64,000 nucleotides of DNA from Candidatus Latescibacterota bacterium (lineage in GTDB: Bacteria > Latescibacterota > UBA2968 > SICM01). A program made the position numbers and the translations under genes. Shown in pieces: positions 1-64,000 of the stretch. The stretch covers positions 1 through 64,000 of the forward strand of contig SICM01000002.1 of the NCBI GenBank assembly GCA_009694805.1. The letters are read 5' to 3'. How positions within the stretch are numbered: position 1 is the first letter of the stretch; each line of letters starts with the position of its first letter. A model generated the notes under the pieces. The model was not told the DNA's origin. It ran no database searches and saw only the letters and a program-made list of their open reading frames with translations.

Positions 1-332
1 ACAGATCGTTGAAGGACAAATCGGATGTCTGATCCTAAATCGGATGGCCAACCTGGGGATGCCAGACTCATACAAAGTCGAAAAGATCGTCTGAACTTCA
101 GTTCAAACCAACGAGCGCTTTTTTGTCACCATTCGTGCAACAAAGCTCATTCTGGAAGAGAACATCAGTCTGTTGCAGTGGTGCCTCTCCGATTCCGCCT
201 CGCCCCACGTCAAGTGGGAGACGGTTCGGGAGGCATTTCAGTTTTTCCTGCATCTGCTGCGGCAGAAGCTGTCGATCGGCAGGGCCGGAGCGCCGGGTCG
301 AACACAGGAACCGCAAAGCGCAAGAGGTGACC

Positions 333-3212
333 ATGAACGCCCAAAAACCTAAGAGGATCTCCTATTTCTATCTCTTTATAGGTCTCGGGGTCAGCCTCCT
401 CATGATCCTGCTTGCTTATTTCAAAACCACCGTCTACGAGGTCGCGGAGCTCAAGACCTACGACCAGCGGTTTCTGCTCAGGACCGCGATCTTCGGCCCC
501 ATCCAGATGGACCCCAGCCTGGCCACGGTGGACGTGGACAATGCCACCCTGGCTCACGAAGGACGCTGGCAGGACTGGACCCGGGACAAACACACGAAGA
601 TCGTCCGCGCCCTCCGCGAGTTCGGCGCGACGATGCTCGGATTCGACGTCTTTTTCGTGGAGCCGAGCAGAAAATCCGTCGCCCAGGAACAGCTTCAGGA
701 GCTTGAGACCGTCGACCGGGCATCGGTCATGAACCTGATCCGGGACCACGACGCGGAGATGGCGGCGGCCATGCGGGAGACGGGGAACGTCTACCTCGGG
801 CAGTTTCTCGAAGAGATGGAGGCGGGCGACCGGATGACGCCCCTGGAGGCCGGGCAGAAAGAGGCGATAGAGGCGCTGGAGTCCAGAGGACTCACGGTCC
901 CGTACCCGGCGGCCGGGCGGAGCACGATCAGGAAGATAAGGGAGATTCACCCCCCGCTCAAACCCCTGATCGAGGCGGCCAGGGGGGTCGGATTTGCGCA
1001 GGCGTTTCCCGACATAGACGGGACGCGGCGCAGGTTCCCCATCGTCCTTCTGTACGAGAATCGGCTCATGCCCTCCCTGGCCCTGATCATGCTCTGCGAC
1101 TATCTTCAGGTGCCGCTGGCCAGCGTTCAGGTCGCGGAGGGAAAATATGTTCGGCTCCCCGGAGCCCGCATGCCCGGCGGCAGGGTGAAGGACATCTTCA
1201 TTCCCATCGATGAGAAGGGGCAGATGCTCGTCAACTGGGCGGGCGAGTTCTTGCAGACCTTCACCCACTATCCCCACGTCACGATCTCGCTGCTGGCCCA
1301 GGACAGGAGGGCGCTCGACGCCCTGCGCGTCGTCAAGCAGATCAATATCGAGCGCCCGGAGGCCATGCAGGACCCGGCGCGTCTTCTCGACCTGGCGAGG
1401 CAGAAAGGGATCGAAGACGCGGGGCTGGTATCCGGCTATCAGGCGTCCCTTCAGGCCGCCAGCCTGATGGAACAGGCCGTGCTGGCCGACCCGCAGGTCA
1501 GGACCGCCCACGTCTTTGCCCAGCTCTTCGGGCTGCCGCCCGGCCAGGTGCCGGCGGACCTGGGGCTAGACTCCCCGGCGGAGGTCATCGCCCGATTCGC
1601 CCCGTCGGACGACTACGTCGGACAGATCCGGGACCTGCTCACCACGCTGGACGACGTCCGGATCAACAACCTGGTGGCGCAGCAGATGGAGAAGGACGGC
1701 CTCGCGACGCCGGACCAGATCGCCGCCAGGCTGCCGGGCGTCCCGGCGGACCGGGTGCGCCACAGTTTCGAGGTCCTGCGTCACTACCTTCAGGGACGCC
1801 AGATCCAGCCCGCAGACCGGCCGCTCATCTTCCCCTCCTTCACCCCGATCACGTTCTGGAACAGGGGGAAGGCGCAGCCGGTGACGACCGACGACATGAA
1901 AGGCAAGATCCTCTTCTACGGGCTGACCGCCACGGCCACGCACGACCTCAACCCAACGCCCTACGAACCGGCCTATCCCCTGGTGGGGATCTACCCCAAC
2001 GTGTTCAACACGATCCTCACCGAGAACTTTCTGAGGAAGGTGCCCGACTGGCTGAACACCCTGGTCATCCTCGGCATGGGACTTCTGATAGGGCTGACCA
2101 TTCCCCGGTTCAGGGCGCTGGACGGGGCGATCTGGATGCTCATCCTCCTGATCGTCTACGTCGTGGGGGCCTTTCTGCTGTTCACGCACGGCGGCCTCTG
2201 GATCGACGTGATCGGGCCGGTGGGCACGCTGGTCCTGGGCTATCTGAGCATCACGCTCTATAACTACGTCCAGAAGGAAAAAGAGAGGGATCTCGTACAG
2301 GGCGCCTTCGGACACTTCCTGGACCCGAAGGTCGTGGAGAACCTGGTGGAGCACCCCGAGCTGATCGAGCAGTTGGGCGGGGAGGAGCGGGTGATGACGG
2401 CCTTCTTCTCCGACATCGCGAGCTTCTCCACGATGTCCGAGAACCTGACGCCCACGAGCCTGGTCACTCTGCTCAACGAGTACCTGACGGAGATGTGCGA
2501 CATCATCGCCCAGCACGGCGGCACCATCGACAAGTTCGAGGGGGACATGATCATCGCCTTCTACGGCGCGCCCATCCCCCACGAGGATCACGCGCAGCGG
2601 GCGGTGCTGGCCTGCGTGGACATGCAGGCGAAGCTCGTGGAACTCCGCCGGGGCTGGGAGGAACGTGGGGAGTTTGCCGAACTCCGGAAGAAATGGGCCG
2701 ACGAGGGGCGCGGGGAGTTCCTCCGGGCGCGGATGGGCGTGAACACCGGCCGGATGGTGGTCGGAAACATGGGGTCCAGGACGCGGGTGGACTACACGAT
2801 CATGGGGGACGCCGTCAACCTGGCCTCCCGCCTGGAGGGGGCGGGCAAGCAGTACGGGGTCGTCACGATGGTCGCGCAGGACACCTACGAGCGGGCCCAG
2901 ATGGTCATCGAGGCGCGGCTGCTGGACGCCCTCCGGGTCGTGGGCAAGGAGGAACCCGTGAAGGTCTACGAGATCCTTGGCCGGAAGGGGCAGGTCGAGT
3001 CGGCCAGGGGCGAGGCCGCTGCGCTGTTCGTCAGAGGATATGAGATGTACGCCCAGCAGTACTGGGACGAGGCCACCGCCTACTTTGAAGCGGCGCTCAA
3101 GGCATATCCCGACGACGGCCCGTCGAAGATCTTCATCAAACGCTGTCAGGCGTTCAAGTTGAACCCGCCCCCGGCCAACTGGGACGCGGTATACACGCTG
3201 GAATCGAAATAA
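333..3212 (+). CDS. CHASE2 domain-containing adenylate/guanylate cyclase (class III)
   Basis: ATG at 333 (ORF track start 123 is upstream read-through). CHASE2-like N-terminus (YDQRFLLR, GFDVFF, DIDGTRRRFP), TM helices, then class III cyclase motifs FSDIASFS, DKFEGD, DYTIMGDAVNLASRLEG. Confidence 0.9.
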   Translation: MNAQKPKRISYFYLFIGLGVSLLMILLAYFKTTVYEVAELKTYDQRFLLRTAIFGPIQMDPSLATVDVDNATLAHEGRWQDWTRDKHTKIVRALREFGATMLGFDVFFVEPSRKSVAQEQLQELETVDRASVMNLIRDHDAEMAAAMRETGNVYLGQFLEEMEAGDRMTPLEAGQKEAIEALESRGLTVPYPAAGRSTIRKIREIHPPLKPLIEAARGVGFAQAFPDIDGTRRRFPIVLLYENRLMPSLALIMLCDYLQVPLASVQVAEGKYVRLPGARMPGGRVKDIFIPIDEKGQMLVNWAGEFLQTFTHYPHVTISLLAQDRRALDALRVVKQINIERPEAMQDPARLLDLARQKGIEDAGLVSGYQASLQAASLMEQAVLADPQVRTAHVFAQLFGLPPGQVPADLGLDSPAEVIARFAPSDDYVGQIRDLLTTLDDVRINNLVAQQMEKDGLATPDQIAARLPGVPADRVRHSFEVLRHYLQGRQIQPADRPLIFPSFTPITFWNRGKAQPVTTDDMKGKILFYGLTATATHDLNPTPYEPAYPLVGIYPNVFNTILTENFLRKVPDWLNTLVILGMGLLIGLTIPRFRALDGAIWMLILLIVYVVGAFLLFTHGGLWIDVIGPVGTLVLGYLSITLYNYVQKEKERDLVQGAFGHFLDPKVVENLVEHPELIEQLGGEERVMTAFFSDIASFSTMSENLTPTSLVTLLNEYLTEMCDIIAQHGGTIDKFEGDMIIAFYGAPIPHEDHAQRAVLACVDMQAKLVELRRGWEERGEFAELRKKWADEGRGEFLRARMGVNTGRMVVGNMGSRTRVDYTIMGDAVNLASRLEGAGKQYGVVTMVAQDTYERAQMVIEARLLDALRVVGKEEPVKVYEILGRKGQVESARGEAAALFVRGYEMYAQQYWDEATAYFEAALKAYPDDGPSKIFIKRCQAFKLNPPPANWDAVYTLESK

Positions 3213-3220
3213 TCATCCGC

Positions 3221-3302
3221 CCCTCGATACGCGGCTTGCAGCCGCTACTCGGGGCATACGGTCCCGTTAGTCCCGAGTAGCTCCGAAGGAGCGTATCGAG
3301 GG
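3221..3302. repeat. Intergenic imperfect palindrome, family B (CCCTCGATACGC...GCGTATCGAGGG)
   Basis: Outer arms CCCTCGATACGC / GCGTATCGAGGG and inner arms GCTACTCGGG / CCCGAGTAGC; second copy at 8141-8260. Confidence 0.8.
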
Positions 3303-3321
3303 ACTGCCTTCTTTTGTCCTT

Positions 3322-4749
3322 ATGAGCCCTCTCCTCAAGTTCCGATGGCAGGATGCCATCGACATCCTGATCGTCTCTTACCTCACCTACCGGCTCTATC
3401 TCTGGCTGAGATACACGAAGGCGTTTCAGGCCCTGCTCGGCCTGGCCTTTCTCGCCGTGCTCTACCTCGTCTCCAGGCGGATCGACCTCGTGGCCACGAC
3501 CTGGCTCTTCGAGGAGTTGTGGGCGGTCCTGATTATCCTCCTGATCATCCTCTTCCAGTCCGACATCCATCAGGCCCTGTCGCGGGCCAACCCCATTCAG
3601 ATCCTGCTCGGCGCCCCGCCCGCCCCGGGCGCTGCGGAGCTGGCCGCCGTGGCGCGCGCCATCTTCGACCTGGCCGGGAGGCGCATCGGGGCGCTGATCG
3701 TGTTCGAGCGGCAGAACGCCCTCGAAGGCCACGTGCTGGAGGGGACGCCCGTGGAGGGGAGGCTGACGCCCGAGCTCCTCGGCACAATCTTCTACCCCAA
3801 CTCCCCGCTCCACGACGGGGCGGTCATCGTCCGGGGAGGGCGCATCCGGAGGGCGGGCTGCTACCTGCCGCTGGCCCCCGACGCCGACCTCCCCATGAAC
3901 TACGGGACGCGGCATCGCGCCGCCCTGGGCATCGCCAAGGAGACGGACGCCCTGGCCGTGGTCGTCTCGGAGGAGCGGGGCACGGTCGCGCTGGCCTACG
4001 ACGGCAGGATCGGCGAGGTGCCGTCCGCGGAGGTGCTGAACACGCGGCTGCAGGACCTCCTGACCCCTGCCCCCCTGCGCCACTCGCCCATCCCCCTGCT
4101 GCGTCGGCCCTTCGCCCGCCTGGGGCCCAAGCTCGCGGTCCTCTGCTTCGTCTCTCTGGCCTGGTATTTCCTCGTGTTCGGCCAGCGTCGGATCATGACC
4201 ATTCAGGCGCCGGTGGAATACCGGAATCTGCCCAAGGGCTACACGATGGCGGATAACACTGCCCACGTGGAACTCCAGATCGAGGGGACGGAGACGCGCC
4301 TCCGGTTCCTGGACACGAGGCAGATCAAGGCGGAACTCGACCTGAAAGATGTTTCGGCAGGCATCCATGCGTTGCCTATCACCGCCAAATACCTCAATCT
4401 CCCACCCGGCATCGAGGTGTTGAGCATCACCCCCCCCGCCGTGACAGTGACCCTCGATGAACAGGTCGAGCGGAAGGTGAAGGTGCGGGTGCCGCTCGTC
4501 GGCCGCCTCCTACGGGGTCTTAAGGTAGACAAGCTCTCACCCGAACCCGATAGCCTGAAAGTGTCGGGATGGGCGTCGGAGGTCCGGCGGCTGAAGGACC
4601 TCTCTACGGAGAACATCGACCTGAACAGCATCCATCTGGTGGGCGACGTGGAACGGATCCTGCAGGTGAAGGGCCCTCCTCCCTCCCTCAAGCTCGCCCC
4701 CGGGGAACCGGCTGCCGTCCTTGTGCGATTCAGCGTAATTCGAAGGTAG
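3322..4749 (+). CDS. Diadenylate cyclase (CdaA/DisA_N type) fused to C-terminal YbbR (CdaR-like) domains
   Basis: N-terminal TM helices; DAC motifs NSPLHDGAVIV and GTRHRAALGIAKETDALAVVVSEE; C-terminal TM plus beta-rich YbbR-like repeats in the same ORF. Confidence 0.85.
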   Translation: MSPLLKFRWQDAIDILIVSYLTYRLYLWLRYTKAFQALLGLAFLAVLYLVSRRIDLVATTWLFEELWAVLIILLIILFQSDIHQALSRANPIQILLGAPPAPGAAELAAVARAIFDLAGRRIGALIVFERQNALEGHVLEGTPVEGRLTPELLGTIFYPNSPLHDGAVIVRGGRIRRAGCYLPLAPDADLPMNYGTRHRAALGIAKETDALAVVVSEERGTVALAYDGRIGEVPSAEVLNTRLQDLLTPAPLRHSPIPLLRRPFARLGPKLAVLCFVSLAWYFLVFGQRRIMTIQAPVEYRNLPKGYTMADNTAHVELQIEGTETRLRFLDTRQIKAELDLKDVSAGIHALPITAKYLNLPPGIEVLSITPPAVTVTLDEQVERKVKVRVPLVGRLLRGLKVDKLSPEPDSLKVSGWASEVRRLKDLSTENIDLNSIHLVGDVERILQVKGPPPSLKLAPGEPAAVLVRFSVIRR

Positions 4750-4774
4750 GGGCGACCCGGCGGGTCGCCCCTAC
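4746..4774. repeat. Family C hairpin GTAGGGGCGACCC...GGGTCGCCCCTAC
   Basis: Perfect arms GTAGGGGCGACCC/GGGTCGCCCCTAC overlapping the cdaA-like stop; further members across the window. Confidence 0.85.
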
Positions 4775-4806
4775 TGTTTCCCCGATCCCCGTCCCCGACC
4801 CCTGTT

Positions 4807-5709
4807 TTACCCCATCGCTGTCTTGAGATAGGCCACGGCGCGCGCCTCCAGGTCGTCCCCCGGCCCCCGGGGATGTCCGAGGTGCTCCGCGTGGATCATA
4901 CCCTCGTAGCCTGCCTCCCGCAGCAGGCGGAGGATGTGCGGGAAGTCCAGCTCCCCCTCGCCCGGGAAGACCTCCTCCGCGGCGGGCCAGCGGCCGCGCA
5001 CGTCCCGCGCCTGCGCGAAGTGGATCTTCCCCCTGAACTGCGCGACCAGGGACGGCACGTCCCCGCCGGTGATGTGCATGCCGGTGCAGAAGGCCACGCC
5101 GTTGTAAGGGCTCGGCGCAGCGTCGAGCAGGCGCTGGATGCCCTCCGCATCCCGCACGAGATAGGGTCCGCCCCACCCCTCCGGCCGGTACTGGCGGTAA
5201 TCCGTGGCCTTCACCCCCGACCGCAGCGCCGACGTCCTCAGGTCGTCCGGCAGGCAGCGCCAGATGCCGTGGTGGGCGAGCCGCACGTCGGCCTGTTCCG
5301 CCTCGGGCACGATCTCCCGGAGCACGGCGATCAGTCCGTCCCAGTACGCCGCGTCGTCCGAGGGGTCCGGCGGCTCGGCCAGATCCACGTAGTGGAGCAG
5401 GGACGGGATGCCCGCGCGTCCGATGGCCGATATCGTGCGCCGCATGGCGTCGATCTCCCGCCGGTGTCCGGTCCGGTCCAGGACCACGGCCGGATCGCCC
5501 CCGAACCATTTGATCATCGCCGGGACCGCGATCCCCGCGCCGGACAGCCGGGCCACGGCCTCCCGCAACCGATCCAGATCGGGCACGTCTTCCTCCCCCT
5601 CTGCCCGGAAGGTGGCGCAGTAGAGCGCCACCCGGTTCACCCCCAGCGCGCGGCACCGGGCGATGATCGTCTCTGCGTCACGCCCCGAAGGAATGCCGAC
5701 CTGCACCAT
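4807..5709 (-). CDS. Mannonate dehydratase/xylose isomerase-like TIM barrel protein
   Basis: ATG at 5709 with upstream AGGAGG-like site; UxuA-like sequence (VQVGIPSG..., GVAFCTGMHITGGDV, IHFAQARDVRGRW). Confidence 0.75.
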   Translation of the reverse strand: MVQVGIPSGRDAETIIARCRALGVNRVALYCATFRAEGEEDVPDLDRLREAVARLSGAGIAVPAMIKWFGGDPAVVLDRTGHRREIDAMRRTISAIGRAGIPSLLHYVDLAEPPDPSDDAAYWDGLIAVLREIVPEAEQADVRLAHHGIWRCLPDDLRTSALRSGVKATDYRQYRPEGWGGPYLVRDAEGIQRLLDAAPSPYNGVAFCTGMHITGGDVPSLVAQFRGKIHFAQARDVRGRWPAAEEVFPGEGELDFPHILRLLREAGYEGMIHAEHLGHPRGPGDDLEARAVAYLKTAMG

Positions 5710-5749
5710 GACCGCCTCCTTGAAAAGTGAGTGGACCCCTGAGCACAAT

Positions 5750-5775
5750 CTATACCGTACGACCCACCCTGTCAA
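5750..5775 (-). promoter_or_regulatory. Candidate sigma70-type promoter for the 5709 gene
   Basis: Minus strand TTGACA (5770-5775) followed by TATAGATT (around 5748-5755). Confidence 0.4.
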
Positions 5776-5793
5776 CGCCAAAAATCCCTGCGC

Positions 5794-5823
5794 TTGACAC
5801 GGGCAGGGAGGCCGTTGTATCTT
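5794..5823 (+). promoter_or_regulatory. Candidate sigma70-type promoter for the 5865 gene
   Basis: TTGACA (5794-5799), N18, TATCTT. Confidence 0.4.
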
Positions 5824-5864
5824 GTGGAGGGGGTTGACCTCTCCTCCCTCACCACACACCCTGA

Positions 5865-7283
5865 ATGATGCGCTGGATTCGATTCATATCTCTCTCCGTC
5901 CTCTGCCTTCTCTGCGGGAGATGGGGTTCCGCCCTCGCGCAGTCTGAGGCCCTGGCCGCCGGTCGGGTGATCGCAGACTACGACGGGGAGCCCCGCCGCA
6001 GCGACGGCCGGCTGGACATCCCCCTGCTCATCCAGCAGTTGAAGGGCTTGAAGGTCAACGTCTACTTCTACCTGATCTGGCACCGGGACACCGATTGGGA
6101 CGACCTTCAGCGCTTCCTGCCCGAGGCCCGCGCCGCCGGCATCGAGGTCTGGGTCTACCTCGTCCCTCCGTCCGAGAGCCCGCCCCACACCACGCTCTAC
6201 TCCGAGCCGTTCCGCCTGGACTACCTCCGGTGGGCGGAGGAGATCGGCAGGTTGTCCGCCCAGAACCCCAACCTGACGGCCTTCGTGATCGATGACTTCT
6301 GGGCCAACGAGACGTTCTTCACGCCTGACTACGTCGGTCAGATGCGCGCCGCCGGACGGAAGGCCAGCCCCGGCCTCCTGTTCCTGCCGCTGATGTACTA
6401 CCCGGAGATGACCCGCCGGTTCGTCCTGGGCTATAAAGAGGTGATCGACGGCGCGGTGGTCGCCTACCCGAAGGGCCCGGAGGACATCCGCGTGGCCCGG
6501 GGCCTGCTGCTCGACCGGGACGAAAGCCCGGCGCGGTGGGTCTTCGCCTATCCCGGGCAGACCCGCTCGGAGGTCGGGGACTTTGCGGAGGTGCGGCACA
6601 CCTACGCAGTCAGCCCGGCGGAACGCTATCTCCTCCGGCTGAGCAGCGGCGACGACTATCTCGGCCCCACGTCGGGCTACCACATCAAGCAGGTCCTCGT
6701 AGGGGACGAAGTGGTCTGGCAGGAGGACGTGGCCGGAGGCTCGACCGGGATGCGGACCCTCCAGGCGGATGTGACCGGGCAGGTGAAGGGAACGTCCTCG
6801 GTGACCGTCACCCTGCGGGTGATCGACCTGAAGCCCGTGTCGAACTTCGGCGTGGAGGTCTCCTGGAGCGAGGGGGAGGCGGACGGGTTGAAGCCCGCCG
6901 AGGGGTCGGCCTGGGCAGCGAACGCGCGCGGGCGCTGGCAGACCTCGTTCGAGGCCGCACGCCACGGGGAAGGGGCCTTTCGCATCCCGTTCATCGTCAT
7001 GGTCGCCGCCTCGCGGGAGGCCTTCCCCAGGCGGGTGGGCCTGGAGGCCACGCCGGAGAACATCCGGGATCACGTCGAAATGGCCTTCACGGAGATGCGC
7101 CGGGGGAATGCCGACGGCGTGGTCACCTACGTCCTGGACAAGCGGCCCGGAAACCCCGACTATGCCGCCGCGCAGACGGCCTTCCTGAAGGCGAATCAGC
7201 CCCTGCCCAGCCCCGACTTCGATGACGACGGGGCCGTGGGCTTCGACGACTTCTTCCTGTTCGCGGCGAACTTCGGGAAATAG
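5865..7283 (+). CDS. Secreted GH-like TIM barrel protein with C-terminal dockerin/EF-hand-like motif
   Basis: N-terminal signal peptide-like segment; barrel-like region VNVYFYLIWHRDTDWDDL...FVIDDFWANE; C-terminal DFDDDGAVGFDDFFLFAANFGK. Confidence 0.7.
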   Translation: MMRWIRFISLSVLCLLCGRWGSALAQSEALAAGRVIADYDGEPRRSDGRLDIPLLIQQLKGLKVNVYFYLIWHRDTDWDDLQRFLPEARAAGIEVWVYLVPPSESPPHTTLYSEPFRLDYLRWAEEIGRLSAQNPNLTAFVIDDFWANETFFTPDYVGQMRAAGRKASPGLLFLPLMYYPEMTRRFVLGYKEVIDGAVVAYPKGPEDIRVARGLLLDRDESPARWVFAYPGQTRSEVGDFAEVRHTYAVSPAERYLLRLSSGDDYLGPTSGYHIKQVLVGDEVVWQEDVAGGSTGMRTLQADVTGQVKGTSSVTVTLRVIDLKPVSNFGVEVSWSEGEADGLKPAEGSAWAANARGRWQTSFEAARHGEGAFRIPFIVMVAASREAFPRRVGLEATPENIRDHVEMAFTEMRRGNADGVVTYVLDKRPGNPDYAAAQTAFLKANQPLPSPDFDDDGAVGFDDFFLFAANFGK

Positions 7284-7348
7284 GCCCTCACCCCGGCAGG
7301 CTTCGCCCCATCCACCTGTCGCTCCCGTAGGTCGCGACCCCTGCCCTA

Positions 7349-7374
7349 CCCCTCTCCCGCGTGCGGGAGAGGGG
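7349..7374. repeat. Hairpin CCCCTCTCCCGC...GCGGGAGAGGGG (family D)
   Basis: Inverted repeat directly readable; related element at 46094-46181. Confidence 0.75.
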
Positions 7375-7408
7375 GGAAAGACCATAAGCCATTACAACGT
7401 ACAGGTAA

Positions 7409-7632
7409 AAAGCAGGCGCGACGTCCCGGCTTTCAAGCAGGAGGTCCGTTCAGGCACGGTGGGGTACGAGCGACGCGCAGCGGCGCGGGGGTGTGGCGGA
7501 AGGGGCTCGGACTATCACGGGACCGAGATTACACAACACGAACAGAGTACGGCGCGCCAAAGCCTCCCCCGGCGTTTGAGGGGGCGTGCTTCTTTGGCCC
7601 CACCTTTCTTGCACGAGCAAGAAAGGTGGGAA
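7409..7632. repeat. Dispersed intergenic repeat family A, copy 1
   Basis: Shares CGACGTCCCGGCTTTCAAGCAG, GGCACGGTGGGGTACGAGCG, ACGGGACC.GATTACAC and a terminal hairpin CCCACCTTTCTTGC-ACGA-GCAAGAAAGGTGGG with copies at 25517 and 36639. Confidence 0.85.
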
Positions 7633-7661
7633 CTTCTGATTCTTATCCCCAGGAGATCCCC

Positions 7662-8135
7662 GTGTCCCTGCTCATCCGCCCTGCCGAACCCCGCGACCTC
7701 GACGTCATGGTCCGTTTCAACACAGCCCTGGCACAGGAGACCGAGGGCGTCGACCTCGACCCGGAGCGGCTCAGACGGGGCATTCGCGCCCTCCTCGAAG
7801 ACCCGCAGAAGGGGTTCTACCTCCTCGCGGAAGAGGAGGACGGGGTGGTCGGCCAGATCATGGTCACCTTCGAATGGAGCGACTGGCGGGACGGCGTCTT
7901 CTACTGGATCCAGAGCGTCTACGTCCGGCCGGACCGGCGGCGGCAGGGGGTCTTCCGGGCGCTCTACCGGAGCGTCGAGCACACGGCCAGGGAGCGCCCC
8001 GGCGTCTGCGGCCTCCGCCTCTACGTGGTCCGGGGCAACGCGCAGGCGCAGCAGACCTATCGAACGCTCGGCATGAACCCGACCCCGTTCGAGATGCTGG
8101 AGGTCGATTTCGTGATCGACCGACACGAGACGTAA
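7662..8135 (+). CDS. GNAT family N-acetyltransferase
   Basis: GTG start with AGGAG upstream; GNAT pattern (VYVRPDRRRQGVFRALYRSVE, GLRLYVVRGNAQAQQTYRTLGM). The ORF-track N-terminus is translated repeat A. Confidence 0.85.
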   Translation: MSLLIRPAEPRDLDVMVRFNTALAQETEGVDLDPERLRRGIRALLEDPQKGFYLLAEEEDGVVGQIMVTFEWSDWRDGVFYWIQSVYVRPDRRRQGVFRALYRSVEHTARERPGVCGLRLYVVRGNAQAQQTYRTLGMNPTPFEMLEVDFVIDRHET

Positions 8136-8140
8136 CCTCC

Positions 8141-8260
8141 CCCTCGATACGCGACCCTTCGTTACGGAGCCTGCGGCTCCTACTCAGGGCCGCTACTCGG
8201 GGATACGGTATAATGGCATATCCGTTTATCCCGAGTAGCCCCGCAGGGGCGTATCGAGGG
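8141..8260. repeat. Intergenic imperfect palindrome, family B, copy 2 (with extra internal segment)
   Basis: Outer arms CCCTCGATACGC / GCGTATCGAGGG, inner GCTACTCGGGG / CCCGAGTAGC. Confidence 0.8.
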
Positions 8261-8280
8261 ATAATCGAGAAAGGCCCCTT

Positions 8281-9111
8281 ATGACCCTCGTCGACACGCA
8301 CGCCCACATCTACTCGGAAGACGAACGGAAGTACCCGAAGATCGAAAAGCCCCTCTGGCCCCCCACGGGCAAGGGGACGCCGGAACATCTGAAAGAGGAG
8401 GTTCAAAAAAACGGCATCCACCGGGTCGTGATCGTCCAGACCTCCTCGGCCTACCGGTGGGACAACCGGCTGACCGTGGATACGGTCGCGGCCAACCGGG
8501 AATGGGCCACGGGCGTCTGCACACTCAACCCGGAGGACCCGGCCAGCCCCGACCTCCTCCGGCGATACGTCGCCGAAAGCGGGATCAGGGGGCTCCGCGT
8601 CTTCCCCACGCCGGGGCAGAACCCCGGCCTCGGCCACGCGGGACACGTCAAACTCTGGGAGACCGCCGCTGAAGTCGGGGCCGTGGTCTGCGCCCTCATC
8701 CACCTGGATTCCTGTGACGCCCTCACCCGGATGCTGGAGCGCTTCCCGCACGTCCCGACCGTCCTCGATCACTGCGCCAACATCGGGACCTCACACGGTC
8801 CAGACTCGGAGGCCCTGGCCTCGGTCCTCGCCCTCGCCCGGTTCCCGAACCTCACGGCCAAGGTCACCATGGTCGTCACCGGCTCGAAGGAGGCGTTCCC
8901 CTGCCGGGACACGCACGGCATCGCCCGCCGCATCATCGACGCCTTCGGCCCGGACCGCTGTATCTGGGGCTCCGACTTCCCATGTGAGCTCTGGATCCCG
9001 AAGGTCACCTACGCCCAGCACCTCCGCATCTTCACCCACGAGATGGGCCTCTCGGCCACGGAGCAGGAGGCCATCCTCGGAGGTACGGCCATGAAGTTGT
9101 GGTTCGCATAA
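8281..9111 (+). CDS. Amidohydrolase (amidohydrolase 2-type TIM barrel)
   Basis: DTHAHIY, VLDHCANI, CIWGSDFPCE motifs. Confidence 0.85.
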   Translation: MTLVDTHAHIYSEDERKYPKIEKPLWPPTGKGTPEHLKEEVQKNGIHRVVIVQTSSAYRWDNRLTVDTVAANREWATGVCTLNPEDPASPDLLRRYVAESGIRGLRVFPTPGQNPGLGHAGHVKLWETAAEVGAVVCALIHLDSCDALTRMLERFPHVPTVLDHCANIGTSHGPDSEALASVLALARFPNLTAKVTMVVTGSKEAFPCRDTHGIARRIIDAFGPDRCIWGSDFPCELWIPKVTYAQHLRIFTHEMGLSATEQEAILGGTAMKLWFA

Positions 9112-9196
9112 AGACAGGGGCGAGGATCGAGGATTGAGGGCCGCCCCTCATTCCCCATTCCTCACCCCTCAATCCCTTTTTCACAGAGGTGAGTAT

Positions 9197-10480
9197 ATGA
9201 GCGTCGAACACATGCGCGACCTGTTGAGCCGGGCAAACCGCGCCCTGGTGGGCGGGTCCCTCGGCATGTTCCAACTGCCCGACGACCTGGCCCTCGTCTT
9301 CTCCCACGGCGCCGGCAGCCGGGTCTTCGACGTGGCGGGCCGCGCCTACATCGACTGCGTGCTCGGCTCCGGCCCCCTCATCCTGGGCCACGCCCATCCC
9401 GCCGTGGTGGCCGCCATCCAGAAACAGGTCGCCCTCGGCTCCACCTTCTACACCCTGAACGAACCCGCCATCCTCCTGGCTGAAAAGTTGATCGAGGCCA
9501 TCCCCTGCGCCGAGACCGTCCGGTTCGTGGCCACCGGGTCTGAGGCCGACCACTACGCCGTCCGGATCGCAAGGGCCTTCACGGGCCGGGACAAGGTGCT
9601 CAAGTTCGAGGGGGGGTGGCACGGCGGAAACGACGTCGGCCAGATGAGCGCCTCGCCCGCGCAGCCCGGCGGCTATCCCACGCCCCAGCCCGACTCCGAC
9701 GGCATCCCGGAGCGCATCACCGCCGACTACCTGGTCGCCCCCTTCAACGACCTGGAGATCGCGGCGGGCCTGATCGAACGCCACAGATCGGACCTGGCCG
9801 CCGTTATCGTGGAGCCCCTCCAGCGGACGATCCGGCCCAGGCCCGGCTTCCTGGAGGGACTGCGGGAGGTGACGCAGCGGCACGGCATCGTCCTGATCTT
9901 CGACGAGATTGTCACCGGCTTCCGCCTGGCCTGGGGCGGCGCGCAGGAGCGCTACGGCGTGGTGCCCGACCTGGCGACCTTCGGCAAGACGATCAGCGGC
10001 GGCACGCCCCTGGCCGCGGTCTGCGGCCCCAGGGAGATCATGGAAGTCACCAACCCCCGCCAGAAGGGGAAGGGACCCTACACCTTCGTCAGCGGGACCT
10101 TCAACGGAAACCCGGTGGGCGCTTCGGCGGGCCTCGCCACGCTCGCGGAACTGCGGAAACCTGGCGTCTACGCCCGGCTCCACGCGATCGGGGACCGCTT
10201 CAAAGAAGAGGTCGAGGGCATCGCCCGGCGTCGTGGCCTCCCCGTGCGCGTGGAGGGGGACGGCCCGGTCCGGCAGGTCATGTTCACCGACCGGGAGGTC
10301 CTCTCCTGGAAGGACGTGGTCGCCTCGGACAACCAGCGTGCGCGGCAACTCGGCTATGAACTCCTGAAGCGCGGCCTCTTCGTCACGCCGGGCGGCAAGA
10401 CCTACCTCTCCGCCGTCCACTCGGATGAGGACATGGGCCTGATCTGCGAAGCGCACGAAGAGGCGTTCAAGGCTGTGTGA
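9197..10480 (+). CDS. Class III aminotransferase (glutamate-1-semialdehyde 2,1-aminomutase-like)
   Basis: ATG 9197; GSEADHYAVRIARAFTGRDKVLKFEGGWHG, FDEIVTGFR, TFGKTISGGTPLAAVCG. Confidence 0.9.
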   Translation: MSVEHMRDLLSRANRALVGGSLGMFQLPDDLALVFSHGAGSRVFDVAGRAYIDCVLGSGPLILGHAHPAVVAAIQKQVALGSTFYTLNEPAILLAEKLIEAIPCAETVRFVATGSEADHYAVRIARAFTGRDKVLKFEGGWHGGNDVGQMSASPAQPGGYPTPQPDSDGIPERITADYLVAPFNDLEIAAGLIERHRSDLAAVIVEPLQRTIRPRPGFLEGLREVTQRHGIVLIFDEIVTGFRLAWGGAQERYGVVPDLATFGKTISGGTPLAAVCGPREIMEVTNPRQKGKGPYTFVSGTFNGNPVGASAGLATLAELRKPGVYARLHAIGDRFKEEVEGIARRRGLPVRVEGDGPVRQVMFTDREVLSWKDVVASDNQRARQLGYELLKRGLFVTPGGKTYLSAVHSDEDMGLICEAHEEAFKAV

Positions 10481-10500
10481 ATCTGGTTTCCGAATAGATC

Positions 10501-10535
10501 ATAGCCCCGGAGGAACCCTCTTTCGGGGCTATTTT
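10501..10535 (+). terminator. Rho-independent terminator
   Basis: ATAGCCCCG ... CGGGGCTAT followed by TTTT, just after the aminotransferase stop. Confidence 0.75.
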
Positions 10536-10613
10536 CATGTCTTTTTTTACTTTTGAGGATACTTTCTTCCCGGCTGCGCATCAAGAGATATAGACGCGTC
10601 GAAAAAAGAGGTC

Positions 10614-12056
10614 GTGCTCCGGAGAATACCCTTGGCTTCCGAAGAACCACCTGCCGACCGGGACCTGATCGAGCGGACCCGGGCCGGGGATCAGAGGGCG
10701 TTTGCCGTCCTGGTCGGACGCTATGGGCGGGAGGTGTATGCGCGCCTCGCCCGGCGGGTCCGCTACCCGGAGGATGCTGAAGATCTCTTACAGGAGGTCT
10801 TCGTCAAGGCATACACGCAACTCGGTCAGTTGAAGGACAGCGATCGGTTCGAAGCGTGGCTCGGGGCCATCGCGGACAATGAGGCGCGGATGTGGTACCG
10901 TCGTCGGTACGTGCAACTCCGGCTGGAGGAGATGTTCGAAGTCCAGGGGATTTTGGAGGCGGATGCGACGGGCGATGAGGCCGAAATGCGGAGGCTTCAG
11001 AGGACGGTCCAGGAGGCGCTGCGGTCTCTGACCGAAGCCCACCGGCAGGTGATCGTCCACCACTACTTCAAAGGACACACCTACCTGGAGACCGCTGATC
11101 TGCTGGGCCTTGATGTGGAGAGGGTGCGGAGCCGTCTCCAGAAAGCGAGACGGCGGATGAGAGAGGAGATCACTTCAATGAACGGTCAGAAGACGCAACC
11201 ACAGACGTTTGAACTGGGCCGGGAGGAGCTCCACGTCCTGCGCTGGGCAAAGACGTTCGCCAGCCGGGATGAAAGTCGGCTTAAACTTCAGGGGATCTGT
11301 CTCAATGTCGGAGGAAAGATGGTCGCCACCGATGGACACCGGATGCTGGTCTGGACCTCGGAACGACTGGAGAAGATCGCCACCCAGGTCATCCTGGGGC
11401 CATGGTTTGAGATGGAGATCCCCGAAGCGGAACGAGGGACGTTGACCATCGAAGAACAGAGAGCCGTGATTCGCATCCCAGGTCAAGAGGACCGGGTCGC
11501 CGGGATCATCCCGGGGTCTTACGTGAACTATAATGCGGTCATTCCGACGACCTGGTCCCTCCATGCGACCGTCGCGGCAGGGGAGCTGTTGAAGGCCGTC
11601 GATCTGATCGCGGATCACCTCGCGCCCAGACATCCGACAGACCCGGAAGGGGCGTATCAGTACGTTCCAATAGTGGAAATTAGACTGTCCAGCGCGGAGC
11701 AGAGCCTTTCGTTGGTTACGACGCGGGAGATGGGCTATTATGGGCCGCCGGATGCGGAGGGGAAGCGGCAGGACTGTTCTACAGAGGAGGTCTTACGGCT
11801 GACCGGTGACACGCCTTTTTGGATTTTCACCTCTTCAATCCAGGCGCAGATCGAGACAGAGGGATCTTCGGAGGAAATTTTTCGGATCGGAGTGAACCCC
11901 ACCTATCTGCGGGATATGGTTCGTGCGCTGGGTTTCGACCCGGACGAGGCACTGGAACTCCGGTTCATCGACCCGGTCAAGGCGATCCTGTTTTCGCCCG
12001 TCCGTCACGCGGACCGGAAGGGCCTGTTGATGCCGCTGAGGATGAGGAAGGATTAG
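10614..12056 (+). CDS. ECF-type sigma-70 factor fused in frame to a sliding clamp (DnaN domain 2-3)-like C-terminal region
   Basis: N-term region 2 (LIERTRAGDQRAFAVLVGRYG...PEDAEDLLQEVFVKAY) and region 4 (LTEAHRQVIVHHYFKGHTYLETADLLGLDVERVRSRLQKARRR); C-term FASRDESRLKLQGICLNVGGKMVATDGHRM, IIPGSYVNYNAVIP, NPTYLRDMVRALG, LLMPLRM. Start uncertain (GTG 10614 or TTG 10632). Confidence 0.85.
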   Translation: MLRRIPLASEEPPADRDLIERTRAGDQRAFAVLVGRYGREVYARLARRVRYPEDAEDLLQEVFVKAYTQLGQLKDSDRFEAWLGAIADNEARMWYRRRYVQLRLEEMFEVQGILEADATGDEAEMRRLQRTVQEALRSLTEAHRQVIVHHYFKGHTYLETADLLGLDVERVRSRLQKARRRMREEITSMNGQKTQPQTFELGREELHVLRWAKTFASRDESRLKLQGICLNVGGKMVATDGHRMLVWTSERLEKIATQVILGPWFEMEIPEAERGTLTIEEQRAVIRIPGQEDRVAGIIPGSYVNYNAVIPTTWSLHATVAAGELLKAVDLIADHLAPRHPTDPEGAYQYVPIVEIRLSSAEQSLSLVTTREMGYYGPPDAEGKRQDCSTEEVLRLTGDTPFWIFTSSIQAQIETEGSSEEIFRIGVNPTYLRDMVRALGFDPDEALELRFIDPVKAILFSPVRHADRKGLLMPLRMRKD

Positions 12057-12073
12057 ATCTATATGGTGGAATC

Positions 12074-12101
12074 GTAGGGGCGATCCTTGTGATCGCCCCT
12101 T
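12074..12101. repeat. Family C hairpin GTAGGGGCGATC...GATCGCCCCTT
   Basis: Sits between convergent genes. Confidence 0.75.
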
Positions 12102-12105
12102 CTTA

Positions 12106-13272
12106 TCACGCCGCCCGCAGCGACTGGAGCAGGTCCAGGCGGGAGGCGCGCACGGCCGGCAGGAATCCCCCGGCCAGGCCCATCGCCAGGGCGAAGGCCA
12201 CGCCTTTGGCGGCGATGTCCGGCGTGAGCGCGAAACTGAAGGCGATCTCGGACCACGTGGAGAAGTTCGTCGTGGAGATGGAGACGTATTGCATGAAAAA
12301 CCCGGCGCACACGCCCAGGAGACCCCCGACCGCAGCCAGCACGAGGGACTCGATCAGGAAGCAGATCAGAATGCTCTGGCGTGAGAACCCGAGGGCGCGC
12401 AGCATCCCGATCTCCGCCGTCCGGTTGGACACCGCCGCGTACATCGTGATCATCGCCCCGATCATCGCCCCGAAGCTGAAGATGCCCGTGATTGCCAGCC
12501 CCATGACCCGGATGAACGTGGCCAGGTACTTGGACTGATCGGCGTAGTACTGCTTCTCCCGAAACAGGTTGACGAGCGTGCGGGGATCCGATTCGACACG
12601 GGCCTTCATCGCCTCGAACGACGAGGGGTCCCGCATCTTGAGCGTCAGCGACGAGAAGACGGGCCGGTGAAAGGCGGGCATGAGCTGATCCACGTCCCCC
12701 CAGACCTCGGACTCGAACCCGCTCCCCCCCGCCTCGAACACCCCGACCACCGTCCAGTCGCGCATCCCGAACCGAACCGTCTCCCCCAGACCGCACCCCC
12801 GGAACCGCTTTTGGATCGCACCCCCCGCGATCACCTCCGACGTGCCGGGACGCCACATCCGGCCCGCCACGATCCTGACCTGCGGGCGCATCCTCAGCGA
12901 CTCCTCCGACACGCCCCGCACGGTCAGGTTGGAGGTCAGCCCGTCGGACCGCTTGGGGAGGGTGATCAGCACCACGACCTCCGTGGCCGCGACGGGCCGG
13001 CCATCCGGCCGGGTCAGGACCTCCGGCTGCACCTTCAGCACGTGGGCCGTGTTCCGATCGATGGCGCTCGACACCTCCACCCCCGAACCTTTGCGGAGGG
13101 CGATGACGTTGTCGTCCGAGCCGGTGCTCACGAGGGCGACCTCCAGCCCCCGCGCCAGCATGAGCACGGCCACGAACACGAACACGACGAGGGCCAGCCC
13201 CAGCACGGTGAGCGCCGAGGTCATCCGCCGCGCGCGGATGTTGCGGAGGTTGTAGCTGAGCGGAATGATCAT
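12106..13272 (-). CDS. ABC transporter permease (FtsX/MacB-like)
   Basis: Four-TM plus large periplasmic domain layout; N-term LSYNLRNIRARRMTSALTVLGLALVVFVFV; C-term FtsX-type helices. Confidence 0.85.
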   Translation of the reverse strand: MIIPLSYNLRNIRARRMTSALTVLGLALVVFVFVAVLMLARGLEVALVSTGSDDNVIALRKGSGVEVSSAIDRNTAHVLKVQPEVLTRPDGRPVAATEVVVLITLPKRSDGLTSNLTVRGVSEESLRMRPQVRIVAGRMWRPGTSEVIAGGAIQKRFRGCGLGETVRFGMRDWTVVGVFEAGGSGFESEVWGDVDQLMPAFHRPVFSSLTLKMRDPSSFEAMKARVESDPRTLVNLFREKQYYADQSKYLATFIRVMGLAITGIFSFGAMIGAMITMYAAVSNRTAEIGMLRALGFSRQSILICFLIESLVLAAVGGLLGVCAGFFMQYVSISTTNFSTWSEIAFSFALTPDIAAKGVAFALAMGLAGGFLPAVRASRLDLLQSLRAA

Positions 13273-13278
13273 AGAAAC

Positions 13279-13345
13279 CTATCCACTGATTTCGCAGATT
13301 GCGTAGGAATGGGTCATCTGCATAATCTGCGTAATCTGCGGATTC
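13279..13345. repeat. Low-complexity intergenic repeat (ATCTGCATAATCTGCGTAATCTGCGGATT type)
   Basis: Tandem TCTGCRTAA units between two permease genes. Confidence 0.5.
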
Positions 13346-13350
13346 CTGGT

Positions 13351-14523
13351 TTAATCGACCCTCCGGATCGCATCCACGATCCGAATGTTCACGGCCCGCA
13401 CGCAGGGAAAGAGGGCCGACAGGAGGCCGACGAGGAGCGACGCGCCCACGGCGATGTAGACCGTCTCCGGGCTGAGCTGGAACACGGGGAAGAAGGAGCC
13501 CAGGTTCTCGGCCACGAACTTCGCGAACCCGTTGCAGACCGGGATCGTGAGGGCCACGCCGAGCGCCGCCCCCATCCCGGCGATCACCAGCGACTCCCCG
13601 GCGATCAACCGGACGAGGTGCCCTGGGCGGAACCCCAGGGTCTTGAGGACGCCGTATTCCGAAAGCCGCTCCCGCGCGGCCATGGCCATCGTGTTGGCCA
13701 GGACGAGCAGGATGATGACCAGCACCACGGCGGAGATGACCTGAAGGGCCACGATGATCGTCCCGGCCATGGACACAAACCCCATCTGAAACGCCCGCTC
13801 CGTCTCGGTCCGGGTCTCGGCGAGGGAGTTTTTATACATGGCGTCGATCTGCTCGGAGATCGGCCCCGCGTCCTCGGGCCGGGCGATCCGCAGGACATAC
13901 CAGCCCACGCGGTCGCTCACTGCGTTCCCCCACGCCTTTCGGATCTCCTCGTTCAGCCGGCTCCAGTGGAAGAACATCAAGGTCTCATCCGTGGACGGCT
14001 CCCCCCCCCGGTAGATCCCCCGGATGACGAAGTCCCAGTCGCCCGGATAGATCGTCCCCTTGAGCCGGATCATGTCCCCCACCTTCCACCGGTATTTTTC
14101 AGCCAGCTTCCTGCCCACGACGCACCCTTTCCGGTCGTGGTAGAACACCTCCCGCTCCGCATCCGACAAGCGGATTTCCGGATAGAGGTCGAAATAGGTC
14201 GGGGGGTCCACCGCGAACTGCGCGAAAAAATTCTTTTCGTCGATGTAGATCGCGCCGAACCAGTTCCCGTAGGAGATGCCCGTGACGCCGGAGACCTGGG
14301 CGATCGGGTTTCGGTAGGCGAGCGGGAGGGGGAACACCAGGGAGACGGCGTTCCGGGTGACGAGCCGGTTCTGCGCCGACGCCGCCACGCCCGCGTACCA
14401 GGCATCGACGATGGTACGAAGCAGGCCGAAGGCGAGCACAGCCACGGCGATGCCGACCACCGTCAGGGACGATCGCAGTTTGTGGCGAAGGGTGTTTCGG
14501 AGGATCAGTTTGAGGAGGTGCAT
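13351..14523 (-). CDS. ABC transporter permease (FtsX/MacB-like)
   Basis: MHLLKLILRNTLRHKLRSSLTVVGIAVAVLAFGLL and C-terminal FtsX helices. Confidence 0.85.
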   Translation of the reverse strand: MHLLKLILRNTLRHKLRSSLTVVGIAVAVLAFGLLRTIVDAWYAGVAASAQNRLVTRNAVSLVFPLPLAYRNPIAQVSGVTGISYGNWFGAIYIDEKNFFAQFAVDPPTYFDLYPEIRLSDAEREVFYHDRKGCVVGRKLAEKYRWKVGDMIRLKGTIYPGDWDFVIRGIYRGGEPSTDETLMFFHWSRLNEEIRKAWGNAVSDRVGWYVLRIARPEDAGPISEQIDAMYKNSLAETRTETERAFQMGFVSMAGTIIVALQVISAVVLVIILLVLANTMAMAARERLSEYGVLKTLGFRPGHLVRLIAGESLVIAGMGAALGVALTIPVCNGFAKFVAENLGSFFPVFQLSPETVYIAVGASLLVGLLSALFPCVRAVNIRIVDAIRRVD

Positions 14524-14528
14524 AAGAT

Positions 14529-15257
14529 TTAAGGATTGAGGGATGAGGGGTGAGGAGTGGGGGGACTCGCCCCTCGATCCTCATCCCTCTCCCCCGCCTC
14601 CAGCACGCCCTTGTCAAACCGCCGGACTGTGTGCGCCCGTTCCGCGGCGCGGGGATCGTGCGTGGCCATGACGATGGTCTTCCCGAAATCGGCGTTGAGC
14701 GTGCTGATCAGGTCGAGCACGGACGTGGCCGAGTCCCGGTCCAGATCGCCCGTGGGCTCGTCGGCCACCAGGAGGGTCGGGTCCGTTACCAGGGCCCGCG
14801 CGATGGCCACCCGCTGCTCCTGCCCCCCGGAGAGCTGCCGGGGATAGTGGCTCATCCGGTCGGCCAGGCCGACGAGCGAGAGTGCGGCAACCACGTGTTC
14901 CCGGCGCTCCCGGCGCGACAGGTCCGTGAGCAGGAGGGGCAGTTCGACGTTCTCGAACGCCGTGAGCACCGGCAGCAGGTTGTAGAACTGGAAGATGTAC
15001 CCCACGTGCCGGGACCGCCACCGGGCCAGGCCCGATTCGGACAGGTCCGCGATGTTGAGATCCCCGACCCGGATCGCCCCCCGGTCGGGCCGGTCGATCC
15101 CCGCAATCAGATTGAGCAGCGTCGTCTTGCCGGACCCCGACGGCCCCATCAGCGCCACGAAATCCCCGTCCGGCACGTCCAGGGAGATGTCGATCAACAC
15201 CGGGATCTTGAGGCGTTCCCGGTGATAGCTCTTGTACACATTTCGGACTTCGACCAT
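14529..15257 (-). CDS. ABC transporter ATP-binding protein (LolD/MacB-like)
   Basis: Walker A GPSGSGKTTLL, signature LSGGQEQRVAIARAL, Walker B LLVADEPTGDLD. Confidence 0.92.
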   Translation of the reverse strand: MVEVRNVYKSYHRERLKIPVLIDISLDVPDGDFVALMGPSGSGKTTLLNLIAGIDRPDRGAIRVGDLNIADLSESGLARWRSRHVGYIFQFYNLLPVLTAFENVELPLLLTDLSRRERREHVVAALSLVGLADRMSHYPRQLSGGQEQRVAIARALVTDPTLLVADEPTGDLDRDSATSVLDLISTLNADFGKTIVMATHDPRAAERAHTVRRFDKGVLEAGERDEDRGASPPTPHPSSLNP

Positions 15258-15267
15258 ACCGACCTGA

Positions 15268-16488
15268 CTATTCCTTCACTTTAATCCTCGCCCCGTCCTT
15301 CAACCCCTCCGGGGGATTCAGGACCACGCGGTCGCCGGGGGTGAGCCCCCGGCGCACCTCTACGGCGTCTCCCATCGCCCCCCCCACCTCCACCGGCGTC
15401 TCCGAGGCGACGTCCTGCCGCACCACGAAGGCCACCTTGCGCCCCCCCCGGTCCACCACCGCCGCCGGCTTCACCACGACCTTCGGAGGCGCGTCCCCCT
15501 CCGGGGCGGGCCTGGAGAGGAAGATCACCTTGGCGCTCATGTCCGGCAACACCCGGTCGTCCCGCTCCAGGAACCGGATACGGGTGAGCACCGTGGCCTT
15601 GGCCCGGTCCACCGTGGGAATGATCTTGTGGACCACGGCCCGGTAGCGGCGGTCCGGAAGGGCGTCCAGCGTCACCTCGCAGGGCATGCCGGGGTGTACC
15701 TTGCCGACGTTCGACTCGGACACGTCCACCTCCGCCATCAGCGACCCCATGTCCGCGATGGACACCACGGCCCCCCGCGCGCTTGCGGAGGATGCGAACG
15801 GGGCCACGACCTCCCCCACGTCGGCGTTCTTCGTCAGCACGGTCCCGTCGAACGGGGCACGGATGTTCGTGTTCTCCACCTGCACCTCGGCCATCCGCCC
15901 GGCGGCCTCCGCGGCCTGGATGCCCGCCTCCGCCGACTGCACGGAGGCCACGGCCCGCCGGTGGCGGGCGTCCGCCACGTCGAACTCCGACTGCGCGACG
16001 GTGCTGTCGCCCATCAGTCTTTTCAGACGGTGGTAGTTCAGTTCCGCCTCGTAGAGTTCGGCCCTGGCCTGGGCCAGCGCCGCCCTCGCCACCCCCACGC
16101 GCGCCCGGCTCTCCGCCAGATTGGCCTCCACGTCGCTGTGTTCCAGCCGGGCGAGGATCTGGCCGGTCTGTACCCGATCGCCCTCCTCCACGAAAAGGGC
16201 CTCCAGGCGACCCGTGCCCTTCGACGCCACGGCGGCCTTGCGCTGCGCCACGACGTAGCCGCTGGCCGTCAGCACGGCATCGGCCTGCGAAGGGGCCATC
16301 GTCGTCACGGAGGTCACCTCCACGGCCACGGGTGCGCCCCTCCCGAACAGGGCGATCAGGCCGATCAGCAGGAGGACACCCAGGCCAAGCCAGACCCCCA
16401 TCCGCCGTTTCGAGCCTTCGTAGACCTCTTCGGGGGACCGTGGGATGCGGAGCATCGCCACGGCGTCGCGCTGTTCCTGTTCATTCAT
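15268..16488 (-). CDS. Efflux periplasmic adaptor subunit (HlyD/MacA-like)
   Basis: ATG at 16488; single N-term TM, barrel-sandwich hybrid (GRLEALFVEEGDRVQTGQILARLE), coiled coil, NIRAPFDGTVLTKNADVGEVV. Confidence 0.88.
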   Translation of the reverse strand: MNEQEQRDAVAMLRIPRSPEEVYEGSKRRMGVWLGLGVLLLIGLIALFGRGAPVAVEVTSVTTMAPSQADAVLTASGYVVAQRKAAVASKGTGRLEALFVEEGDRVQTGQILARLEHSDVEANLAESRARVGVARAALAQARAELYEAELNYHRLKRLMGDSTVAQSEFDVADARHRRAVASVQSAEAGIQAAEAAGRMAEVQVENTNIRAPFDGTVLTKNADVGEVVAPFASSASARGAVVSIADMGSLMAEVDVSESNVGKVHPGMPCEVTLDALPDRRYRAVVHKIIPTVDRAKATVLTRIRFLERDDRVLPDMSAKVIFLSRPAPEGDAPPKVVVKPAAVVDRGGRKVAFVVRQDVASETPVEVGGAMGDAVEVRRGLTPGDRVVLNPPEGLKDGARIKVKE

Positions 16489-16536
16489 AATCGCTCCCAG
16501 AACCTGTTTGAGGGGCATAATTTTGCACAGGGTCAA

Positions 16537-16565
16537 AATATATCCTGCCTGCGGGACCCTGTCAA
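16537..16565 (-). promoter_or_regulatory. Sigma70-type promoter for the efflux operon
   Basis: Minus strand TTGACA-N17-TATATT. Confidence 0.7.
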
Positions 16566-16588
16566 GGTCGATCCTCCCCGCGAGGGGC

Positions 16589-16617
16589 TTGACAGCGCAG
16601 GCCCGACAGGGTACATT
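16589..16617 (+). promoter_or_regulatory. Sigma70-type promoter for the 16624 HTH gene
   Basis: TTGACA-N17-TACATT ending 6 nt before the ATG. Confidence 0.65.
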
Positions 16618-16623
16618 CCGGGC

Positions 16624-16878
16624 ATGGCCAAGCCGTTTCGCCTGACAGACCTGCCCTACCTCCGGGCCTTTGCCGGCGTCAGCGCCGGAGAACTGGCCCG
16701 CAAGCTGAAGGTGGGGGTGCGGGACGTGGAACGGTGGGAGGCGTCCGAGGTCATCCCCCAGGGGGCCAAGATGCGCCGCCTGCGGCACTGGATCGCGTCA
16801 CAGTTGGACCTGATGGAGGGCCCGGAGGCGTGGCTGCGGGAGGTGAAAAAAAGGGAAATGAAAAAATTCAAAATGTAG
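16624..16878 (+). CDS. Small HTH DNA-binding protein (84 aa)
   Basis: FAGVSAGELARKLKVGVRDVERWEASEVIPQG resembles an XRE/MerR-like helix-turn-helix. Confidence 0.6.
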   Translation: MAKPFRLTDLPYLRAFAGVSAGELARKLKVGVRDVERWEASEVIPQGAKMRRLRHWIASQLDLMEGPEAWLREVKKREMKKFKM

Positions 16879-16950
16879 AATGCAAAATGCAAAATAACGG
16901 ATATTTCATGTTTTGCATTTTACACTTTGCACTTTGCACTTTGCATTTCC
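16870..16950. repeat. A/T-rich inverted repeat of GCAAAAT / ACTTTGC units
   Basis: AATGCAAAATGCAAAAT ... TTTTGCATTTTACACTTTGCACTTTGCACTTTGCATTT. Confidence 0.65.
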
Positions 16951-16953
16951 TCT

Positions 16954-17055
16954 TTATTTCTTCTTGTGGGTCGCCTTGAGACCCAGGTACGCGGCCCCGA
17001 TCAGGGCGAGGACCAGGACGACGGCCAGAAGGATGTCCAGAGTGGCGAGGCGCAT
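16954..17055 (-). CDS. Putative 33-aa single-TM protein (or N-terminal remnant of a larger membrane protein)
   Basis: Minus strand ATG 17055 to TAA 16954: MRLATLDILLAVVLVLALIGAAYLGLKATHKKK; downstream of the TPP enzyme gene. Confidence 0.4.
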   Translation of the reverse strand: MRLATLDILLAVVLVLALIGAAYLGLKATHKKK

Positions 17056-17060
17056 CTCGG

Positions 17061-18680
17061 TCACTGATTTTCAGGATGAATCCACGGGATACGGCGGATC
17101 AGGGCATCTCTCTGGTCCGGCGAGAGGGGGACCTCGATGAGCGTGGGGCCGTCGGCCTGCACGGCTTCTCGCACGGCGGACCCGAGGGCTTCGGGGGTGG
17201 AGGCCCGCAGGCCCCGGCACCCGAACGCCTCCGCGAACCGGACGTAGTCGGGGTTCTGCATCTCCACGTCGATGGCGTGGCCGTCATAGGTCTTGTCCTG
17301 GATCCCCTTGATGGCGCTCAGGCAGTTGTCGTTGATCACCACGGCCACGACCGGGATGCGGTACTGCACGGCGGTCATCAGCTCGTAGGCCGTCATTAGG
17401 AACCCCCCGTCCCCGCTGACCGATACCACGGCCCGGTCGGGCCGGGCAAGCTTCGCACCGAGCGCCGCCGGGAAGGCGTAGCCCAGGTTGACGTAGTGGC
17501 AGGGGTAGAGAAACGTGCGGGGTTCGTAGATGGGGAACTCGTCGAACGCGCGATAGCCCACGGTGGTGACGTCCACGCTCACGACCGCGTCGCGGGGGAG
17601 GACCTGCCGGAGGACGTCCATGACGAGCAGGGGGGGGCGGTTCCGGGCCCCCTCCCGGATCGGGGAGAGGGCCGATGCCCAGCCCGGGCGTGGGACGCCC
17701 GGATCGAGGCGTTCGGTGAGCTGGGAGAGGGCCTGCCGGAGGTCCCCGGCCACGCCCACGTCCGCCGGATACTCCTTCCCGATCTCCTCCGGGTCAGCGT
17801 CGATCTGAATGAGGGGCTTCGGGATCTGCATCGTCCAGCCGCTCGTGTCGATCTGCGTGAACCGGCAGCCCACGGCCAGGGTCGCATCTGCCTGGGCCAC
17901 GACCTGCTGGCCGGATCGTCCCCGGATGTGGCCCAGGAAGAGGGGGTGATCCTCCGGGATCGCGCCCTTGCCGAGCCGGGTGGTCACGACCGGGGCGTTC
18001 AGGGCCTCCGCGAGCCGGACCAGGTCCGCCGAGGCCCCGGCGGCCAGGATGCCCCCCCCGGCCAGGATCACGGGCCGGGCCGCTGCCTGAAGGGCGCGGA
18101 GGGCCGCCCGGAGGTCGGCCTCGGACGGGGATGGGGATAGGGCCTCGACCCGGGGCGGGATCGAGGCCTCGCCCTCCGCCGAGACCACGTCGGGGGGGAA
18201 TTCGAGGACCGCGGGGCCGGGCCGGTACGCGCGCATAGCCCGGAAGGCCCCGGCCACGGCTTCAGGGATGTCGGCCACGGTCTGCGGGCAGGCGTAGTAC
18301 TTCGTGATGGGCTTGAAGAAGGTGGCCTGGTCCAGGCCGTGAAACATCTTCCCCCGGTCCCGCCCCTCGAACCGCGTGTCCACGCCCCCCGTGATCAGCA
18401 AGACAGGGGACCGATCCGTGTAGGCCTCGCCCAGGCCCGTGGAGGCGTTGGACGCGCCGGGGCCGGGCACCGTGAGGGCCACGCCCACGTCTCCGCCCGC
18501 GCGGGCGTAGCCGTCCGCCATCAGCGTGGCGGCCTGCTCGTTGCGGATCAGGACGCTGCGAATGACATCCTGTCTCCGGACGGCCTCGTAGAGGCCGATG
18601 TTCTGCGTGCCGGGCATGCCAAAGAGGCAGCGGACCCCCTGGGCCTTCAGGCACGCGATCAGAATTTCTCCGCCGGTCAT
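17061..18680 (-). CDS. Thiamine pyrophosphate-dependent enzyme, acetolactate synthase-like
   Basis: N-term CLKAQGVRCLFGMPGTQNIGLYEAV; TPP motif SGDGGFLMTAYELMTAVQYRIPVVAVVINDN. Confidence 0.88.
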   Translation of the reverse strand: MTGGEILIACLKAQGVRCLFGMPGTQNIGLYEAVRRQDVIRSVLIRNEQAATLMADGYARAGGDVGVALTVPGPGASNASTGLGEAYTDRSPVLLITGGVDTRFEGRDRGKMFHGLDQATFFKPITKYYACPQTVADIPEAVAGAFRAMRAYRPGPAVLEFPPDVVSAEGEASIPPRVEALSPSPSEADLRAALRALQAAARPVILAGGGILAAGASADLVRLAEALNAPVVTTRLGKGAIPEDHPLFLGHIRGRSGQQVVAQADATLAVGCRFTQIDTSGWTMQIPKPLIQIDADPEEIGKEYPADVGVAGDLRQALSQLTERLDPGVPRPGWASALSPIREGARNRPPLLVMDVLRQVLPRDAVVSVDVTTVGYRAFDEFPIYEPRTFLYPCHYVNLGYAFPAALGAKLARPDRAVVSVSGDGGFLMTAYELMTAVQYRIPVVAVVINDNCLSAIKGIQDKTYDGHAIDVEMQNPDYVRFAEAFGCRGLRASTPEALGSAVREAVQADGPTLIEVPLSPDQRDALIRRIPWIHPENQ

Positions 18681-18751
18681 AGGGATGAATCCTCACGATC
18701 TGTAGCCGGGATCGCCGATCCCGGTCTCACGATAGATAAAGGAGTGTGGAC

Positions 18752-19756
18752 ATGGACATTCGATCCCCCGCAGCAGCAGCGGACACGTCCGTCGAACTGG
18801 AGTCGGAGACCGCCCAGCGGATGGCCGAGGCCGCCACGACGTTCTGGGCCTCCCTGACGCCGGACCAGCGGACCCGCGTCCTGTTCCCGGTGGAGAGCGA
18901 GGAGCGGCAGAACTGGCACTACATCCCGCGCGACAGGTGCGGCATTCCGTTCAAGGAGATGGACGGGGCGCAGCAGAAACTCGCCCACGCCCTGCTGTCG
19001 AGCGGGCTGAGCCGGCGCGGCTACATGAAGGCCGCGACCATCATGAGCCTCGAATCCGTCCTGGGGCGGCTCGAAGGGACCGAGCGTCGTTTCGCGCGCG
19101 ACCCCGACCTCTACTACGTGACCCTGTTCGGGACGCCGTCGGATGAGGCCCCGTGGGGATGGAGGGTGGAAGGGCATCACGTGTCGGTCAACTTCCTGGT
19201 CGTGGGCGGAAAGCGTATCGCCCCCACCCCGAACTTCTTGGGGTCCAACCCGGCCCGCGTGCCCCAGGGGGACCTGACGGGCCTCCGGGTGCTGGCCGCC
19301 GAAGAGGACCTGGCCCGCCGCATGCTAAGCTCTCTGGACCCTTCGCAACACGTCAGAGCCATCCTCTCCGCCGAGGCCCCATCGGACATCGTCACGCGGG
19401 CGGAGCACCGCATCAAATTGGACGCCCCCGCCGGCCTCGCAGCCGGGGAGATGGGGGAGGACCAGCGCCGGAGGGTGATGGACCTGGTGACCGAATACGT
19501 CTCCCGGATGCCCCTGGACGTGGCCGACATCCGGATGAACCGGATCGAGAAGGACGGGACCGCGCACATCCACTTCGCCTGGGCAGGGCCTGAGGAGCGG
19601 GGAAAGCCGCACTACTACCGGTTGCAGGGGCCCGGCTTTCTGGTGGAGTACGACAACACGCAGAATCAGGCGAACCATATCCATACGGTCTGGCGGGACC
19701 TGACGGACGACTGGGGAGACGACCTGCTGGCCCGCCACTACGACAGGTCCCACTGA
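18752..19756 (+). CDS. DUF3500-like protein
   Basis: Alternate GTG start 18746; WASLTPDQRTRVLFPVESEERQNWHYIPRDRCGIPFKEM and HIHTVWRDLTDDWGDDLLARHYDRSH pattern. Confidence 0.65.
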   Translation: MDIRSPAAAADTSVELESETAQRMAEAATTFWASLTPDQRTRVLFPVESEERQNWHYIPRDRCGIPFKEMDGAQQKLAHALLSSGLSRRGYMKAATIMSLESVLGRLEGTERRFARDPDLYYVTLFGTPSDEAPWGWRVEGHHVSVNFLVVGGKRIAPTPNFLGSNPARVPQGDLTGLRVLAAEEDLARRMLSSLDPSQHVRAILSAEAPSDIVTRAEHRIKLDAPAGLAAGEMGEDQRRRVMDLVTEYVSRMPLDVADIRMNRIEKDGTAHIHFAWAGPEERGKPHYYRLQGPGFLVEYDNTQNQANHIHTVWRDLTDDWGDDLLARHYDRSH

Positions 19757-19829
19757 GTAGGGGCAACCCCCTGTGGTTGCCCTCTTTGAGGGCCCTCTCT
19801 TTGTGGGGCACGGCGCGCCGTGCCCCTAC
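19757..19829. repeat. Two family C-like hairpins in convergent intergenic region
   Basis: GTAGGGGCAACC...GGTTGCCCT (19757-19784) and GTGGGGCACGGCGCGCCGTGCCCCTAC (19803-19829). Confidence 0.75.
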
Positions 19830-21736
19830 GAATCGATCGCCTGCCGAACGGCCCGGCTCAGCGCGTCGAAATTGAACGGCTTGTTCAGGACCCCCTTCAG
19901 CCCCCGCTCTCGCAGGTCAACGACGTCCTCCTTCACGCTGTATCCGGTCATCAAAAGCACCTTCACCGCCGGGTGCGTCTCGATCAGCGCCTCGTAGAGT
20001 TCCTGCCCCCCCATCTTCGGCATCACCATGTCCGTCACCACCAGCGCGATCTCCTCCCGGTGAGCGCGATAGAGGTTCAGCGCCTCCTCCCCGTCCGTCG
20101 CCGTCAGAACGGTGTAGCCCAGCGTCTCCAGCATGGCCCGCCCGATGGCCAGCACCGTGTCCTCGTCTTCCACCATCAACAGCGTCTCCGTTCCGCCCAC
20201 GGGAGGTTCCTCTGCGGAGACGACCCGAAGGGTCGTCTCCACGGCCTCCATCGCAGGCAGGTAGACCCTGAACTCGCTGCCCTGGCCCACCTCACTCCGG
20301 ACGGCGATGTGCCCCGCGTGCGCCTTGATGATGCCGTAGACCATCGCCAGCCCCAGCCCCGTCCCCTCCCCCACGCCCTTCGTCGTGTAGAAGGGCTCGA
20401 AGATGCGCTCCTGTACCTCCGGCGTCATCCCGACGCCCGTGTCCCGTACCCACAGGCAGATGTACTTCCCGGCGTGAAGGTCCGCGTGTGCCCGACAGTA
20501 GGCCTCATCCAGGGTCACCCCCTCCAGCCCCAGGGTCAGTTCGCCCCCGTGGGGCATGGCCTGGCTGGCGTTGATGCAGAGGTTCACGATCACCTGTTGC
20601 ATCTGGGTGGGATCGACATTCACGATCGCCACCTCGCCGGATGCGGCCAGCCGGATCGCGATGTGCTCCGGCACCGTGCGCTCCAGCAGCTTGATCGTCT
20701 CCCGGACGAAAAACAGCAGGGGCAGGGGCTGCGGTTCGGTGACGGCCCGGCGGCTGAAGGCCAGCAGTTGAGAGATCAGCCTCGCGGCCCGATCGCACTG
20801 CTCGGGGATTCTATGGATGTACTCCCGCCATCTCCCCTCGTCCTCCATCAGAGCGAGCTGCGCAGACCCGATGATGCCGGTCAGCAGGTTGTTGAAATCG
20901 TGCGCGATCCCCCCGGCCAGGGTGCCGACCGCCTCCATCTTCTGCGCCTGGAACAACTGCTGCTCCAGGCGTTTGCGTTCGGTGACGTCCCGGAGGACGG
21001 ACTGGACCGCCGGTTGTCCCCGGTAGATGAAAAGACTGGCTCTGGACTCGACGTCTAGGACGGCCCCGTCCACTCGGATAATTTTTTGTTCGATGGGGGG
21101 AGCGATCTTCTGGCTATCCAGAACCTGCTGCGTGCGCGCCCTGGCGGCTTCGCGGTAGTCTGGATGCACAAAATCAAATATAGGCCTTCCGATCAGCTCT
21201 TCAGAAGTCGCAGCGCCGAGCAGTTTTGTCGCCGTGGTGTTGAGGAACGCGATTTTGCCTCTGACGTGGATCAGGATCGCGTCCGGGGAGAGTTCGACGA
21301 GCTGTCGATAGCGCTCTTCACTCTCCCGAAGCGCCACTTCTGCCCCGCGCTTTTCGTCGCGGAGACGCTTCTGCTCGAGGGCGCGGGTCACCGCCGGCCC
21401 CAGACGCGCCAGCCGATCTTTCAGCAGATAGTCCGAGGCCCCCTGTTGCAGGGCGACGACGGCCGTCTCTTCGCCGACGGTCCCGGACACGATGATGAAC
21501 GGGATGTCCAGCCCGCGCCCCTGGAGCAGGCGAAGCGCCCTCATGGCGTCGAACTGCGGCAGGTTGAAGTCCGCCAGGATCACGTCCAGCGCAGGGTCCA
21601 GGCGGACGAGATAGTCCGTCTCTGTATCGACCCGCTGCCAGTCCGGCGCGAACCCGGCGCGGCGCAACGCACGTACCATCAGTTCGGCGTCGTTCGGGTT
21701 ATCTTCGAGAACCAGAACGCAAATAGGAATCGACAC
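19826..21736 (-). CDS. Hybrid sensor histidine kinase with receiver domains at both ends (REC-PAS-HisKA-HATPase-REC)
   Basis: GTG 21736; [74 protein letters not shown]...[12 protein letters not shown]. Confidence 0.88.
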
Positions 21737-21785
21737 GATGACCTCCCGACGGGCTCGTAGGGAAACAACTTTCTCCCTCCCATTC

Positions 21786-21814
21786 AATATAAACCGCCTC
21801 CGTTCCCGTGTCAA
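21786..21814 (-). promoter_or_regulatory. Sigma70-type promoter for the histidine kinase
   Basis: Minus strand TTGACA-N17-TATATT. Confidence 0.7.
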
Positions 21815-21901
21815 CGCAGAATGCGCGAGCCGTTCTTTTTCGTGTTGACAAACCTGCCCGCTCTGCATAAGTTGTCGCATACTTTAGCAGGAGGTGATTC
21901 T

Positions 21902-22393
21902 ATGAGCGGACCTCTCATCGGACTGATCACGGACACCCACGACAACCAGGACACGGCGGCGAAGGCCGTGGACCTCTTCAACGAGAGGAAGGTCGATCTG
22001 GTCCTCCACGGCGGCGACTACATCGCCCCGTTCAACGCGAAACCCCTCAAGGGATTGAAGGCCGGATTCATCGGCGTCTTCGGCAACAACGACGGGGAGC
22101 GGTTCGGCCTCCGGGCGGCGTTCGCGGACCTCGGGCCGATCCACCGCGCGCCCTACGAGCTGGTCCACGCTGGCAAAAAAATCCTGATGCTCCACGAGCC
22201 CGATGTCCTGGACGCCCTGATCGCCAGCGGCGTCTACGACGTCATCTTCTACGGCCACACCCACCGGATCGACGTCCGGGAGGGGCGCACGCTCGTGGTC
22301 AACCCGGGCGAGGCCTATGGCCGGGTGACGGGCCGGGCCACCGTCGGGGTGCTGGATCTGGCTGAGATGAAGGTGGAGATCGTCGATCTATGA
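21902..22393 (+). CDS. YfcE/MJ0936-type metallophosphoesterase
   Basis: ATG 21902 with [47 protein letters not shown]. Confidence 0.9.
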
Positions 22394-22435
22394 AGTCCTG
22401 AGTGCTGAGGGACACCCCCCTTCCACCCCCTGCCC

Positions 22436-22472
22436 CCCTCCCTCCCCCCACAGGTGGGGGAGGGAGGGGGAA
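22436..22472. repeat. Hairpin CCCTCCCTCCCCC...GGGGGAGGGAGGG
   Basis: Near-perfect inverted repeat between metallophosphoesterase and NDP-sugar gene. Confidence 0.6.
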
Positions 22473-22544
22473 ACAAGGGCTTTGCCCCTTGAGATGGGGG
22501 AGGGCTGGGGGCTGCCTCTACCCAGGACTCTTTTCGGAGGTTCT

Positions 22545-23474
22545 ATGCGCATCCTGATCACCGGCGGAGCGGGGTTCATCGGGTCACACCTCTGCGAGTT
22601 CATGCTCGATCACGGCCACGAGGTGATCTGCGTGGACAACCTGCTGACCGGAAACCCCGACAACGTCGCCCCCCTCATCGGCAGGGAGGGGTTCACCTTC
22701 CTCCACTACGATGTGACGAACGACATCCACGTCAGAGGCCCGCTCGACTATATCCTGCACTTCGCCAGTCCCGCCAGCCCGAAGGACTACCTGCAGTTCC
22801 CCATCCGGACGATGAAGGTCGGGTCCTACGGGACGCACAAGGCCCTCGGCCTGGCCAGGGCCAAGCGGGCCAGATTCCTCCTCGCCTCCACCTCCGAGAC
22901 CTACGGAGATCCCCTGGTCCATCCCCAGAAGGAGGACTACTGGGGAAATGTCAACCCCATCGGCGTGCGGGGGGTCTACGACGAGGCCAAACGGTTCGCC
23001 GAGGCGATGACGATGGCCTACCACCGGGAATCGGGGATCGACACGCGCATCGTCAGGATCTTCAACACCTACGGGCCCAGGATGCGGCGGGACGACGGCC
23101 GCATGATCCCCAACTTCATCCACTGGTCGCTGAAGGACCAGGACCTGGAGATCTACGGGGATGGCAGCTACACCCGCAGCGTCTGCTACGTCTCCGACCT
23201 GGTGGACGGCATCTACCGCCTCATGCAGGCCGATGTCCACACCCCGGTCAACCTCGGCAACACCGAGGAGATGACCGTCCTGAACATGGCCAAAAAGATC
23301 ATTTCCTTGACGGAGAGTAAGAGCCAAATTGTCTTCGGCCCCCCCATGGAAGACGACCCCAAGGAGCGGAGGCCGGACATTACGAAGGCCCGCACGCTCC
23401 TGGGATGGGAGCCGAAGATCAGCCCGGACGAGGGACTTCGGAAGACCATCGAGTGGTTCAGGGGACCGTCCTGA
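22545..23474 (+). CDS. NAD-dependent epimerase/dehydratase, UDP-glucuronate decarboxylase-like
   Basis: [79 protein letters not shown]. Confidence 0.88.
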
Positions 23475-23503
23475 GTAGGGGCGACCCGACGGGTCGCCCC
23501 TAC
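23475..23503. repeat. Family C hairpin GTAGGGGCGACCC-GAC-GGGTCGCCCCTAC
   Basis: Perfect arms, starts 1 nt after the stop codon of the upstream gene. Confidence 0.85.
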
Positions 23504-23526
23504 TTCAATCTGCGACTGTTTTTTAC

Positions 23527-23555
23527 TTGACACAGGCTCCTGACTTGTTCATAAT
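23527..23555 (+). promoter_or_regulatory. Sigma70-type promoter at the head of the 39-kb catabolic region
   Basis: TTGACA-N17-CATAAT, followed by inverted repeat TGTCTG (23556-23561) / CAGACA (23582-23587). Confidence 0.7.
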
Positions 23556-23614
23556 TGTCTGGTCACCGCTTGTCAATCTGTCAGACATTTCAATTTGCCC
23601 TCTCAGGAGTCTTC

Positions 23615-25366
23615 ATGAACGAACCGATTTACTTCACCGACATGGGACAGTGCGAGCCGTCGCACGCCCTCTCGACCTTCAGTCGGGTCCGCCACTGGTC
23701 ACTCTGGGACTACGAGACGGACCCCGCCCGGACGGTCCATCTCAAAGGCCGGATGCTCTACGCCAGCGAGCAGACCGAGTCCCCTCCGGTCACGCTCCGG
23801 CTGAACCTGAAGGGACCGCACGCCGTCTACCTGGCCAGCCATCACGGCTGGGAGCCGCAGTCCTACACCATGAAGGCCAGGCTCACGAAGGACCCCTGTT
23901 TTCACCGGCTCTTCGATCAGGTCGTCCTGCCCAAAGACCTGGCCTCTCTGGGCCGGAAGGAGCAATTCACCGAACGGACCTTTTCGCGCTATGACCTGGC
24001 CGAGTGGCTCTGGCGCTGCGAGGACCTGACAGGCCAGGATATCACGTTCGCCCGGCCCAACCTCGGCAGCTTTCGGGGCAAGGTGAATGCCTCCATCGCC
24101 TACGTGAAGTGCGTGCCGCTGACGGACGGGGAGGTCGCTGCGCTGGAGCGACTGAGGCCGACGGCGCAGACCCGCACGCTGATGGGGAGCATCGACGGGG
24201 GGGAGACCTTCTCCTGGCTCCCGGAGTCCCGTGAAGAGGTCTGGGAGGAGATGGAGCCGTTCCGGGACTCGGACGTGGGGATCGTCTGCTATACCATCGC
24301 GCGGTTGGATGTCTGCGTGTTCCCGACGCGGGTGGGGACGGTGCGGACGCGGGAGATGGGCTACTACCACCCCACATACTGGACGGTCGGGGACTCGATG
24401 GAGCGGCTAACGGCCCACGGGATCGACCCGCTGAAGGAGACCATCGACTACGCGCACGGGATCGGGGTGAAAATTCTGGTCACCAACCGGCCTGCGGCTC
24501 CCCACATGGCCCCCTACCAGGAGGGCATGCAGACCCCCTGGTACATGGAGAACACGCAGTGGCGCTGCCGGATCGAGGATGGGCGGCCGCTCCAGCAGAT
24601 GAGCTTCGCGTACCCGGAGGTGGCCGGGAAGTTCCTCGGCATCTTCCGCGAGGGCCTGGAGCGGGGCGCGGACGGCATCTGCATGATGTGGTGCCGGGGG
24701 TGGCCCTGGGTGATGTACGAGGAGCCTGTGGTGAAGTCCTTCGTCGAAAAGCACGGTGAAGATCCCCGCAAGCTCCCCCGGAACGACCCGCGCTGGATGC
24801 AGCACAAGGCCGATGTCATGACCGACCACTTCATCCGGCCCATGCGCAAAATCCTGGACGAGTTCGGGCAGGCTCAGGGGCGGCGTCTGGAGGCCGCCTA
24901 CTACGTGATGGACCGGCCGGAGGACTGTCTCTACAACACCCTGGACGTCCGGACCTGGGTCCGGGAGGGCCTGGTGGACTACCTGATGATCCATCCCAAC
25001 GGCTGGAGCGAGGGGGCCAGCGGAAAGCGGGACAACCTGCGGGTGCACGACTCGGTCCCGCTGTTCAAGGAGCTGGTCAAAGGGACGAACATCAAGGTCT
25101 ACGCGGATGTCTATCCGAGGCGCATGCCCGCGGAGGGCTACCTGGAGCGGGCCCGGTTCTACTACGGGACCGGCGCGGACGGTCTGATGTACTGGGACGT
25201 GGACCGCCGCACATCCCGCAAGAGCGAGTGGTTCACGGGGGCCAAGACGGGTCACCGGGACCTGCTCGACGCCTGGCCGATCGACGTCAGCCCCCACTTC
25301 AAGGTCGTCCCGCTCAGCATGATCGGAGGGCTGTCCACGGACCCGCGCTATGACACGACGGGGTGA
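23615..25366 (+). CDS. Uncharacterised GH-like TIM barrel protein, paralog 1
   Basis: ATG 23615 with AGGAG; shares CEPSHALS, PPVTLRLNLKGPHAVYL, WVMYEEPV, IKVYADVYPRR, RKSEWF with 32149 and 46283 genes. Confidence 0.8.
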   Translation: MNEPIYFTDMGQCEPSHALSTFSRVRHWSLWDYETDPARTVHLKGRMLYASEQTESPPVTLRLNLKGPHAVYLASHHGWEPQSYTMKARLTKDPCFHRLFDQVVLPKDLASLGRKEQFTERTFSRYDLAEWLWRCEDLTGQDITFARPNLGSFRGKVNASIAYVKCVPLTDGEVAALERLRPTAQTRTLMGSIDGGETFSWLPESREEVWEEMEPFRDSDVGIVCYTIARLDVCVFPTRVGTVRTREMGYYHPTYWTVGDSMERLTAHGIDPLKETIDYAHGIGVKILVTNRPAAPHMAPYQEGMQTPWYMENTQWRCRIEDGRPLQQMSFAYPEVAGKFLGIFREGLERGADGICMMWCRGWPWVMYEEPVVKSFVEKHGEDPRKLPRNDPRWMQHKADVMTDHFIRPMRKILDEFGQAQGRRLEAAYYVMDRPEDCLYNTLDVRTWVREGLVDYLMIHPNGWSEGASGKRDNLRVHDSVPLFKELVKGTNIKVYADVYPRRMPAEGYLERARFYYGTGADGLMYWDVDRRTSRKSEWFTGAKTGHRDLLDAWPIDVSPHFKVVPLSMIGGLSTDPRYDTTG

Positions 25367-25397
25367 GCCCTCACCCCCCAGCCTCCTCTCCCTCCTT

Positions 25398-25430
25398 CGA
25401 CTACGCGGCCCTTCGACTACGCTCAGGATG
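25398..25430. repeat. CCCTTCGACTACGCTCAGG-type element
   Basis: Two adjacent partial copies (CCTTCGACTACGCGG and CCCTTCGACTACGCTCAGG). Confidence 0.55.
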
Positions 25431-25516
25431 CGGGAGAGGGGGAGAAGCACCCCACCCCCTTCCCCTCCCCTACAAGAGGGGAGGGGAGAAAACCAAGAAG
25501 CGCGATAGCGCTGAGG

Positions 25517-25720
25517 GCGCGACGTCCCGGCTTTCAAGCAGGATGTTCGTTCAGGCAAGGTGGGGTACGAGCGCCGAAGGCGCGGGGGTGCGGTGGAAGG
25601 GGCCCGGACTACCACGGGACCCCGATTACACCACGGAACAGAGTACGGCGCGCCAAGCCCGCGCGGCGCTTGAGCGCGATTCTTTGCGCCACTTTCTTCT
25701 AAAGAAAGTGGCAAAAGGGA
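25517..25720. repeat. Dispersed intergenic repeat family A, copy 2 (variant terminal hairpin)
   Basis: Core CGACGTCCCGGCTTTCAAGCAGGATGTTCGTTCAGGCAAGGTGGGGTACGAGCG; hairpin GCCACTTTCTT-CTA-AAGAAAGTGGC (25688-25712). Confidence 0.85.
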
Positions 25721-25806
25721 CGCTGAAACCAATGCCAAGAGGAGTGCCAAAACCCTGCCCTAAGATGAACCCTCTCAAGTCCATAAATTTTTGAAAAGGA
25801 GTCCTG

Positions 25807-28488
25807 ATGTCCGACAAGACCAAGCGCATCCCCCTCACCATAGAGAACGCGGGGGGCGTGGAGCGGAAGGCGTGGCCGATCACCCAGGGCGTCCCGTTTG
25901 CGGACGGGGACCTCCCCAAAGGCACACCGGTGCGGGTGGTGGACGTCTCGGGGAAGGCGCTCCCCACCCAGTCCTCCTGCCTGGCGACCTGGAACAAGGA
26001 CCTGAAGTACGTCAAGTGGCTGCTGGTCGACTTTCAGGCGGACCTGGGGGCCGGCCAGACGGAGAAGTTCTTCCTGGAGTACGGTCCCGGCGTGGAGGCT
26101 GCGTCGCCGGAGCAGGGGATCAAAATAGAGCGGAGCGACGAGCGCATCCGCGTGGACACCGGCGCGCTCCGGATGGACTTCCGCGTCCCCACGCGCCAGC
26201 CGCGCCCGCCCGTGGCATCGGCTCAGCGGGCGCGGGACTTTCTGGCCGGCTGCTGGGTGAAGACGGAGGACGGCTGGCACGACGTCTTCCGGGGCAATCC
26301 GGGGCCCTACCTCTACCTGGTGGACACGCAGGGCCAGATCTACAACTCCTGCACCGCAGCGCCCACGCCGAGAGTGACCATAGAGGACGAGGGCCCGATG
26401 CGCGTCTGCGTCTGCGTCAAGGGCTACCACGCGACGGAGAGCGGAGTCCACCTCTGCCCCTTTGCGCTTCGGATTCACCTCTACGCCGGCAGGGGAGACG
26501 TGCGGATGTTCCACACCTTCGTGTTCGACCAGGAGCCGGAGATCCTGGAGTTCGCGGAGGTGGGGATGAGCTTCCCCCTGGACCTGGGAGATGGCCTCCG
26601 GATGTCCTTCGGCGGGCAGGAGAAGGCCCACGGGGCAGAACGCTGGGAGGAAGCGTACTTCCTTCAGGACTCAGACATATCCTACCGGGTCGCGCGGGAC
26701 GGGGAGCCCTTCGGGCAGGGCGAGAAGACGCGGGGATGGGCGGCACTGTGCGGGCGCGCAGCCTCCGCCTTCGTCGCCGTCCGCGACCTCTGGCAGCAGT
26801 ACCCGAAGGGCTACCGACTGAGCAGGGACGGGATCGACGTGCAGTTCTGGCCCTCGGAGTATGGGGAGGCCCTGACCTATTCGAACCCCTGGAAGGAGGA
26901 CTGCGTCTTCTTCAGCGGCCTGCGCGGCGGCCCCAAGGCACAGGCCGCCTCTCGCGATGAGGCCGCGGTCAAGCAGCTCCTGGAGATGTTCCCCACGGCC
27001 CCGCTCAACCTGAAGAGTTTTGCCGTCAAGGACATCGAGGATGTCCGCTGGGTGGAGGAGATGGTGGATAAGTACGCCCCCGACCGCCCGGCCTCTCACA
27101 ACGACACGGGCACGGAGAGCGGCGTCGGCGCGGCCAAGACCCACGAATTCTGGATGCGGTTCTCCCCCTCCCCGATCAGCGATGAGGAGGCGGAGGCGCT
27201 GGGGGTCTGCGTGCAGAATCCCGTCATCGCCCCGGCGGACCCCGCGTATATGTGCGCCACCCGCGCCGCGCGGGACCTGCACGGGGGGCCTGACCCGCGC
27301 TTCGAGGAGATCGACCGGCTGATGGACGGGGTCACAGAGCGGGTGGCCATCGAGCCGATGCGCCTGGGCCGGCGGTGGGGGTTCTGGTGGTTCGGACACA
27401 TGTGCTGCTCGCACAGCGCTGGTCCTGGCCTGGCCTACCTCCTCCACTATCCCGACGACCCGATCCGGGGGCTGCGACACGTGGGGCCCTACAACAACGA
27501 GGCGGACGACCCCTGCTGGGGGGTCTGGACGCAGTTCCTGCGCACGGGGCGGAGGGACTTCTTCCTGGCCGCCAGCGGCTACAGTCGGGCGATGGGGGAC
27601 GTGGGCATCTGCCACGCGCACCCGTCCAGGAACGTGGCCGGCCTGGTACACTATCACAACGCCTCCTTCTGGTCCGGCGGCTACAGCCCGTCGCACACGC
27701 TCAACACGGCCCTGCTCCTGCACTACTACACCACGGGCGACCGGCGGATGTACGACATCGCGCTGGAGGTCGCGGACTGGGCCGTGAACAACCAGGAGCC
27801 CTCCGGGATCATCTCCTGCCGACACGGGAGGCTCAACCGGGAGTTCACGGGGCCCCTGAACTGCGTGACCGAGGCCTACGTGGCGACCTGGATGCCGAAG
27901 TACGGGGACCTGGCGCGCCGGAGCCTGAACTGGCTGCTGCGCACGCAGGAGGAGGTGGGGGTGTATCCGGTCAGCGTCTACACGCGGGGGGAGCGGGGGG
28001 ACGAGGCGGTGATCGAGCCGACGAACCAGCCGCTGGCCCACTCCGGGACGATGTATCCGGCCTACTACGAGGGGCTGCGGCACTTCGACAGCCCCCTGTT
28101 GCGGGAGACGATCCTGAAAGAGGCGGAACACGTCATCGCACGGGGGGGCGGGGGGCACGTCATCGAGTTCTGCGCCATGGCCTATGAGCTGACGGGCGAC
28201 CCCATCTACGCCGCCGCGTGCAAGCGGGCGGTCTTCAACTACCGGGAACACGCCCTCGGCATCGTGGAGTTGCGCGGCCCCTCCGGCGGCGGCCTCTTCT
28301 CCGGCATCCGGAACGGCGAAATCTCCGTCTGCAAGGCGGTGACGGCGCGGGTCTGGGACAGGGACCCGGAGGGCCTGGCGAAGGGGGAGGAGCGGCTGAA
28401 GGACGTGGCCCGGCCCCCTGCGCTGCCCGCGTCCCCTGAGATCCTGGAGAAGCCCATCGGCGTGCCGGCGGGATATGATGTATCGTAG
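25807..28488 (+). CDS. PL26 exo-rhamnogalacturonan lyase/YetA-like protein, paralog 1
   Basis: N-term PITQGVPFADGDL...TWNKDLKYVKWLLVDFQADL RIFT-barrel-like pattern; C-term alpha/alpha-type region YNNEADDPCWGVWTQF, HYHNASFWSGGYSPSHTLNTALLLHYYTTGDRRMYD; strongly similar to 59943-62624. Confidence 0.75.
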   Translation: MSDKTKRIPLTIENAGGVERKAWPITQGVPFADGDLPKGTPVRVVDVSGKALPTQSSCLATWNKDLKYVKWLLVDFQADLGAGQTEKFFLEYGPGVEAASPEQGIKIERSDERIRVDTGALRMDFRVPTRQPRPPVASAQRARDFLAGCWVKTEDGWHDVFRGNPGPYLYLVDTQGQIYNSCTAAPTPRVTIEDEGPMRVCVCVKGYHATESGVHLCPFALRIHLYAGRGDVRMFHTFVFDQEPEILEFAEVGMSFPLDLGDGLRMSFGGQEKAHGAERWEEAYFLQDSDISYRVARDGEPFGQGEKTRGWAALCGRAASAFVAVRDLWQQYPKGYRLSRDGIDVQFWPSEYGEALTYSNPWKEDCVFFSGLRGGPKAQAASRDEAAVKQLLEMFPTAPLNLKSFAVKDIEDVRWVEEMVDKYAPDRPASHNDTGTESGVGAAKTHEFWMRFSPSPISDEEAEALGVCVQNPVIAPADPAYMCATRAARDLHGGPDPRFEEIDRLMDGVTERVAIEPMRLGRRWGFWWFGHMCCSHSAGPGLAYLLHYPDDPIRGLRHVGPYNNEADDPCWGVWTQFLRTGRRDFFLAASGYSRAMGDVGICHAHPSRNVAGLVHYHNASFWSGGYSPSHTLNTALLLHYYTTGDRRMYDIALEVADWAVNNQEPSGIISCRHGRLNREFTGPLNCVTEAYVATWMPKYGDLARRSLNWLLRTQEEVGVYPVSVYTRGERGDEAVIEPTNQPLAHSGTMYPAYYEGLRHFDSPLLRETILKEAEHVIARGGGGHVIEFCAMAYELTGDPIYAAACKRAVFNYREHALGIVELRGPSGGGLFSGIRNGEISVCKAVTARVWDRDPEGLAKGEERLKDVARPPALPASPEILEKPIGVPAGYDVS

Positions 28489-28534
28489 GGGCGATCCTTG
28501 CCTGCCCTGAGCAGCGTCGAAGGGTGATCGCCCT
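28485..28534. repeat. Compound repeat: family C hairpin arms with CCCTGAGCAGCGTCGAAGGG element inside
   Basis: GTAGGGGCGATC (outer) ... CCCTGAGCAGCGTCGAAGGG ... GATCGCCCT (outer). Confidence 0.75.
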
Positions 28535-28568
28535 GACCCTTGGGGCCGTCTGCGTGAAAGGAGACCGC

Positions 28569-29363
28569 ATGCGTAAGAACCGACTTCGTGAGCTGTTGAA
28601 GGCGGGAGACCCGAGCGTGGGCACCCACCTCCAGATCTCCTGGCCATCCATCATAGAACTGGTGGGTCACTCCGGGATGTTCGACTACGTGGAGTTCGTG
28701 GGCGAGTACGCGCCCTATGACCTGTACACCCTGGAGAACATGGGCCGGGCCGTGGACCTGTTCGACCACATGACCGCCATGATGAAGATCGAGCAGCAGC
28801 CGCGCACCTACCTGGCGGTCCGGGCCATCGGCTCCGGCATCCAGAACCTGCTGTTCGCCGACCCGCGCACCGTCGAAGATGTCCAGGAGTGCGTGCGCTC
28901 GGTCCGAGCGGAATCCCCGGAGACGGGCGGGATTCACGGGGTCGGCATGCGTCGGGATGTCGGGTTTGTCATGGAGGCGGGCTCCCCGGCGTTCGTGCAG
29001 GCCCTGGAGGATGCGGTGGTGGCCGTCATGATCGAGAAGGACTCGGCGGTGAAAAACCTGGAGGCCATCCTGTCGGTGAAGGGCGTGGACATGGTGCAGT
29101 TCGGGCCCGCGGACTATTCGATGAGCATCGGCCTGGTGGGGCAGTTCGGCCATCCGAAGGTGAAGGAGGCGGAGCGCTACGTGATCGAGACCGCGCTGAA
29201 GATGGGCGTCACGCCCCGCGCCGAGATCTCCCGGCTCGACCGGGCCAAATACTACACGGACATGGGGGTGCGCCATTTCTGCGTGGGGACCGATGTGAGC
29301 ATCCTCTTCGACTGGTTCAAGGAGAACGGCCAGGGGATGAAAGAGATATTGTCGAAGGTGTAG
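28569..29363 (+). CDS. HpcH/HpaI aldolase/citrate lyase family protein
   Basis: VGTHLQISWPSIIELVGHSGMFDYVEFVGEY, VDMVQFGPADYSMSIG. Confidence 0.85.
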   Translation: MRKNRLRELLKAGDPSVGTHLQISWPSIIELVGHSGMFDYVEFVGEYAPYDLYTLENMGRAVDLFDHMTAMMKIEQQPRTYLAVRAIGSGIQNLLFADPRTVEDVQECVRSVRAESPETGGIHGVGMRRDVGFVMEAGSPAFVQALEDAVVAVMIEKDSAVKNLEAILSVKGVDMVQFGPADYSMSIGLVGQFGHPKVKEAERYVIETALKMGVTPRAEISRLDRAKYYTDMGVRHFCVGTDVSILFDWFKENGQGMKEILSKV

Positions 29364-29406
29364 GAGAGGCGCGCCAGGCCACCCGCTGGCAAGGAGGTTT
29401 ATCTCA

Positions 29407-30201
29407 ATGGACGACTGTCCCGTCACCGAAGAGCGCGTCCGGTTCTACCAGGAGAACGGCTACGTCCAGTTCAAGAACTTCTTTTCGCGTGAGGAGATCG
29501 CGGCGCTCGGAGAGGCCCTGGATCAGGCCGTGGCGAACAAACGGGAGCGCATCATCGGCCAGAAGGGGCCGGTGGCCGAGAACTACGCCCTGGTGTTCAA
29601 TCAACTGGTCAACCTCTGGACGGACTATCCGGCGGTGAAGCCCTGCACGTTCCATCCGAGACTGGCCGAGTCCGTCCGGCGCCTGTCCGGGAGCCGGCAC
29701 GTGCGGCTCTACCACGACCACGCGCTGATCAAGCCCCCGGGCGAGAAGAGCCGGGAGACGAACTGGCACCAGGACGCCCCCTACTGGCCGATGAACCCGG
29801 TGGGTGCGCTGTCGGCCTGGATCGCGGTGGACGACGTGGACCTCCAAAACGGTTGCATGCAGTTCATCCCGGGCTCCCACAAGTACGGCAAGCTGGAGCC
29901 GATCAAGCTGGGGGTGGACGGAGAGAGCGTCGTCGAGAAGATGAAACAGGCGGGGCAACCCGTCGGGGAGCCGGCGGTGATGGACATGCCCGCGGGCGGG
30001 GTGACGTTCCACCACGGATGCCTGTTCCACTACGCCACGCCCAACCGGTCGGACAGGCCCCGCCGGGCGTTTGCGATCATCTACATCCCGGACTACGCCG
30101 TGTTCACGGGCGGCAGGGAAGCGGCAGGGGCCGGAGAGGAGATGGAGGCGGGCAAGCCGTGGGACCATCCGCTGCATCCGATCCTGGCGGGAGAACCTTA
30201 A
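29407..30201 (+). CDS. Phytanoyl-CoA dioxygenase family Fe(II)/2OG oxygenase
   Basis: YQENGYVQFKNFFS; HxD...H: NWHQDAPYW ... VTFHHGCLFHYATPNRSDRPRRAF. Confidence 0.9.
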   Translation: MDDCPVTEERVRFYQENGYVQFKNFFSREEIAALGEALDQAVANKRERIIGQKGPVAENYALVFNQLVNLWTDYPAVKPCTFHPRLAESVRRLSGSRHVRLYHDHALIKPPGEKSRETNWHQDAPYWPMNPVGALSAWIAVDDVDLQNGCMQFIPGSHKYGKLEPIKLGVDGESVVEKMKQAGQPVGEPAVMDMPAGGVTFHHGCLFHYATPNRSDRPRRAFAIIYIPDYAVFTGGREAAGAGEEMEAGKPWDHPLHPILAGEP

Positions 30202-30214
30202 ACAGGAGGTGTTT

Positions 30215-31099
30215 ATGCCTGAGGTCGAACGCATCGCCGACATGAAGGCCCTGGTGGGCGAAGGTCCCGTGTGGGACCCGAAAAAACAGATCCTCTACTG
30301 GGTGGACATCCAGGGAGGCCGGATGTTCCGCTACGACCCGGCCCGGAACCTCCACGAACAGATTCACGACGGGCACAACGTCGGGGGACTGATGGTCAAC
30401 CGGCAGGGCGGCCTCCTCACCTTCATCTGGGACGGACTCGTGCTCTGGAACTCGGACGAGGACTGGGTGAACCTCCGGAAGGAGTACAACGGGGACATCC
30501 TCCGCTTCAACGACGTGATCGCCGCCTCCAACGGCAGCGCCTTCGGGGGGTCTTACTTCGACGATCACCCGGGCAAACTCTTCCGCTTCGACCCCGACGG
30601 GAAGGTGGAGGTCATCGCCGAGGACGTCATCTGCAGCAACGGGATGGGGTTCTCGCCGGACGACAGGACCTTCTACCACACGGACGCCCTGCGGCGCATC
30701 ATCTACACCCACGACTACGACCCCGCGACGGGCCGTGTGGAAAACCGTCGCCCCTTCATCCAGCTCCCGGACGACATGGGCTTTCCGGACGGGATGACCG
30801 TGGATGCGGAGGGGTTCCTCTGGAGCGCCGTCTGGGGGAGCGGATGCGTCATCCGGTTCGACCCGAAAGGGAAGGAGGAGCGGCGCGTCCCCCTGCCGGC
30901 CCGTCAGACCTCCAGCGTGATGTTCGGAGGCCCGGACCTGACCGACCTCTACGTGACCTCGGCGAGCATCGAGGCCGCCCCGGACGAACTCGATCCCGAC
31001 AAAGAGAACTATCGCGGAGGGTCGCTCTACCGGGTGCGGGGCCTCGGCGTCAAGGGGCGGGAGGAGTATGAGTCCAACTTCGCCTGGCCGAAGAGATAA
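30215..31099 (+). CDS. SMP-30/gluconolactonase family protein
   Basis: LVGEGPVWDPKKQILYWVDIQGGRMFRYDP; NGMGFSPDDRTFYHTD; FPDGMTVDAEGFLWSAVWG. Confidence 0.92.
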   Translation: MPEVERIADMKALVGEGPVWDPKKQILYWVDIQGGRMFRYDPARNLHEQIHDGHNVGGLMVNRQGGLLTFIWDGLVLWNSDEDWVNLRKEYNGDILRFNDVIAASNGSAFGGSYFDDHPGKLFRFDPDGKVEVIAEDVICSNGMGFSPDDRTFYHTDALRRIIYTHDYDPATGRVENRRPFIQLPDDMGFPDGMTVDAEGFLWSAVWGSGCVIRFDPKGKEERRVPLPARQTSSVMFGGPDLTDLYVTSASIEAAPDELDPDKENYRGGSLYRVRGLGVKGREEYESNFAWPKR

Positions 31100-31117
31100 C
31101 AGCGTGTACGGAGCGTC

Positions 31118-31165
31118 CTGGACTCTAGAATCTGGATTCTGGATTCTGGATTCTGGATTCTGGAC
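31118..31165. repeat. Heptamer tandem repeat (TGGATTC)n
   Basis: TCTGGATTCTGGATTCTGGATTCTGGATTCTGGAC. Confidence 0.85.
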
Positions 31166-31182
31166 TTTTTATGGGGTGATCC

Positions 31183-32076
31183 ATGCCCGAAGGCATTCTT
31201 GAGCGCCTCGCAAGAGGCCCCGTCCTCGGCGACGGGGGGTACGTCTACATCCTGCGTCAACGGGGCCTGCCGATGGCTGGCTACTCCCCTCAGGACGTCC
31301 TGACGCACGCCGACGCGGTGCAGCAGCTCCAGCAGGCGTTCTTCGACGCCGGGGCCGAGGTGCTCCAGGCCCAGACGTTTCAGGGCACGCGCAACCGGCT
31401 GGAGGAGGTGGGGCAGGGGGACCAGTTCGAGACCATTCACCGGAAGGCGATGGAGATCGCCCGGGACATCTCCCGGGGCCGGGCGCTCATCGCCGGGACC
31501 GTGGGGTCTGCCCTCGGGTCGCGCTACCGTATGGGCGACCGGGACCGGGTGCGCCCCTGGTACGAGGAGGAGTGCGCCCTCCTGAAGGACCTCGGTGCGG
31601 ATTTTCTGATCCTGGAGACATTCTACTTCCTGGAGGATGCCCTGGCCGCCCTGGAGGCGGCAAAGCCCACGGGCCTGGTCACGATGGTGACGATGTCATG
31701 CAAGCCGGTCCTCACCTCCCGCGAAGGGTTTCAGATGGACTATTGCGCCAAGATCCTGAAGGACGAGGGGACGGACATCGTGGGCCTGAACTGCATGCAG
31801 GACCCGGCGCTGATGCTGCCGCTGATGGAGCGCATCCGGAAGGCCGTGGACGGGCCCATCGCGGCGCAGCCCGTGGCCGTGGAGTGTCACCCCTACGCGA
31901 CCCACATGGGTGAGCGGGAGGGGCCGTGGACAGATCACGTCCTCTCCCCGCAGGACATGGCGGACTTCGCCCGGCGGGCGCTGGAGATCGGGATCGACTA
32001 CATCGGCTCCTGCTGCGGGTCGGGCCCCGAACACGTCAGGGCGATGGCCGAAGCCATGGGGCGAACCTCCCGATGA
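31183..32076 (+). CDS. Homocysteine S-methyltransferase family protein
   Basis: GAEVLQAQTFQGTR; GLNCMQDPALMLPLMERI; Zn-type CC motif IGSCCGSGPEHVRAMAEA. Confidence 0.88.
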   Translation: MPEGILERLARGPVLGDGGYVYILRQRGLPMAGYSPQDVLTHADAVQQLQQAFFDAGAEVLQAQTFQGTRNRLEEVGQGDQFETIHRKAMEIARDISRGRALIAGTVGSALGSRYRMGDRDRVRPWYEEECALLKDLGADFLILETFYFLEDALAALEAAKPTGLVTMVTMSCKPVLTSREGFQMDYCAKILKDEGTDIVGLNCMQDPALMLPLMERIRKAVDGPIAAQPVAVECHPYATHMGEREGPWTDHVLSPQDMADFARRALEIGIDYIGSCCGSGPEHVRAMAEAMGRTSR

Positions 32077-32148
32077 CCTGTTGCTCGTGAAGTCTTCTTT
32101 TTCTCTGCGATCTCTGCGCTCTTGGCGGTGAATTTTTTGAGGGCATCG

Positions 32149-33882
32149 ATGTCGAATCCGATTTACATCACGGATCTAAGCGTGTGCGAGCCCGGGACGG
32201 CGCTGTCCCCGGAGGCCCGGAAGGGATGCTGGTCGGTCTGGGACTACGAGACGCACGAGCACAGGGGCGTCCAGATGAGCGGAAAAATGCTCTATGCCAA
32301 CGCCCAGGTGGAGCCGCCCCCGGTGACGCTGAAGCTGGGGCGTTCCGGTTGGCACGCCATCTACCTCGGTTTCTACTATTCGGACTTTCCGAACAGCCAC
32401 GCGGTGCGGGTGCGGCTGACCGGAGACCGGTCCTTCCACCGGGTCCAGGCCGAGACCACGAGCGCCAAGGACGGAAACCATACGGAGCAGAACATCAACT
32501 ACAGCCTCCTGGCCGAGACCCTCTGGCGCACGGCGGACCTTACAGGGCAGGACCTCGTCATCTCCCGGCCCAACCCGAAGGGACTCGCCGCGCGCCAGGG
32601 CTACACGAGCCTGGCCTACGTGAAGCTGGTCCCGCTGTCCGAGGCCGACCTGAAGGACCATCGCCGCCTGACCTCCACGCCGGAGACCCGGCGTCTGATC
32701 GCGGTGTTCGACGGGGCCTTCGGTGGAGGCTGGTGGCCGGAGTCGAAGGAGGAACTCTACGAGGACATCGACCCGCTCGCGGACACGGACGTGGACATCC
32801 TGCTCTGCACCATGGCGCGGTTTGACATCACCTACTACCCGAGCCGGATCGGCGAGATGCGGAGCCTCAAGCGGGCCTTCTACCATCAGGAATACACGGC
32901 CCAGGCGCAGGTCCTGGCCCAGATGCAGAAAAAGGGCCTGGACATGCTCCGCATCTACATCGACCGGGCGCACACGCACGGGCTCAGGTTCTACGCGACC
33001 AACCGGCCCGCAGGTCCCCATCCGCCGCCGTTTCATCTGACCGGAGAGGGCCCGCTCTACCGGAAGCACCCCGAGTTCCGCTGTGTCACGCAGAGCGGTC
33101 AGTCCGTGCCCCACCTCAGCTTTGCCTTCCCGGAGGTCCGCAGACGGCTGATCGACCTGCTGCGCGAGCAGGCCGAGGCCGGGGCGGACGGCGTCTCCAT
33201 CATGTTCAACCGGTCGCACCCCTGGGTGCTCTTCGAGGAGCCGGTGTGGACGGCGTTTGCGGAGCAGCACGGCGCGGACCGGGCGAAGCTGGACCCGATG
33301 GACGAGGGGTGGTGCCGCCACAAGGCCGGGTACCTGACGGCGCTCGCGCGGGAGCTCCGGGAGGCGATGGACGAGGTGGGCCGCCAGCAGGGACGGCGCA
33401 TCGGGATCGGGCACATGGTGATGGGCACGGACCGGAGCCGGCTCTATTTCGGGATAGACACGGAGACCTGGATGCGGGAAGGGCTGGTCGATTTTCTGAT
33501 CGTCCACCCCTACAACTACCACGAGCGCCCCTTCCCCGGCGGCGACGAGAGCGTGGAACGGGCCGTGCGCGAACTGAGGCCGACGGCGGACGAGACGGGC
33601 GTGAAGGTCTATGCGGATGTCTACCCGAGGCGGATCCCGGGCCACGTCTACCTGGACCGGGCGCGGGCGCTCTACGGCGCGGGCGCGGACGGTCTGGCCT
33701 ACTGGGACATCGAAACCCGCGTCAACCGGAAGAGCGAATGGTTCACGTCAAGCCGGATGGGACACGTGGACATGCTGGACGACTGGCCGCTCGACCTGAA
33801 CAGCCATTTTGACCGCATCCCGTTGAAGAGCGTGGCGGGCCTGGTCACGGACCGGGCCTACAGCGGGCATACGAACGGATAA
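32149..33882 (+). CDS. Uncharacterised GH-like TIM barrel protein, paralog 2
   Basis: MSNPIYITDLSVCEPGTALS, WVLFEEPV, VKVYADVYPRR, RKSEWF; full-length similarity to 23615 gene. Confidence 0.8.
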   Translation: MSNPIYITDLSVCEPGTALSPEARKGCWSVWDYETHEHRGVQMSGKMLYANAQVEPPPVTLKLGRSGWHAIYLGFYYSDFPNSHAVRVRLTGDRSFHRVQAETTSAKDGNHTEQNINYSLLAETLWRTADLTGQDLVISRPNPKGLAARQGYTSLAYVKLVPLSEADLKDHRRLTSTPETRRLIAVFDGAFGGGWWPESKEELYEDIDPLADTDVDILLCTMARFDITYYPSRIGEMRSLKRAFYHQEYTAQAQVLAQMQKKGLDMLRIYIDRAHTHGLRFYATNRPAGPHPPPFHLTGEGPLYRKHPEFRCVTQSGQSVPHLSFAFPEVRRRLIDLLREQAEAGADGVSIMFNRSHPWVLFEEPVWTAFAEQHGADRAKLDPMDEGWCRHKAGYLTALARELREAMDEVGRQQGRRIGIGHMVMGTDRSRLYFGIDTETWMREGLVDFLIVHPYNYHERPFPGGDESVERAVRELRPTADETGVKVYADVYPRRIPGHVYLDRARALYGAGADGLAYWDIETRVNRKSEWFTSSRMGHVDMLDDWPLDLNSHFDRIPLKSVAGLVTDRAYSGHTNG

Positions 33883-33894
33883 TAAGGAGCGTCT

Positions 33895-34710
33895 ATGCGG
33901 CATATCCGGGAGCTTTTCGACCTCACGGGCAGGACCGCCCTCATCACCGGCGGGGCCACGGGCCTGGGGTATCAGATGGCGACCGCGCTGGCCGAGGCCG
34001 GCGCCGCTGTGGCCCTGGCCTCGCGCCGGGAGGAACTCTGCCGGGAGCAGGCCGGAGAACTGGCGAAGGCCACCGGCGTACGCACCCTGGGGCTGCGGCT
34101 GGACGTGGGGGTCAAGGCGGAGGCCGAGGCGGCGGTGGAGGCGGTCGTCCAGGCGTGGGGACACCTCGACATCCTGATCAACAACGCGGGCGGGTCCGCG
34201 CCGGGGGACACGGTCGCGCTCAGCGAACAGGTCTGGTGCGAGACCCTCGACAAGAACCTGAACGGGGCCTTCTACTGCGCCCAGGCCGCGGGCCGCCACA
34301 TGATCCCCCGGCGTCAGGGCAGCGTGATCAACACCACCTCGGTCTTCGCCTCCCTCGGCACGGACGGGCGGATCTACGTGGACCCGTCGCAGCCCCCCCT
34401 GGAGAACGTGGCCTACAACGCCGCCAAGGGGGGGGTGCTGAACATGACGCGGGGGCTGGCCACGGTCTGGGGAAGGCACGGCATACGGGTGAACTGCATC
34501 AGCCCCGGCGCGTTCATCGTGGAGCGGCTGGTGAAGCGGCTGGGGGACATGAAGGAGGCGCTGGTGCAGCGCTGGAGCGACCGGACGCCCCTGGGCCGCG
34601 TGGGAGAGGACGACGACCTGAAGGGCGCGGTGGTCTTCCTGGCCTCCGATGCCTCCAAGTACGTCACGGGCGCGGAGATCGTCGTGGATGGAGGATGGAG
34701 CATATGGTAA
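33895..34710 (+). CDS. SDR family oxidoreductase
   Basis: TGGATGLGYQMATALAEAGA, INNAGG, YNAAKGGVLNMTRGLA, PLGRVGEDDDLKGAVVFLASDASKYVTGAEIVVDGGW. Confidence 0.93.
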   Translation: MRHIRELFDLTGRTALITGGATGLGYQMATALAEAGAAVALASRREELCREQAGELAKATGVRTLGLRLDVGVKAEAEAAVEAVVQAWGHLDILINNAGGSAPGDTVALSEQVWCETLDKNLNGAFYCAQAAGRHMIPRRQGSVINTTSVFASLGTDGRIYVDPSQPPLENVAYNAAKGGVLNMTRGLATVWGRHGIRVNCISPGAFIVERLVKRLGDMKEALVQRWSDRTPLGRVGEDDDLKGAVVFLASDASKYVTGAEIVVDGGWSIW

Positions 34711-35756
34711 AAAAATACAAAGTCTGCCTGATCGGCTGCGGGCGCATGGGGGCCACCATCGACGACGAGGTGAAGGACCGGCCCGACGCCCATCTCTTCC
34801 TCCCCTATTCCCACGCCGCCGCGATCCAGGCGATGGAGGAGGCGGCGTTTGTGGGCGTGTCGGATGTGATGGCGGACAAGGTGGAGACCATCCGGAAACG
34901 CTATGGCGTCGAGCGGGGCTACACGGACTACCGGGAGATGATCGAGAAGGAGCAGCCCGATGTGGTCTGCATCGCCACGCGGCCCGCCTCCCACCGGGAA
35001 CTGGTCGTCTGCGCGGCGGAGCGCGGAGTCAAGGGCATCTACTGCGAGAAGCCCCTCTGCTGTTCGATGGAGGAGGCCGATGCCATGGGGGAGGCCTGCG
35101 ACCGGTATGGCGTCAAATTCAACTACGGGACCCAGCGGCGCTACATGGACCCCTACCTGCGCGTCCGGGAGCTGATCCGCGCCGGCGAGGTCGGAAACGT
35201 GAGCGCCGTCGTCGCCGCCTGCGGCGTCGGGTCCGCCCTCTGGAGCCACACGCACGCGGCGGACATGGTCCTGTTTCTGGCGGACGACGCCGAGATCGAC
35301 TATGTCCAGGGCGCGGCGAACGTCGATCCGGCGGACTTCGCGGACAACCGGGTGGACGGCGACCCCGGCATCCCGATGGGCTACGTCCGGTTCAAGAACG
35401 GCATCCACGCCTACCTGACGGCCGGGACCGGCTACGAGTTCGAGGTCAGCGGGTCCAAGGGGAAGCTCCGGACGCTGAACAACGGGCTGGCGGCCCAGTG
35501 GCGGAAGGTCGGGGCGTGGAACATCCTGGAGGAGGTCCCCTTCCCGGAGATCCGGCGCGCCAGCGGCACGGTGGCAGGCATCCGGGACGTGGTCCAGGCG
35601 ATGGAGGCCGGTCGGGAGACGCAGGGGGACATCCACCTGGCCCGGCGGAGCCAGGAGATGATCATGGGACTCGTCGAGTCGGAGCGCCTGAACGGTGCGC
35701 GGGTGAAGTTTCCGATGGAGAACCGGAGTCTCTACATAGGCAAAAAGGACTGGTGA
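34704..35756 (+). CDS. Gfo/Idh/MocA family oxidoreductase
   Basis: VCLIGCGRMGATI; GIYCEKPLCCSMEEADAM; overlaps the SDR stop. Confidence 0.9.
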   Translation: MVKKYKVCLIGCGRMGATIDDEVKDRPDAHLFLPYSHAAAIQAMEEAAFVGVSDVMADKVETIRKRYGVERGYTDYREMIEKEQPDVVCIATRPASHRELVVCAAERGVKGIYCEKPLCCSMEEADAMGEACDRYGVKFNYGTQRRYMDPYLRVRELIRAGEVGNVSAVVAACGVGSALWSHTHAADMVLFLADDAEIDYVQGAANVDPADFADNRVDGDPGIPMGYVRFKNGIHAYLTAGTGYEFEVSGSKGKLRTLNNGLAAQWRKVGAWNILEEVPFPEIRRASGTVAGIRDVVQAMEAGRETQGDIHLARRSQEMIMGLVESERLNGARVKFPMENRSLYIGKKDW

Positions 35757-35766
35757 CACACCGCTT

Positions 35767-35812
35767 GTAGGGGCGAAGCTTGCTTCGCCCTGCTTCGCCC
35801 TGCCGCGCCCCT
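35767..35812. repeat. Family C-like element with tandem GCTTCGCCCT units
   Basis: GTAGGGGCGAAGCTTGCTTCGCCCTGCTTCGCCCTGCCGCGCCCCT. Confidence 0.65.
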
Positions 35813-35835
35813 GACCATTCTGAGGAGATCCGCCC

Positions 35836-36624
35836 ATGCTTTCCCCCCACCTCGCCCTTGAGAAACGCCGTCAACTGACGGAGGACGGCTACTGCGCCAT
35901 CGACGACGTCCTGACCCGGGATTTCCTGGAGGAACTGCGGCAGGAGACGGACCGGCTGCTGGACGCGATGGAACACCCGCCCCACTGGAAGTACCAGGGC
36001 TCGGACCTCCACGTGAAGGGGAGCGACAACCCGGTCATCGACCGGCTGGTCCGCTGGGGGCCGGCGTGGGACGCGCTCCGGGCGATGGGGCTGGGGGATT
36101 TCACGTCGCACGGGAGCTACATCATCCTGAGCAAGCCGCCCGGCGGGCCTCCCCTCTACTGGCACCAGGACTGGATGGACTGGAACGACCCCATCAGCGT
36201 GGCCCCCTGGCCTCAGTACCTGTTCCTCTCCTACTACCTGATCGACACAACGGTTGAGAGCGGCTGTTTCCGGGTCATCCCCGGCACGCACCTGAAGCGT
36301 ATCCCCCTGCACGCCCGACTGACGCCCGCGCACGCCCAGGGCGGCTACCACGTGGCCGAGGGCGACCCGGACATGTTCTGCGACCACCCCGACGCCATCG
36401 ATGTGCCCGTGAAGGCGGGGGCGCTCGTGATCGGGGAGGGGAGGGCGCTGCACGCGGCGCACGCCAACCAGGGCGACCAGAGGCGCACGCTGCTGCTGGG
36501 CTGGCACCGGCGTCCGTTCACCGTCCCTTCCTACTGGACCGGGGACGTGCCCGACGAGATCCTCCGCCGCGACCCGGACGCCAAATACGAACGAACAAGG
36601 GTTCCGGGGGGGTATCTGAGATAG
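35836..36624 (+). CDS. Phytanoyl-CoA dioxygenase family oxygenase
   Basis: TEDGYCAIDDVL; YWHQDWMDW ... GEGRALHAAHANQGDQRRT. Confidence 0.88.
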   Translation: MLSPHLALEKRRQLTEDGYCAIDDVLTRDFLEELRQETDRLLDAMEHPPHWKYQGSDLHVKGSDNPVIDRLVRWGPAWDALRAMGLGDFTSHGSYIILSKPPGGPPLYWHQDWMDWNDPISVAPWPQYLFLSYYLIDTTVESGCFRVIPGTHLKRIPLHARLTPAHAQGGYHVAEGDPDMFCDHPDAIDVPVKAGALVIGEGRALHAAHANQGDQRRTLLLGWHRRPFTVPSYWTGDVPDEILRRDPDAKYERTRVPGGYLR

Positions 36625-36638
36625 GCCCGCCAAGATGA

Positions 36639-36975
36639 CAAGCAGGCGTGCCGTCCCGACTTTCAAGCAGAGCGTTCGTCCAGGCACGGTGGGGTACGAG
36701 CGACGCGAAGCGGCGCGGGGGGGCGGCGGAAGGGGCTCGGACTACCACGGGACCCGGATTACACAACCTGAACGAAGTACGGCGCGCCCAGCCTCCCCAG
36801 GGCGGTGGAACGCGACGGTTAGGAGCGTTAGGCGGGGTGGCTTGAGGGGTGTGCTTCTTTGGCCCCACCTTTCTTGCACGAGCAAGAAAGGTGGGAAGGC
36901 CGGTAAGGAAGGCCTCTGAGCGAGCACCCTTCTTTGGCCCTACCCATCTTGCACGAGCAAGAAAAGTTGGAAACT
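36639..36975. repeat. Dispersed intergenic repeat family A, copy 3 (two terminal hairpins)
   Basis: Core GTCCCGACTTTCAAGCAGAGCGTTCGTCCAGGCACGGTGGGGTACGAGCGACGCGAAGCGGCGCGGGG; hairpin CCCACCTTTCTTGC-ACGA-GCAAGAAAGGTGGG (36864-36895) and decayed second copy at about 36939-36971. Confidence 0.85.
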
Positions 36976-36996
36976 TCCTCTCCGAAGAGGTCCGCC

Positions 36997-37968
36997 GTGA
37001 AACTCGCCCTCGGCTTCAAACTCAGCGAACTGACCGATGAGAACCTGGCCTACGCCCTGCAACTCGGCGTGACGCACGCCATCGTGGAGGGCCCCCGCCT
37101 CGGAGACCGGGGCGTCCTGGAATTCCTCGACCTGCTCCGGCTCAGAAAACGCATCGAGTCCTGCGGCCTGGAGGTGGCGGGCATCGAGAACCTGCCCGTG
37201 GATCACTGGGACAAGATCCTGCACGGGGCGCCGGGCCGCGACGAGCAGATCGAAAAGGTCTGCGAGACCCTTGAAAACATGGGCCGGGCAGGGTTCCCCA
37301 TCCTGGGCTACTACTTCAGCATCGCGGGGGTCTGGGGACACTGGCGGTCCTACGACAGCGGCGGGGGACGCGGGGGGGCCGGCGTCAAGAGCTTCGACTA
37401 CGACCTGGTGAAGGACGCGCCGTCCGTGCCTACGGGTCCGGTGAGCGTCGAGGAGATGTGGTCTCGTCTGCTCTATTTTCTGGAGCGGGTCATCCCGGTC
37501 GCCGAGCGCGCCGGCGTGAAACTGGCCGCCCACCCGGACGACCCCCCGGCGGAGGAACTGCGCGGCGCCGCCCGCATCCTGACGAGCCACGAGGCCATGA
37601 AGCGCCTGGTCGAGGCCATCCCCAGCCCCTCCAACGGCCTGGAGTTCTGCCAGGGGACCGTCGCGGAGATGGGGCCAGACCGGGCCATCGAGGCCATCCG
37701 AACCTTCGGAGGACAGAAAAAGATCTTCTACGTCCACTTCCGGAACGTCCGGGGCCGGTTCCCGAAATTCGACGAGGTCTTCATCGACGAGGGGGACGTC
37801 GACATGTTCGAGGCCATGCGGGCCTACAGGGAGGTCGGCTTCGACGGCGTGATGACCCCCGATCACACCCCCCGCGTGGTCGGCGACACCCCCTTCCGGC
37901 ACCGGGGCATGGCCTTCGCGCTGGGCTACATGAAGGCGCTCGCTCAGGTCGTGGACAAACGATCATAA
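36997..37968 (+). CDS. Mannonate dehydratase/xylose isomerase-like TIM barrel protein
   Basis: GTG 36997; SNGLEFCQGTVAEMG, KIFYVHFRNVRGRFPKFDEVFIDEGDVDM, DGVMTPDHTPRV. Confidence 0.85.
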   Translation: MKLALGFKLSELTDENLAYALQLGVTHAIVEGPRLGDRGVLEFLDLLRLRKRIESCGLEVAGIENLPVDHWDKILHGAPGRDEQIEKVCETLENMGRAGFPILGYYFSIAGVWGHWRSYDSGGGRGGAGVKSFDYDLVKDAPSVPTGPVSVEEMWSRLLYFLERVIPVAERAGVKLAAHPDDPPAEELRGAARILTSHEAMKRLVEAIPSPSNGLEFCQGTVAEMGPDRAIEAIRTFGGQKKIFYVHFRNVRGRFPKFDEVFIDEGDVDMFEAMRAYREVGFDGVMTPDHTPRVVGDTPFRHRGMAFALGYMKALAQVVDKRS

Positions 37969-37981
37969 AGAGACCCTCACG

Positions 37982-38764
37982 ATGTTTCATACCCCCATTC
38001 TCACAGACCCTGCGGACCTGAACGCCCAGGCCGCCTGCTTCGAGGCCCACGGCTACGTCATCCTCCGCGACCTCCTCTCCCCGGATGAGGTCGCGGACCT
38101 GAACGGGGCCATCGACCGGGACCGGCGGGACAACCCCTTCATGTGGTTCACGACCACGTCGCGGGACTACAACTGCAACCTCCTCCTGACCGAGCCGGGA
38201 TTCGAGCGGGCCATCCGCCATCCGCGCCTCCTGCCGCTGATCGAGCGGCTGATGGGAGGGTCGTTCTGTTTCGAGGAACTGGCCGTGCGGCACCGGGGCG
38301 GGGAGGCCACGCCGAGGGATACCGACTGGCACCGGGACAGGCCCTACTGGCCGGAGCACCCGCTCCACCTCGACTACCCGCAGGTCATCTATTACCTGAA
38401 CGACGTGGACGAGACCACGCACTGCTTCTCCCTCAGCCCGGAGCCCGCGCAGGGGGAGATCCTGTCCGACAGGGAGGCGCACCTCCGGCGGGGCGGCGTC
38501 CTCCACTTCTACGGAAGGGCCGGCGCCGCCATCCTGTTCAACTGCGCCACCCTGCACGGCGTGACATTGCGCCAGACGGACCGGGTGCGGCGGACCATCC
38601 AGGTCTACTACGGACATCCACACAGGCCCTCGTTGAGCCAGGTGACCCTCGTTCCCCCCCGGCTCTGGCGGGACCACCCGGACCCTGAGACCCGGCGCTT
38701 CTACGGAAAGCTCAACCGCTATACGGGGGTGATGTCAGAGGGGCTGGGAATCTCGTTACGCTGA
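37982..38764 (+). CDS. Phytanoyl-CoA dioxygenase family oxygenase
   Basis: FEAHGYVILRDLLS; DTDWHRDRPYW ... ILFNCATLHGVTLRQTDRVRRTI. Confidence 0.88.
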   Translation: MFHTPILTDPADLNAQAACFEAHGYVILRDLLSPDEVADLNGAIDRDRRDNPFMWFTTTSRDYNCNLLLTEPGFERAIRHPRLLPLIERLMGGSFCFEELAVRHRGGEATPRDTDWHRDRPYWPEHPLHLDYPQVIYYLNDVDETTHCFSLSPEPAQGEILSDREAHLRRGGVLHFYGRAGAAILFNCATLHGVTLRQTDRVRRTIQVYYGHPHRPSLSQVTLVPPRLWRDHPDPETRRFYGKLNRYTGVMSEGLGISLR

Positions 38765-38782
38765 CCTTTCAGGAGTCTCAAA

Positions 38783-41539
38783 GTGCTTCAAAAATCCACC
38801 TTCTCACGCGGTCGATGGATCGCTCCTCCCCTCCCCGCAGACTGGCTGGAGACCGCGAAGGTCCCGGCCTACTGGGTCGCGCGAAAAACGTTCGACCTGC
38901 CCGGCGAGGCCCGGCAGGCGGCCGTTCGGATCGCGGCGGACCGGCATTACGACCTGTTCCTCAACGGCGTCCCCGTGCAGCGCCGGAGGGGGTTCTTCTC
39001 CGGGGATCACTACCTCTTCTCGGAGACGTGGGCCGATGCGGTGGCCTGGTTCCGGCCCGGCCCCAATATCATCGAGGTCGTCGTACGGAGCGATCCGTTC
39101 CAGAACAAGAACTACTGTCCCTTCCATCCCGGCCTGGTCCTGGAGGCCGAGGTCTCCTGCGCTCAGGGGGACGTCCTGATCTCAACGGACGCGACGTGGG
39201 AGGTCGCGGTCGTGGAGGGCTGGCGGGAGGTGATCGGCGTGGGGGGGAACGGGACCATGATCTTCGAGAAGGTCCGGCTCTGCCCTCAAGGCGAAGCCTG
39301 CCTCTCTGGCTTCTCCCGCGACCTCCGCTTCGGCCCGGCAGACCTCCTCAACACCTCACGGGTCCAGAAACCCACGATCTACGAATGGCCCGACCGACCC
39401 AAAAGGATCGATACCTATGCGCCCGTCCGGACAGCGGACGCCGGGCGATGCGCCCTGAACGACTCGGTCCTGGCCTTCGACCTGAAAGGGATCGCGGAGC
39501 GCCGGGGCTCGAACGACCCCATCGCCCTGAAGAAGACCTTCGACTGCGGGATGGAGACGTGGGTGGACATCTCCACCTCCTACCGGGTCGCACATCGGAT
39601 CGATCTGAACGGCAAACCGGTCTATGAGAATCAGGCCGTGACGAAGCCGGAGTGCATGGCCCTCCCCAACCCGATGGTCCCCGCCGGCCGTATGAGGGCC
39701 GCTGCGGGCCCCCATCGGCTGGAGATCGCGGTCCACCCCCGGCGTGACATCTACCTCGAACCGGAGTGGCGGCCCTTCCGCATCGGGTTCCGGGGCGCAG
39801 CCAGCCTGATGCGGACGGAGGGGTGGACCGTGGACAGCGTGGAGATTTCACCGGAAATCCGGGTCCTCTCCCTGGCCGAACAGGTCAGCTCGCAGGTGCG
39901 CCTGGAGCGACTGGAGAAGGTCCAGGGGCCGGAGGTCAAGGGCGACTCGGTGACAGCCCCTGCCGCAGGGTGGTGGGGGATGCCCTTCGCGGTCCTGGAC
40001 TTCGGGGACGTCATCGCCGGGACCCTGCGCCTGCGGGTCGAAGCCTCCTCTGCCGGGCGCATCCTCCTGGCCTACGGGTTCGACTACCGGGACGGGGCGC
40101 TCAACTGTTCCAAGATGAGCCTGAACGCCGTGGACATCCTGGAAGTCCCGGCCGGCCCGTCTGAATACCGCGCCTTCGAGGCGCGGACCTTCCGCTACCT
40201 CGAACTGATCTTCGACGGGTTCGAGGGCCCCGTGACCCTGTCCGGCATCGCCCTGGAGGAGAAGGTCTACCTCGACGCGCCGGACGTGGCGTTCGAGACG
40301 GACGACGAGCGCGTGAATCAGGTCTGGAACGTCGCCCGCCGCACCGCGGTCCTGAACGGCTGCGAAATCTACATGGACAACCCCGAAAGGGAGCACGCGC
40401 AGTGGATGGACTGCACCGTGGCAAACGTCGCGGGCGGCTACTACGCCTTCGCGGACTACGCGCAGGCGGCCAGGGCCCTCTTCGAGTTCACCCTCACGGG
40501 ACAGCCGGACGGCCAGCTCGCGGGCTACGCGCCGGGGCGCTGGTTCCCCCGCGTCCCCCTCCAGTGCCACATGGCCCTGTTCGTCGTCGGCGCCTGGAGG
40601 CACTTCATGCACACCGGCGACGAGGCGTTCGGCCATCACCTCCTCGACACGGTGGCCCGGATGATCGGCCACTGGGAGCGCCACCGGACGCGGGACGGCC
40701 TCGTGGCGAACGTGGACACCCTGTTCGTGGACTGGGGGTCGCACCTCTATTCCTACGGTAGCCGGTCGCGCGGAAAACCCAACGGCGTCCTGACCACGAT
40801 GAACGGCTACTATCACGGCGCACTGACCAGGGCCTCGGAGATGGCCGGGTTCCTGGGCCGCGAACGCGAGGCAGAGGAGTACCGTTCCACCGCCGCCGAC
40901 CTGCGAAAATCCATCCACGCCCATCTCTTCGATGAGCACGAAGGCATGTACCGGGACGGACTCGACAACCCCCTGGCCGAGCGGCTCTACAGCCAGACCG
41001 CCAACGCCCTCCTCGTGAAGTTCGGCGCAGCGCCCGCCGAGAAACGGCGCCAGGTCATGCGGAACGCCTTCGCAGACCGAAAAGACATCCGCATCCTGCC
41101 CGCGTCCGCGCACTTCTCCCGGCAGGCCGCCTCCGCCCTGTTCGAGGCCGGCTGCGACGACCTGGCGCTGGCCTGGCTGAAGCAGGGCTTCGGCCGGATG
41201 CTGGATGCCGGGGCCACGACCTTCTGGGAGACCTGGGAGGACGACGCCTCACAGTGCCAGGGCACGTCCGGTTCCCCGGTCTACCTGTTCGCGCGCTACC
41301 TTGCGGGCCTCTATCCCCTGGAGCCGGGCTACCGGAAAATCGGCATAGATCCGCACCCCTCCGGCCTGAAACACCTGACCGCGACCCTCACCACGCCCCA
41401 CGGCCCGGTCAGGATCGCCTGGCAGCGCACGAAGCAGGGCCTGGACTATACCCTGACATTACCCGCGAAACTGCGAGACGCCCCCGTGGTCGTCTCGGAC
41501 CGGGCCGGTGACGTCCGACTGACGGTGAAGGAAGAATAG
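38783..41539 (+). CDS. Alpha-L-rhamnosidase-like glycoside hydrolase (GH78-like)
   Basis: GTG start; N-terminal beta-sandwich, then DNPEREHAQWMDC...GATTFWETWEDDASQCQGTSGSPVYLFARYLAGLYP. Confidence 0.82.
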   Translation: MLQKSTFSRGRWIAPPLPADWLETAKVPAYWVARKTFDLPGEARQAAVRIAADRHYDLFLNGVPVQRRRGFFSGDHYLFSETWADAVAWFRPGPNIIEVVVRSDPFQNKNYCPFHPGLVLEAEVSCAQGDVLISTDATWEVAVVEGWREVIGVGGNGTMIFEKVRLCPQGEACLSGFSRDLRFGPADLLNTSRVQKPTIYEWPDRPKRIDTYAPVRTADAGRCALNDSVLAFDLKGIAERRGSNDPIALKKTFDCGMETWVDISTSYRVAHRIDLNGKPVYENQAVTKPECMALPNPMVPAGRMRAAAGPHRLEIAVHPRRDIYLEPEWRPFRIGFRGAASLMRTEGWTVDSVEISPEIRVLSLAEQVSSQVRLERLEKVQGPEVKGDSVTAPAAGWWGMPFAVLDFGDVIAGTLRLRVEASSAGRILLAYGFDYRDGALNCSKMSLNAVDILEVPAGPSEYRAFEARTFRYLELIFDGFEGPVTLSGIALEEKVYLDAPDVAFETDDERVNQVWNVARRTAVLNGCEIYMDNPEREHAQWMDCTVANVAGGYYAFADYAQAARALFEFTLTGQPDGQLAGYAPGRWFPRVPLQCHMALFVVGAWRHFMHTGDEAFGHHLLDTVARMIGHWERHRTRDGLVANVDTLFVDWGSHLYSYGSRSRGKPNGVLTTMNGYYHGALTRASEMAGFLGREREAEEYRSTAADLRKSIHAHLFDEHEGMYRDGLDNPLAERLYSQTANALLVKFGAAPAEKRRQVMRNAFADRKDIRILPASAHFSRQAASALFEAGCDDLALAWLKQGFGRMLDAGATTFWETWEDDASQCQGTSGSPVYLFARYLAGLYPLEPGYRKIGIDPHPSGLKHLTATLTTPHGPVRIAWQRTKQGLDYTLTLPAKLRDAPVVVSDRAGDVRLTVKEE

Positions 41540-41558
41540 ACCTAAGGAGACTTCCCCC

Positions 41559-42290
41559 ATGCTCACCCCCGAAGAAAAACACTTCTACGAAGAGAACGGC
41601 TACCTCCTGAAAAAACACCTCGTCCCCCTGGACTGGATCGCGCAGGTCAAACAGGAGATCGAGGGCATCCACGAACGCATGGCCGCGCAGCCCCCCGAGG
41701 GCGTCACAGTCTCCTGGGAGGTCTACGACGACCCGGCCAAGCCCAAGCGCATCAAACAGCTCATGCACAGCGAAACCGTCAGCCCCGCGCTCAACCGCAT
41801 CCTGCGTGGCGACGCCATGCTGGACATCGTCGAGGCCCTGATCGGACCGGACATCTCCCTCTATCACAGCAAACTCCTCCTGAAGGCCGCGCACGACGGC
41901 ACGTCCATCCCCTGGCACCAGGACTACGCCTACTGGAAGCGGGACGACAACCACCCCCTCATGATCAACTGCCAGCTCGCCATCGACGAGGCGACCCTGG
42001 AGAACGGCTGCATTCAGTACGTGCCGGGCAGCCACAAATGGGGGCTTCAGGAGCACGAACGAAAAAAGCAGACCTTCGGCGTGTTCCTGCCCGGCCACTA
42101 CCGCGAGCGGGAGGACGCGGTGGCCGTGGAGATGGAGGCGGGTGACGGCGTGTTCTTCAATTCGCTCATCATCCACGGCTCCGCGCCCAACACGTCACGC
42201 AAAGACCGGCGGATGAACACCTTCGCCTACAACGTCACAGGAAACAGCCTGACCCAGTGCCGCGAGGCCCTGCGAGGGAAAGAGATTTGA
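41559..42290 (+). CDS. Phytanoyl-CoA dioxygenase family oxygenase
   Basis: YEENGYLLKKHLV; PWHQDYAYW ... DGVFFNSLIIHGSAPNTSRKDRRM. Confidence 0.9.
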   Translation: MLTPEEKHFYEENGYLLKKHLVPLDWIAQVKQEIEGIHERMAAQPPEGVTVSWEVYDDPAKPKRIKQLMHSETVSPALNRILRGDAMLDIVEALIGPDISLYHSKLLLKAAHDGTSIPWHQDYAYWKRDDNHPLMINCQLAIDEATLENGCIQYVPGSHKWGLQEHERKKQTFGVFLPGHYREREDAVAVEMEAGDGVFFNSLIIHGSAPNTSRKDRRMNTFAYNVTGNSLTQCREALRGKEI

Positions 42291-42300
42291 GGAGCTAATC

Positions 42301-43542
42301 ATGCTCAAGATCGATATCACCGAGCCGATCACCCTGGCCCGGCACGAGGGGATGCTGACCAAAGCAGAGAGCACGCATCATTACTGCACGGTGGGCCGGG
42401 CCTCCGACGGGACGATCCTCGCCTTTTACAGCATGCACCCGGACATCGCCAGACCTCCGAACGCCTGGGTCCCGGTTCGCCTGCCCGGCAGCCACCACCC
42501 GATCTACAAATTCCGCCCCCGGCAGACGCACCCGGACTACCGCTGGCCGCACGGGGGCGCGTATTGCCGGTCGGAGGACGGCGGACGGACCTGGTCCGCG
42601 CCGGAGATGACGGACGGGTGGGGCGGTTCTTCGGTCCCGGCGGGCGATCAGACGCTCTCCCCTTACGGGTATCTCTACCTGGTCGAGCCGGGCTTGGCCG
42701 TCGGCGCCTTCCGGGAGTCCGGCGACGGCGGCCGCACCTGGAAGGACCGTCCCGACGTGTTCTTCCGTTTCCCTCCTGACCTGAACCTCTACGTCACCGA
42801 AGACCGGATCGCCGACGCCCGGGTCCTCATGAACTTTGAAAGTCGCGGGACGCTCAAGGCCCTGTCGGACGGCGCCATCGTCACGACGGCGACCGCGCAG
42901 ATGCTGCTGGGGGACAGGAAGTGGTGGCTGCCCGTGCTGTTCCGAAGCACGGATAAGGGACAGAGCTTCGAGTTCGTGGGCCTGCCCACGGGCACGACCC
43001 CGCCGCCGAATCACCGTGGGTTCACGGAGCCGGCGCTCACAGAGCTGTCGAACGGGGACCTGCTGGCGGCCTTCCGGGTCGAATACCATCAACCGGACCG
43101 TGTGATGATGCAGTGCCGGTCTTCGGACGGAGGCGCCACGTGGACCGGGCCGGTCATCTGTCCGGGCGTGCCCCGCCACTATCCGGTGCGCCGCCTGCAG
43201 CCCATCGTCAACCAGGGCAAGACACACCTGAACGCCGCGAACGTCTCCCCATACCTCACCACGCTCTCCAACGGCGTGGTGGCGATGGTCTACGGGAGGC
43301 CCGGCGTGTACATCACCTTCAGCGAGGAGGGCACGGGTGAGGCGTGGCGCGACCGCCTCCCGGTGGTCACGGAGGAGTCGCTGTTCGGGATCAACTGTGA
43401 CAGCTCGCACATGGCCGGCGTCATCGACGCGGATGAGAACGAACTGGTGATGCTCTACGACGTCTACAACTACCGGCCTCCGGACGGCGGGCCGACGGGC
43501 AACACCGTGTTCGCCCTGCGCATGCGCGTGGAGAAGGCCTGA
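42301..43542 (+). CDS. Sialidase/BNR-repeat-like protein
   Basis: Asp-box-like SEDGGRTWSAP, SGDGGRTWKD, STDKGQSFEF, SSDGGATWTGP. Confidence 0.85.
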   Translation: MLKIDITEPITLARHEGMLTKAESTHHYCTVGRASDGTILAFYSMHPDIARPPNAWVPVRLPGSHHPIYKFRPRQTHPDYRWPHGGAYCRSEDGGRTWSAPEMTDGWGGSSVPAGDQTLSPYGYLYLVEPGLAVGAFRESGDGGRTWKDRPDVFFRFPPDLNLYVTEDRIADARVLMNFESRGTLKALSDGAIVTTATAQMLLGDRKWWLPVLFRSTDKGQSFEFVGLPTGTTPPPNHRGFTEPALTELSNGDLLAAFRVEYHQPDRVMMQCRSSDGGATWTGPVICPGVPRHYPVRRLQPIVNQGKTHLNAANVSPYLTTLSNGVVAMVYGRPGVYITFSEEGTGEAWRDRLPVVTEESLFGINCDSSHMAGVIDADENELVMLYDVYNYRPPDGGPTGNTVFALRMRVEKA

Positions 43543-43569
43543 GGGTCGAAACGACGGACAGGAGAACCT

Positions 43570-44304
43570 ATGCAATCAGACCTGGAACCGATCACCACCT
43601 GGGAGACGTTTCGCCATCGCTACGAGGACCCTGAGCAGGGTCGAATCGCCTGCCGGCTGGGCGGCGAGGTCTTCCCCTTTGGCTTGCCTCCGGTAGACCC
43701 GCTCCAGCTCTTATCCGAGGCGCGAGACAACCCGAAGGCCCGCATCCTCAGACAGGCGCCGGGGAACACCGTGGACCTGAAGGCGGACTTCAGCCAGGAG
43801 ATCCGCGCCATGCCGCTGGGGCAGGTGGCCCGGGAGCCTCACCTGCACCTCTCGATCTTCGACCTGAGCGACCTCCGGCAGCCGGGCCGGTCCCTGCATC
43901 GCCTCAGCGAAGAGGTCATCAGGCCCTTCGAAAGGCTCTGCCAGGAGCGCGGCGTCCGGTGGGAGGGGGACTTCTGGCCCATCCTGTTCATGGGCGGGTC
44001 GGCGTCCGCGACCAACTACCACATCGACCCCACCCCGAACGCCATCTTCCACCTGTTCGGCGCGAAGCGGTTTCACAGCCTGAAACAGCCGGACGCCTGG
44101 TGTCCGCAGTCCGTGAAAGACGCGTACCTGAACGACAAGAAGCTGGCCGTGCGGCCCGAGGGCATCCGGGCGGAGGACTGCCTGGTCCACGACAACGCCC
44201 CCGGCGACCTGGTCTGGATCCCGCGTCTCTCGCCCCACTGGGTGGACGCCGGTTCCCTCTCCGCAACCATCACGTTCGCGTTTCGCCAGTTCCGGTTTGA
44301 GTGA
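43570..44304 (+). CDS. Cupin-like/JmjC-type Fe(II)/2OG oxygenase
   Basis: TNYHIDPTPNAIFHLFGAKRFHSLKQP ... PGDLVWIPRLSPHWVDAGSLSATITF. Confidence 0.7.
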   Translation: MQSDLEPITTWETFRHRYEDPEQGRIACRLGGEVFPFGLPPVDPLQLLSEARDNPKARILRQAPGNTVDLKADFSQEIRAMPLGQVAREPHLHLSIFDLSDLRQPGRSLHRLSEEVIRPFERLCQERGVRWEGDFWPILFMGGSASATNYHIDPTPNAIFHLFGAKRFHSLKQPDAWCPQSVKDAYLNDKKLAVRPEGIRAEDCLVHDNAPGDLVWIPRLSPHWVDAGSLSATITFAFRQFRFE

Positions 44305-44315
44305 AGGAGAACCTC

Positions 44316-45281
44316 ATGGTACGCCTCGCTGTCATCGGCGCAGGAAGCCACTCCACGAGCAATCACGGGGCCGCGCTCAGGGCCTGCAAAGCCGCGCATC
44401 CGGATGAGATCGAGCTGGCGGCGGTCTGCGACCTGGACCCGAAGAAGGCCCAGGCCTACGCCTCGAAGTTCGGGTTCCTCAAGACCTACGGGGACTATGA
44501 CGAGATGCTCGCTTCGGAGCGACTCGACGGCCTGATCGCCATCACGCCCCTCCGCCTCACGGAGCAGATCGCGGGCGACCTACTGACCAAGGGGCTGCCT
44601 CTGGTCATCGAGAAGCCGCCGGGGGAGCGTTCCGAAGCGACCCGGCGGCTCCTGGAGATCGCCCGGAGACACGGAACCCCGCACATGATCTCGTTCAACC
44701 GGCGGTTCGCCCCGGTCATCGCGAAGGCCCGCGAATGGCTGGCCGGGCCGGGGAAGGGCCGCCCGCCGAGGCTGATGATCGGCCGGATGCTGCGCCGTGC
44801 CCGGCGGGAGGAGGAGTTCGTGGTGGGGACGGGCATCCACCTGATCGACGCGATCCTGTCGTTCATGGACCGGCCCGAAGAGGTCTTCACGCGAAAGACC
44901 CCCTCAGGGGTCGAGGGACGATATTTCTACGACGCCAGCGTGCGCTTCCGGGACGGGGCGCTGGCGAACTTCATCATCTCCTCGGACGTGGGCGTGGACG
45001 AGGAGACGTTCGAGATCCACGGGCAGGAGTACTGCATTCAGATCGACCGGGTCGCCTGTCGCCTCCGGGTCTTCGACAGAGGGCGGGAAGCCCTGTCCTG
45101 GCAGGCCCCCGAAGGCGCCGAAGACGCCTTCACCTGCGGGGCCGTGGACGAGACGAAGGCCTTCATCCGATCCATCAAAGAAGGAAAGGGTTACTGGCCG
45201 GACCTGAAGGATGGGCTGGTCTCGATGATCGTATCCGAGGCCGTGGAGGCCGGGGGAGAGGTCCGGATCGATGTCGGATGA
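44316..45281 (+). CDS. Gfo/Idh/MocA family oxidoreductase
   Basis: ATG 44316 with AAGGAG; LAVIGAGSHSTSNHGAAL; PLVIEKPPGERSEATRRLLE. Confidence 0.9.
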   Translation: MVRLAVIGAGSHSTSNHGAALRACKAAHPDEIELAAVCDLDPKKAQAYASKFGFLKTYGDYDEMLASERLDGLIAITPLRLTEQIAGDLLTKGLPLVIEKPPGERSEATRRLLEIARRHGTPHMISFNRRFAPVIAKAREWLAGPGKGRPPRLMIGRMLRRARREEEFVVGTGIHLIDAILSFMDRPEEVFTRKTPSGVEGRYFYDASVRFRDGALANFIISSDVGVDEETFEIHGQEYCIQIDRVACRLRVFDRGREALSWQAPEGAEDAFTCGAVDETKAFIRSIKEGKGYWPDLKDGLVSMIVSEAVEAGGEVRIDVG

Positions 45282-46050
45282 CCCCCTGCTGCTTCACGTC
45301 CCCTTCACAGACACTCTGGATGCGGCCTGCGCCGGAGGAGATGGGCGAGGGTCGGTGGACCCGCGAGGCACGGAGCCCCTTTTCGAGTTCGACGGCCTCC
45401 GCAGGGGGGCTCGGTTCGGCAGGGACACCTGCGTGCATTACCGCATCGAAGGCAACTTCAACCGACTGGAAGGCACGGTGACGCTCTGGTTCAGGCCGGA
45501 CTGGGACAGCCTCTCCGTGAGCGACCTGGGCCGCATCCTGTGGGATCTGAGGATCGAGCACGGGAGCGTCGTGCCGGACGACCCTTCCCAGCGGTGGGCC
45601 CTGGTCTACCCGGACCCCGGCGGAAAGGGGAAGGCATGCCCTGAGCAACGTCGAAGGGGGGGCGGGCGGGCGGACAGCACGTTCGGGTGCTGGCGGTTCT
45701 GCGTGGAGACAAACCGGAACCGCTACGTCATCGGCACGAAAGAACCGCGCCAGGACCCGCGCACCCGGCAGGGGGTGTTCGGGTCGCAGCAGGACTTCCA
45801 GGCAGGACAGTGGATGCACCTGGCCGTCTCGTGGACCCCTGAGGTCGGCGTCATTTACGTGAACGGACGCCTGGACACCCGCGCCCCGATCCCGGAAGGC
45901 CTCCCCTCCCGGCCCCTTCCGGAGACGATGCAGGTCGGCGCGATCGCGAGCTGGATCAACGCCGGGCCGGGCGGCGTGATCTCCGACTTTCGCGTCTACG
46001 GCACATCCCTGGATGAAGCGTCCATCGCCGGGGCGATGGGCGAGGCGTAG
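45271..46050 (+). CDS. LamG/concanavalin A-like domain protein
   Basis: NFNRLEGTVTLWFRPDW, WMHLAVSWTPEVGVIYVNGRLDTR, ISDFRVYGTSLDEASIAG. Confidence 0.75.
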   Translation: MSDDPLLLHVPFTDTLDAACAGGDGRGSVDPRGTEPLFEFDGLRRGARFGRDTCVHYRIEGNFNRLEGTVTLWFRPDWDSLSVSDLGRILWDLRIEHGSVVPDDPSQRWALVYPDPGGKGKACPEQRRRGGGRADSTFGCWRFCVETNRNRYVIGTKEPRQDPRTRQGVFGSQQDFQAGQWMHLAVSWTPEVGVIYVNGRLDTRAPIPEGLPSRPLPETMQVGAIASWINAGPGGVISDFRVYGTSLDEASIAGAMGEA

Positions 46051-46093
46051 GGACGTAAATCCTTGTGCCTGAAACGATGTCGCCTGGCGCACA

Positions 46094-46181
46094 GGCCCTC
46101 ACCCCGCCTCGCTGGCGCTCGGCTTCCCCTCTCCCATAAATGGGAGAGGGGTGGTGAACGGAGTGAACCGGGGTGAGGGCC
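46094..46181. repeat. Long inverted repeat GGCCCTCACCCCG...CGGGGTGAGGGCC with internal CCCCTCTCCC/GGGAGAGGGG hairpin (family D)
   Basis: Both arm pairs directly readable. Confidence 0.85.
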
Positions 46182-46224
46182 AGAGCCGCAGCGATTTTTG
46201 AATCAGGCTCTCGATATAGCCTTC

Positions 46225-46253
46225 TGCACAGGAATCAGGAAAAGCGATATAAC
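46225..46253 (+). promoter_or_regulatory. Candidate promoter TGCACA-N17-TATAAC
   Basis: Overlaps a direct repeat GAATCAGG-N4/5-CGATATA present at 46200-46218 and 46232-46251. Confidence 0.45.
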
Positions 46254-46282
46254 GTCATCACGTCTTTCCAGAGGTATCGAGA

Positions 46283-48004
46283 GTGGAAGAGGTTGTGATT
46301 TCGGACATGAGCGTATGCCAGCCCTCACACGCCCTGGACCGGGACTACCGGCACGGGACCTGGCGGCTGATCGGCTACGAGACCGAAGCGTTTGCGGGGA
46401 ACATGATCTACTCCGGGCCGGGCATGGACTCCCCCCCGCTGACCCTGCCCCTGAACCGGAAGGGGCCCCACGCCATCTACCTGGGAGTACACTATCCGGG
46501 GCAGTTCGGGGACGCCCACGTGCGCGTCCGCCTGACGGGCGACCCGGCCTACGCCCTGGTGGGGGCGGAGCAGCCCAACCCCAAGGACCAGAACAGTCTC
46601 CCGCCGGAGCTGCACCCCTGCTACACCCGCAAGCGGTTCGCGGACCATCAGGTGTCCGAGGCGTTCTGGAAGGTGGCGGACCTGAAGGGCCAGGACCTGG
46701 TCATCAGCCGTTTCAACGAGGGGGGGCGGGGCGGAGGCTACGCCGGGATGTACAGCAGCCTGGTCCACGTCCGGCTGGTCCCGCTCTCGGAGGAGGCGCT
46801 AACCGAGCACCGTCGGGAACTGCCCCGCGAGGACACCCGTCGGCTGGCGGCCATGAACGACGGCGGCCCCTTCTCCGCCCTCCGCACGAAGGAGGACATC
46901 TGGGCGCAACTGGAGCCCTACCGGGACAGCGACGTGGGCCTGATGCTCTGGGCGACCTTCAAAGGGGAGAACTGCACCTACCGCAGCCGCATCGGCCGCA
47001 CCCTGCCCGCCGGGCGCAACCCCTTCGACCGATTCGCGGGCCACGATTTCTGGGACGAGAACCTCCGGGCGCTGGAGGCGCAGGGCGTGGACTTCATGAG
47101 CGAGGTGGTCAGGGCCGCGCACGCGACGGGCCTGCGCATCTTCCCCAGCCTCCGGCTGCAGGGCCCCAAGCCCCTCCCGGTGGAGATGGAGAAGGGGAGT
47201 TTCTACGAGCGGCATCCGGAGTTCCGGTGCCGGGACAGGGACGGCCTGAGCGTCGCGCACCTCAGCCTCGCCTTCCCCGAGGTCCGGGGCTACTGGATCT
47301 CACTGCTGTGCGAGGCCCTGTCCTACGGGTTCGACGGGGTCCACGTGATCCTCTGCCGCTCCTGGCCGTTCGTGCTCTACGAGGCGCCGGTCCTCCAGCA
47401 GTTCCGTCGGGACTACGGGGAGGACCCCAGGAAGCTCCCGGATGACGACCCCCGGCTCCAGAAGGTGATGGCCGCCTTCGTCACGCAGTTCGCCCGCGAA
47501 CTCAAACGGGCCGTTGACGATATAGGTCAGAAAATGGGCAGACGACTGGAGATCGCCTACAACATCAACACGACCTTCGAGAGCAACCTGAAATGGGGAG
47601 TGGACGTCGAGGCCCTGGTCAAAGAAGGCCTGGTGGACTACCTGATGCCCCACCCCACGGTCGCCCGAAACGCGGCGGCGTGGCTGAAGCCCCTGGCCGA
47701 TCTGGTGAAGGGCACGGGCGTGAAGCTGTATCCCGACCTCTACCCCCGGCGTCAGCCGGCCGCGGCCTCCCTCTACTCCGCGCAGACGCTCTACGACCTG
47801 GGGTGCGACGGGATCGCCATGTGGGACACGTATAATCGCGTCCACCGTATCAGCGAATGGGCGACGATGAAGCGCCTGGGGCATCGGGAGGAGTTGAAGG
47901 CGTGGCGGGAGTCGGGCCGGGGGGACGACCACTTCCGCGTGCTCGACTTCAAGTGGGTCGGGGACCGGAGCGGGGACCCCCGCTACTTCCAGACGAACGG
48001 ATGA
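46283..48004 (+). CDS. Uncharacterised GH-like TIM barrel protein, paralog 3
   Basis: GTG start; MSVCQPSHALDRD, PPLTLPLNRKGPHAIYL, PFVLYEAPV, VKLYPDLYPRR, RISEWA. Confidence 0.8.
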   Translation: MEEVVISDMSVCQPSHALDRDYRHGTWRLIGYETEAFAGNMIYSGPGMDSPPLTLPLNRKGPHAIYLGVHYPGQFGDAHVRVRLTGDPAYALVGAEQPNPKDQNSLPPELHPCYTRKRFADHQVSEAFWKVADLKGQDLVISRFNEGGRGGGYAGMYSSLVHVRLVPLSEEALTEHRRELPREDTRRLAAMNDGGPFSALRTKEDIWAQLEPYRDSDVGLMLWATFKGENCTYRSRIGRTLPAGRNPFDRFAGHDFWDENLRALEAQGVDFMSEVVRAAHATGLRIFPSLRLQGPKPLPVEMEKGSFYERHPEFRCRDRDGLSVAHLSLAFPEVRGYWISLLCEALSYGFDGVHVILCRSWPFVLYEAPVLQQFRRDYGEDPRKLPDDDPRLQKVMAAFVTQFARELKRAVDDIGQKMGRRLEIAYNINTTFESNLKWGVDVEALVKEGLVDYLMPHPTVARNAAAWLKPLADLVKGTGVKLYPDLYPRRQPAAASLYSAQTLYDLGCDGIAMWDTYNRVHRISEWATMKRLGHREELKAWRESGRGDDHFRVLDFKWVGDRSGDPRYFQTNG

Positions 48005-48804
48005 AGGCCATGCGCCTGTCCCTGAGCGGCTTTCTCTTTGAGGATCGGTACATCTCGCAGTCCGTGACCTTCCCGGCCTTCTGCGGGATCGCGAAATCCT
48101 GCGGCTACGACGGCGTGGAACTGCGCGGCACCCAGGTCCGCCCGGAATCCCCGGCGCACGAACGCGGGGAGATCCTGCGTATCGCGCAGGATAACGGCCT
48201 GCCAATCACCTGCCTGACCGCGCGGGGACTTCCCGCCTCCGGCCCGGAGCGGGACGCCTTTTTCCACAGCTATCTGGACCTGTGTCGAGACCTGGGCTGT
48301 CATCTCCTGAAGATCGGGAGCGATACAGCCTGGCTGCACGACGCCGCCGAAAAGGCGAAAGACCACGGCGTGACCCTGGCCACGAACAACCACGTGGGGG
48401 GCGTCCTGGAGACCGTGGCCGGGACCCGGCGCACCTTCACGGAGATCTCGCATTCTAACTTCGGCCTGCTCTACGACGCCCTCCACCTGAGCGTCACGGG
48501 CGAGGACTATCTGGGGTGTATCCCGGAGTTCGCCGGGATCACGCGCAACCTCCTGATCCACTCCGCGCGTGAGGCGCGGCCCAACGAAAAGGTCACCCTG
48601 GAGAAAAACGGCAGGCGATGGACCTCTCCCTGCCTGCCCGACGAGCCGGGCGTGCAGGACTGGCCGGCGGTCTTCAGGGCCTTCAAACAATTGAACTATG
48701 ACGGCCTGATCACCGTGATCGAGAACGGTTGGCCCGGCGACCAACGCGAACACGTGGCCCGGCGCTGCGCGGAGATCATCCGCCAACTGTGGGACGAAGC
48801 TTGA
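48001..48804 (+). CDS. Sugar phosphate isomerase/epimerase-like TIM barrel
   Basis: ATGA overlap with upstream stop; GYDGVELRGTQ, VTLATNNHVGGVLETVAG, YDGLITVIENGWPG. Confidence 0.85.
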   Translation: MKAMRLSLSGFLFEDRYISQSVTFPAFCGIAKSCGYDGVELRGTQVRPESPAHERGEILRIAQDNGLPITCLTARGLPASGPERDAFFHSYLDLCRDLGCHLLKIGSDTAWLHDAAEKAKDHGVTLATNNHVGGVLETVAGTRRTFTEISHSNFGLLYDALHLSVTGEDYLGCIPEFAGITRNLLIHSAREARPNEKVTLEKNGRRWTSPCLPDEPGVQDWPAVFRAFKQLNYDGLITVIENGWPGDQREHVARRCAEIIRQLWDEA

Positions 48805-48874
48805 GCCGTCTGCACGGCCCTGCCCATCGCGTGGTTCTACGCCCGTTGAGCGTCACATCCGAAAGGCGAACAGC

Positions 48875-49879
48875 GTGAGCCTCACCCTCGGTTTCATCGG
48901 CCTCGGCGCCATCCTCTCCCACCACCTGGCCGGGCTGAAGGAGAACCCCGAATTCAAAGTCGTCAGCGTCTGCGACCTCGACCCGGAGAAGGTCGAACGG
49001 TGGTCGCAGGAGCTGGGATGCAGGGGGTTCGTGGACTATCGGGACCTGCTGGCCGCGCCCCCCGACGTGGCCCTGGTCGCCCTCCCCCACGGCCTCCACT
49101 GCGAGGCCACGGTCGAGGCCCTCCGGGCCGGCTGCCACGTCCTGGTCGAAAAACCCATGGCCGTCAGCGTGGACGAGTGCCGCCGGATGCTGGAGGCCGC
49201 CCGCCAGTACGGCAGACACCTGGGCGTGGCCGAGACCGCCGGTCTGCAGCCGGGCCCCGCCCTCACGGGGAAGAAGTTCAGGGCCGGGGACCTGGGCCGC
49301 TTCTTCACGGGCAGCATCCTCAACGAGCGCTTCTACTTCCACGAGGGCCGTCCGGCCTGGTTCCTCGACCCGGCCCTGAGCGGTGGGGGGATGTTCAGCA
49401 ACGTGGGCCTGCATCGCCTGGCCACCGCCCGCGCCTGCCTGCCCGGCCTCACGCCCGTCTCCGTCAGCGCCTCCGTCAGCCACATCCCGGAATATCAGGT
49501 CGAGGCCTGCACCTCCGCCCTCGTCCGGTACAGGGAGGGCGGCGCGATGCTCTACGAGGAGGTGGGCTACTTCCCCCGGCCGGAGTGGCTGAACGTGGGG
49601 ACCCACTTCATCTTTGAGGAAGGCATCGTGAAGTGGGACGACAGGGCATGGCGGATGATGACCCGGAAGGGTCAGCAGGTCGAAGAACCCCTGTCCCCCG
49701 CAGGAACGAGCTACAGCCCCGTCTACGCGAACCTGCTGCGCGCCATCCGAGAAGGGGATTCGGAGGCGTGGGAGTACGCCGTGGACACGGCCATCGCCCA
49801 GGCGGCCTACGCCAGCGCCCGCGAGGGCCGGGAGATCGACCTGACGCGCCCGCCCTGGGCCATCACAAAGGACATCTAA
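48875..49879 (+). CDS. Gfo/Idh/MocA family oxidoreductase
   Basis: GTG start; LGFIGLGAILSHHLAGLKEN, CHVLVEKPMAVSVDECRRML. Confidence 0.9.
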   Translation: MSLTLGFIGLGAILSHHLAGLKENPEFKVVSVCDLDPEKVERWSQELGCRGFVDYRDLLAAPPDVALVALPHGLHCEATVEALRAGCHVLVEKPMAVSVDECRRMLEAARQYGRHLGVAETAGLQPGPALTGKKFRAGDLGRFFTGSILNERFYFHEGRPAWFLDPALSGGGMFSNVGLHRLATARACLPGLTPVSVSASVSHIPEYQVEACTSALVRYREGGAMLYEEVGYFPRPEWLNVGTHFIFEEGIVKWDDRAWRMMTRKGQQVEEPLSPAGTSYSPVYANLLRAIREGDSEAWEYAVDTAIAQAAYASAREGREIDLTRPPWAITKDI

Positions 49880-49909
49880 CCGCTCCCTGCTTTTCACCAG
49901 GAGGACGCC

Positions 49910-50761
49910 ATGCCCCACTTCCCCATCGTCGACACCCATCTCCACCTCTGGGACCCCGGGCGTCTGCGCTACCCGTGGATCGAGGACATCCCCCTGCTGA
50001 ACAGAGCCTATCTGCTGGAGGACTACAAAAAGGCCTGTGGCCCCGTGCAGATCGAGAAGATGGTCTTCCTCCAGTGCGAGTGCATCCCTGATCAATTCCT
50101 TCAGGAGGCCGAGTGGATCACCTCCCTCGCGCAGCAGGACCCCCGGATTCAGGGCATCGTCCCCTGGGCCCCCCTCGAAAAGGGCGAGGCCGCGCGTCCG
50201 GCCCTGGAGAAACTCGCACAGAACCGGCTGATCAAGGGCATCCGCCGCATCATCCAGTTCGAGCCGGACCAGAGCTTCTGTCTGCAGCCCGACTTCGTCA
50301 AGGGCGTGCAGATGCTCGCGGACTACAACTTCAGCTTCGACATCTGCATCTCCCACGGCCAGATGGCCAACACGATCCAGTTCGTGCGGCAGTGCCCCAA
50401 TGTGAAATTCATCCTGGACCACATCGGAAAGCCCGACATCAAGAACCACCTCCTCGACCCCTGGCGGGCGGAGATCAAGACCCTCTCCGAGATGCCCAAC
50501 GTCTGGTGCAAGGTCTCCGGCATGGTCACCGAGGCGGATCACAAGACCTGGACGAAGGAGGACCTGAAGCCCTACGTCGACCACGTGATCGCGTGCTTCG
50601 GGTTCGACCGTGCCGTCTACGGCGGGGACTGGCCCGTGTCCTATCAGGCCGCCGAATATCCCCAATGGGTGGAGACGCTGGCGTGGGCCGTCTCCGGCGC
50701 GTCGGAGGTGGAAAAGAGGAAGCTGTTCCACGACAACGCAGTCGCCTTCTACAGGCTGTGA
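49910..50761 (+). CDS. Amidohydrolase (amidohydrolase 2-type TIM barrel)
   Basis: VDTHLHLWDPGRLRYPWI, FILDHIGKPDI, AVYGGDWPV. Confidence 0.9.
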   Translation: MPHFPIVDTHLHLWDPGRLRYPWIEDIPLLNRAYLLEDYKKACGPVQIEKMVFLQCECIPDQFLQEAEWITSLAQQDPRIQGIVPWAPLEKGEAARPALEKLAQNRLIKGIRRIIQFEPDQSFCLQPDFVKGVQMLADYNFSFDICISHGQMANTIQFVRQCPNVKFILDHIGKPDIKNHLLDPWRAEIKTLSEMPNVWCKVSGMVTEADHKTWTKEDLKPYVDHVIACFGFDRAVYGGDWPVSYQAAEYPQWVETLAWAVSGASEVEKRKLFHDNAVAFYRL

Positions 50762-50766
50762 CGGAG

Positions 50767-52164
50767 ATGCCCATGCAGAAAGAATACGTGCCCCCGCCCC
50801 CGCTCAAGCCCGGCTATTTTCTGGGGCAGGAGGCGTTCAGCGTCCCGAAGAACGCCCTGTTCCGCCGGATGGACCCCTACTTCAAGACGTTTCTGACGGA
50901 GGAGAACGCCACCCGCTACTTCGAGCAGATCGCCGGGAAGGTGGACGGGCTGGACTACTGCACCTACTGGTACGAACCGGCGGACGCGGAGATGGCCCGC
51001 CGGATCGCGGAGATCGGGCGGGCGCACGGCGTGGACATGTGGACGGGCATCCGGTGGCACAAGCAGTTCCGGGACATGCCCGTCGTGCCGGGGGACTGCG
51101 CGGCCTGGACGATGGACGAGGCCGGGCGCATCTCCCCGGCGCTCTGGGAGCAGCGCAACCACACCTTCGACTACCTCAACCCCCGCGCCGTGGACTGGAT
51201 GATGGAGGTCCTGGAGGCCCGCTACTGGCCGCACCTCAAAGGCCCCGTGAACGGCCTCTTCTTCCCGGAGTGCCGGGTGACCACCCCCGACGTGCCCTAC
51301 CGGCGCAACGGCCTCAAGACCTGGACCCTGCACGCCTACTCCCCGGCGGTCCTCGAAGCCTGGAGGGCCTACTGCGCAAAGCGGGACGTGCGCTGGCAGG
51401 GGGCGCAGGTGGACCGCTTTCCGGTCCCGCTCGCCCACATGACCCGCCCGCACCCGGAGGCGACCGTCCACGTCCCCGACGACCGGCCGGGGGCGGTCCC
51501 GGCGTTCACCCGCTTTGTCGATATCCCCAGAGGGACGCCGGTCTGGCTGGCCTGGGAGGACTTCCTGTGCGAGCGGTTTCACGAGGTGTTCATCCACCGC
51601 ATCGCGGCGCGGGTCAACCGGTACCACGCGGACAACCCCGACTGGCGCGGGGTCTGCTTCTTCAACAACGACGTCACCGCGCTGGACTACCGGAACTTCC
51701 AGACGCGCTCCGCCCGCACGGGGTTCTCGATGGGCTACTGGCCGCAGGGGAGGCGCATGGGCGTGGACCTCCCCCGCCTGCTGAAGGACCCGGAGGTCAC
51801 CTGCTTCATCAGCGAGACGGTCCAGTCCGTCCGGGACTACCTGTTCTACGAGGAGAACCCCCTGTCCCACGGGATGGCCCTGGCGCGGGAGGCCGGGCGG
51901 CCCGGGGACTACGGGTTCATGGTCCACTACTGCGACGCCTGGGGGCAGGTGGGGGACATCCGCGCGCCGGGCGGGGGGATCATGGACGACGTGGAGGAGG
52001 ACCTGCGATGGGAGATGATCCATAAATACCGCCCGCCGGTCTTCTCCTACTTCAGCATCCCCACCACCCTGGTCCGCGAGGGGGCGTGGTACCAGAAGGA
52101 GGCGGCGGACCGGTTCTGGGGCCGGGTGGAGGAGTACAGGAGGTCCTTCGGGAGAGGGGTGTGA
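50767..52164 (+). CDS. Hypothetical GH-like TIM barrel protein
   Basis: ATG 50767; barrel-like alternation, IGRAHGVDMWTGIRWH, GLFFPECRVTTPD, GVCFFNNDVTALDY; no family confidently recognised. Confidence 0.6.
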   Translation: MPMQKEYVPPPPLKPGYFLGQEAFSVPKNALFRRMDPYFKTFLTEENATRYFEQIAGKVDGLDYCTYWYEPADAEMARRIAEIGRAHGVDMWTGIRWHKQFRDMPVVPGDCAAWTMDEAGRISPALWEQRNHTFDYLNPRAVDWMMEVLEARYWPHLKGPVNGLFFPECRVTTPDVPYRRNGLKTWTLHAYSPAVLEAWRAYCAKRDVRWQGAQVDRFPVPLAHMTRPHPEATVHVPDDRPGAVPAFTRFVDIPRGTPVWLAWEDFLCERFHEVFIHRIAARVNRYHADNPDWRGVCFFNNDVTALDYRNFQTRSARTGFSMGYWPQGRRMGVDLPRLLKDPEVTCFISETVQSVRDYLFYEENPLSHGMALAREAGRPGDYGFMVHYCDAWGQVGDIRAPGGGIMDDVEEDLRWEMIHKYRPPVFSYFSIPTTLVREGAWYQKEAADRFWGRVEEYRRSFGRGV

Positions 52165-54587
52165 CGGTGGAGGCTGAGACACACGAAACGCTCGCGCGGA
52201 CCTTCCTCGACCCCCCGAGGGAGTTCGGCGCGATGCCGTTCTGGTTCTGGAACGACGACCTCGATGAGGCGGAGCTCCTCCGCCAGATCAGGGAATTCCA
52301 CGACAGGGGGTTCGGCGGGTTCGTCCTGCACCCCCGGATCGGCCTGTCCAGGCGGGTCGGCTACCTCACGGAGGAATACTTCCGCCTCGCCCGGCTGTGT
52401 GTGGCCGAGGCCGCCCGGCTGGGCCTGAAGGTCATCCTCTACGACGAGGGGTCCTACCCCTCCGGCTCTGCCCAGGGCCGGGTGGTGGCGGAGAACCCTG
52501 ACTACGCGGCCCGCTGCCTGATCGCCCTGCACAAAAAGGTCGAAGGCCCCGCCACGGGCTACTGGCGGCCCAACCCGGGCCGGGCGATGAAGGACCGGCT
52601 GGTCTGCGTCGTGCAGGGACGGGAGGCGGGGGAGGACGCCCTCGACCCGGGCAGCCTGACGCTCCTGGAGCCGCAGGGACACGGCCTGGTCCGCTACGAC
52701 GTGCCGGAGGGGGCGTGGCGGCTGGTGGCGTGCTGGGACGTGTTTAGCGGCGGGATCATCCGGGGGGTGTTCGACGAGGAGGACGACGGTCACGCCCTGG
52801 CCCCGGCCGCCGGGGCGATCATGGACCCCGACGCCGTGGCCTGCTTCCTCCGCCACACCCACGACCGGTACTATGCACATCTCAAGGACCACTTCGGGAC
52901 GACGGTGGTCGCCATGTTCACGGACGAACCGAACCCGATGGGCCGCTCCCCCCGGCGGGGGCCGCACCCGAAGCCGTTCTGCGCGGAACTGCTGGGGGAG
53001 GTGCAGGCCGTCTGGGGCGACGAGGTGCGGCGCTGGCTGCCCGCCCTCTGGCTGGACTGCGGCCCCCGGACAGCAGACTTCCGGAAAGTCTACCACCGGG
53101 CGGTCCAGGACCGGATCGAGCGGGTCTTCTTCGCCGCGCAGGGCCAGTGGTGCGAGGACCACGGCATCGCCCTGACCGGCCACCCCGGCGCGAGCGATGA
53201 GATGGGCGCGTTCCGGCGCTTCCACTGGCCGGGGCAGGACATGGTCTGGCGCTACGTCGAGCCGGGCAGGCCGACCGCCCTCGAAGGCCCCCACAGCGTG
53301 GCCCCCAGGGCCGCCAGCAGCGCCGCAGTCCTGGGCGGTAGGCGCAGGAGCGCGACCGAACTATTCGGGGCCTACGGCTGGCGGCTGACCCTGGACGAGG
53401 TCAAATGGCTGCTGGACTGGCACCTCGTGCGCGGGAACAACCTGTTCATCCCCCACGCCTGCTTCTACGCCATCCGGGGTCGCCGGGCCTTCGAGAGCGA
53501 GCCGGACCTCGGGGCGCACAACGTCTGGTGGCCTTACTTTCGGACCGTCGGCGACTACCTCCGCCGGGTCTGCTGCCTGCTCACCGACAGCGTCGAGGTC
53601 TGCGACGTGGCAGTGCTGACCGACCCCCACGCCGTGGGCTGGTCCGCGGCCAAAGCGCTGTTTCAGGAACAGATCGGCTTCATCTACGTGGACGACCTTC
53701 GCCAGGCCCGCGTGGAGGACGGTCAGTTGCGGGTCGGCCCGCAGAGGTTCCGCGCCATCGTCTGCGATCCTCAGGGCATCGTCGGGGCCCGGGCCCCCCT
53801 CAGGGCGCTCCAGGACGCCGGAGGGCGGGTCCTGGGGGCGTGGACGCCGGACGATCTCGCCAGGCAGGTCGTCTCCGCCCTGGGCCGGGACGTGGACTGG
53901 CCGGGTGCGCCGGACCTGCGGGCCCTCCACTGCCGCAAGGGGGGGCTGGACCTCTACCTGCTGGTCAATGAGGGGGAGGGGACGCTGGAAGGGGACCTCT
54001 CGCTCAGAAGCGCCGGCGCACTGGAGCTGTGGGACCCAATGGATGGAAGCGTGCGCCCCTGGCCGGGACGGATAGAAAGGGGACGCCTGCGCACCCATCT
54101 GCGCCTCGAACGGCGGCAGGGGCTGGTCCTGGCCGTGGACCCGGCGGGAAAGCCGGACCCGGATGCAACGCCTCCTCCGCTCCCCGGCGAGGTCATCGCA
54201 GAGATTCCGGGTCCGTGGAAAGTCCTGGACGCCTCCGGGCAGCCGGTGGAGGCCCCCTGCCCCGGCGACTGGGCGCAGGCAGGGGCGTGGGAGACCTTCA
54301 CCGGGACGCTCCGGTTGGTGACAGAATTCGGTCTATCCGCCGGGCAGGAGGGCCAACCTCTATTTCTGGACCTGGGCCGCGTCGGGGACATCGCCGAGGT
54401 CCGGGTCAACGGTCAGCCCGTCGGCCTGCGCGCCTGGGCCCCCTACGTCCTCCGGATCGACGGGGCGTGCCGGGCGGGGGTCAACACCCTGGAGGTCCGC
54501 GTCACGAACTCCATGGCGAACGCCTACGACGGGCTCCAGATGCCCTCCGGACTGATGGGGCCGGTCGTCCTGCAAGGGACAAAATAG
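52161..54587 (+). CDS. Glycosyl hydrolase, GH106-like
   Basis: GTGA overlap with previous stop; FGAMPFWFWNDDLDEAELLRQIREFHDRGFGGFVLHPRIGL, YDEGSYPSGSAQG; C-terminal galactose-binding-like GDIAEVRVNGQPVGLRAWAPYVLRI. Confidence 0.7.
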   Translation: MTVEAETHETLARTFLDPPREFGAMPFWFWNDDLDEAELLRQIREFHDRGFGGFVLHPRIGLSRRVGYLTEEYFRLARLCVAEAARLGLKVILYDEGSYPSGSAQGRVVAENPDYAARCLIALHKKVEGPATGYWRPNPGRAMKDRLVCVVQGREAGEDALDPGSLTLLEPQGHGLVRYDVPEGAWRLVACWDVFSGGIIRGVFDEEDDGHALAPAAGAIMDPDAVACFLRHTHDRYYAHLKDHFGTTVVAMFTDEPNPMGRSPRRGPHPKPFCAELLGEVQAVWGDEVRRWLPALWLDCGPRTADFRKVYHRAVQDRIERVFFAAQGQWCEDHGIALTGHPGASDEMGAFRRFHWPGQDMVWRYVEPGRPTALEGPHSVAPRAASSAAVLGGRRRSATELFGAYGWRLTLDEVKWLLDWHLVRGNNLFIPHACFYAIRGRRAFESEPDLGAHNVWWPYFRTVGDYLRRVCCLLTDSVEVCDVAVLTDPHAVGWSAAKALFQEQIGFIYVDDLRQARVEDGQLRVGPQRFRAIVCDPQGIVGARAPLRALQDAGGRVLGAWTPDDLARQVVSALGRDVDWPGAPDLRALHCRKGGLDLYLLVNEGEGTLEGDLSLRSAGALELWDPMDGSVRPWPGRIERGRLRTHLRLERRQGLVLAVDPAGKPDPDATPPPLPGEVIAEIPGPWKVLDASGQPVEAPCPGDWAQAGAWETFTGTLRLVTEFGLSAGQEGQPLFLDLGRVGDIAEVRVNGQPVGLRAWAPYVLRIDGACRAGVNTLEVRVTNSMANAYDGLQMPSGLMGPVVLQGTK

Positions 54588-54604
54588 ACGGTTTGGGCGC
54601 ATCC

Positions 54605-54657
54605 GAGATTGTGTCCACGTGGACACAATCTCAAATTCTGCCCCCGGGGGCAGAATT
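54605..54657. repeat. Two adjacent perfect palindromes (28 bp and 24 bp)
   Basis: GAGATTGTGTCCACGTGGACACAATCTC (54605-54632) and AATTCTGCCCCCGGGGGCAGAATT (54634-54657); each equals its own reverse complement. Confidence 0.95.
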
Positions 54658-54737
54658 GGGGGGTGTTTTATCCGTCTCCCCTATTTTTCGTATTTCAATT
54701 TTATCGCTTTAAAAAACAACAAGATTGGGGCCGAACG

Positions 54738-56180
54738 ATGTCGAATAACACACATCTCCTCAACGACGAACAGATGCGGCAGTTCATCGTGAACGGTTAC
54801 GTGACCGTGCAGGCCGACCTCCCCGCCGCGTCTCACGAGCACCTCTACGGGCGTCTGGAGGACGTGTACGCGAAAGTGGGGAACGAGGGGAACAACCTCC
54901 TGCCCCGGGTGCCCGAAATCCGGGAGGTGTTCGACTGCCCGGCAGTGCGGGGGGCCCTCTCGAGCCTGCTGGGCCAGAACTATCTGATGAACCCGCACCG
55001 TTACGGCCACCTCAATCCGTCAGGGGGACCCGGGCAGAAGTGGCACAAGGACAGCTACATCGACCACAACGTGCGCCACCCCCGCTTCCGGGCGATCCTG
55101 GCCTTCTACTATCCCCAGGACGTGACGGAGGACATGGGGCCGACGGGGATCCTGCCGGGCCGGCAGAACCACATCGAAATTTCGGACGTGGACCCGACCA
55201 AGACCGCCGAACCGGCGCTGCCGCTGTGCGGGGGGGCAGGCGCGGTGACGCTGGTGCATTTTGACTCCTGGCACCGGGCCACGCCCAACCGGAGCGAGAA
55301 GAAGCGCTACATGCTGAAGTTCCTGTTTGAGCGGATGGAGGAGCCCCGCGAGCCGTCCTGGAACTGCCGGGACGCCGCGTGGCAGGCCTCCGGGGAGGAC
55401 CCCACGCAGGGGCTGTCGAGAGGCGTGTGGGAATGGCTGGCCGGGACACAAGACAGGTCGGACGCGGCGGAGGAGGGGGGAGACGTCTCCCGGCTGATCG
55501 CCGGACTGCGGGACCCCTCGGAGACAACGCGCCTGAACGCCGTCTATGCGCTGGCGGCGATGGGAGGTCGCGCGGCGCCTGCGCTAATAGCGTCCCTGCA
55601 AGAGGAGGCGGATGCGGTCTTCGGACAGAACAGGGTCAACAACCCCGCCGATGTGCGGGGGAGGAACCCCATGGCCCCCTGCGCCGCGCACGCGCTGGCC
55701 GCCATAGGACATCTGGCTGTGCCGTTCCTGATCGACGCCCTGCGGGACGCGCGGTGGACCGTGCGCACAGCGGCCGCGGACACGCTGGGGGACATCGGCC
55801 CTCCGGCGCATGAGGCCGTCCCGGCGCTGACGCCCCTTCTGAAAGACGAACACTGGCGGGTCCGGCGTCACGCGGCGGAGGCCCTGGGCCTGGTCGGGGC
55901 ACAGGATGGGGAGACGGTGGCGGGATTGATCGGGTCCCTGCGCGACGAAGAGACGACCGTCCGCCTGAACGCCGCCCTGGCGCTGGCGAAGATCGGTCTG
56001 CCTGTAGAGGAGGCCATCCCCGCGCTGGCAGGATGCCTGGACGATGAGAACCGCTACGTCCGCTACTACGCGGCTGTGGGCCTGAGGCGGATCGACACGC
56101 CAAGCGCCCGGGAGACCCTGCTGGACGCCCTGTTCACCTCGCGGTGGTGTCCCATCACGACGAAGGAGAAGCCGTATTGA
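54738..56180 (+). CDS. Phytanoyl-CoA dioxygenase domain fused to C-terminal HEAT repeats
   Basis: KWHKDSYIDH ... VTLVHFDSWHRATPNRSEKKRY; then repeated LIAGLRDPSETTRLNAVYALAAMG, LIDALRDARWTVRTAAADTLGDIG, LTPLLKDEHWRVRRHAAEALGLVG, LIGSLRDEETTVRLNAALALAKIG. Confidence 0.88.
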   Translation: MSNNTHLLNDEQMRQFIVNGYVTVQADLPAASHEHLYGRLEDVYAKVGNEGNNLLPRVPEIREVFDCPAVRGALSSLLGQNYLMNPHRYGHLNPSGGPGQKWHKDSYIDHNVRHPRFRAILAFYYPQDVTEDMGPTGILPGRQNHIEISDVDPTKTAEPALPLCGGAGAVTLVHFDSWHRATPNRSEKKRYMLKFLFERMEEPREPSWNCRDAAWQASGEDPTQGLSRGVWEWLAGTQDRSDAAEEGGDVSRLIAGLRDPSETTRLNAVYALAAMGGRAAPALIASLQEEADAVFGQNRVNNPADVRGRNPMAPCAAHALAAIGHLAVPFLIDALRDARWTVRTAAADTLGDIGPPAHEAVPALTPLLKDEHWRVRRHAAEALGLVGAQDGETVAGLIGSLRDEETTVRLNAALALAKIGLPVEEAIPALAGCLDDENRYVRYYAAVGLRRIDTPSARETLLDALFTSRWCPITTKEKPY

Positions 56181-56196
56181 GCGTGAGAAAATTGTC

Positions 56197-57420
56197 ATGA
56201 CAGACCTTCCGGCATTCGCCATCGTGGGCATGGGCGGCTTCGCCAGGACGCACCTGAGCTACGTCCGTAAAACGGAGGAGGCCGGGCTGGGCAGGCACGT
56301 CGCACAGGTGGCTATCCCGGCGGACCAGGAGCGCTACCCCGAAGAGATCAGCGATCTGAAATCGCACGGGGTCGAGATCTACGCCTCCCTCCGCGAGATG
56401 CTCGCCGCCGCGCGTGACCGCATCGACGTCACCTGCATCCCCACCGGCATCCCCCTCCACCGCCCCATGGCCACGGCGGCCCTGGAGGCCGGGACGCACG
56501 TGCTCGTGGAGAAACCGGCCGCGGGCTGCATCCAGGACGTGGACGCGATGCTCCGGGCCCGCGACCACTCCGGAAAACACTGCGCCGTGGGCTATCAGCA
56601 CCTCTACCGCCCGGACACGCAGCGGATCAAAGCCTGGGTCTGCGAAGGCCGGCTGGGGAAGATCCGGCGCATCCGGACCTTCGGCTGCTGGCCCCGGGGA
56701 AGGACCTACTACACCCGCAACGGCTGGGCGGGCCGGCTGAGCGTGGAGGACACGTGGGTGCTCGACAGCCCTCACAACAACGCCCTGGCCCACGCCGTCA
56801 ACGCCATGAACTACCTGGCCTGCAGCCGTCCCGGGGAGTCCGCCGTGCCCCTGTCCATCCAGGCGGAACTCTACCGGGCGAACCCCATCGCGTCCGCCGA
56901 CACGGCGGTGTTCCGCGCCACCACGGACGAAGGGGCGGAGATCTTCTTCGCCGTGAGCCACTGCACAGACCAGACCCTCCACCCCGTCACGATCATAGAA
57001 GGGGAACGAGGCCGGGTCGAGTGGTCCTACTACGGAGAGACGAAGGTCCGGTGGAGCGACGGGTCAGAGCAGACATTCGAGAAGCCCGAAGCATCGCCCC
57101 GCGTCGCCGAGGACGTCGCCGAGGTCCTGCTGGGCCGGAAGGCCTCGCTCTATGGCCCGCTCGACGTGGCCCGCGCCCAGACCCTCTGCATCTGCGGGAC
57201 GTTCGAGTCCTCGGCCATTCACGACCTGCCCTCAAACCTGCGCATCGAAGACCCGGAGACAGACATCACCGCCGTCCGGGGCATGACGGAGGCGGTCTTG
57301 AGGGCCCATGAAAACGCCGCGCTCTTCTCCGAACTCGGCCTCCCGTGGGCCAGGGCGGGGGATCGGATCTCCCTGGAAGGGTACCGCTATTTCCCCACCT
57401 TCCGCCGCGACATGGTTTGA
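56197..57420 (+). CDS. Gfo/Idh/MocA family oxidoreductase
   Basis: FAIVGMGGFARTHLSYV; GTHVLVEKPAAGCIQDVDAM. Confidence 0.9.
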   Translation: MTDLPAFAIVGMGGFARTHLSYVRKTEEAGLGRHVAQVAIPADQERYPEEISDLKSHGVEIYASLREMLAAARDRIDVTCIPTGIPLHRPMATAALEAGTHVLVEKPAAGCIQDVDAMLRARDHSGKHCAVGYQHLYRPDTQRIKAWVCEGRLGKIRRIRTFGCWPRGRTYYTRNGWAGRLSVEDTWVLDSPHNNALAHAVNAMNYLACSRPGESAVPLSIQAELYRANPIASADTAVFRATTDEGAEIFFAVSHCTDQTLHPVTIIEGERGRVEWSYYGETKVRWSDGSEQTFEKPEASPRVAEDVAEVLLGRKASLYGPLDVARAQTLCICGTFESSAIHDLPSNLRIEDPETDITAVRGMTEAVLRAHENAALFSELGLPWARAGDRISLEGYRYFPTFRRDMV

Positions 57421-57464
57421 ATTCTTTTTCAGGTCTGTTTTCTCATCCCTCAAGGAGTCCGTCT

Positions 57465-59729
57465 ATGTCAGACTTTCAGAAGGTCGCATCCCTGCAGGAA
57501 AAGAGAAATGAGGCGTTGATGACCGGAAACCGATGTCTGGGCCAGAGAATCTCTTCCGAGGTCCTCCCCCTGCACGTGGACATCGAAACGACCGGGATGC
57601 TGGGAGAGGCGCAGACGCAGGCGTTCACCGCCCTGCAGATCGAAGCGGCCCGGACCGCGATCCGCTCCCTGGCCTCCCTGGCCAGAATCGGCGAACTGGA
57701 TCACCTGGGCGGCGGGCTGGAGCTGATTCCCTCCTTCCTCCTGACGCTGGCGCTGATGGATTACGAGCGTCGAGAGTTCACGATCGAACACGCCCACACC
57801 AGCGTGGGGTATTATTCGGCCCTTTCGGCCTTCGGGTTTATCGACCCGAATCTGGTGGTGGAAGGTTTCCGGAGGGGGCTGGACCTGCCCGGACACGTCT
57901 CCTGGGTGCCGGGCGGCACGCAGCAGAACGGAGGACGCCTCGGCGTGATGGTCCCCGTGGCCGTGGGGCAGGCCCTCGGCAAGCGGGCCGTCTACGGAAA
58001 GGGGAGCTGGGTGGTCGTCCACTGCGGAGACGCGGGCTGGATCTCAGGCCAGGCCCTCGACGGGTTCAACGGGGCCCACGTCCACCAGGCGCCGATCACC
58101 TTTGTGATGCACCGCAACGGCATCCAGCTCTCCGGCAGCACGCGGAGCATCATGGACAAAGACCCCCGGCCCATCATTCACGCCCTGGGCGTCGAGATCC
58201 TGGAGATCCCCTCCCTGCACGATATGACCGCCCTCTACCAGGCCTACCGCCAGGGCTATGCCCTCGCCCAGCAGGGGCGGCCCAGCCTGATCTATCCCAC
58301 GGGCTACCGCTCGGAGAAGGGCAGACGGGTGGACCTGCGGCTGTTCGGGGAGATGTACGGGATCCCGGAGGCCGTGGCGGAATTCGCGAAAAAACACGAC
58401 GTGCCCCTGGACCGGGAGGTCTGGATCCCGGGGTCGTTGATGAGTTTCCGGGACGTGGGGCCGATGCTGGAATGCCTCTTCCTGGTGAACGGCCTGCCGG
58501 GGGGGGCAGGGCACCACGACGGGCACATGAAGGGCCGGAACGAGGACGAGGTCCTGTCCAACCCCATGTTCCGGATGACCGAAGCGCAGACACAGGCCCT
58601 GAAGAGTCTCCGGAGTCAGCCCCCCAGAAAAGTAGTGACGGAGGCGCGGCCGGCCCCCGGCAGCCCCAACCTCTCGGTCCCGGCCGAGGCCATCGGAAAG
58701 GTGAAGCTCCCCGGGTCGGGCCAGAAGGCCAGCCCCCGCGACGGAACCCAGGCGGGCTACGCCCTGGTGGCCGAGCGCTTTCCGGACCGGGTGTTCGTGG
58801 TGAGCTGCGACCTGGACGCCTCCACCCGCCTGGCCAGGGCGCGGACCTTCCTGGCCCCGGACCACCAGTTCGAGATGAGCATCGAGGAGCAGGCCGCAGC
58901 CCTGATGGCGAACGGACTGGCCACGAGCACACGGGGGCCGCTCCTGAACGTGGTCTCCACCTTTGCGGCGTTCTTTGAGGGCATCGCCCGCGAGGGGATG
59001 GACATGTGGCAGTACCAGCGCAACCTCACGGGCGTCAACGAGGGCCTGAACGTGGTGTTCCACCTCTCGCACGTGGGGGCCTGCACCGGCCGCGACCACT
59101 TCTCCGGCTGGGGTCTGGACTGGGTCAACGTGGGCCTGACCTACCTGCCCTATCTCCACCGCTTCTACGCGCCAGCCGACGTGCGGATCGCCTTCCTGTC
59201 TGTGGTGGACATGGCCGCCCACTACGGTGGGCATATCATCGGGGTGCCCAGGGACAACCTCCCGGTTTTGGAGAAGCAGGACGGCGTCGGACCCCTGTGG
59301 GAGGCCGGCGACCCGTGGGAGGCGATCACCCGCTACCGGACCTATGCCGGGGCCAGGCGGGCGATCTTCGCCTTCGGAGCCCCGGCCTTCCTGGGGGCCG
59401 AGGCCGCCGAGGCGTTGAAGGGGCGCGGCATCCCCACGGACGTGGTCATCGTGAACGGACTGCCACTGCCGAAGGGTACCCTGGAAGGGCTGCTGGCGTC
59501 CTACCGCGAAGGGGTGGTGACGATTGAGGATGGGAAGATCGGGACGCCGGAGACCGGGGTGCGGGGGTTTGCGGGGCTGGTGGCCAGCGTGGCCGGCGGG
59601 CAGGGGATTGCGCACGCGCACCTGGGCATCACAGACCCCCGGATTGCGCCTTCGGACGGGCACATGGAGACCTGGGCGCACTTCGGGATCACGGCAGAGG
59701 CCCTGGTCGAGGCCGTGAGGGGATTATAA
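57465..59729 (+). CDS. Transketolase-like TPP enzyme
   Basis: ATG 57465 with AAGGAG; PGHVSWVPGGTQQNGGRLGVMVPVAVGQALG, CGDAGWISGQALDGFNGAHVHQAPITFVMHRNGIQ; transketolase pyrimidine-binding and C-terminal domains. Confidence 0.8.
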   Translation: MSDFQKVASLQEKRNEALMTGNRCLGQRISSEVLPLHVDIETTGMLGEAQTQAFTALQIEAARTAIRSLASLARIGELDHLGGGLELIPSFLLTLALMDYERREFTIEHAHTSVGYYSALSAFGFIDPNLVVEGFRRGLDLPGHVSWVPGGTQQNGGRLGVMVPVAVGQALGKRAVYGKGSWVVVHCGDAGWISGQALDGFNGAHVHQAPITFVMHRNGIQLSGSTRSIMDKDPRPIIHALGVEILEIPSLHDMTALYQAYRQGYALAQQGRPSLIYPTGYRSEKGRRVDLRLFGEMYGIPEAVAEFAKKHDVPLDREVWIPGSLMSFRDVGPMLECLFLVNGLPGGAGHHDGHMKGRNEDEVLSNPMFRMTEAQTQALKSLRSQPPRKVVTEARPAPGSPNLSVPAEAIGKVKLPGSGQKASPRDGTQAGYALVAERFPDRVFVVSCDLDASTRLARARTFLAPDHQFEMSIEEQAAALMANGLATSTRGPLLNVVSTFAAFFEGIAREGMDMWQYQRNLTGVNEGLNVVFHLSHVGACTGRDHFSGWGLDWVNVGLTYLPYLHRFYAPADVRIAFLSVVDMAAHYGGHIIGVPRDNLPVLEKQDGVGPLWEAGDPWEAITRYRTYAGARRAIFAFGAPAFLGAEAAEALKGRGIPTDVVIVNGLPLPKGTLEGLLASYREGVVTIEDGKIGTPETGVRGFAGLVASVAGGQGIAHAHLGITDPRIAPSDGHMETWAHFGITAEALVEAVRGL

Positions 59730-59737
59730 TCAGAGAC

Positions 59738-59907
59738 CACGAAATGGCATAGACTGCCCAGAATCAGGCGATCTATCGTTCAGGTGTAGGGGCGATCCTC
59801 TGTGATCGCCCTCGGCCTGAGACGACAGAATCGCCGGGCAGCCACAGAGGGCTGCCCCTACGTCCAGGGGTAAACCGCCTGGTTTGGGCCTCAGTCGCCA
59901 TTTCGTG
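59738..59907. repeat. 170-bp compound inverted repeat with family C-type hairpins inside
   Basis: Outer arms CACGAAATGGC / GCCATTTCGTG, second imperfect arms GACTGCCC..GGCG / CGCC..GGGC..AGTC, inner GTAGGGGCGATC...GATCGCCC and GGGCAGCC...GGCTGCCCCTAC. Confidence 0.85.
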
Positions 59908-59942
59908 ATATGAATGACAATGGTATCTATAGGAGATCGAGC

Positions 59943-62624
59943 GTGGGGATCAACCGGATCAAACTGACCGTGGAAAACGTGGGGGGAGTGGAGCGCCTGG
60001 CCTGGCCCGTCACGCAGGGGGTGCCGTTCGCGGAGGGAGGACTGGAGCGGAGCGCACCCGTGCGCCTGGTCACCTCCGAGGGCGAGTCCCTGCCGGTCCA
60101 GGCCACCTGCCTGACCACCTGGAGAGAGGACCTGAAACACGTCAAGTGGCTCCTGGTCGACTTCCAGACCGACCTGAAGCCCGACCAGACGCGGGAGGTC
60201 TTTCTGGAGTACGGTCCGGGGGTGACGGCTACGGTCCCGGATCAGACCGTGAAGGTGGAGCGAATCGAAGGCCGCACACGCATCGACACCGGCGCGATGC
60301 AGGTGGAGTTCCGCCCCCGAGACCCGGATTTCTTCGCCGCCTGCCGGGTGAAGACGCCTGGAGGCTGGCGGGACCTGATGTCCGGACGCCCCGGCCCCTT
60401 TCTCTACATGGTGGACCATCAGGGCGTGCCCTACGACTCCTTCGCAGCGGCTCCGCCGCCGTCGATCACCGTGGAAGACGCCGGCCCCCTGCGCGCCTCG
60501 GTCTGCCTCCGGGGCTACCACGCCTCGGAGGATGGACGGCGCTTCTGCCCCTACGTCCTGCGCATCCATCTCTTCGCCGGCAAGGCCGACCTCCGCTTTC
60601 ACCACACTTTCATCTTCGACCAGGACGTGGATCGGATCGAACTGTCGGAGGTGGGTGTCCGGTTCCCCCTGATCCTGGGCGATGGTCTGCGCATGGCGTT
60701 TGGAGGGGATCAGAGGTCTCACTGGGCGAAGCGATTCACGGAGGGACAGTTCCTTCAGACCTCGGATGTCGAATATCAGGTCACGCGGGACGGAGAGGCG
60801 TTCGGGACGGGGAGCAAGACGCGCGGCTGGGGGGGCCTGAGCGGTCGCGAGGGCGCCGCCATCGCGGTCCTGAAGGATCTGTGGCAGGAATATCCGAAGG
60901 GGATCGCCATCGACCAGGAAGGCATCAGCGTCCAGATCTGGCCCGCAGCCTGCGGGGAGACCCTCAAGTTCTCCACGCCCTGGAAAGAACGAGCCGCGTA
61001 CTTCAGCGGCTACTACGGGGACCCGAAGGTGTCGGTGGCCGCGCGGGACGAGGAGGGCTTCAAGCGCATCCTGGAACTCAACCCCACGGCCCCGCTCAAC
61101 CTGAAGAGTCTGGGCGGCGTCTCCTCCCGCGAGGACCTGCTCTGGGTGGAGGAGATGATCGCCCGGCATGCGCCCGGACGGACGGCGAGCTACAATGACA
61201 CGGGGACGGAGGACGGGTTCGGCGCGGCCAGGACCACGGAGTTCTGGCTGCGGCTGTCTCCGGAGGCGATTTCGGACGAGGCGGCGGAGGTCTTCGGCGT
61301 CTGCGTGCAGGAGCCGCTCATCGCCGTGACGGACCTGGCCTACGCCTGCGGCACAGGGGCGATGCGCGTGGTCGCGCCGTTCGACCCGGAGCGGTTCCCG
61401 GAGGTCGAGAAGGGTCTGGATGGCCTGTTCGAGCGCATCGTGGCCGGGCCCCGGCGCGTCCTGCGGACCTACGGAATGATCGACTACGGAGATCTGATGT
61501 GCTCGCACTGCGCCTCACCCGTGGCCATGTGGGGGCACTTCAAGGACGACCCCGACGTCATCGAAAAGATGAAGCACTGTGCCCGCTCCTACAACAATGA
61601 GGCCAACGATCAGGTCTACGCGGTCTGGGGGTTCTACACCCACACCGGCCAGCGCAAATACTTCCTGGCGGCCGATGCCTACGGCAGGCACATGGCGGAT
61701 GTGGACATCGCCCACGCCCGTCCGGACGGGTCGAAGGGCGGGCTGATGCACTACCACAACTGCCACCACTGGACCGGCGGCGGCTCGCCATCGCACACCT
61801 GCACCGCAGGGCTGATGCTTCAGTATTACCTGACAGGCAACCGCCGTATCTTCGACGTCTGCCGGGAGGTCGCGGACTGGGTCGTCGCCCACCAGGAACC
61901 CTGCGGCATCTACGGCAACAAAGGGGCCCTCGTCCGGGAGTACACCACGCCCCTGGCCAACCTCCTGGAGTTCTACCAGGCCACCTGGGAGCACGAATAT
62001 GGGGACCTGGCCCGGCGAAGCCTCAAATGGCTGCTGCTAGCCATGCCCGAGCCCGGCTGCTTCCCGGAGAGCATCTACACGGCCGGCGAGCGGGGGGACG
62101 AGGCGGAGGTGGTTCAGAACGGCTGGCACCTCCGGCAGGCAGGCGGGATGACCCCGCAGCTCCTCTACGACGCGACGCGCCTGTTCGGGGATCGCGCCCC
62201 CCTCTTCCAGCAGGCCCTGCTCGGCTTCGCGAACCGCTTCGCCTGGGGCCCGGAGACGGCCATCAACGAGGCTTTTCAGGTAGGTGAGGTGAAACGGATC
62301 GATCCCTACTTCAATGTCTCGATCATCGCCTACGCCTATGATCTGACGGAGGACCCGGCCTACGCCGCCTTCTGCCGCTACTACCTGCGCGAGCACTTTC
62401 CGAAGGTGGCAAAAGAGACGTCCTTCACCTACGTCTGCTGGGGGAGCCTGATTCCGCCCGTGATGGAGGCCGTGCGCCGGGCCGAGGCCAAACATGGCGC
62501 AGAGGCGCTGGAGCAGGCGGAGCAGGAATGGGTCCGGAAGATCGAAAAGTTGAAGCCTGAGTCGGCCCCCGCCGGACGGCCGGACCGGAGGTCCATCGGG
62601 GTGGTGAAGGGGTATGGTTCATGA
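59943..62624 (+). CDS. PL26 exo-rhamnogalacturonan lyase/YetA-like protein, paralog 2
   Basis: GTG 59943 with GGAG; VTQGVPFAEGGL...TWREDLKHVKWLLVDFQTDL; HYHNCHHWTGGGSPSHTCTAGLMLQYYLTGNRRIFDVCREVADW. Confidence 0.75.
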   Translation: MGINRIKLTVENVGGVERLAWPVTQGVPFAEGGLERSAPVRLVTSEGESLPVQATCLTTWREDLKHVKWLLVDFQTDLKPDQTREVFLEYGPGVTATVPDQTVKVERIEGRTRIDTGAMQVEFRPRDPDFFAACRVKTPGGWRDLMSGRPGPFLYMVDHQGVPYDSFAAAPPPSITVEDAGPLRASVCLRGYHASEDGRRFCPYVLRIHLFAGKADLRFHHTFIFDQDVDRIELSEVGVRFPLILGDGLRMAFGGDQRSHWAKRFTEGQFLQTSDVEYQVTRDGEAFGTGSKTRGWGGLSGREGAAIAVLKDLWQEYPKGIAIDQEGISVQIWPAACGETLKFSTPWKERAAYFSGYYGDPKVSVAARDEEGFKRILELNPTAPLNLKSLGGVSSREDLLWVEEMIARHAPGRTASYNDTGTEDGFGAARTTEFWLRLSPEAISDEAAEVFGVCVQEPLIAVTDLAYACGTGAMRVVAPFDPERFPEVEKGLDGLFERIVAGPRRVLRTYGMIDYGDLMCSHCASPVAMWGHFKDDPDVIEKMKHCARSYNNEANDQVYAVWGFYTHTGQRKYFLAADAYGRHMADVDIAHARPDGSKGGLMHYHNCHHWTGGGSPSHTCTAGLMLQYYLTGNRRIFDVCREVADWVVAHQEPCGIYGNKGALVREYTTPLANLLEFYQATWEHEYGDLARRSLKWLLLAMPEPGCFPESIYTAGERGDEAEVVQNGWHLRQAGGMTPQLLYDATRLFGDRAPLFQQALLGFANRFAWGPETAINEAFQVGEVKRIDPYFNVSIIAYAYDLTEDPAYAAFCRYYLREHFPKVAKETSFTYVCWGSLIPPVMEAVRRAEAKHGAEALEQAEQEWVRKIEKLKPESAPAGRPDRRSIGVVKGYGS

Positions 62625-62775
62625 TTGAATACATGTAGTTAGGAAAACCCCAGAAATGCAGCCAGTTCTCAGGATAACTCCTCGCACAGGAGAAGCGCCT
62701 ATGAGTCGTATCTAACCCAAATCACCCCTTTCCTGAATCCGACTACTCAAACGCACATCGGGGAGGAACAAGATC

Positions 62776-64000
62776 ATGAATCATCTGACCGAACGCAGAC
62801 CGTCTCGCGCCGGACGCATCCGCGTCCTCGCCATCGCCTTTGCCCTCGTCCTGGCCGGGGCCACCCTGGCCGGGGCGCAGGTGGATCTGATCAACTCGAC
62901 GTCCGTTACGCTCGCCCCCAACCCGAACGATCCCAACACGTGGCCTGCGACCTTCAACGGCGCGCCCGCCATGGGACCCTACGCCTGGGTGGACGGCCCG
63001 ACCCACCTCCAGAAGGACCCGCAGTTGGCCAGCGGCGTGTTCGCCGGCCAGGAGGGGACGCGCAAAATGTTCGTATGCCGGGTCAAGCAGTCGGACGGCA
63101 TGCATCCGGGCAAATTTTTTGACGGTTACTGTAACATCGGATGGGGGGGCAAGGAGATCTCTCTGACCTCAGGCTACGAGGTGCTGGTCAACACGCAGCC
63201 TCAGAACGCGAAGTTCCTGACGCAGACCTGGGTGAGTCCCGCCACCGCTGCGAGCGCGACGTTCACGGGCGGATCGGTCGGGACCACGGCGATGCGCGTG
63301 GCCAGGGCCTCGTATAACAACAGCGTCCATCCGGGCAAGGAGTGGGCGGGCAAGTGCTACATCGGCTTTGGCGGGCAGGAGGTCGCCGTAGCCCCTTACG
63401 AGGTCCTCGTCCTGGGGTTCGACAAGGCCGCCTGGCAGGCGGCGCAGCCACCCCCGCCCTACAACCCGAACGACCCGAACTCGTGGCCTGCGACGTTTGA
63501 CGGGGTCAATGCCCTGGGACCCTACGCCTGGACGGACGGCCCGGCGGCCCTCCAGAAGGACCCGAGCCTCGCCAACGGCGTGCGGAGCGACGGGGGAGGG
63601 GGGTGGTTCAAGCCCGTCCTGGCCCGCGCCAGGCAGACGGACGGCGGCATTCACCCGGGCCAGTATTCCGACTACTTCAAGAAATTCAGCATCGGCTGGG
63701 GCGGCAAGGAGGTCGTCCTGACCGACGGTTACGAGGTCCTGGTCAACTCGCAGCCGTCTTACGCGAGGTTCCTCACCCAGACCTGGTCGGATGCCAGATC
63801 CGCCGATGCAGGCACGACCTTCAAGGGCGGGTCCGTCGGAAGCACGCAGATGCGCGTGTGCCGAACCCTCCACGACGGTCTCTTTCTGGTAGGCAAGGAG
63901 TGGGCGGGCAAGTGCAACCTCGGCTGGAAAGGACAGGAGGTCCCCGTCGATAATTACCAGGTTCTCACGCTGGGATTTGACAAGGCCGCGTGGCAGGCGG
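62776..64000 (+). CDS. Secreted DM9-repeat (DUF3421-like) protein, truncated by window end
   Basis: Signal peptide-like N-terminus; four DM9-like units, e.g. CRVKQSDGMHPGKFFDGYCNIGWGGKEISLTSGYEVLV; open to the window edge. Confidence 0.8.
   Translation, partial: MNHLTERRPSRAGRIRVLAIAFALVLAGATLAGAQVDLINSTSVTLAPNPNDPNTWPATFNGAPAMGPYAWVDGPTHLQKDPQLASGVFAGQEGTRKMFVCRVKQSDGMHPGKFFDGYCNIGWGGKEISLTSGYEVLVNTQPQNAKFLTQTWVSPATAASATFTGGSVGTTAMRVARASYNNSVHPGKEWAGKCYIGFGGQEVAVAPYEVLVLGFDKAAWQAAQPPPPYNPNDPNSWPATFDGVNALGPYAWTDGPAALQKDPSLANGVRSDGGGGWFKPVLARARQTDGGIHPGQYSDYFKKFSIGWGGKEVVLTDGYEVLVNSQPSYARFLTQTWSDARSADAGTTFKGGSVGSTQMRVCRTLHDGLFLVGKEWAGKCNLGWKGQEVPVDNYQVLTLGFDKAAWQA

Follow-up and report, generated by a model that had tools for sequence, protein, structure and literature searches.

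The window analysed here, a stretch of 64,000 nucleotides, spans positions 1-64,000 of the forward strand of contig SICM01000002.1 (assembly GCA_009694805.1, Candidatus Latescibacterota bacterium). At 10614-12056 it encodes a 480-residue protein that joins an extracytoplasmic function (ECF) sigma factor to domains of the DNA sliding clamp. The upstream region and the sigma part contain the following features.

10501..10532, + strand: intrinsic terminator serving the preceding gene, with a stem of 14 pairs, a 4-nt loop and a T tail
10557..10582, + strand: ECF-type promoter-like element, GGATACTTT-N13-CATC
10614..12056, + strand: gene for the ECF sigma factor-clamp domain fusion (480 aa, GTG start)
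10710..10907, + strand: sigma region 2, residues 33-98 (Sigma70_r2, PF04542, 2.2e-13)
10914..10937, + strand: start of the sigma2-sigma4 linker, QLRLEEMF, residues 101-108, resembling a clamp-binding motif (CBM)
11004..11165, + strand: sigma region 4, about residues 131-184 (PF08281/PF04545)

The terminator isolates the fusion gene from its upstream neighbour, with the caveat that shuffled versions of the region contain 1.1 sites of this kind on average. The genes downstream are convergent, the neighbour genes differ from family to family, and none of them appears to encode an anti-sigma factor, either in the window or in the other families of this fusion. The reading frame 10614..12056 contains no internal stops. 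The original prediction, made from the letters of this DNA, had described an uninterrupted frame with sigma regions 2 and 4, a terminator at 10501, a solitary gene followed by convergent ones and no anti-sigma gene, and each of these points was borne out. In addition to the Pfam match in region 2, region 4 is matched by Sigma70_r4_2 (residues 131-182, 2.5e-12) and the sigma part by TIGR02937 (6.6e-27). Regions 2 and 4 are present and regions 1.1 and 3 are absent, which is the ECF arrangement of sigma-70 domains.

The first residue of the linker segment QLRLEEMF, Q101, is invariant across the fusion family. However, similar motifs (QISL and QVAF) occur in two other extended ECF factors of the same class, so the motif is not specific, and a CBM acting in cis from the sigma linker is kept here only as an idea.

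The conserved upstream element

The pattern [GC]GA[TC]ACTTT-N13-C[AG]TC is common to the upstream regions of families f1, f2, and f4, with the same spacing and with no neighbouring genes in common. Its family forms are GGATACTTT or CGACACTTT, followed by N13-C[AG]TC; family f3 has only the -35-like half. In shape and spacing the element matches ECF promoters. The exact form has a single match in the genome of the window, ahead of the fusion gene, and even with one mismatch allowed the expectation in the window is 0.02. The f2 form occurs once in each of nine f2 genomes, ahead of the gene or its remnant, and was not found in G003, a genome without the fusion gene. An ECF-type element that is conserved and found once in its own genome, in front of the gene, suggests that the fusion might be autoregulated from this predicted promoter.

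A search for further targets with one mismatch allowed gave few matches, which only modestly exceeded the reversed-pattern control and were missing from some genomes; it revealed no target gene common to the families. One of the matches in the genome of the window lies ~31 nt before the ATG at position 1558 of contig C231 (locus L164), which starts a helicase-like gene with a P-loop; this gene is absent from 7 of the 8 relatives tested.

Fold and residues of the clamp module

The C-terminal part of the protein contains two clamp domains and the segments that correspond to the partner-binding pocket of the Escherichia coli beta clamp.

11199..11549, + strand: clamp domain 2, about residues 196-312, with the second channel helix deleted
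11328..11345, + strand: TDGHRM at residues 239-244, which corresponds to T172-L177 of the E. coli beta clamp, in pocket subsite I
11550..12053, + strand: clamp domain 3, about residues 313-480 (from Pfam, the AlphaFold model, and profile-profile comparison)
11628..11822, + strand: domain 3 stretch with family-specific insertions, about residues 339-403
11895..11906, + strand: N428-Y431, which corresponds to N320/Y323 of the E. coli clamp, in pocket subsite II
12024..12041, + strand: LLMPLR at residues 471-476, which corresponds to V360-R365 of the E. coli clamp, in pocket subsites I and II

Taken alone, the C-terminal 292 residues match the dnaN family TIGR00663 (6e-11). The C-terminal part also matches PHROG 947, annotated as "processivity factor" (8.5e-14), the beta clamps of the PDB by sequence (2.5e-4), and DNA_pol3_beta_3 (PF02768), the last at 7e-5, which is under the curated Pfam cut-off. 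Over 235 columns, comparison of the fusion-family profile with a DnaN alignment gives a probability of 99.3% (E=4e-20). The module as modelled by AlphaFold (pLDDT 85.2, pTM 0.83) points to the same fold: beta clamps make up all 50 of the 50 PDB matches listed for it, the best at E=1.8e-16. Thus, the module has the fold of DnaN domains 2 and 3, and the DnaN hallmark motifs had been placed correctly in the original prediction. The absence of domain 1, also proposed there, follows from the gap of only ~12 residues between sigma region 4 and domain 2; the protein does not have the three-domain organization of DnaN. In the full-length AlphaFold model (pTM 0.57), the linker has a pLDDT below 50 and the module is not confidently placed relative to the sigma part.

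To follow individual residues, 18 fusion modules were aligned with the DnaN proteins of E. coli and of Latescibacterota, and the list of pocket residues in the beta clamp was taken from PMC11139829. In E. coli numbering, R152, G174, N320, M362, and P363 are present in 18 of 18 modules, R365 in 17, and T172 in 15; L177 is present as Leu or Met, and in 16 of the 18 modules Y323 is Tyr or Phe. Between lineages, H175 varies among His, Ala, and Ser, and R176 between Arg and Ile, while V247 is Val or Ala (Ala in family f3). Judged by sequence, the partner-binding (CBM) cleft is kept and largely intact, although some lineages carry substitutions at H175, R176, and V247. Among the positions conserved in DnaN, 9 of 12 in the pocket are retained in all four lineages versus 24 of 79 elsewhere (Fisher p=0.007), a comparison that rests on about four independent lineages. 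Some of this retention may reflect the needs of folding.

The features that allow a clamp to close around DNA are missing from these proteins. The ring-interface residues I272 and L273 are replaced in 18 of 18 modules by Asp, Glu, or Pro and by His, Gln, or Phe, respectively; the channel residues R268 and R269 are lost and E304 is replaced by Ala or Gly in all of them. Domain 2 has lost its second channel-lining helix in all lineages, and the inner (channel) helices are mostly neutral to acidic. Neither the ring interface of DnaN nor its basic, helix-lined DNA channel is therefore found in the modules, whereas DnaN of the same phylum retains the features that they have lost. The insertion stretch of domain 3 contains the invariant residues R339, H340, Y350, P352, R371, G374, and W403 (R339 is found in 17 of 18 in a larger member set). 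With the cleft kept and the ring and channel features lost, the module fits a peptide-binding regulatory domain, not a ring that encircles DNA.

Distribution and conservation

When 64 genomes of the phylum, 47 from the class of the window and 17 from other classes, were searched with a profile, the fusion was found in 24 of the 47, in four families and always in frame with the sigma part; it is absent from all 17 genomes of the other Latescibacterota classes. This search for homologs with both domains had been among the checks proposed with the original prediction, as had the comparison of the C-terminal region with DnaN. In a whole-genome search, relatives yielded full-length copies of the fusion with identities of 37-55%, and it is found on the single-contig chromosomes OX638329.1, OY282352.1, and OX638377.1. 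The fusion-bearing records are named Latescibacterota, and some are labelled Gemmatimonadota. A contig scan with a single peptide pattern picks up close relatives only, and other phyla may still carry the fusion.

An assembly or frameshift artefact, considered from the outset as the way in which the fusion could turn out to be spurious, is ruled out by the unbroken genes in relatives, including those on single-contig chromosomes. Phage or plasmid origin was likewise rejected: no relatives of the module were found in viral contigs or phage records, and no place in plasmid records covers at least 80% of the fusion. The dN/dS values are 0.13-0.22 for the sigma part and 0.17-0.27 for the clamp module; therefore, both parts are under purifying selection. 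There are also signs of decay. In G036, the fusion gene (L002/L041) has an in-frame TAG inside the module, and G017 has only a broken remnant (G017:C101), which adjoins a preserved promoter element; the fusion may therefore be in the course of loss in some lineages.

A separate DnaN scores above the family cut-off in 53 of 59 relatives. Because these relatives have a separate full-length DnaN, the fusion is not the replicative clamp, and the idea that the module serves as the sole clamp of its genome was rejected. Full-length dnaN was not found in the assembly of the window itself (G000; completeness 92%), which is probably an assembly gap.

Function of the extension

Sigma factors and sliding clamps are parts of separate machines, and the established example of clamp-driven sigma transcription is that of phage T4. 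In T4 late transcription, as here, a sigma-family protein works with a protein of the clamp fold (gp55 and gp33 with gp45), but these are separate proteins, the clamp is complete and encircles DNA, and the CBM lies on the sigma side (PMC7892883, PMC2988020). In the fusion, it is the sigma factor that bears the receptor cleft, the ring features are lost, and to judge by its residues the module appears not to be a DNA-encircling clamp of the gp45 type. The module resembles DnaN in the fold of domains 2 and 3 and in its partner-binding cleft; it differs from DnaN in lacking domain 1, the ring interface, and the basic channel, in its fusion to a sigma factor, and in the insertions added to domain 3. 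E. coli beta*, a short DnaN product of domains 2-3, is likewise a clamp without domain 1 but has no sigma factor attached. Some MerR-type regulators carry a DnaN domain annotation and, like the fusion, join a transcription regulator to clamp domains, but MerR is not a sigma factor. Neither beta* nor the MerR-DnaN proteins were found in the open-licence literature searched.

Known ECF factors include some that have a C-terminal extension but lack an anti-sigma factor, and in these the sigma factor is usually regulated by the extension; ECF41, ECF42, and ECF238 have such built-in regulators, and the extension of ECF41 contacts the sigma2-sigma4 linker (PMC8999054). The protein described here has the same plan, with a domain fused behind sigma regions 2 and 4 and no anti-sigma factor, and its extension is conserved throughout the family, without a cognate anti-sigma gene. 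However, no described extension comes from a replication clamp. DnaN and the sliding clamp go unmentioned in the ECF reviews (including PMC8999054), and no sigma-clamp fusion was found in literature searches, which covered open-licence papers and hence were not exhaustive; this agrees with the original prediction, to which no such fusion was known.

The class of the window is rich in ECF factors with long C-terminal extensions (for example, L186, L187, L191, and L192), which include TPR repeats, a 3-keto-disaccharide hydrolase domain, and others. One protein (L188; G032:C244:7300-9900) fuses an ECF sigma factor to FliG_C, a flagellar rotor domain (PF01706, 5.6e-32). The sigma-clamp fusion is one striking member of this wider habit.

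The original prediction suggested that the protein could be a covalent version of clamp-coupled transcription, perhaps as a two-domain trimer or within the DnaN ring. On this reading the module, as a trimer similar to PCNA or gp45 or as a subunit of the DnaN ring, would slide on DNA together with its sigma factor. The in-frame fusion of a sigma factor to a clamp module stands, the trimeric clamps do have two domains per subunit, and T4 gp45-gp55 offers a working case of clamp-activated sigma transcription whose authors expected further natural instances (PMC7892883). A sliding function is nevertheless very improbable: the interface positions I272/L273 are replaced throughout, R268/R269 are gone, E304 is Ala or Gly, domain 2 lacks channel helix 2, and the channel helices are mostly neutral to acidic, while genuine DnaN of the same phylum keeps these features. 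This argues against both the trimer and the place in the DnaN ring. Alternatively, the module might be a generic protein-interaction or structural domain with ligands unrelated to replication, comparable to the TPR extensions. The same class does fuse its ECF factors to TPR, FliG_C, and other domains, and the family-specific insertions of domain 3, with their invariant residues, could be the true binding surface; the selective retention of the CBM cleft speaks against this reading, which we regard as rather unlikely.

A further suggestion concerns the number of products and is compatible with the best explanation given below. It centers on a single codon at the junction.

11178..11180, + strand: junction ATG (M189), preceded at 9-11 nt by GGAG, a candidate start codon for a free 292-aa module

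Besides the full fusion, this codon might start a free 292-aa module that acts as a partner, competitor, or inhibitor. The ATG is invariant in all members amid an otherwise variable stretch, and GGAG precedes it by 9-11 nt in every member even though the codon register differs between families; its Shine-Dalgarno sequence surpasses that of the sigma start, and in 14 of 17 genes no other in-frame ATG has a stronger one. However, codon resampling that preserves the amino acids often gives equally strong sites (0.08-0.52 per lineage; combined p ~0.15 by Fisher's method, computed from the per-lineage values), synonymous variation is not clearly depressed, and the same Met with a Shine-Dalgarno sequence recurs in several extended ECF factors whose extensions are unrelated. 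After these comparisons the internal start was downgraded from a main claim, and a second product appears unlikely. Other extended ECF factors of the class (L119, L120, L124, L127, L128, L131, and L135) also have an in-frame ATG behind a Shine-Dalgarno-like sequence at the junction of sigma part and extension, which reflects either an internal start that they have in common or a preference for certain residues where region 4 ends.

The explanation favoured here, with moderate confidence, is that the protein is a solitary ECF sigma factor with a peptide-binding regulatory extension derived from clamp domains 2 and 3, through which it would sense or dock replication or repair proteins. The extension would no longer form a ring or hold DNA but keeps its cleft for the CBM (consensus QLxLF) of polymerases, the clamp loader, and repair proteins, and the cleft might thus serve as an on-board receptor. 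Either a replication or repair protein with a CBM or a CBM-like stretch within the sigma factor could occupy it, and its occupancy might alter the ability of sigma regions 2 and 4 to join core RNA polymerase. In this way the extension would substitute for the missing anti-sigma factor, and the sigma factor would drive its own promoter. The proposal of control through the cleft draws on the usual role of extensions in known ECF factors (PMC8999054) and on the conservation of the cleft; by that analogy, the extension may control sigma activity. A link between the sigma factor and replication proteins is possible, but it would run via the cleft and not via the encircling of DNA. It is possible, though on balance doubtful, that the cleft competes with DnaN for CBM proteins and that transcription is thereby switched on or off by polymerases, clamp loader, or mismatch-repair proteins that are free or have been displaced.

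If true, such competition with DnaN would provide a direct molecular link in bacteria from the status of the replisome to RNA polymerase. A conserved fusion on bacterial chromosomes that has been stripped of the ring and has kept the cleft is a compact test case for how RNA polymerase could directly sense replication or repair status, and it indicates that the regulatory extensions of ECF sigma factors can be recruited from replication proteins.
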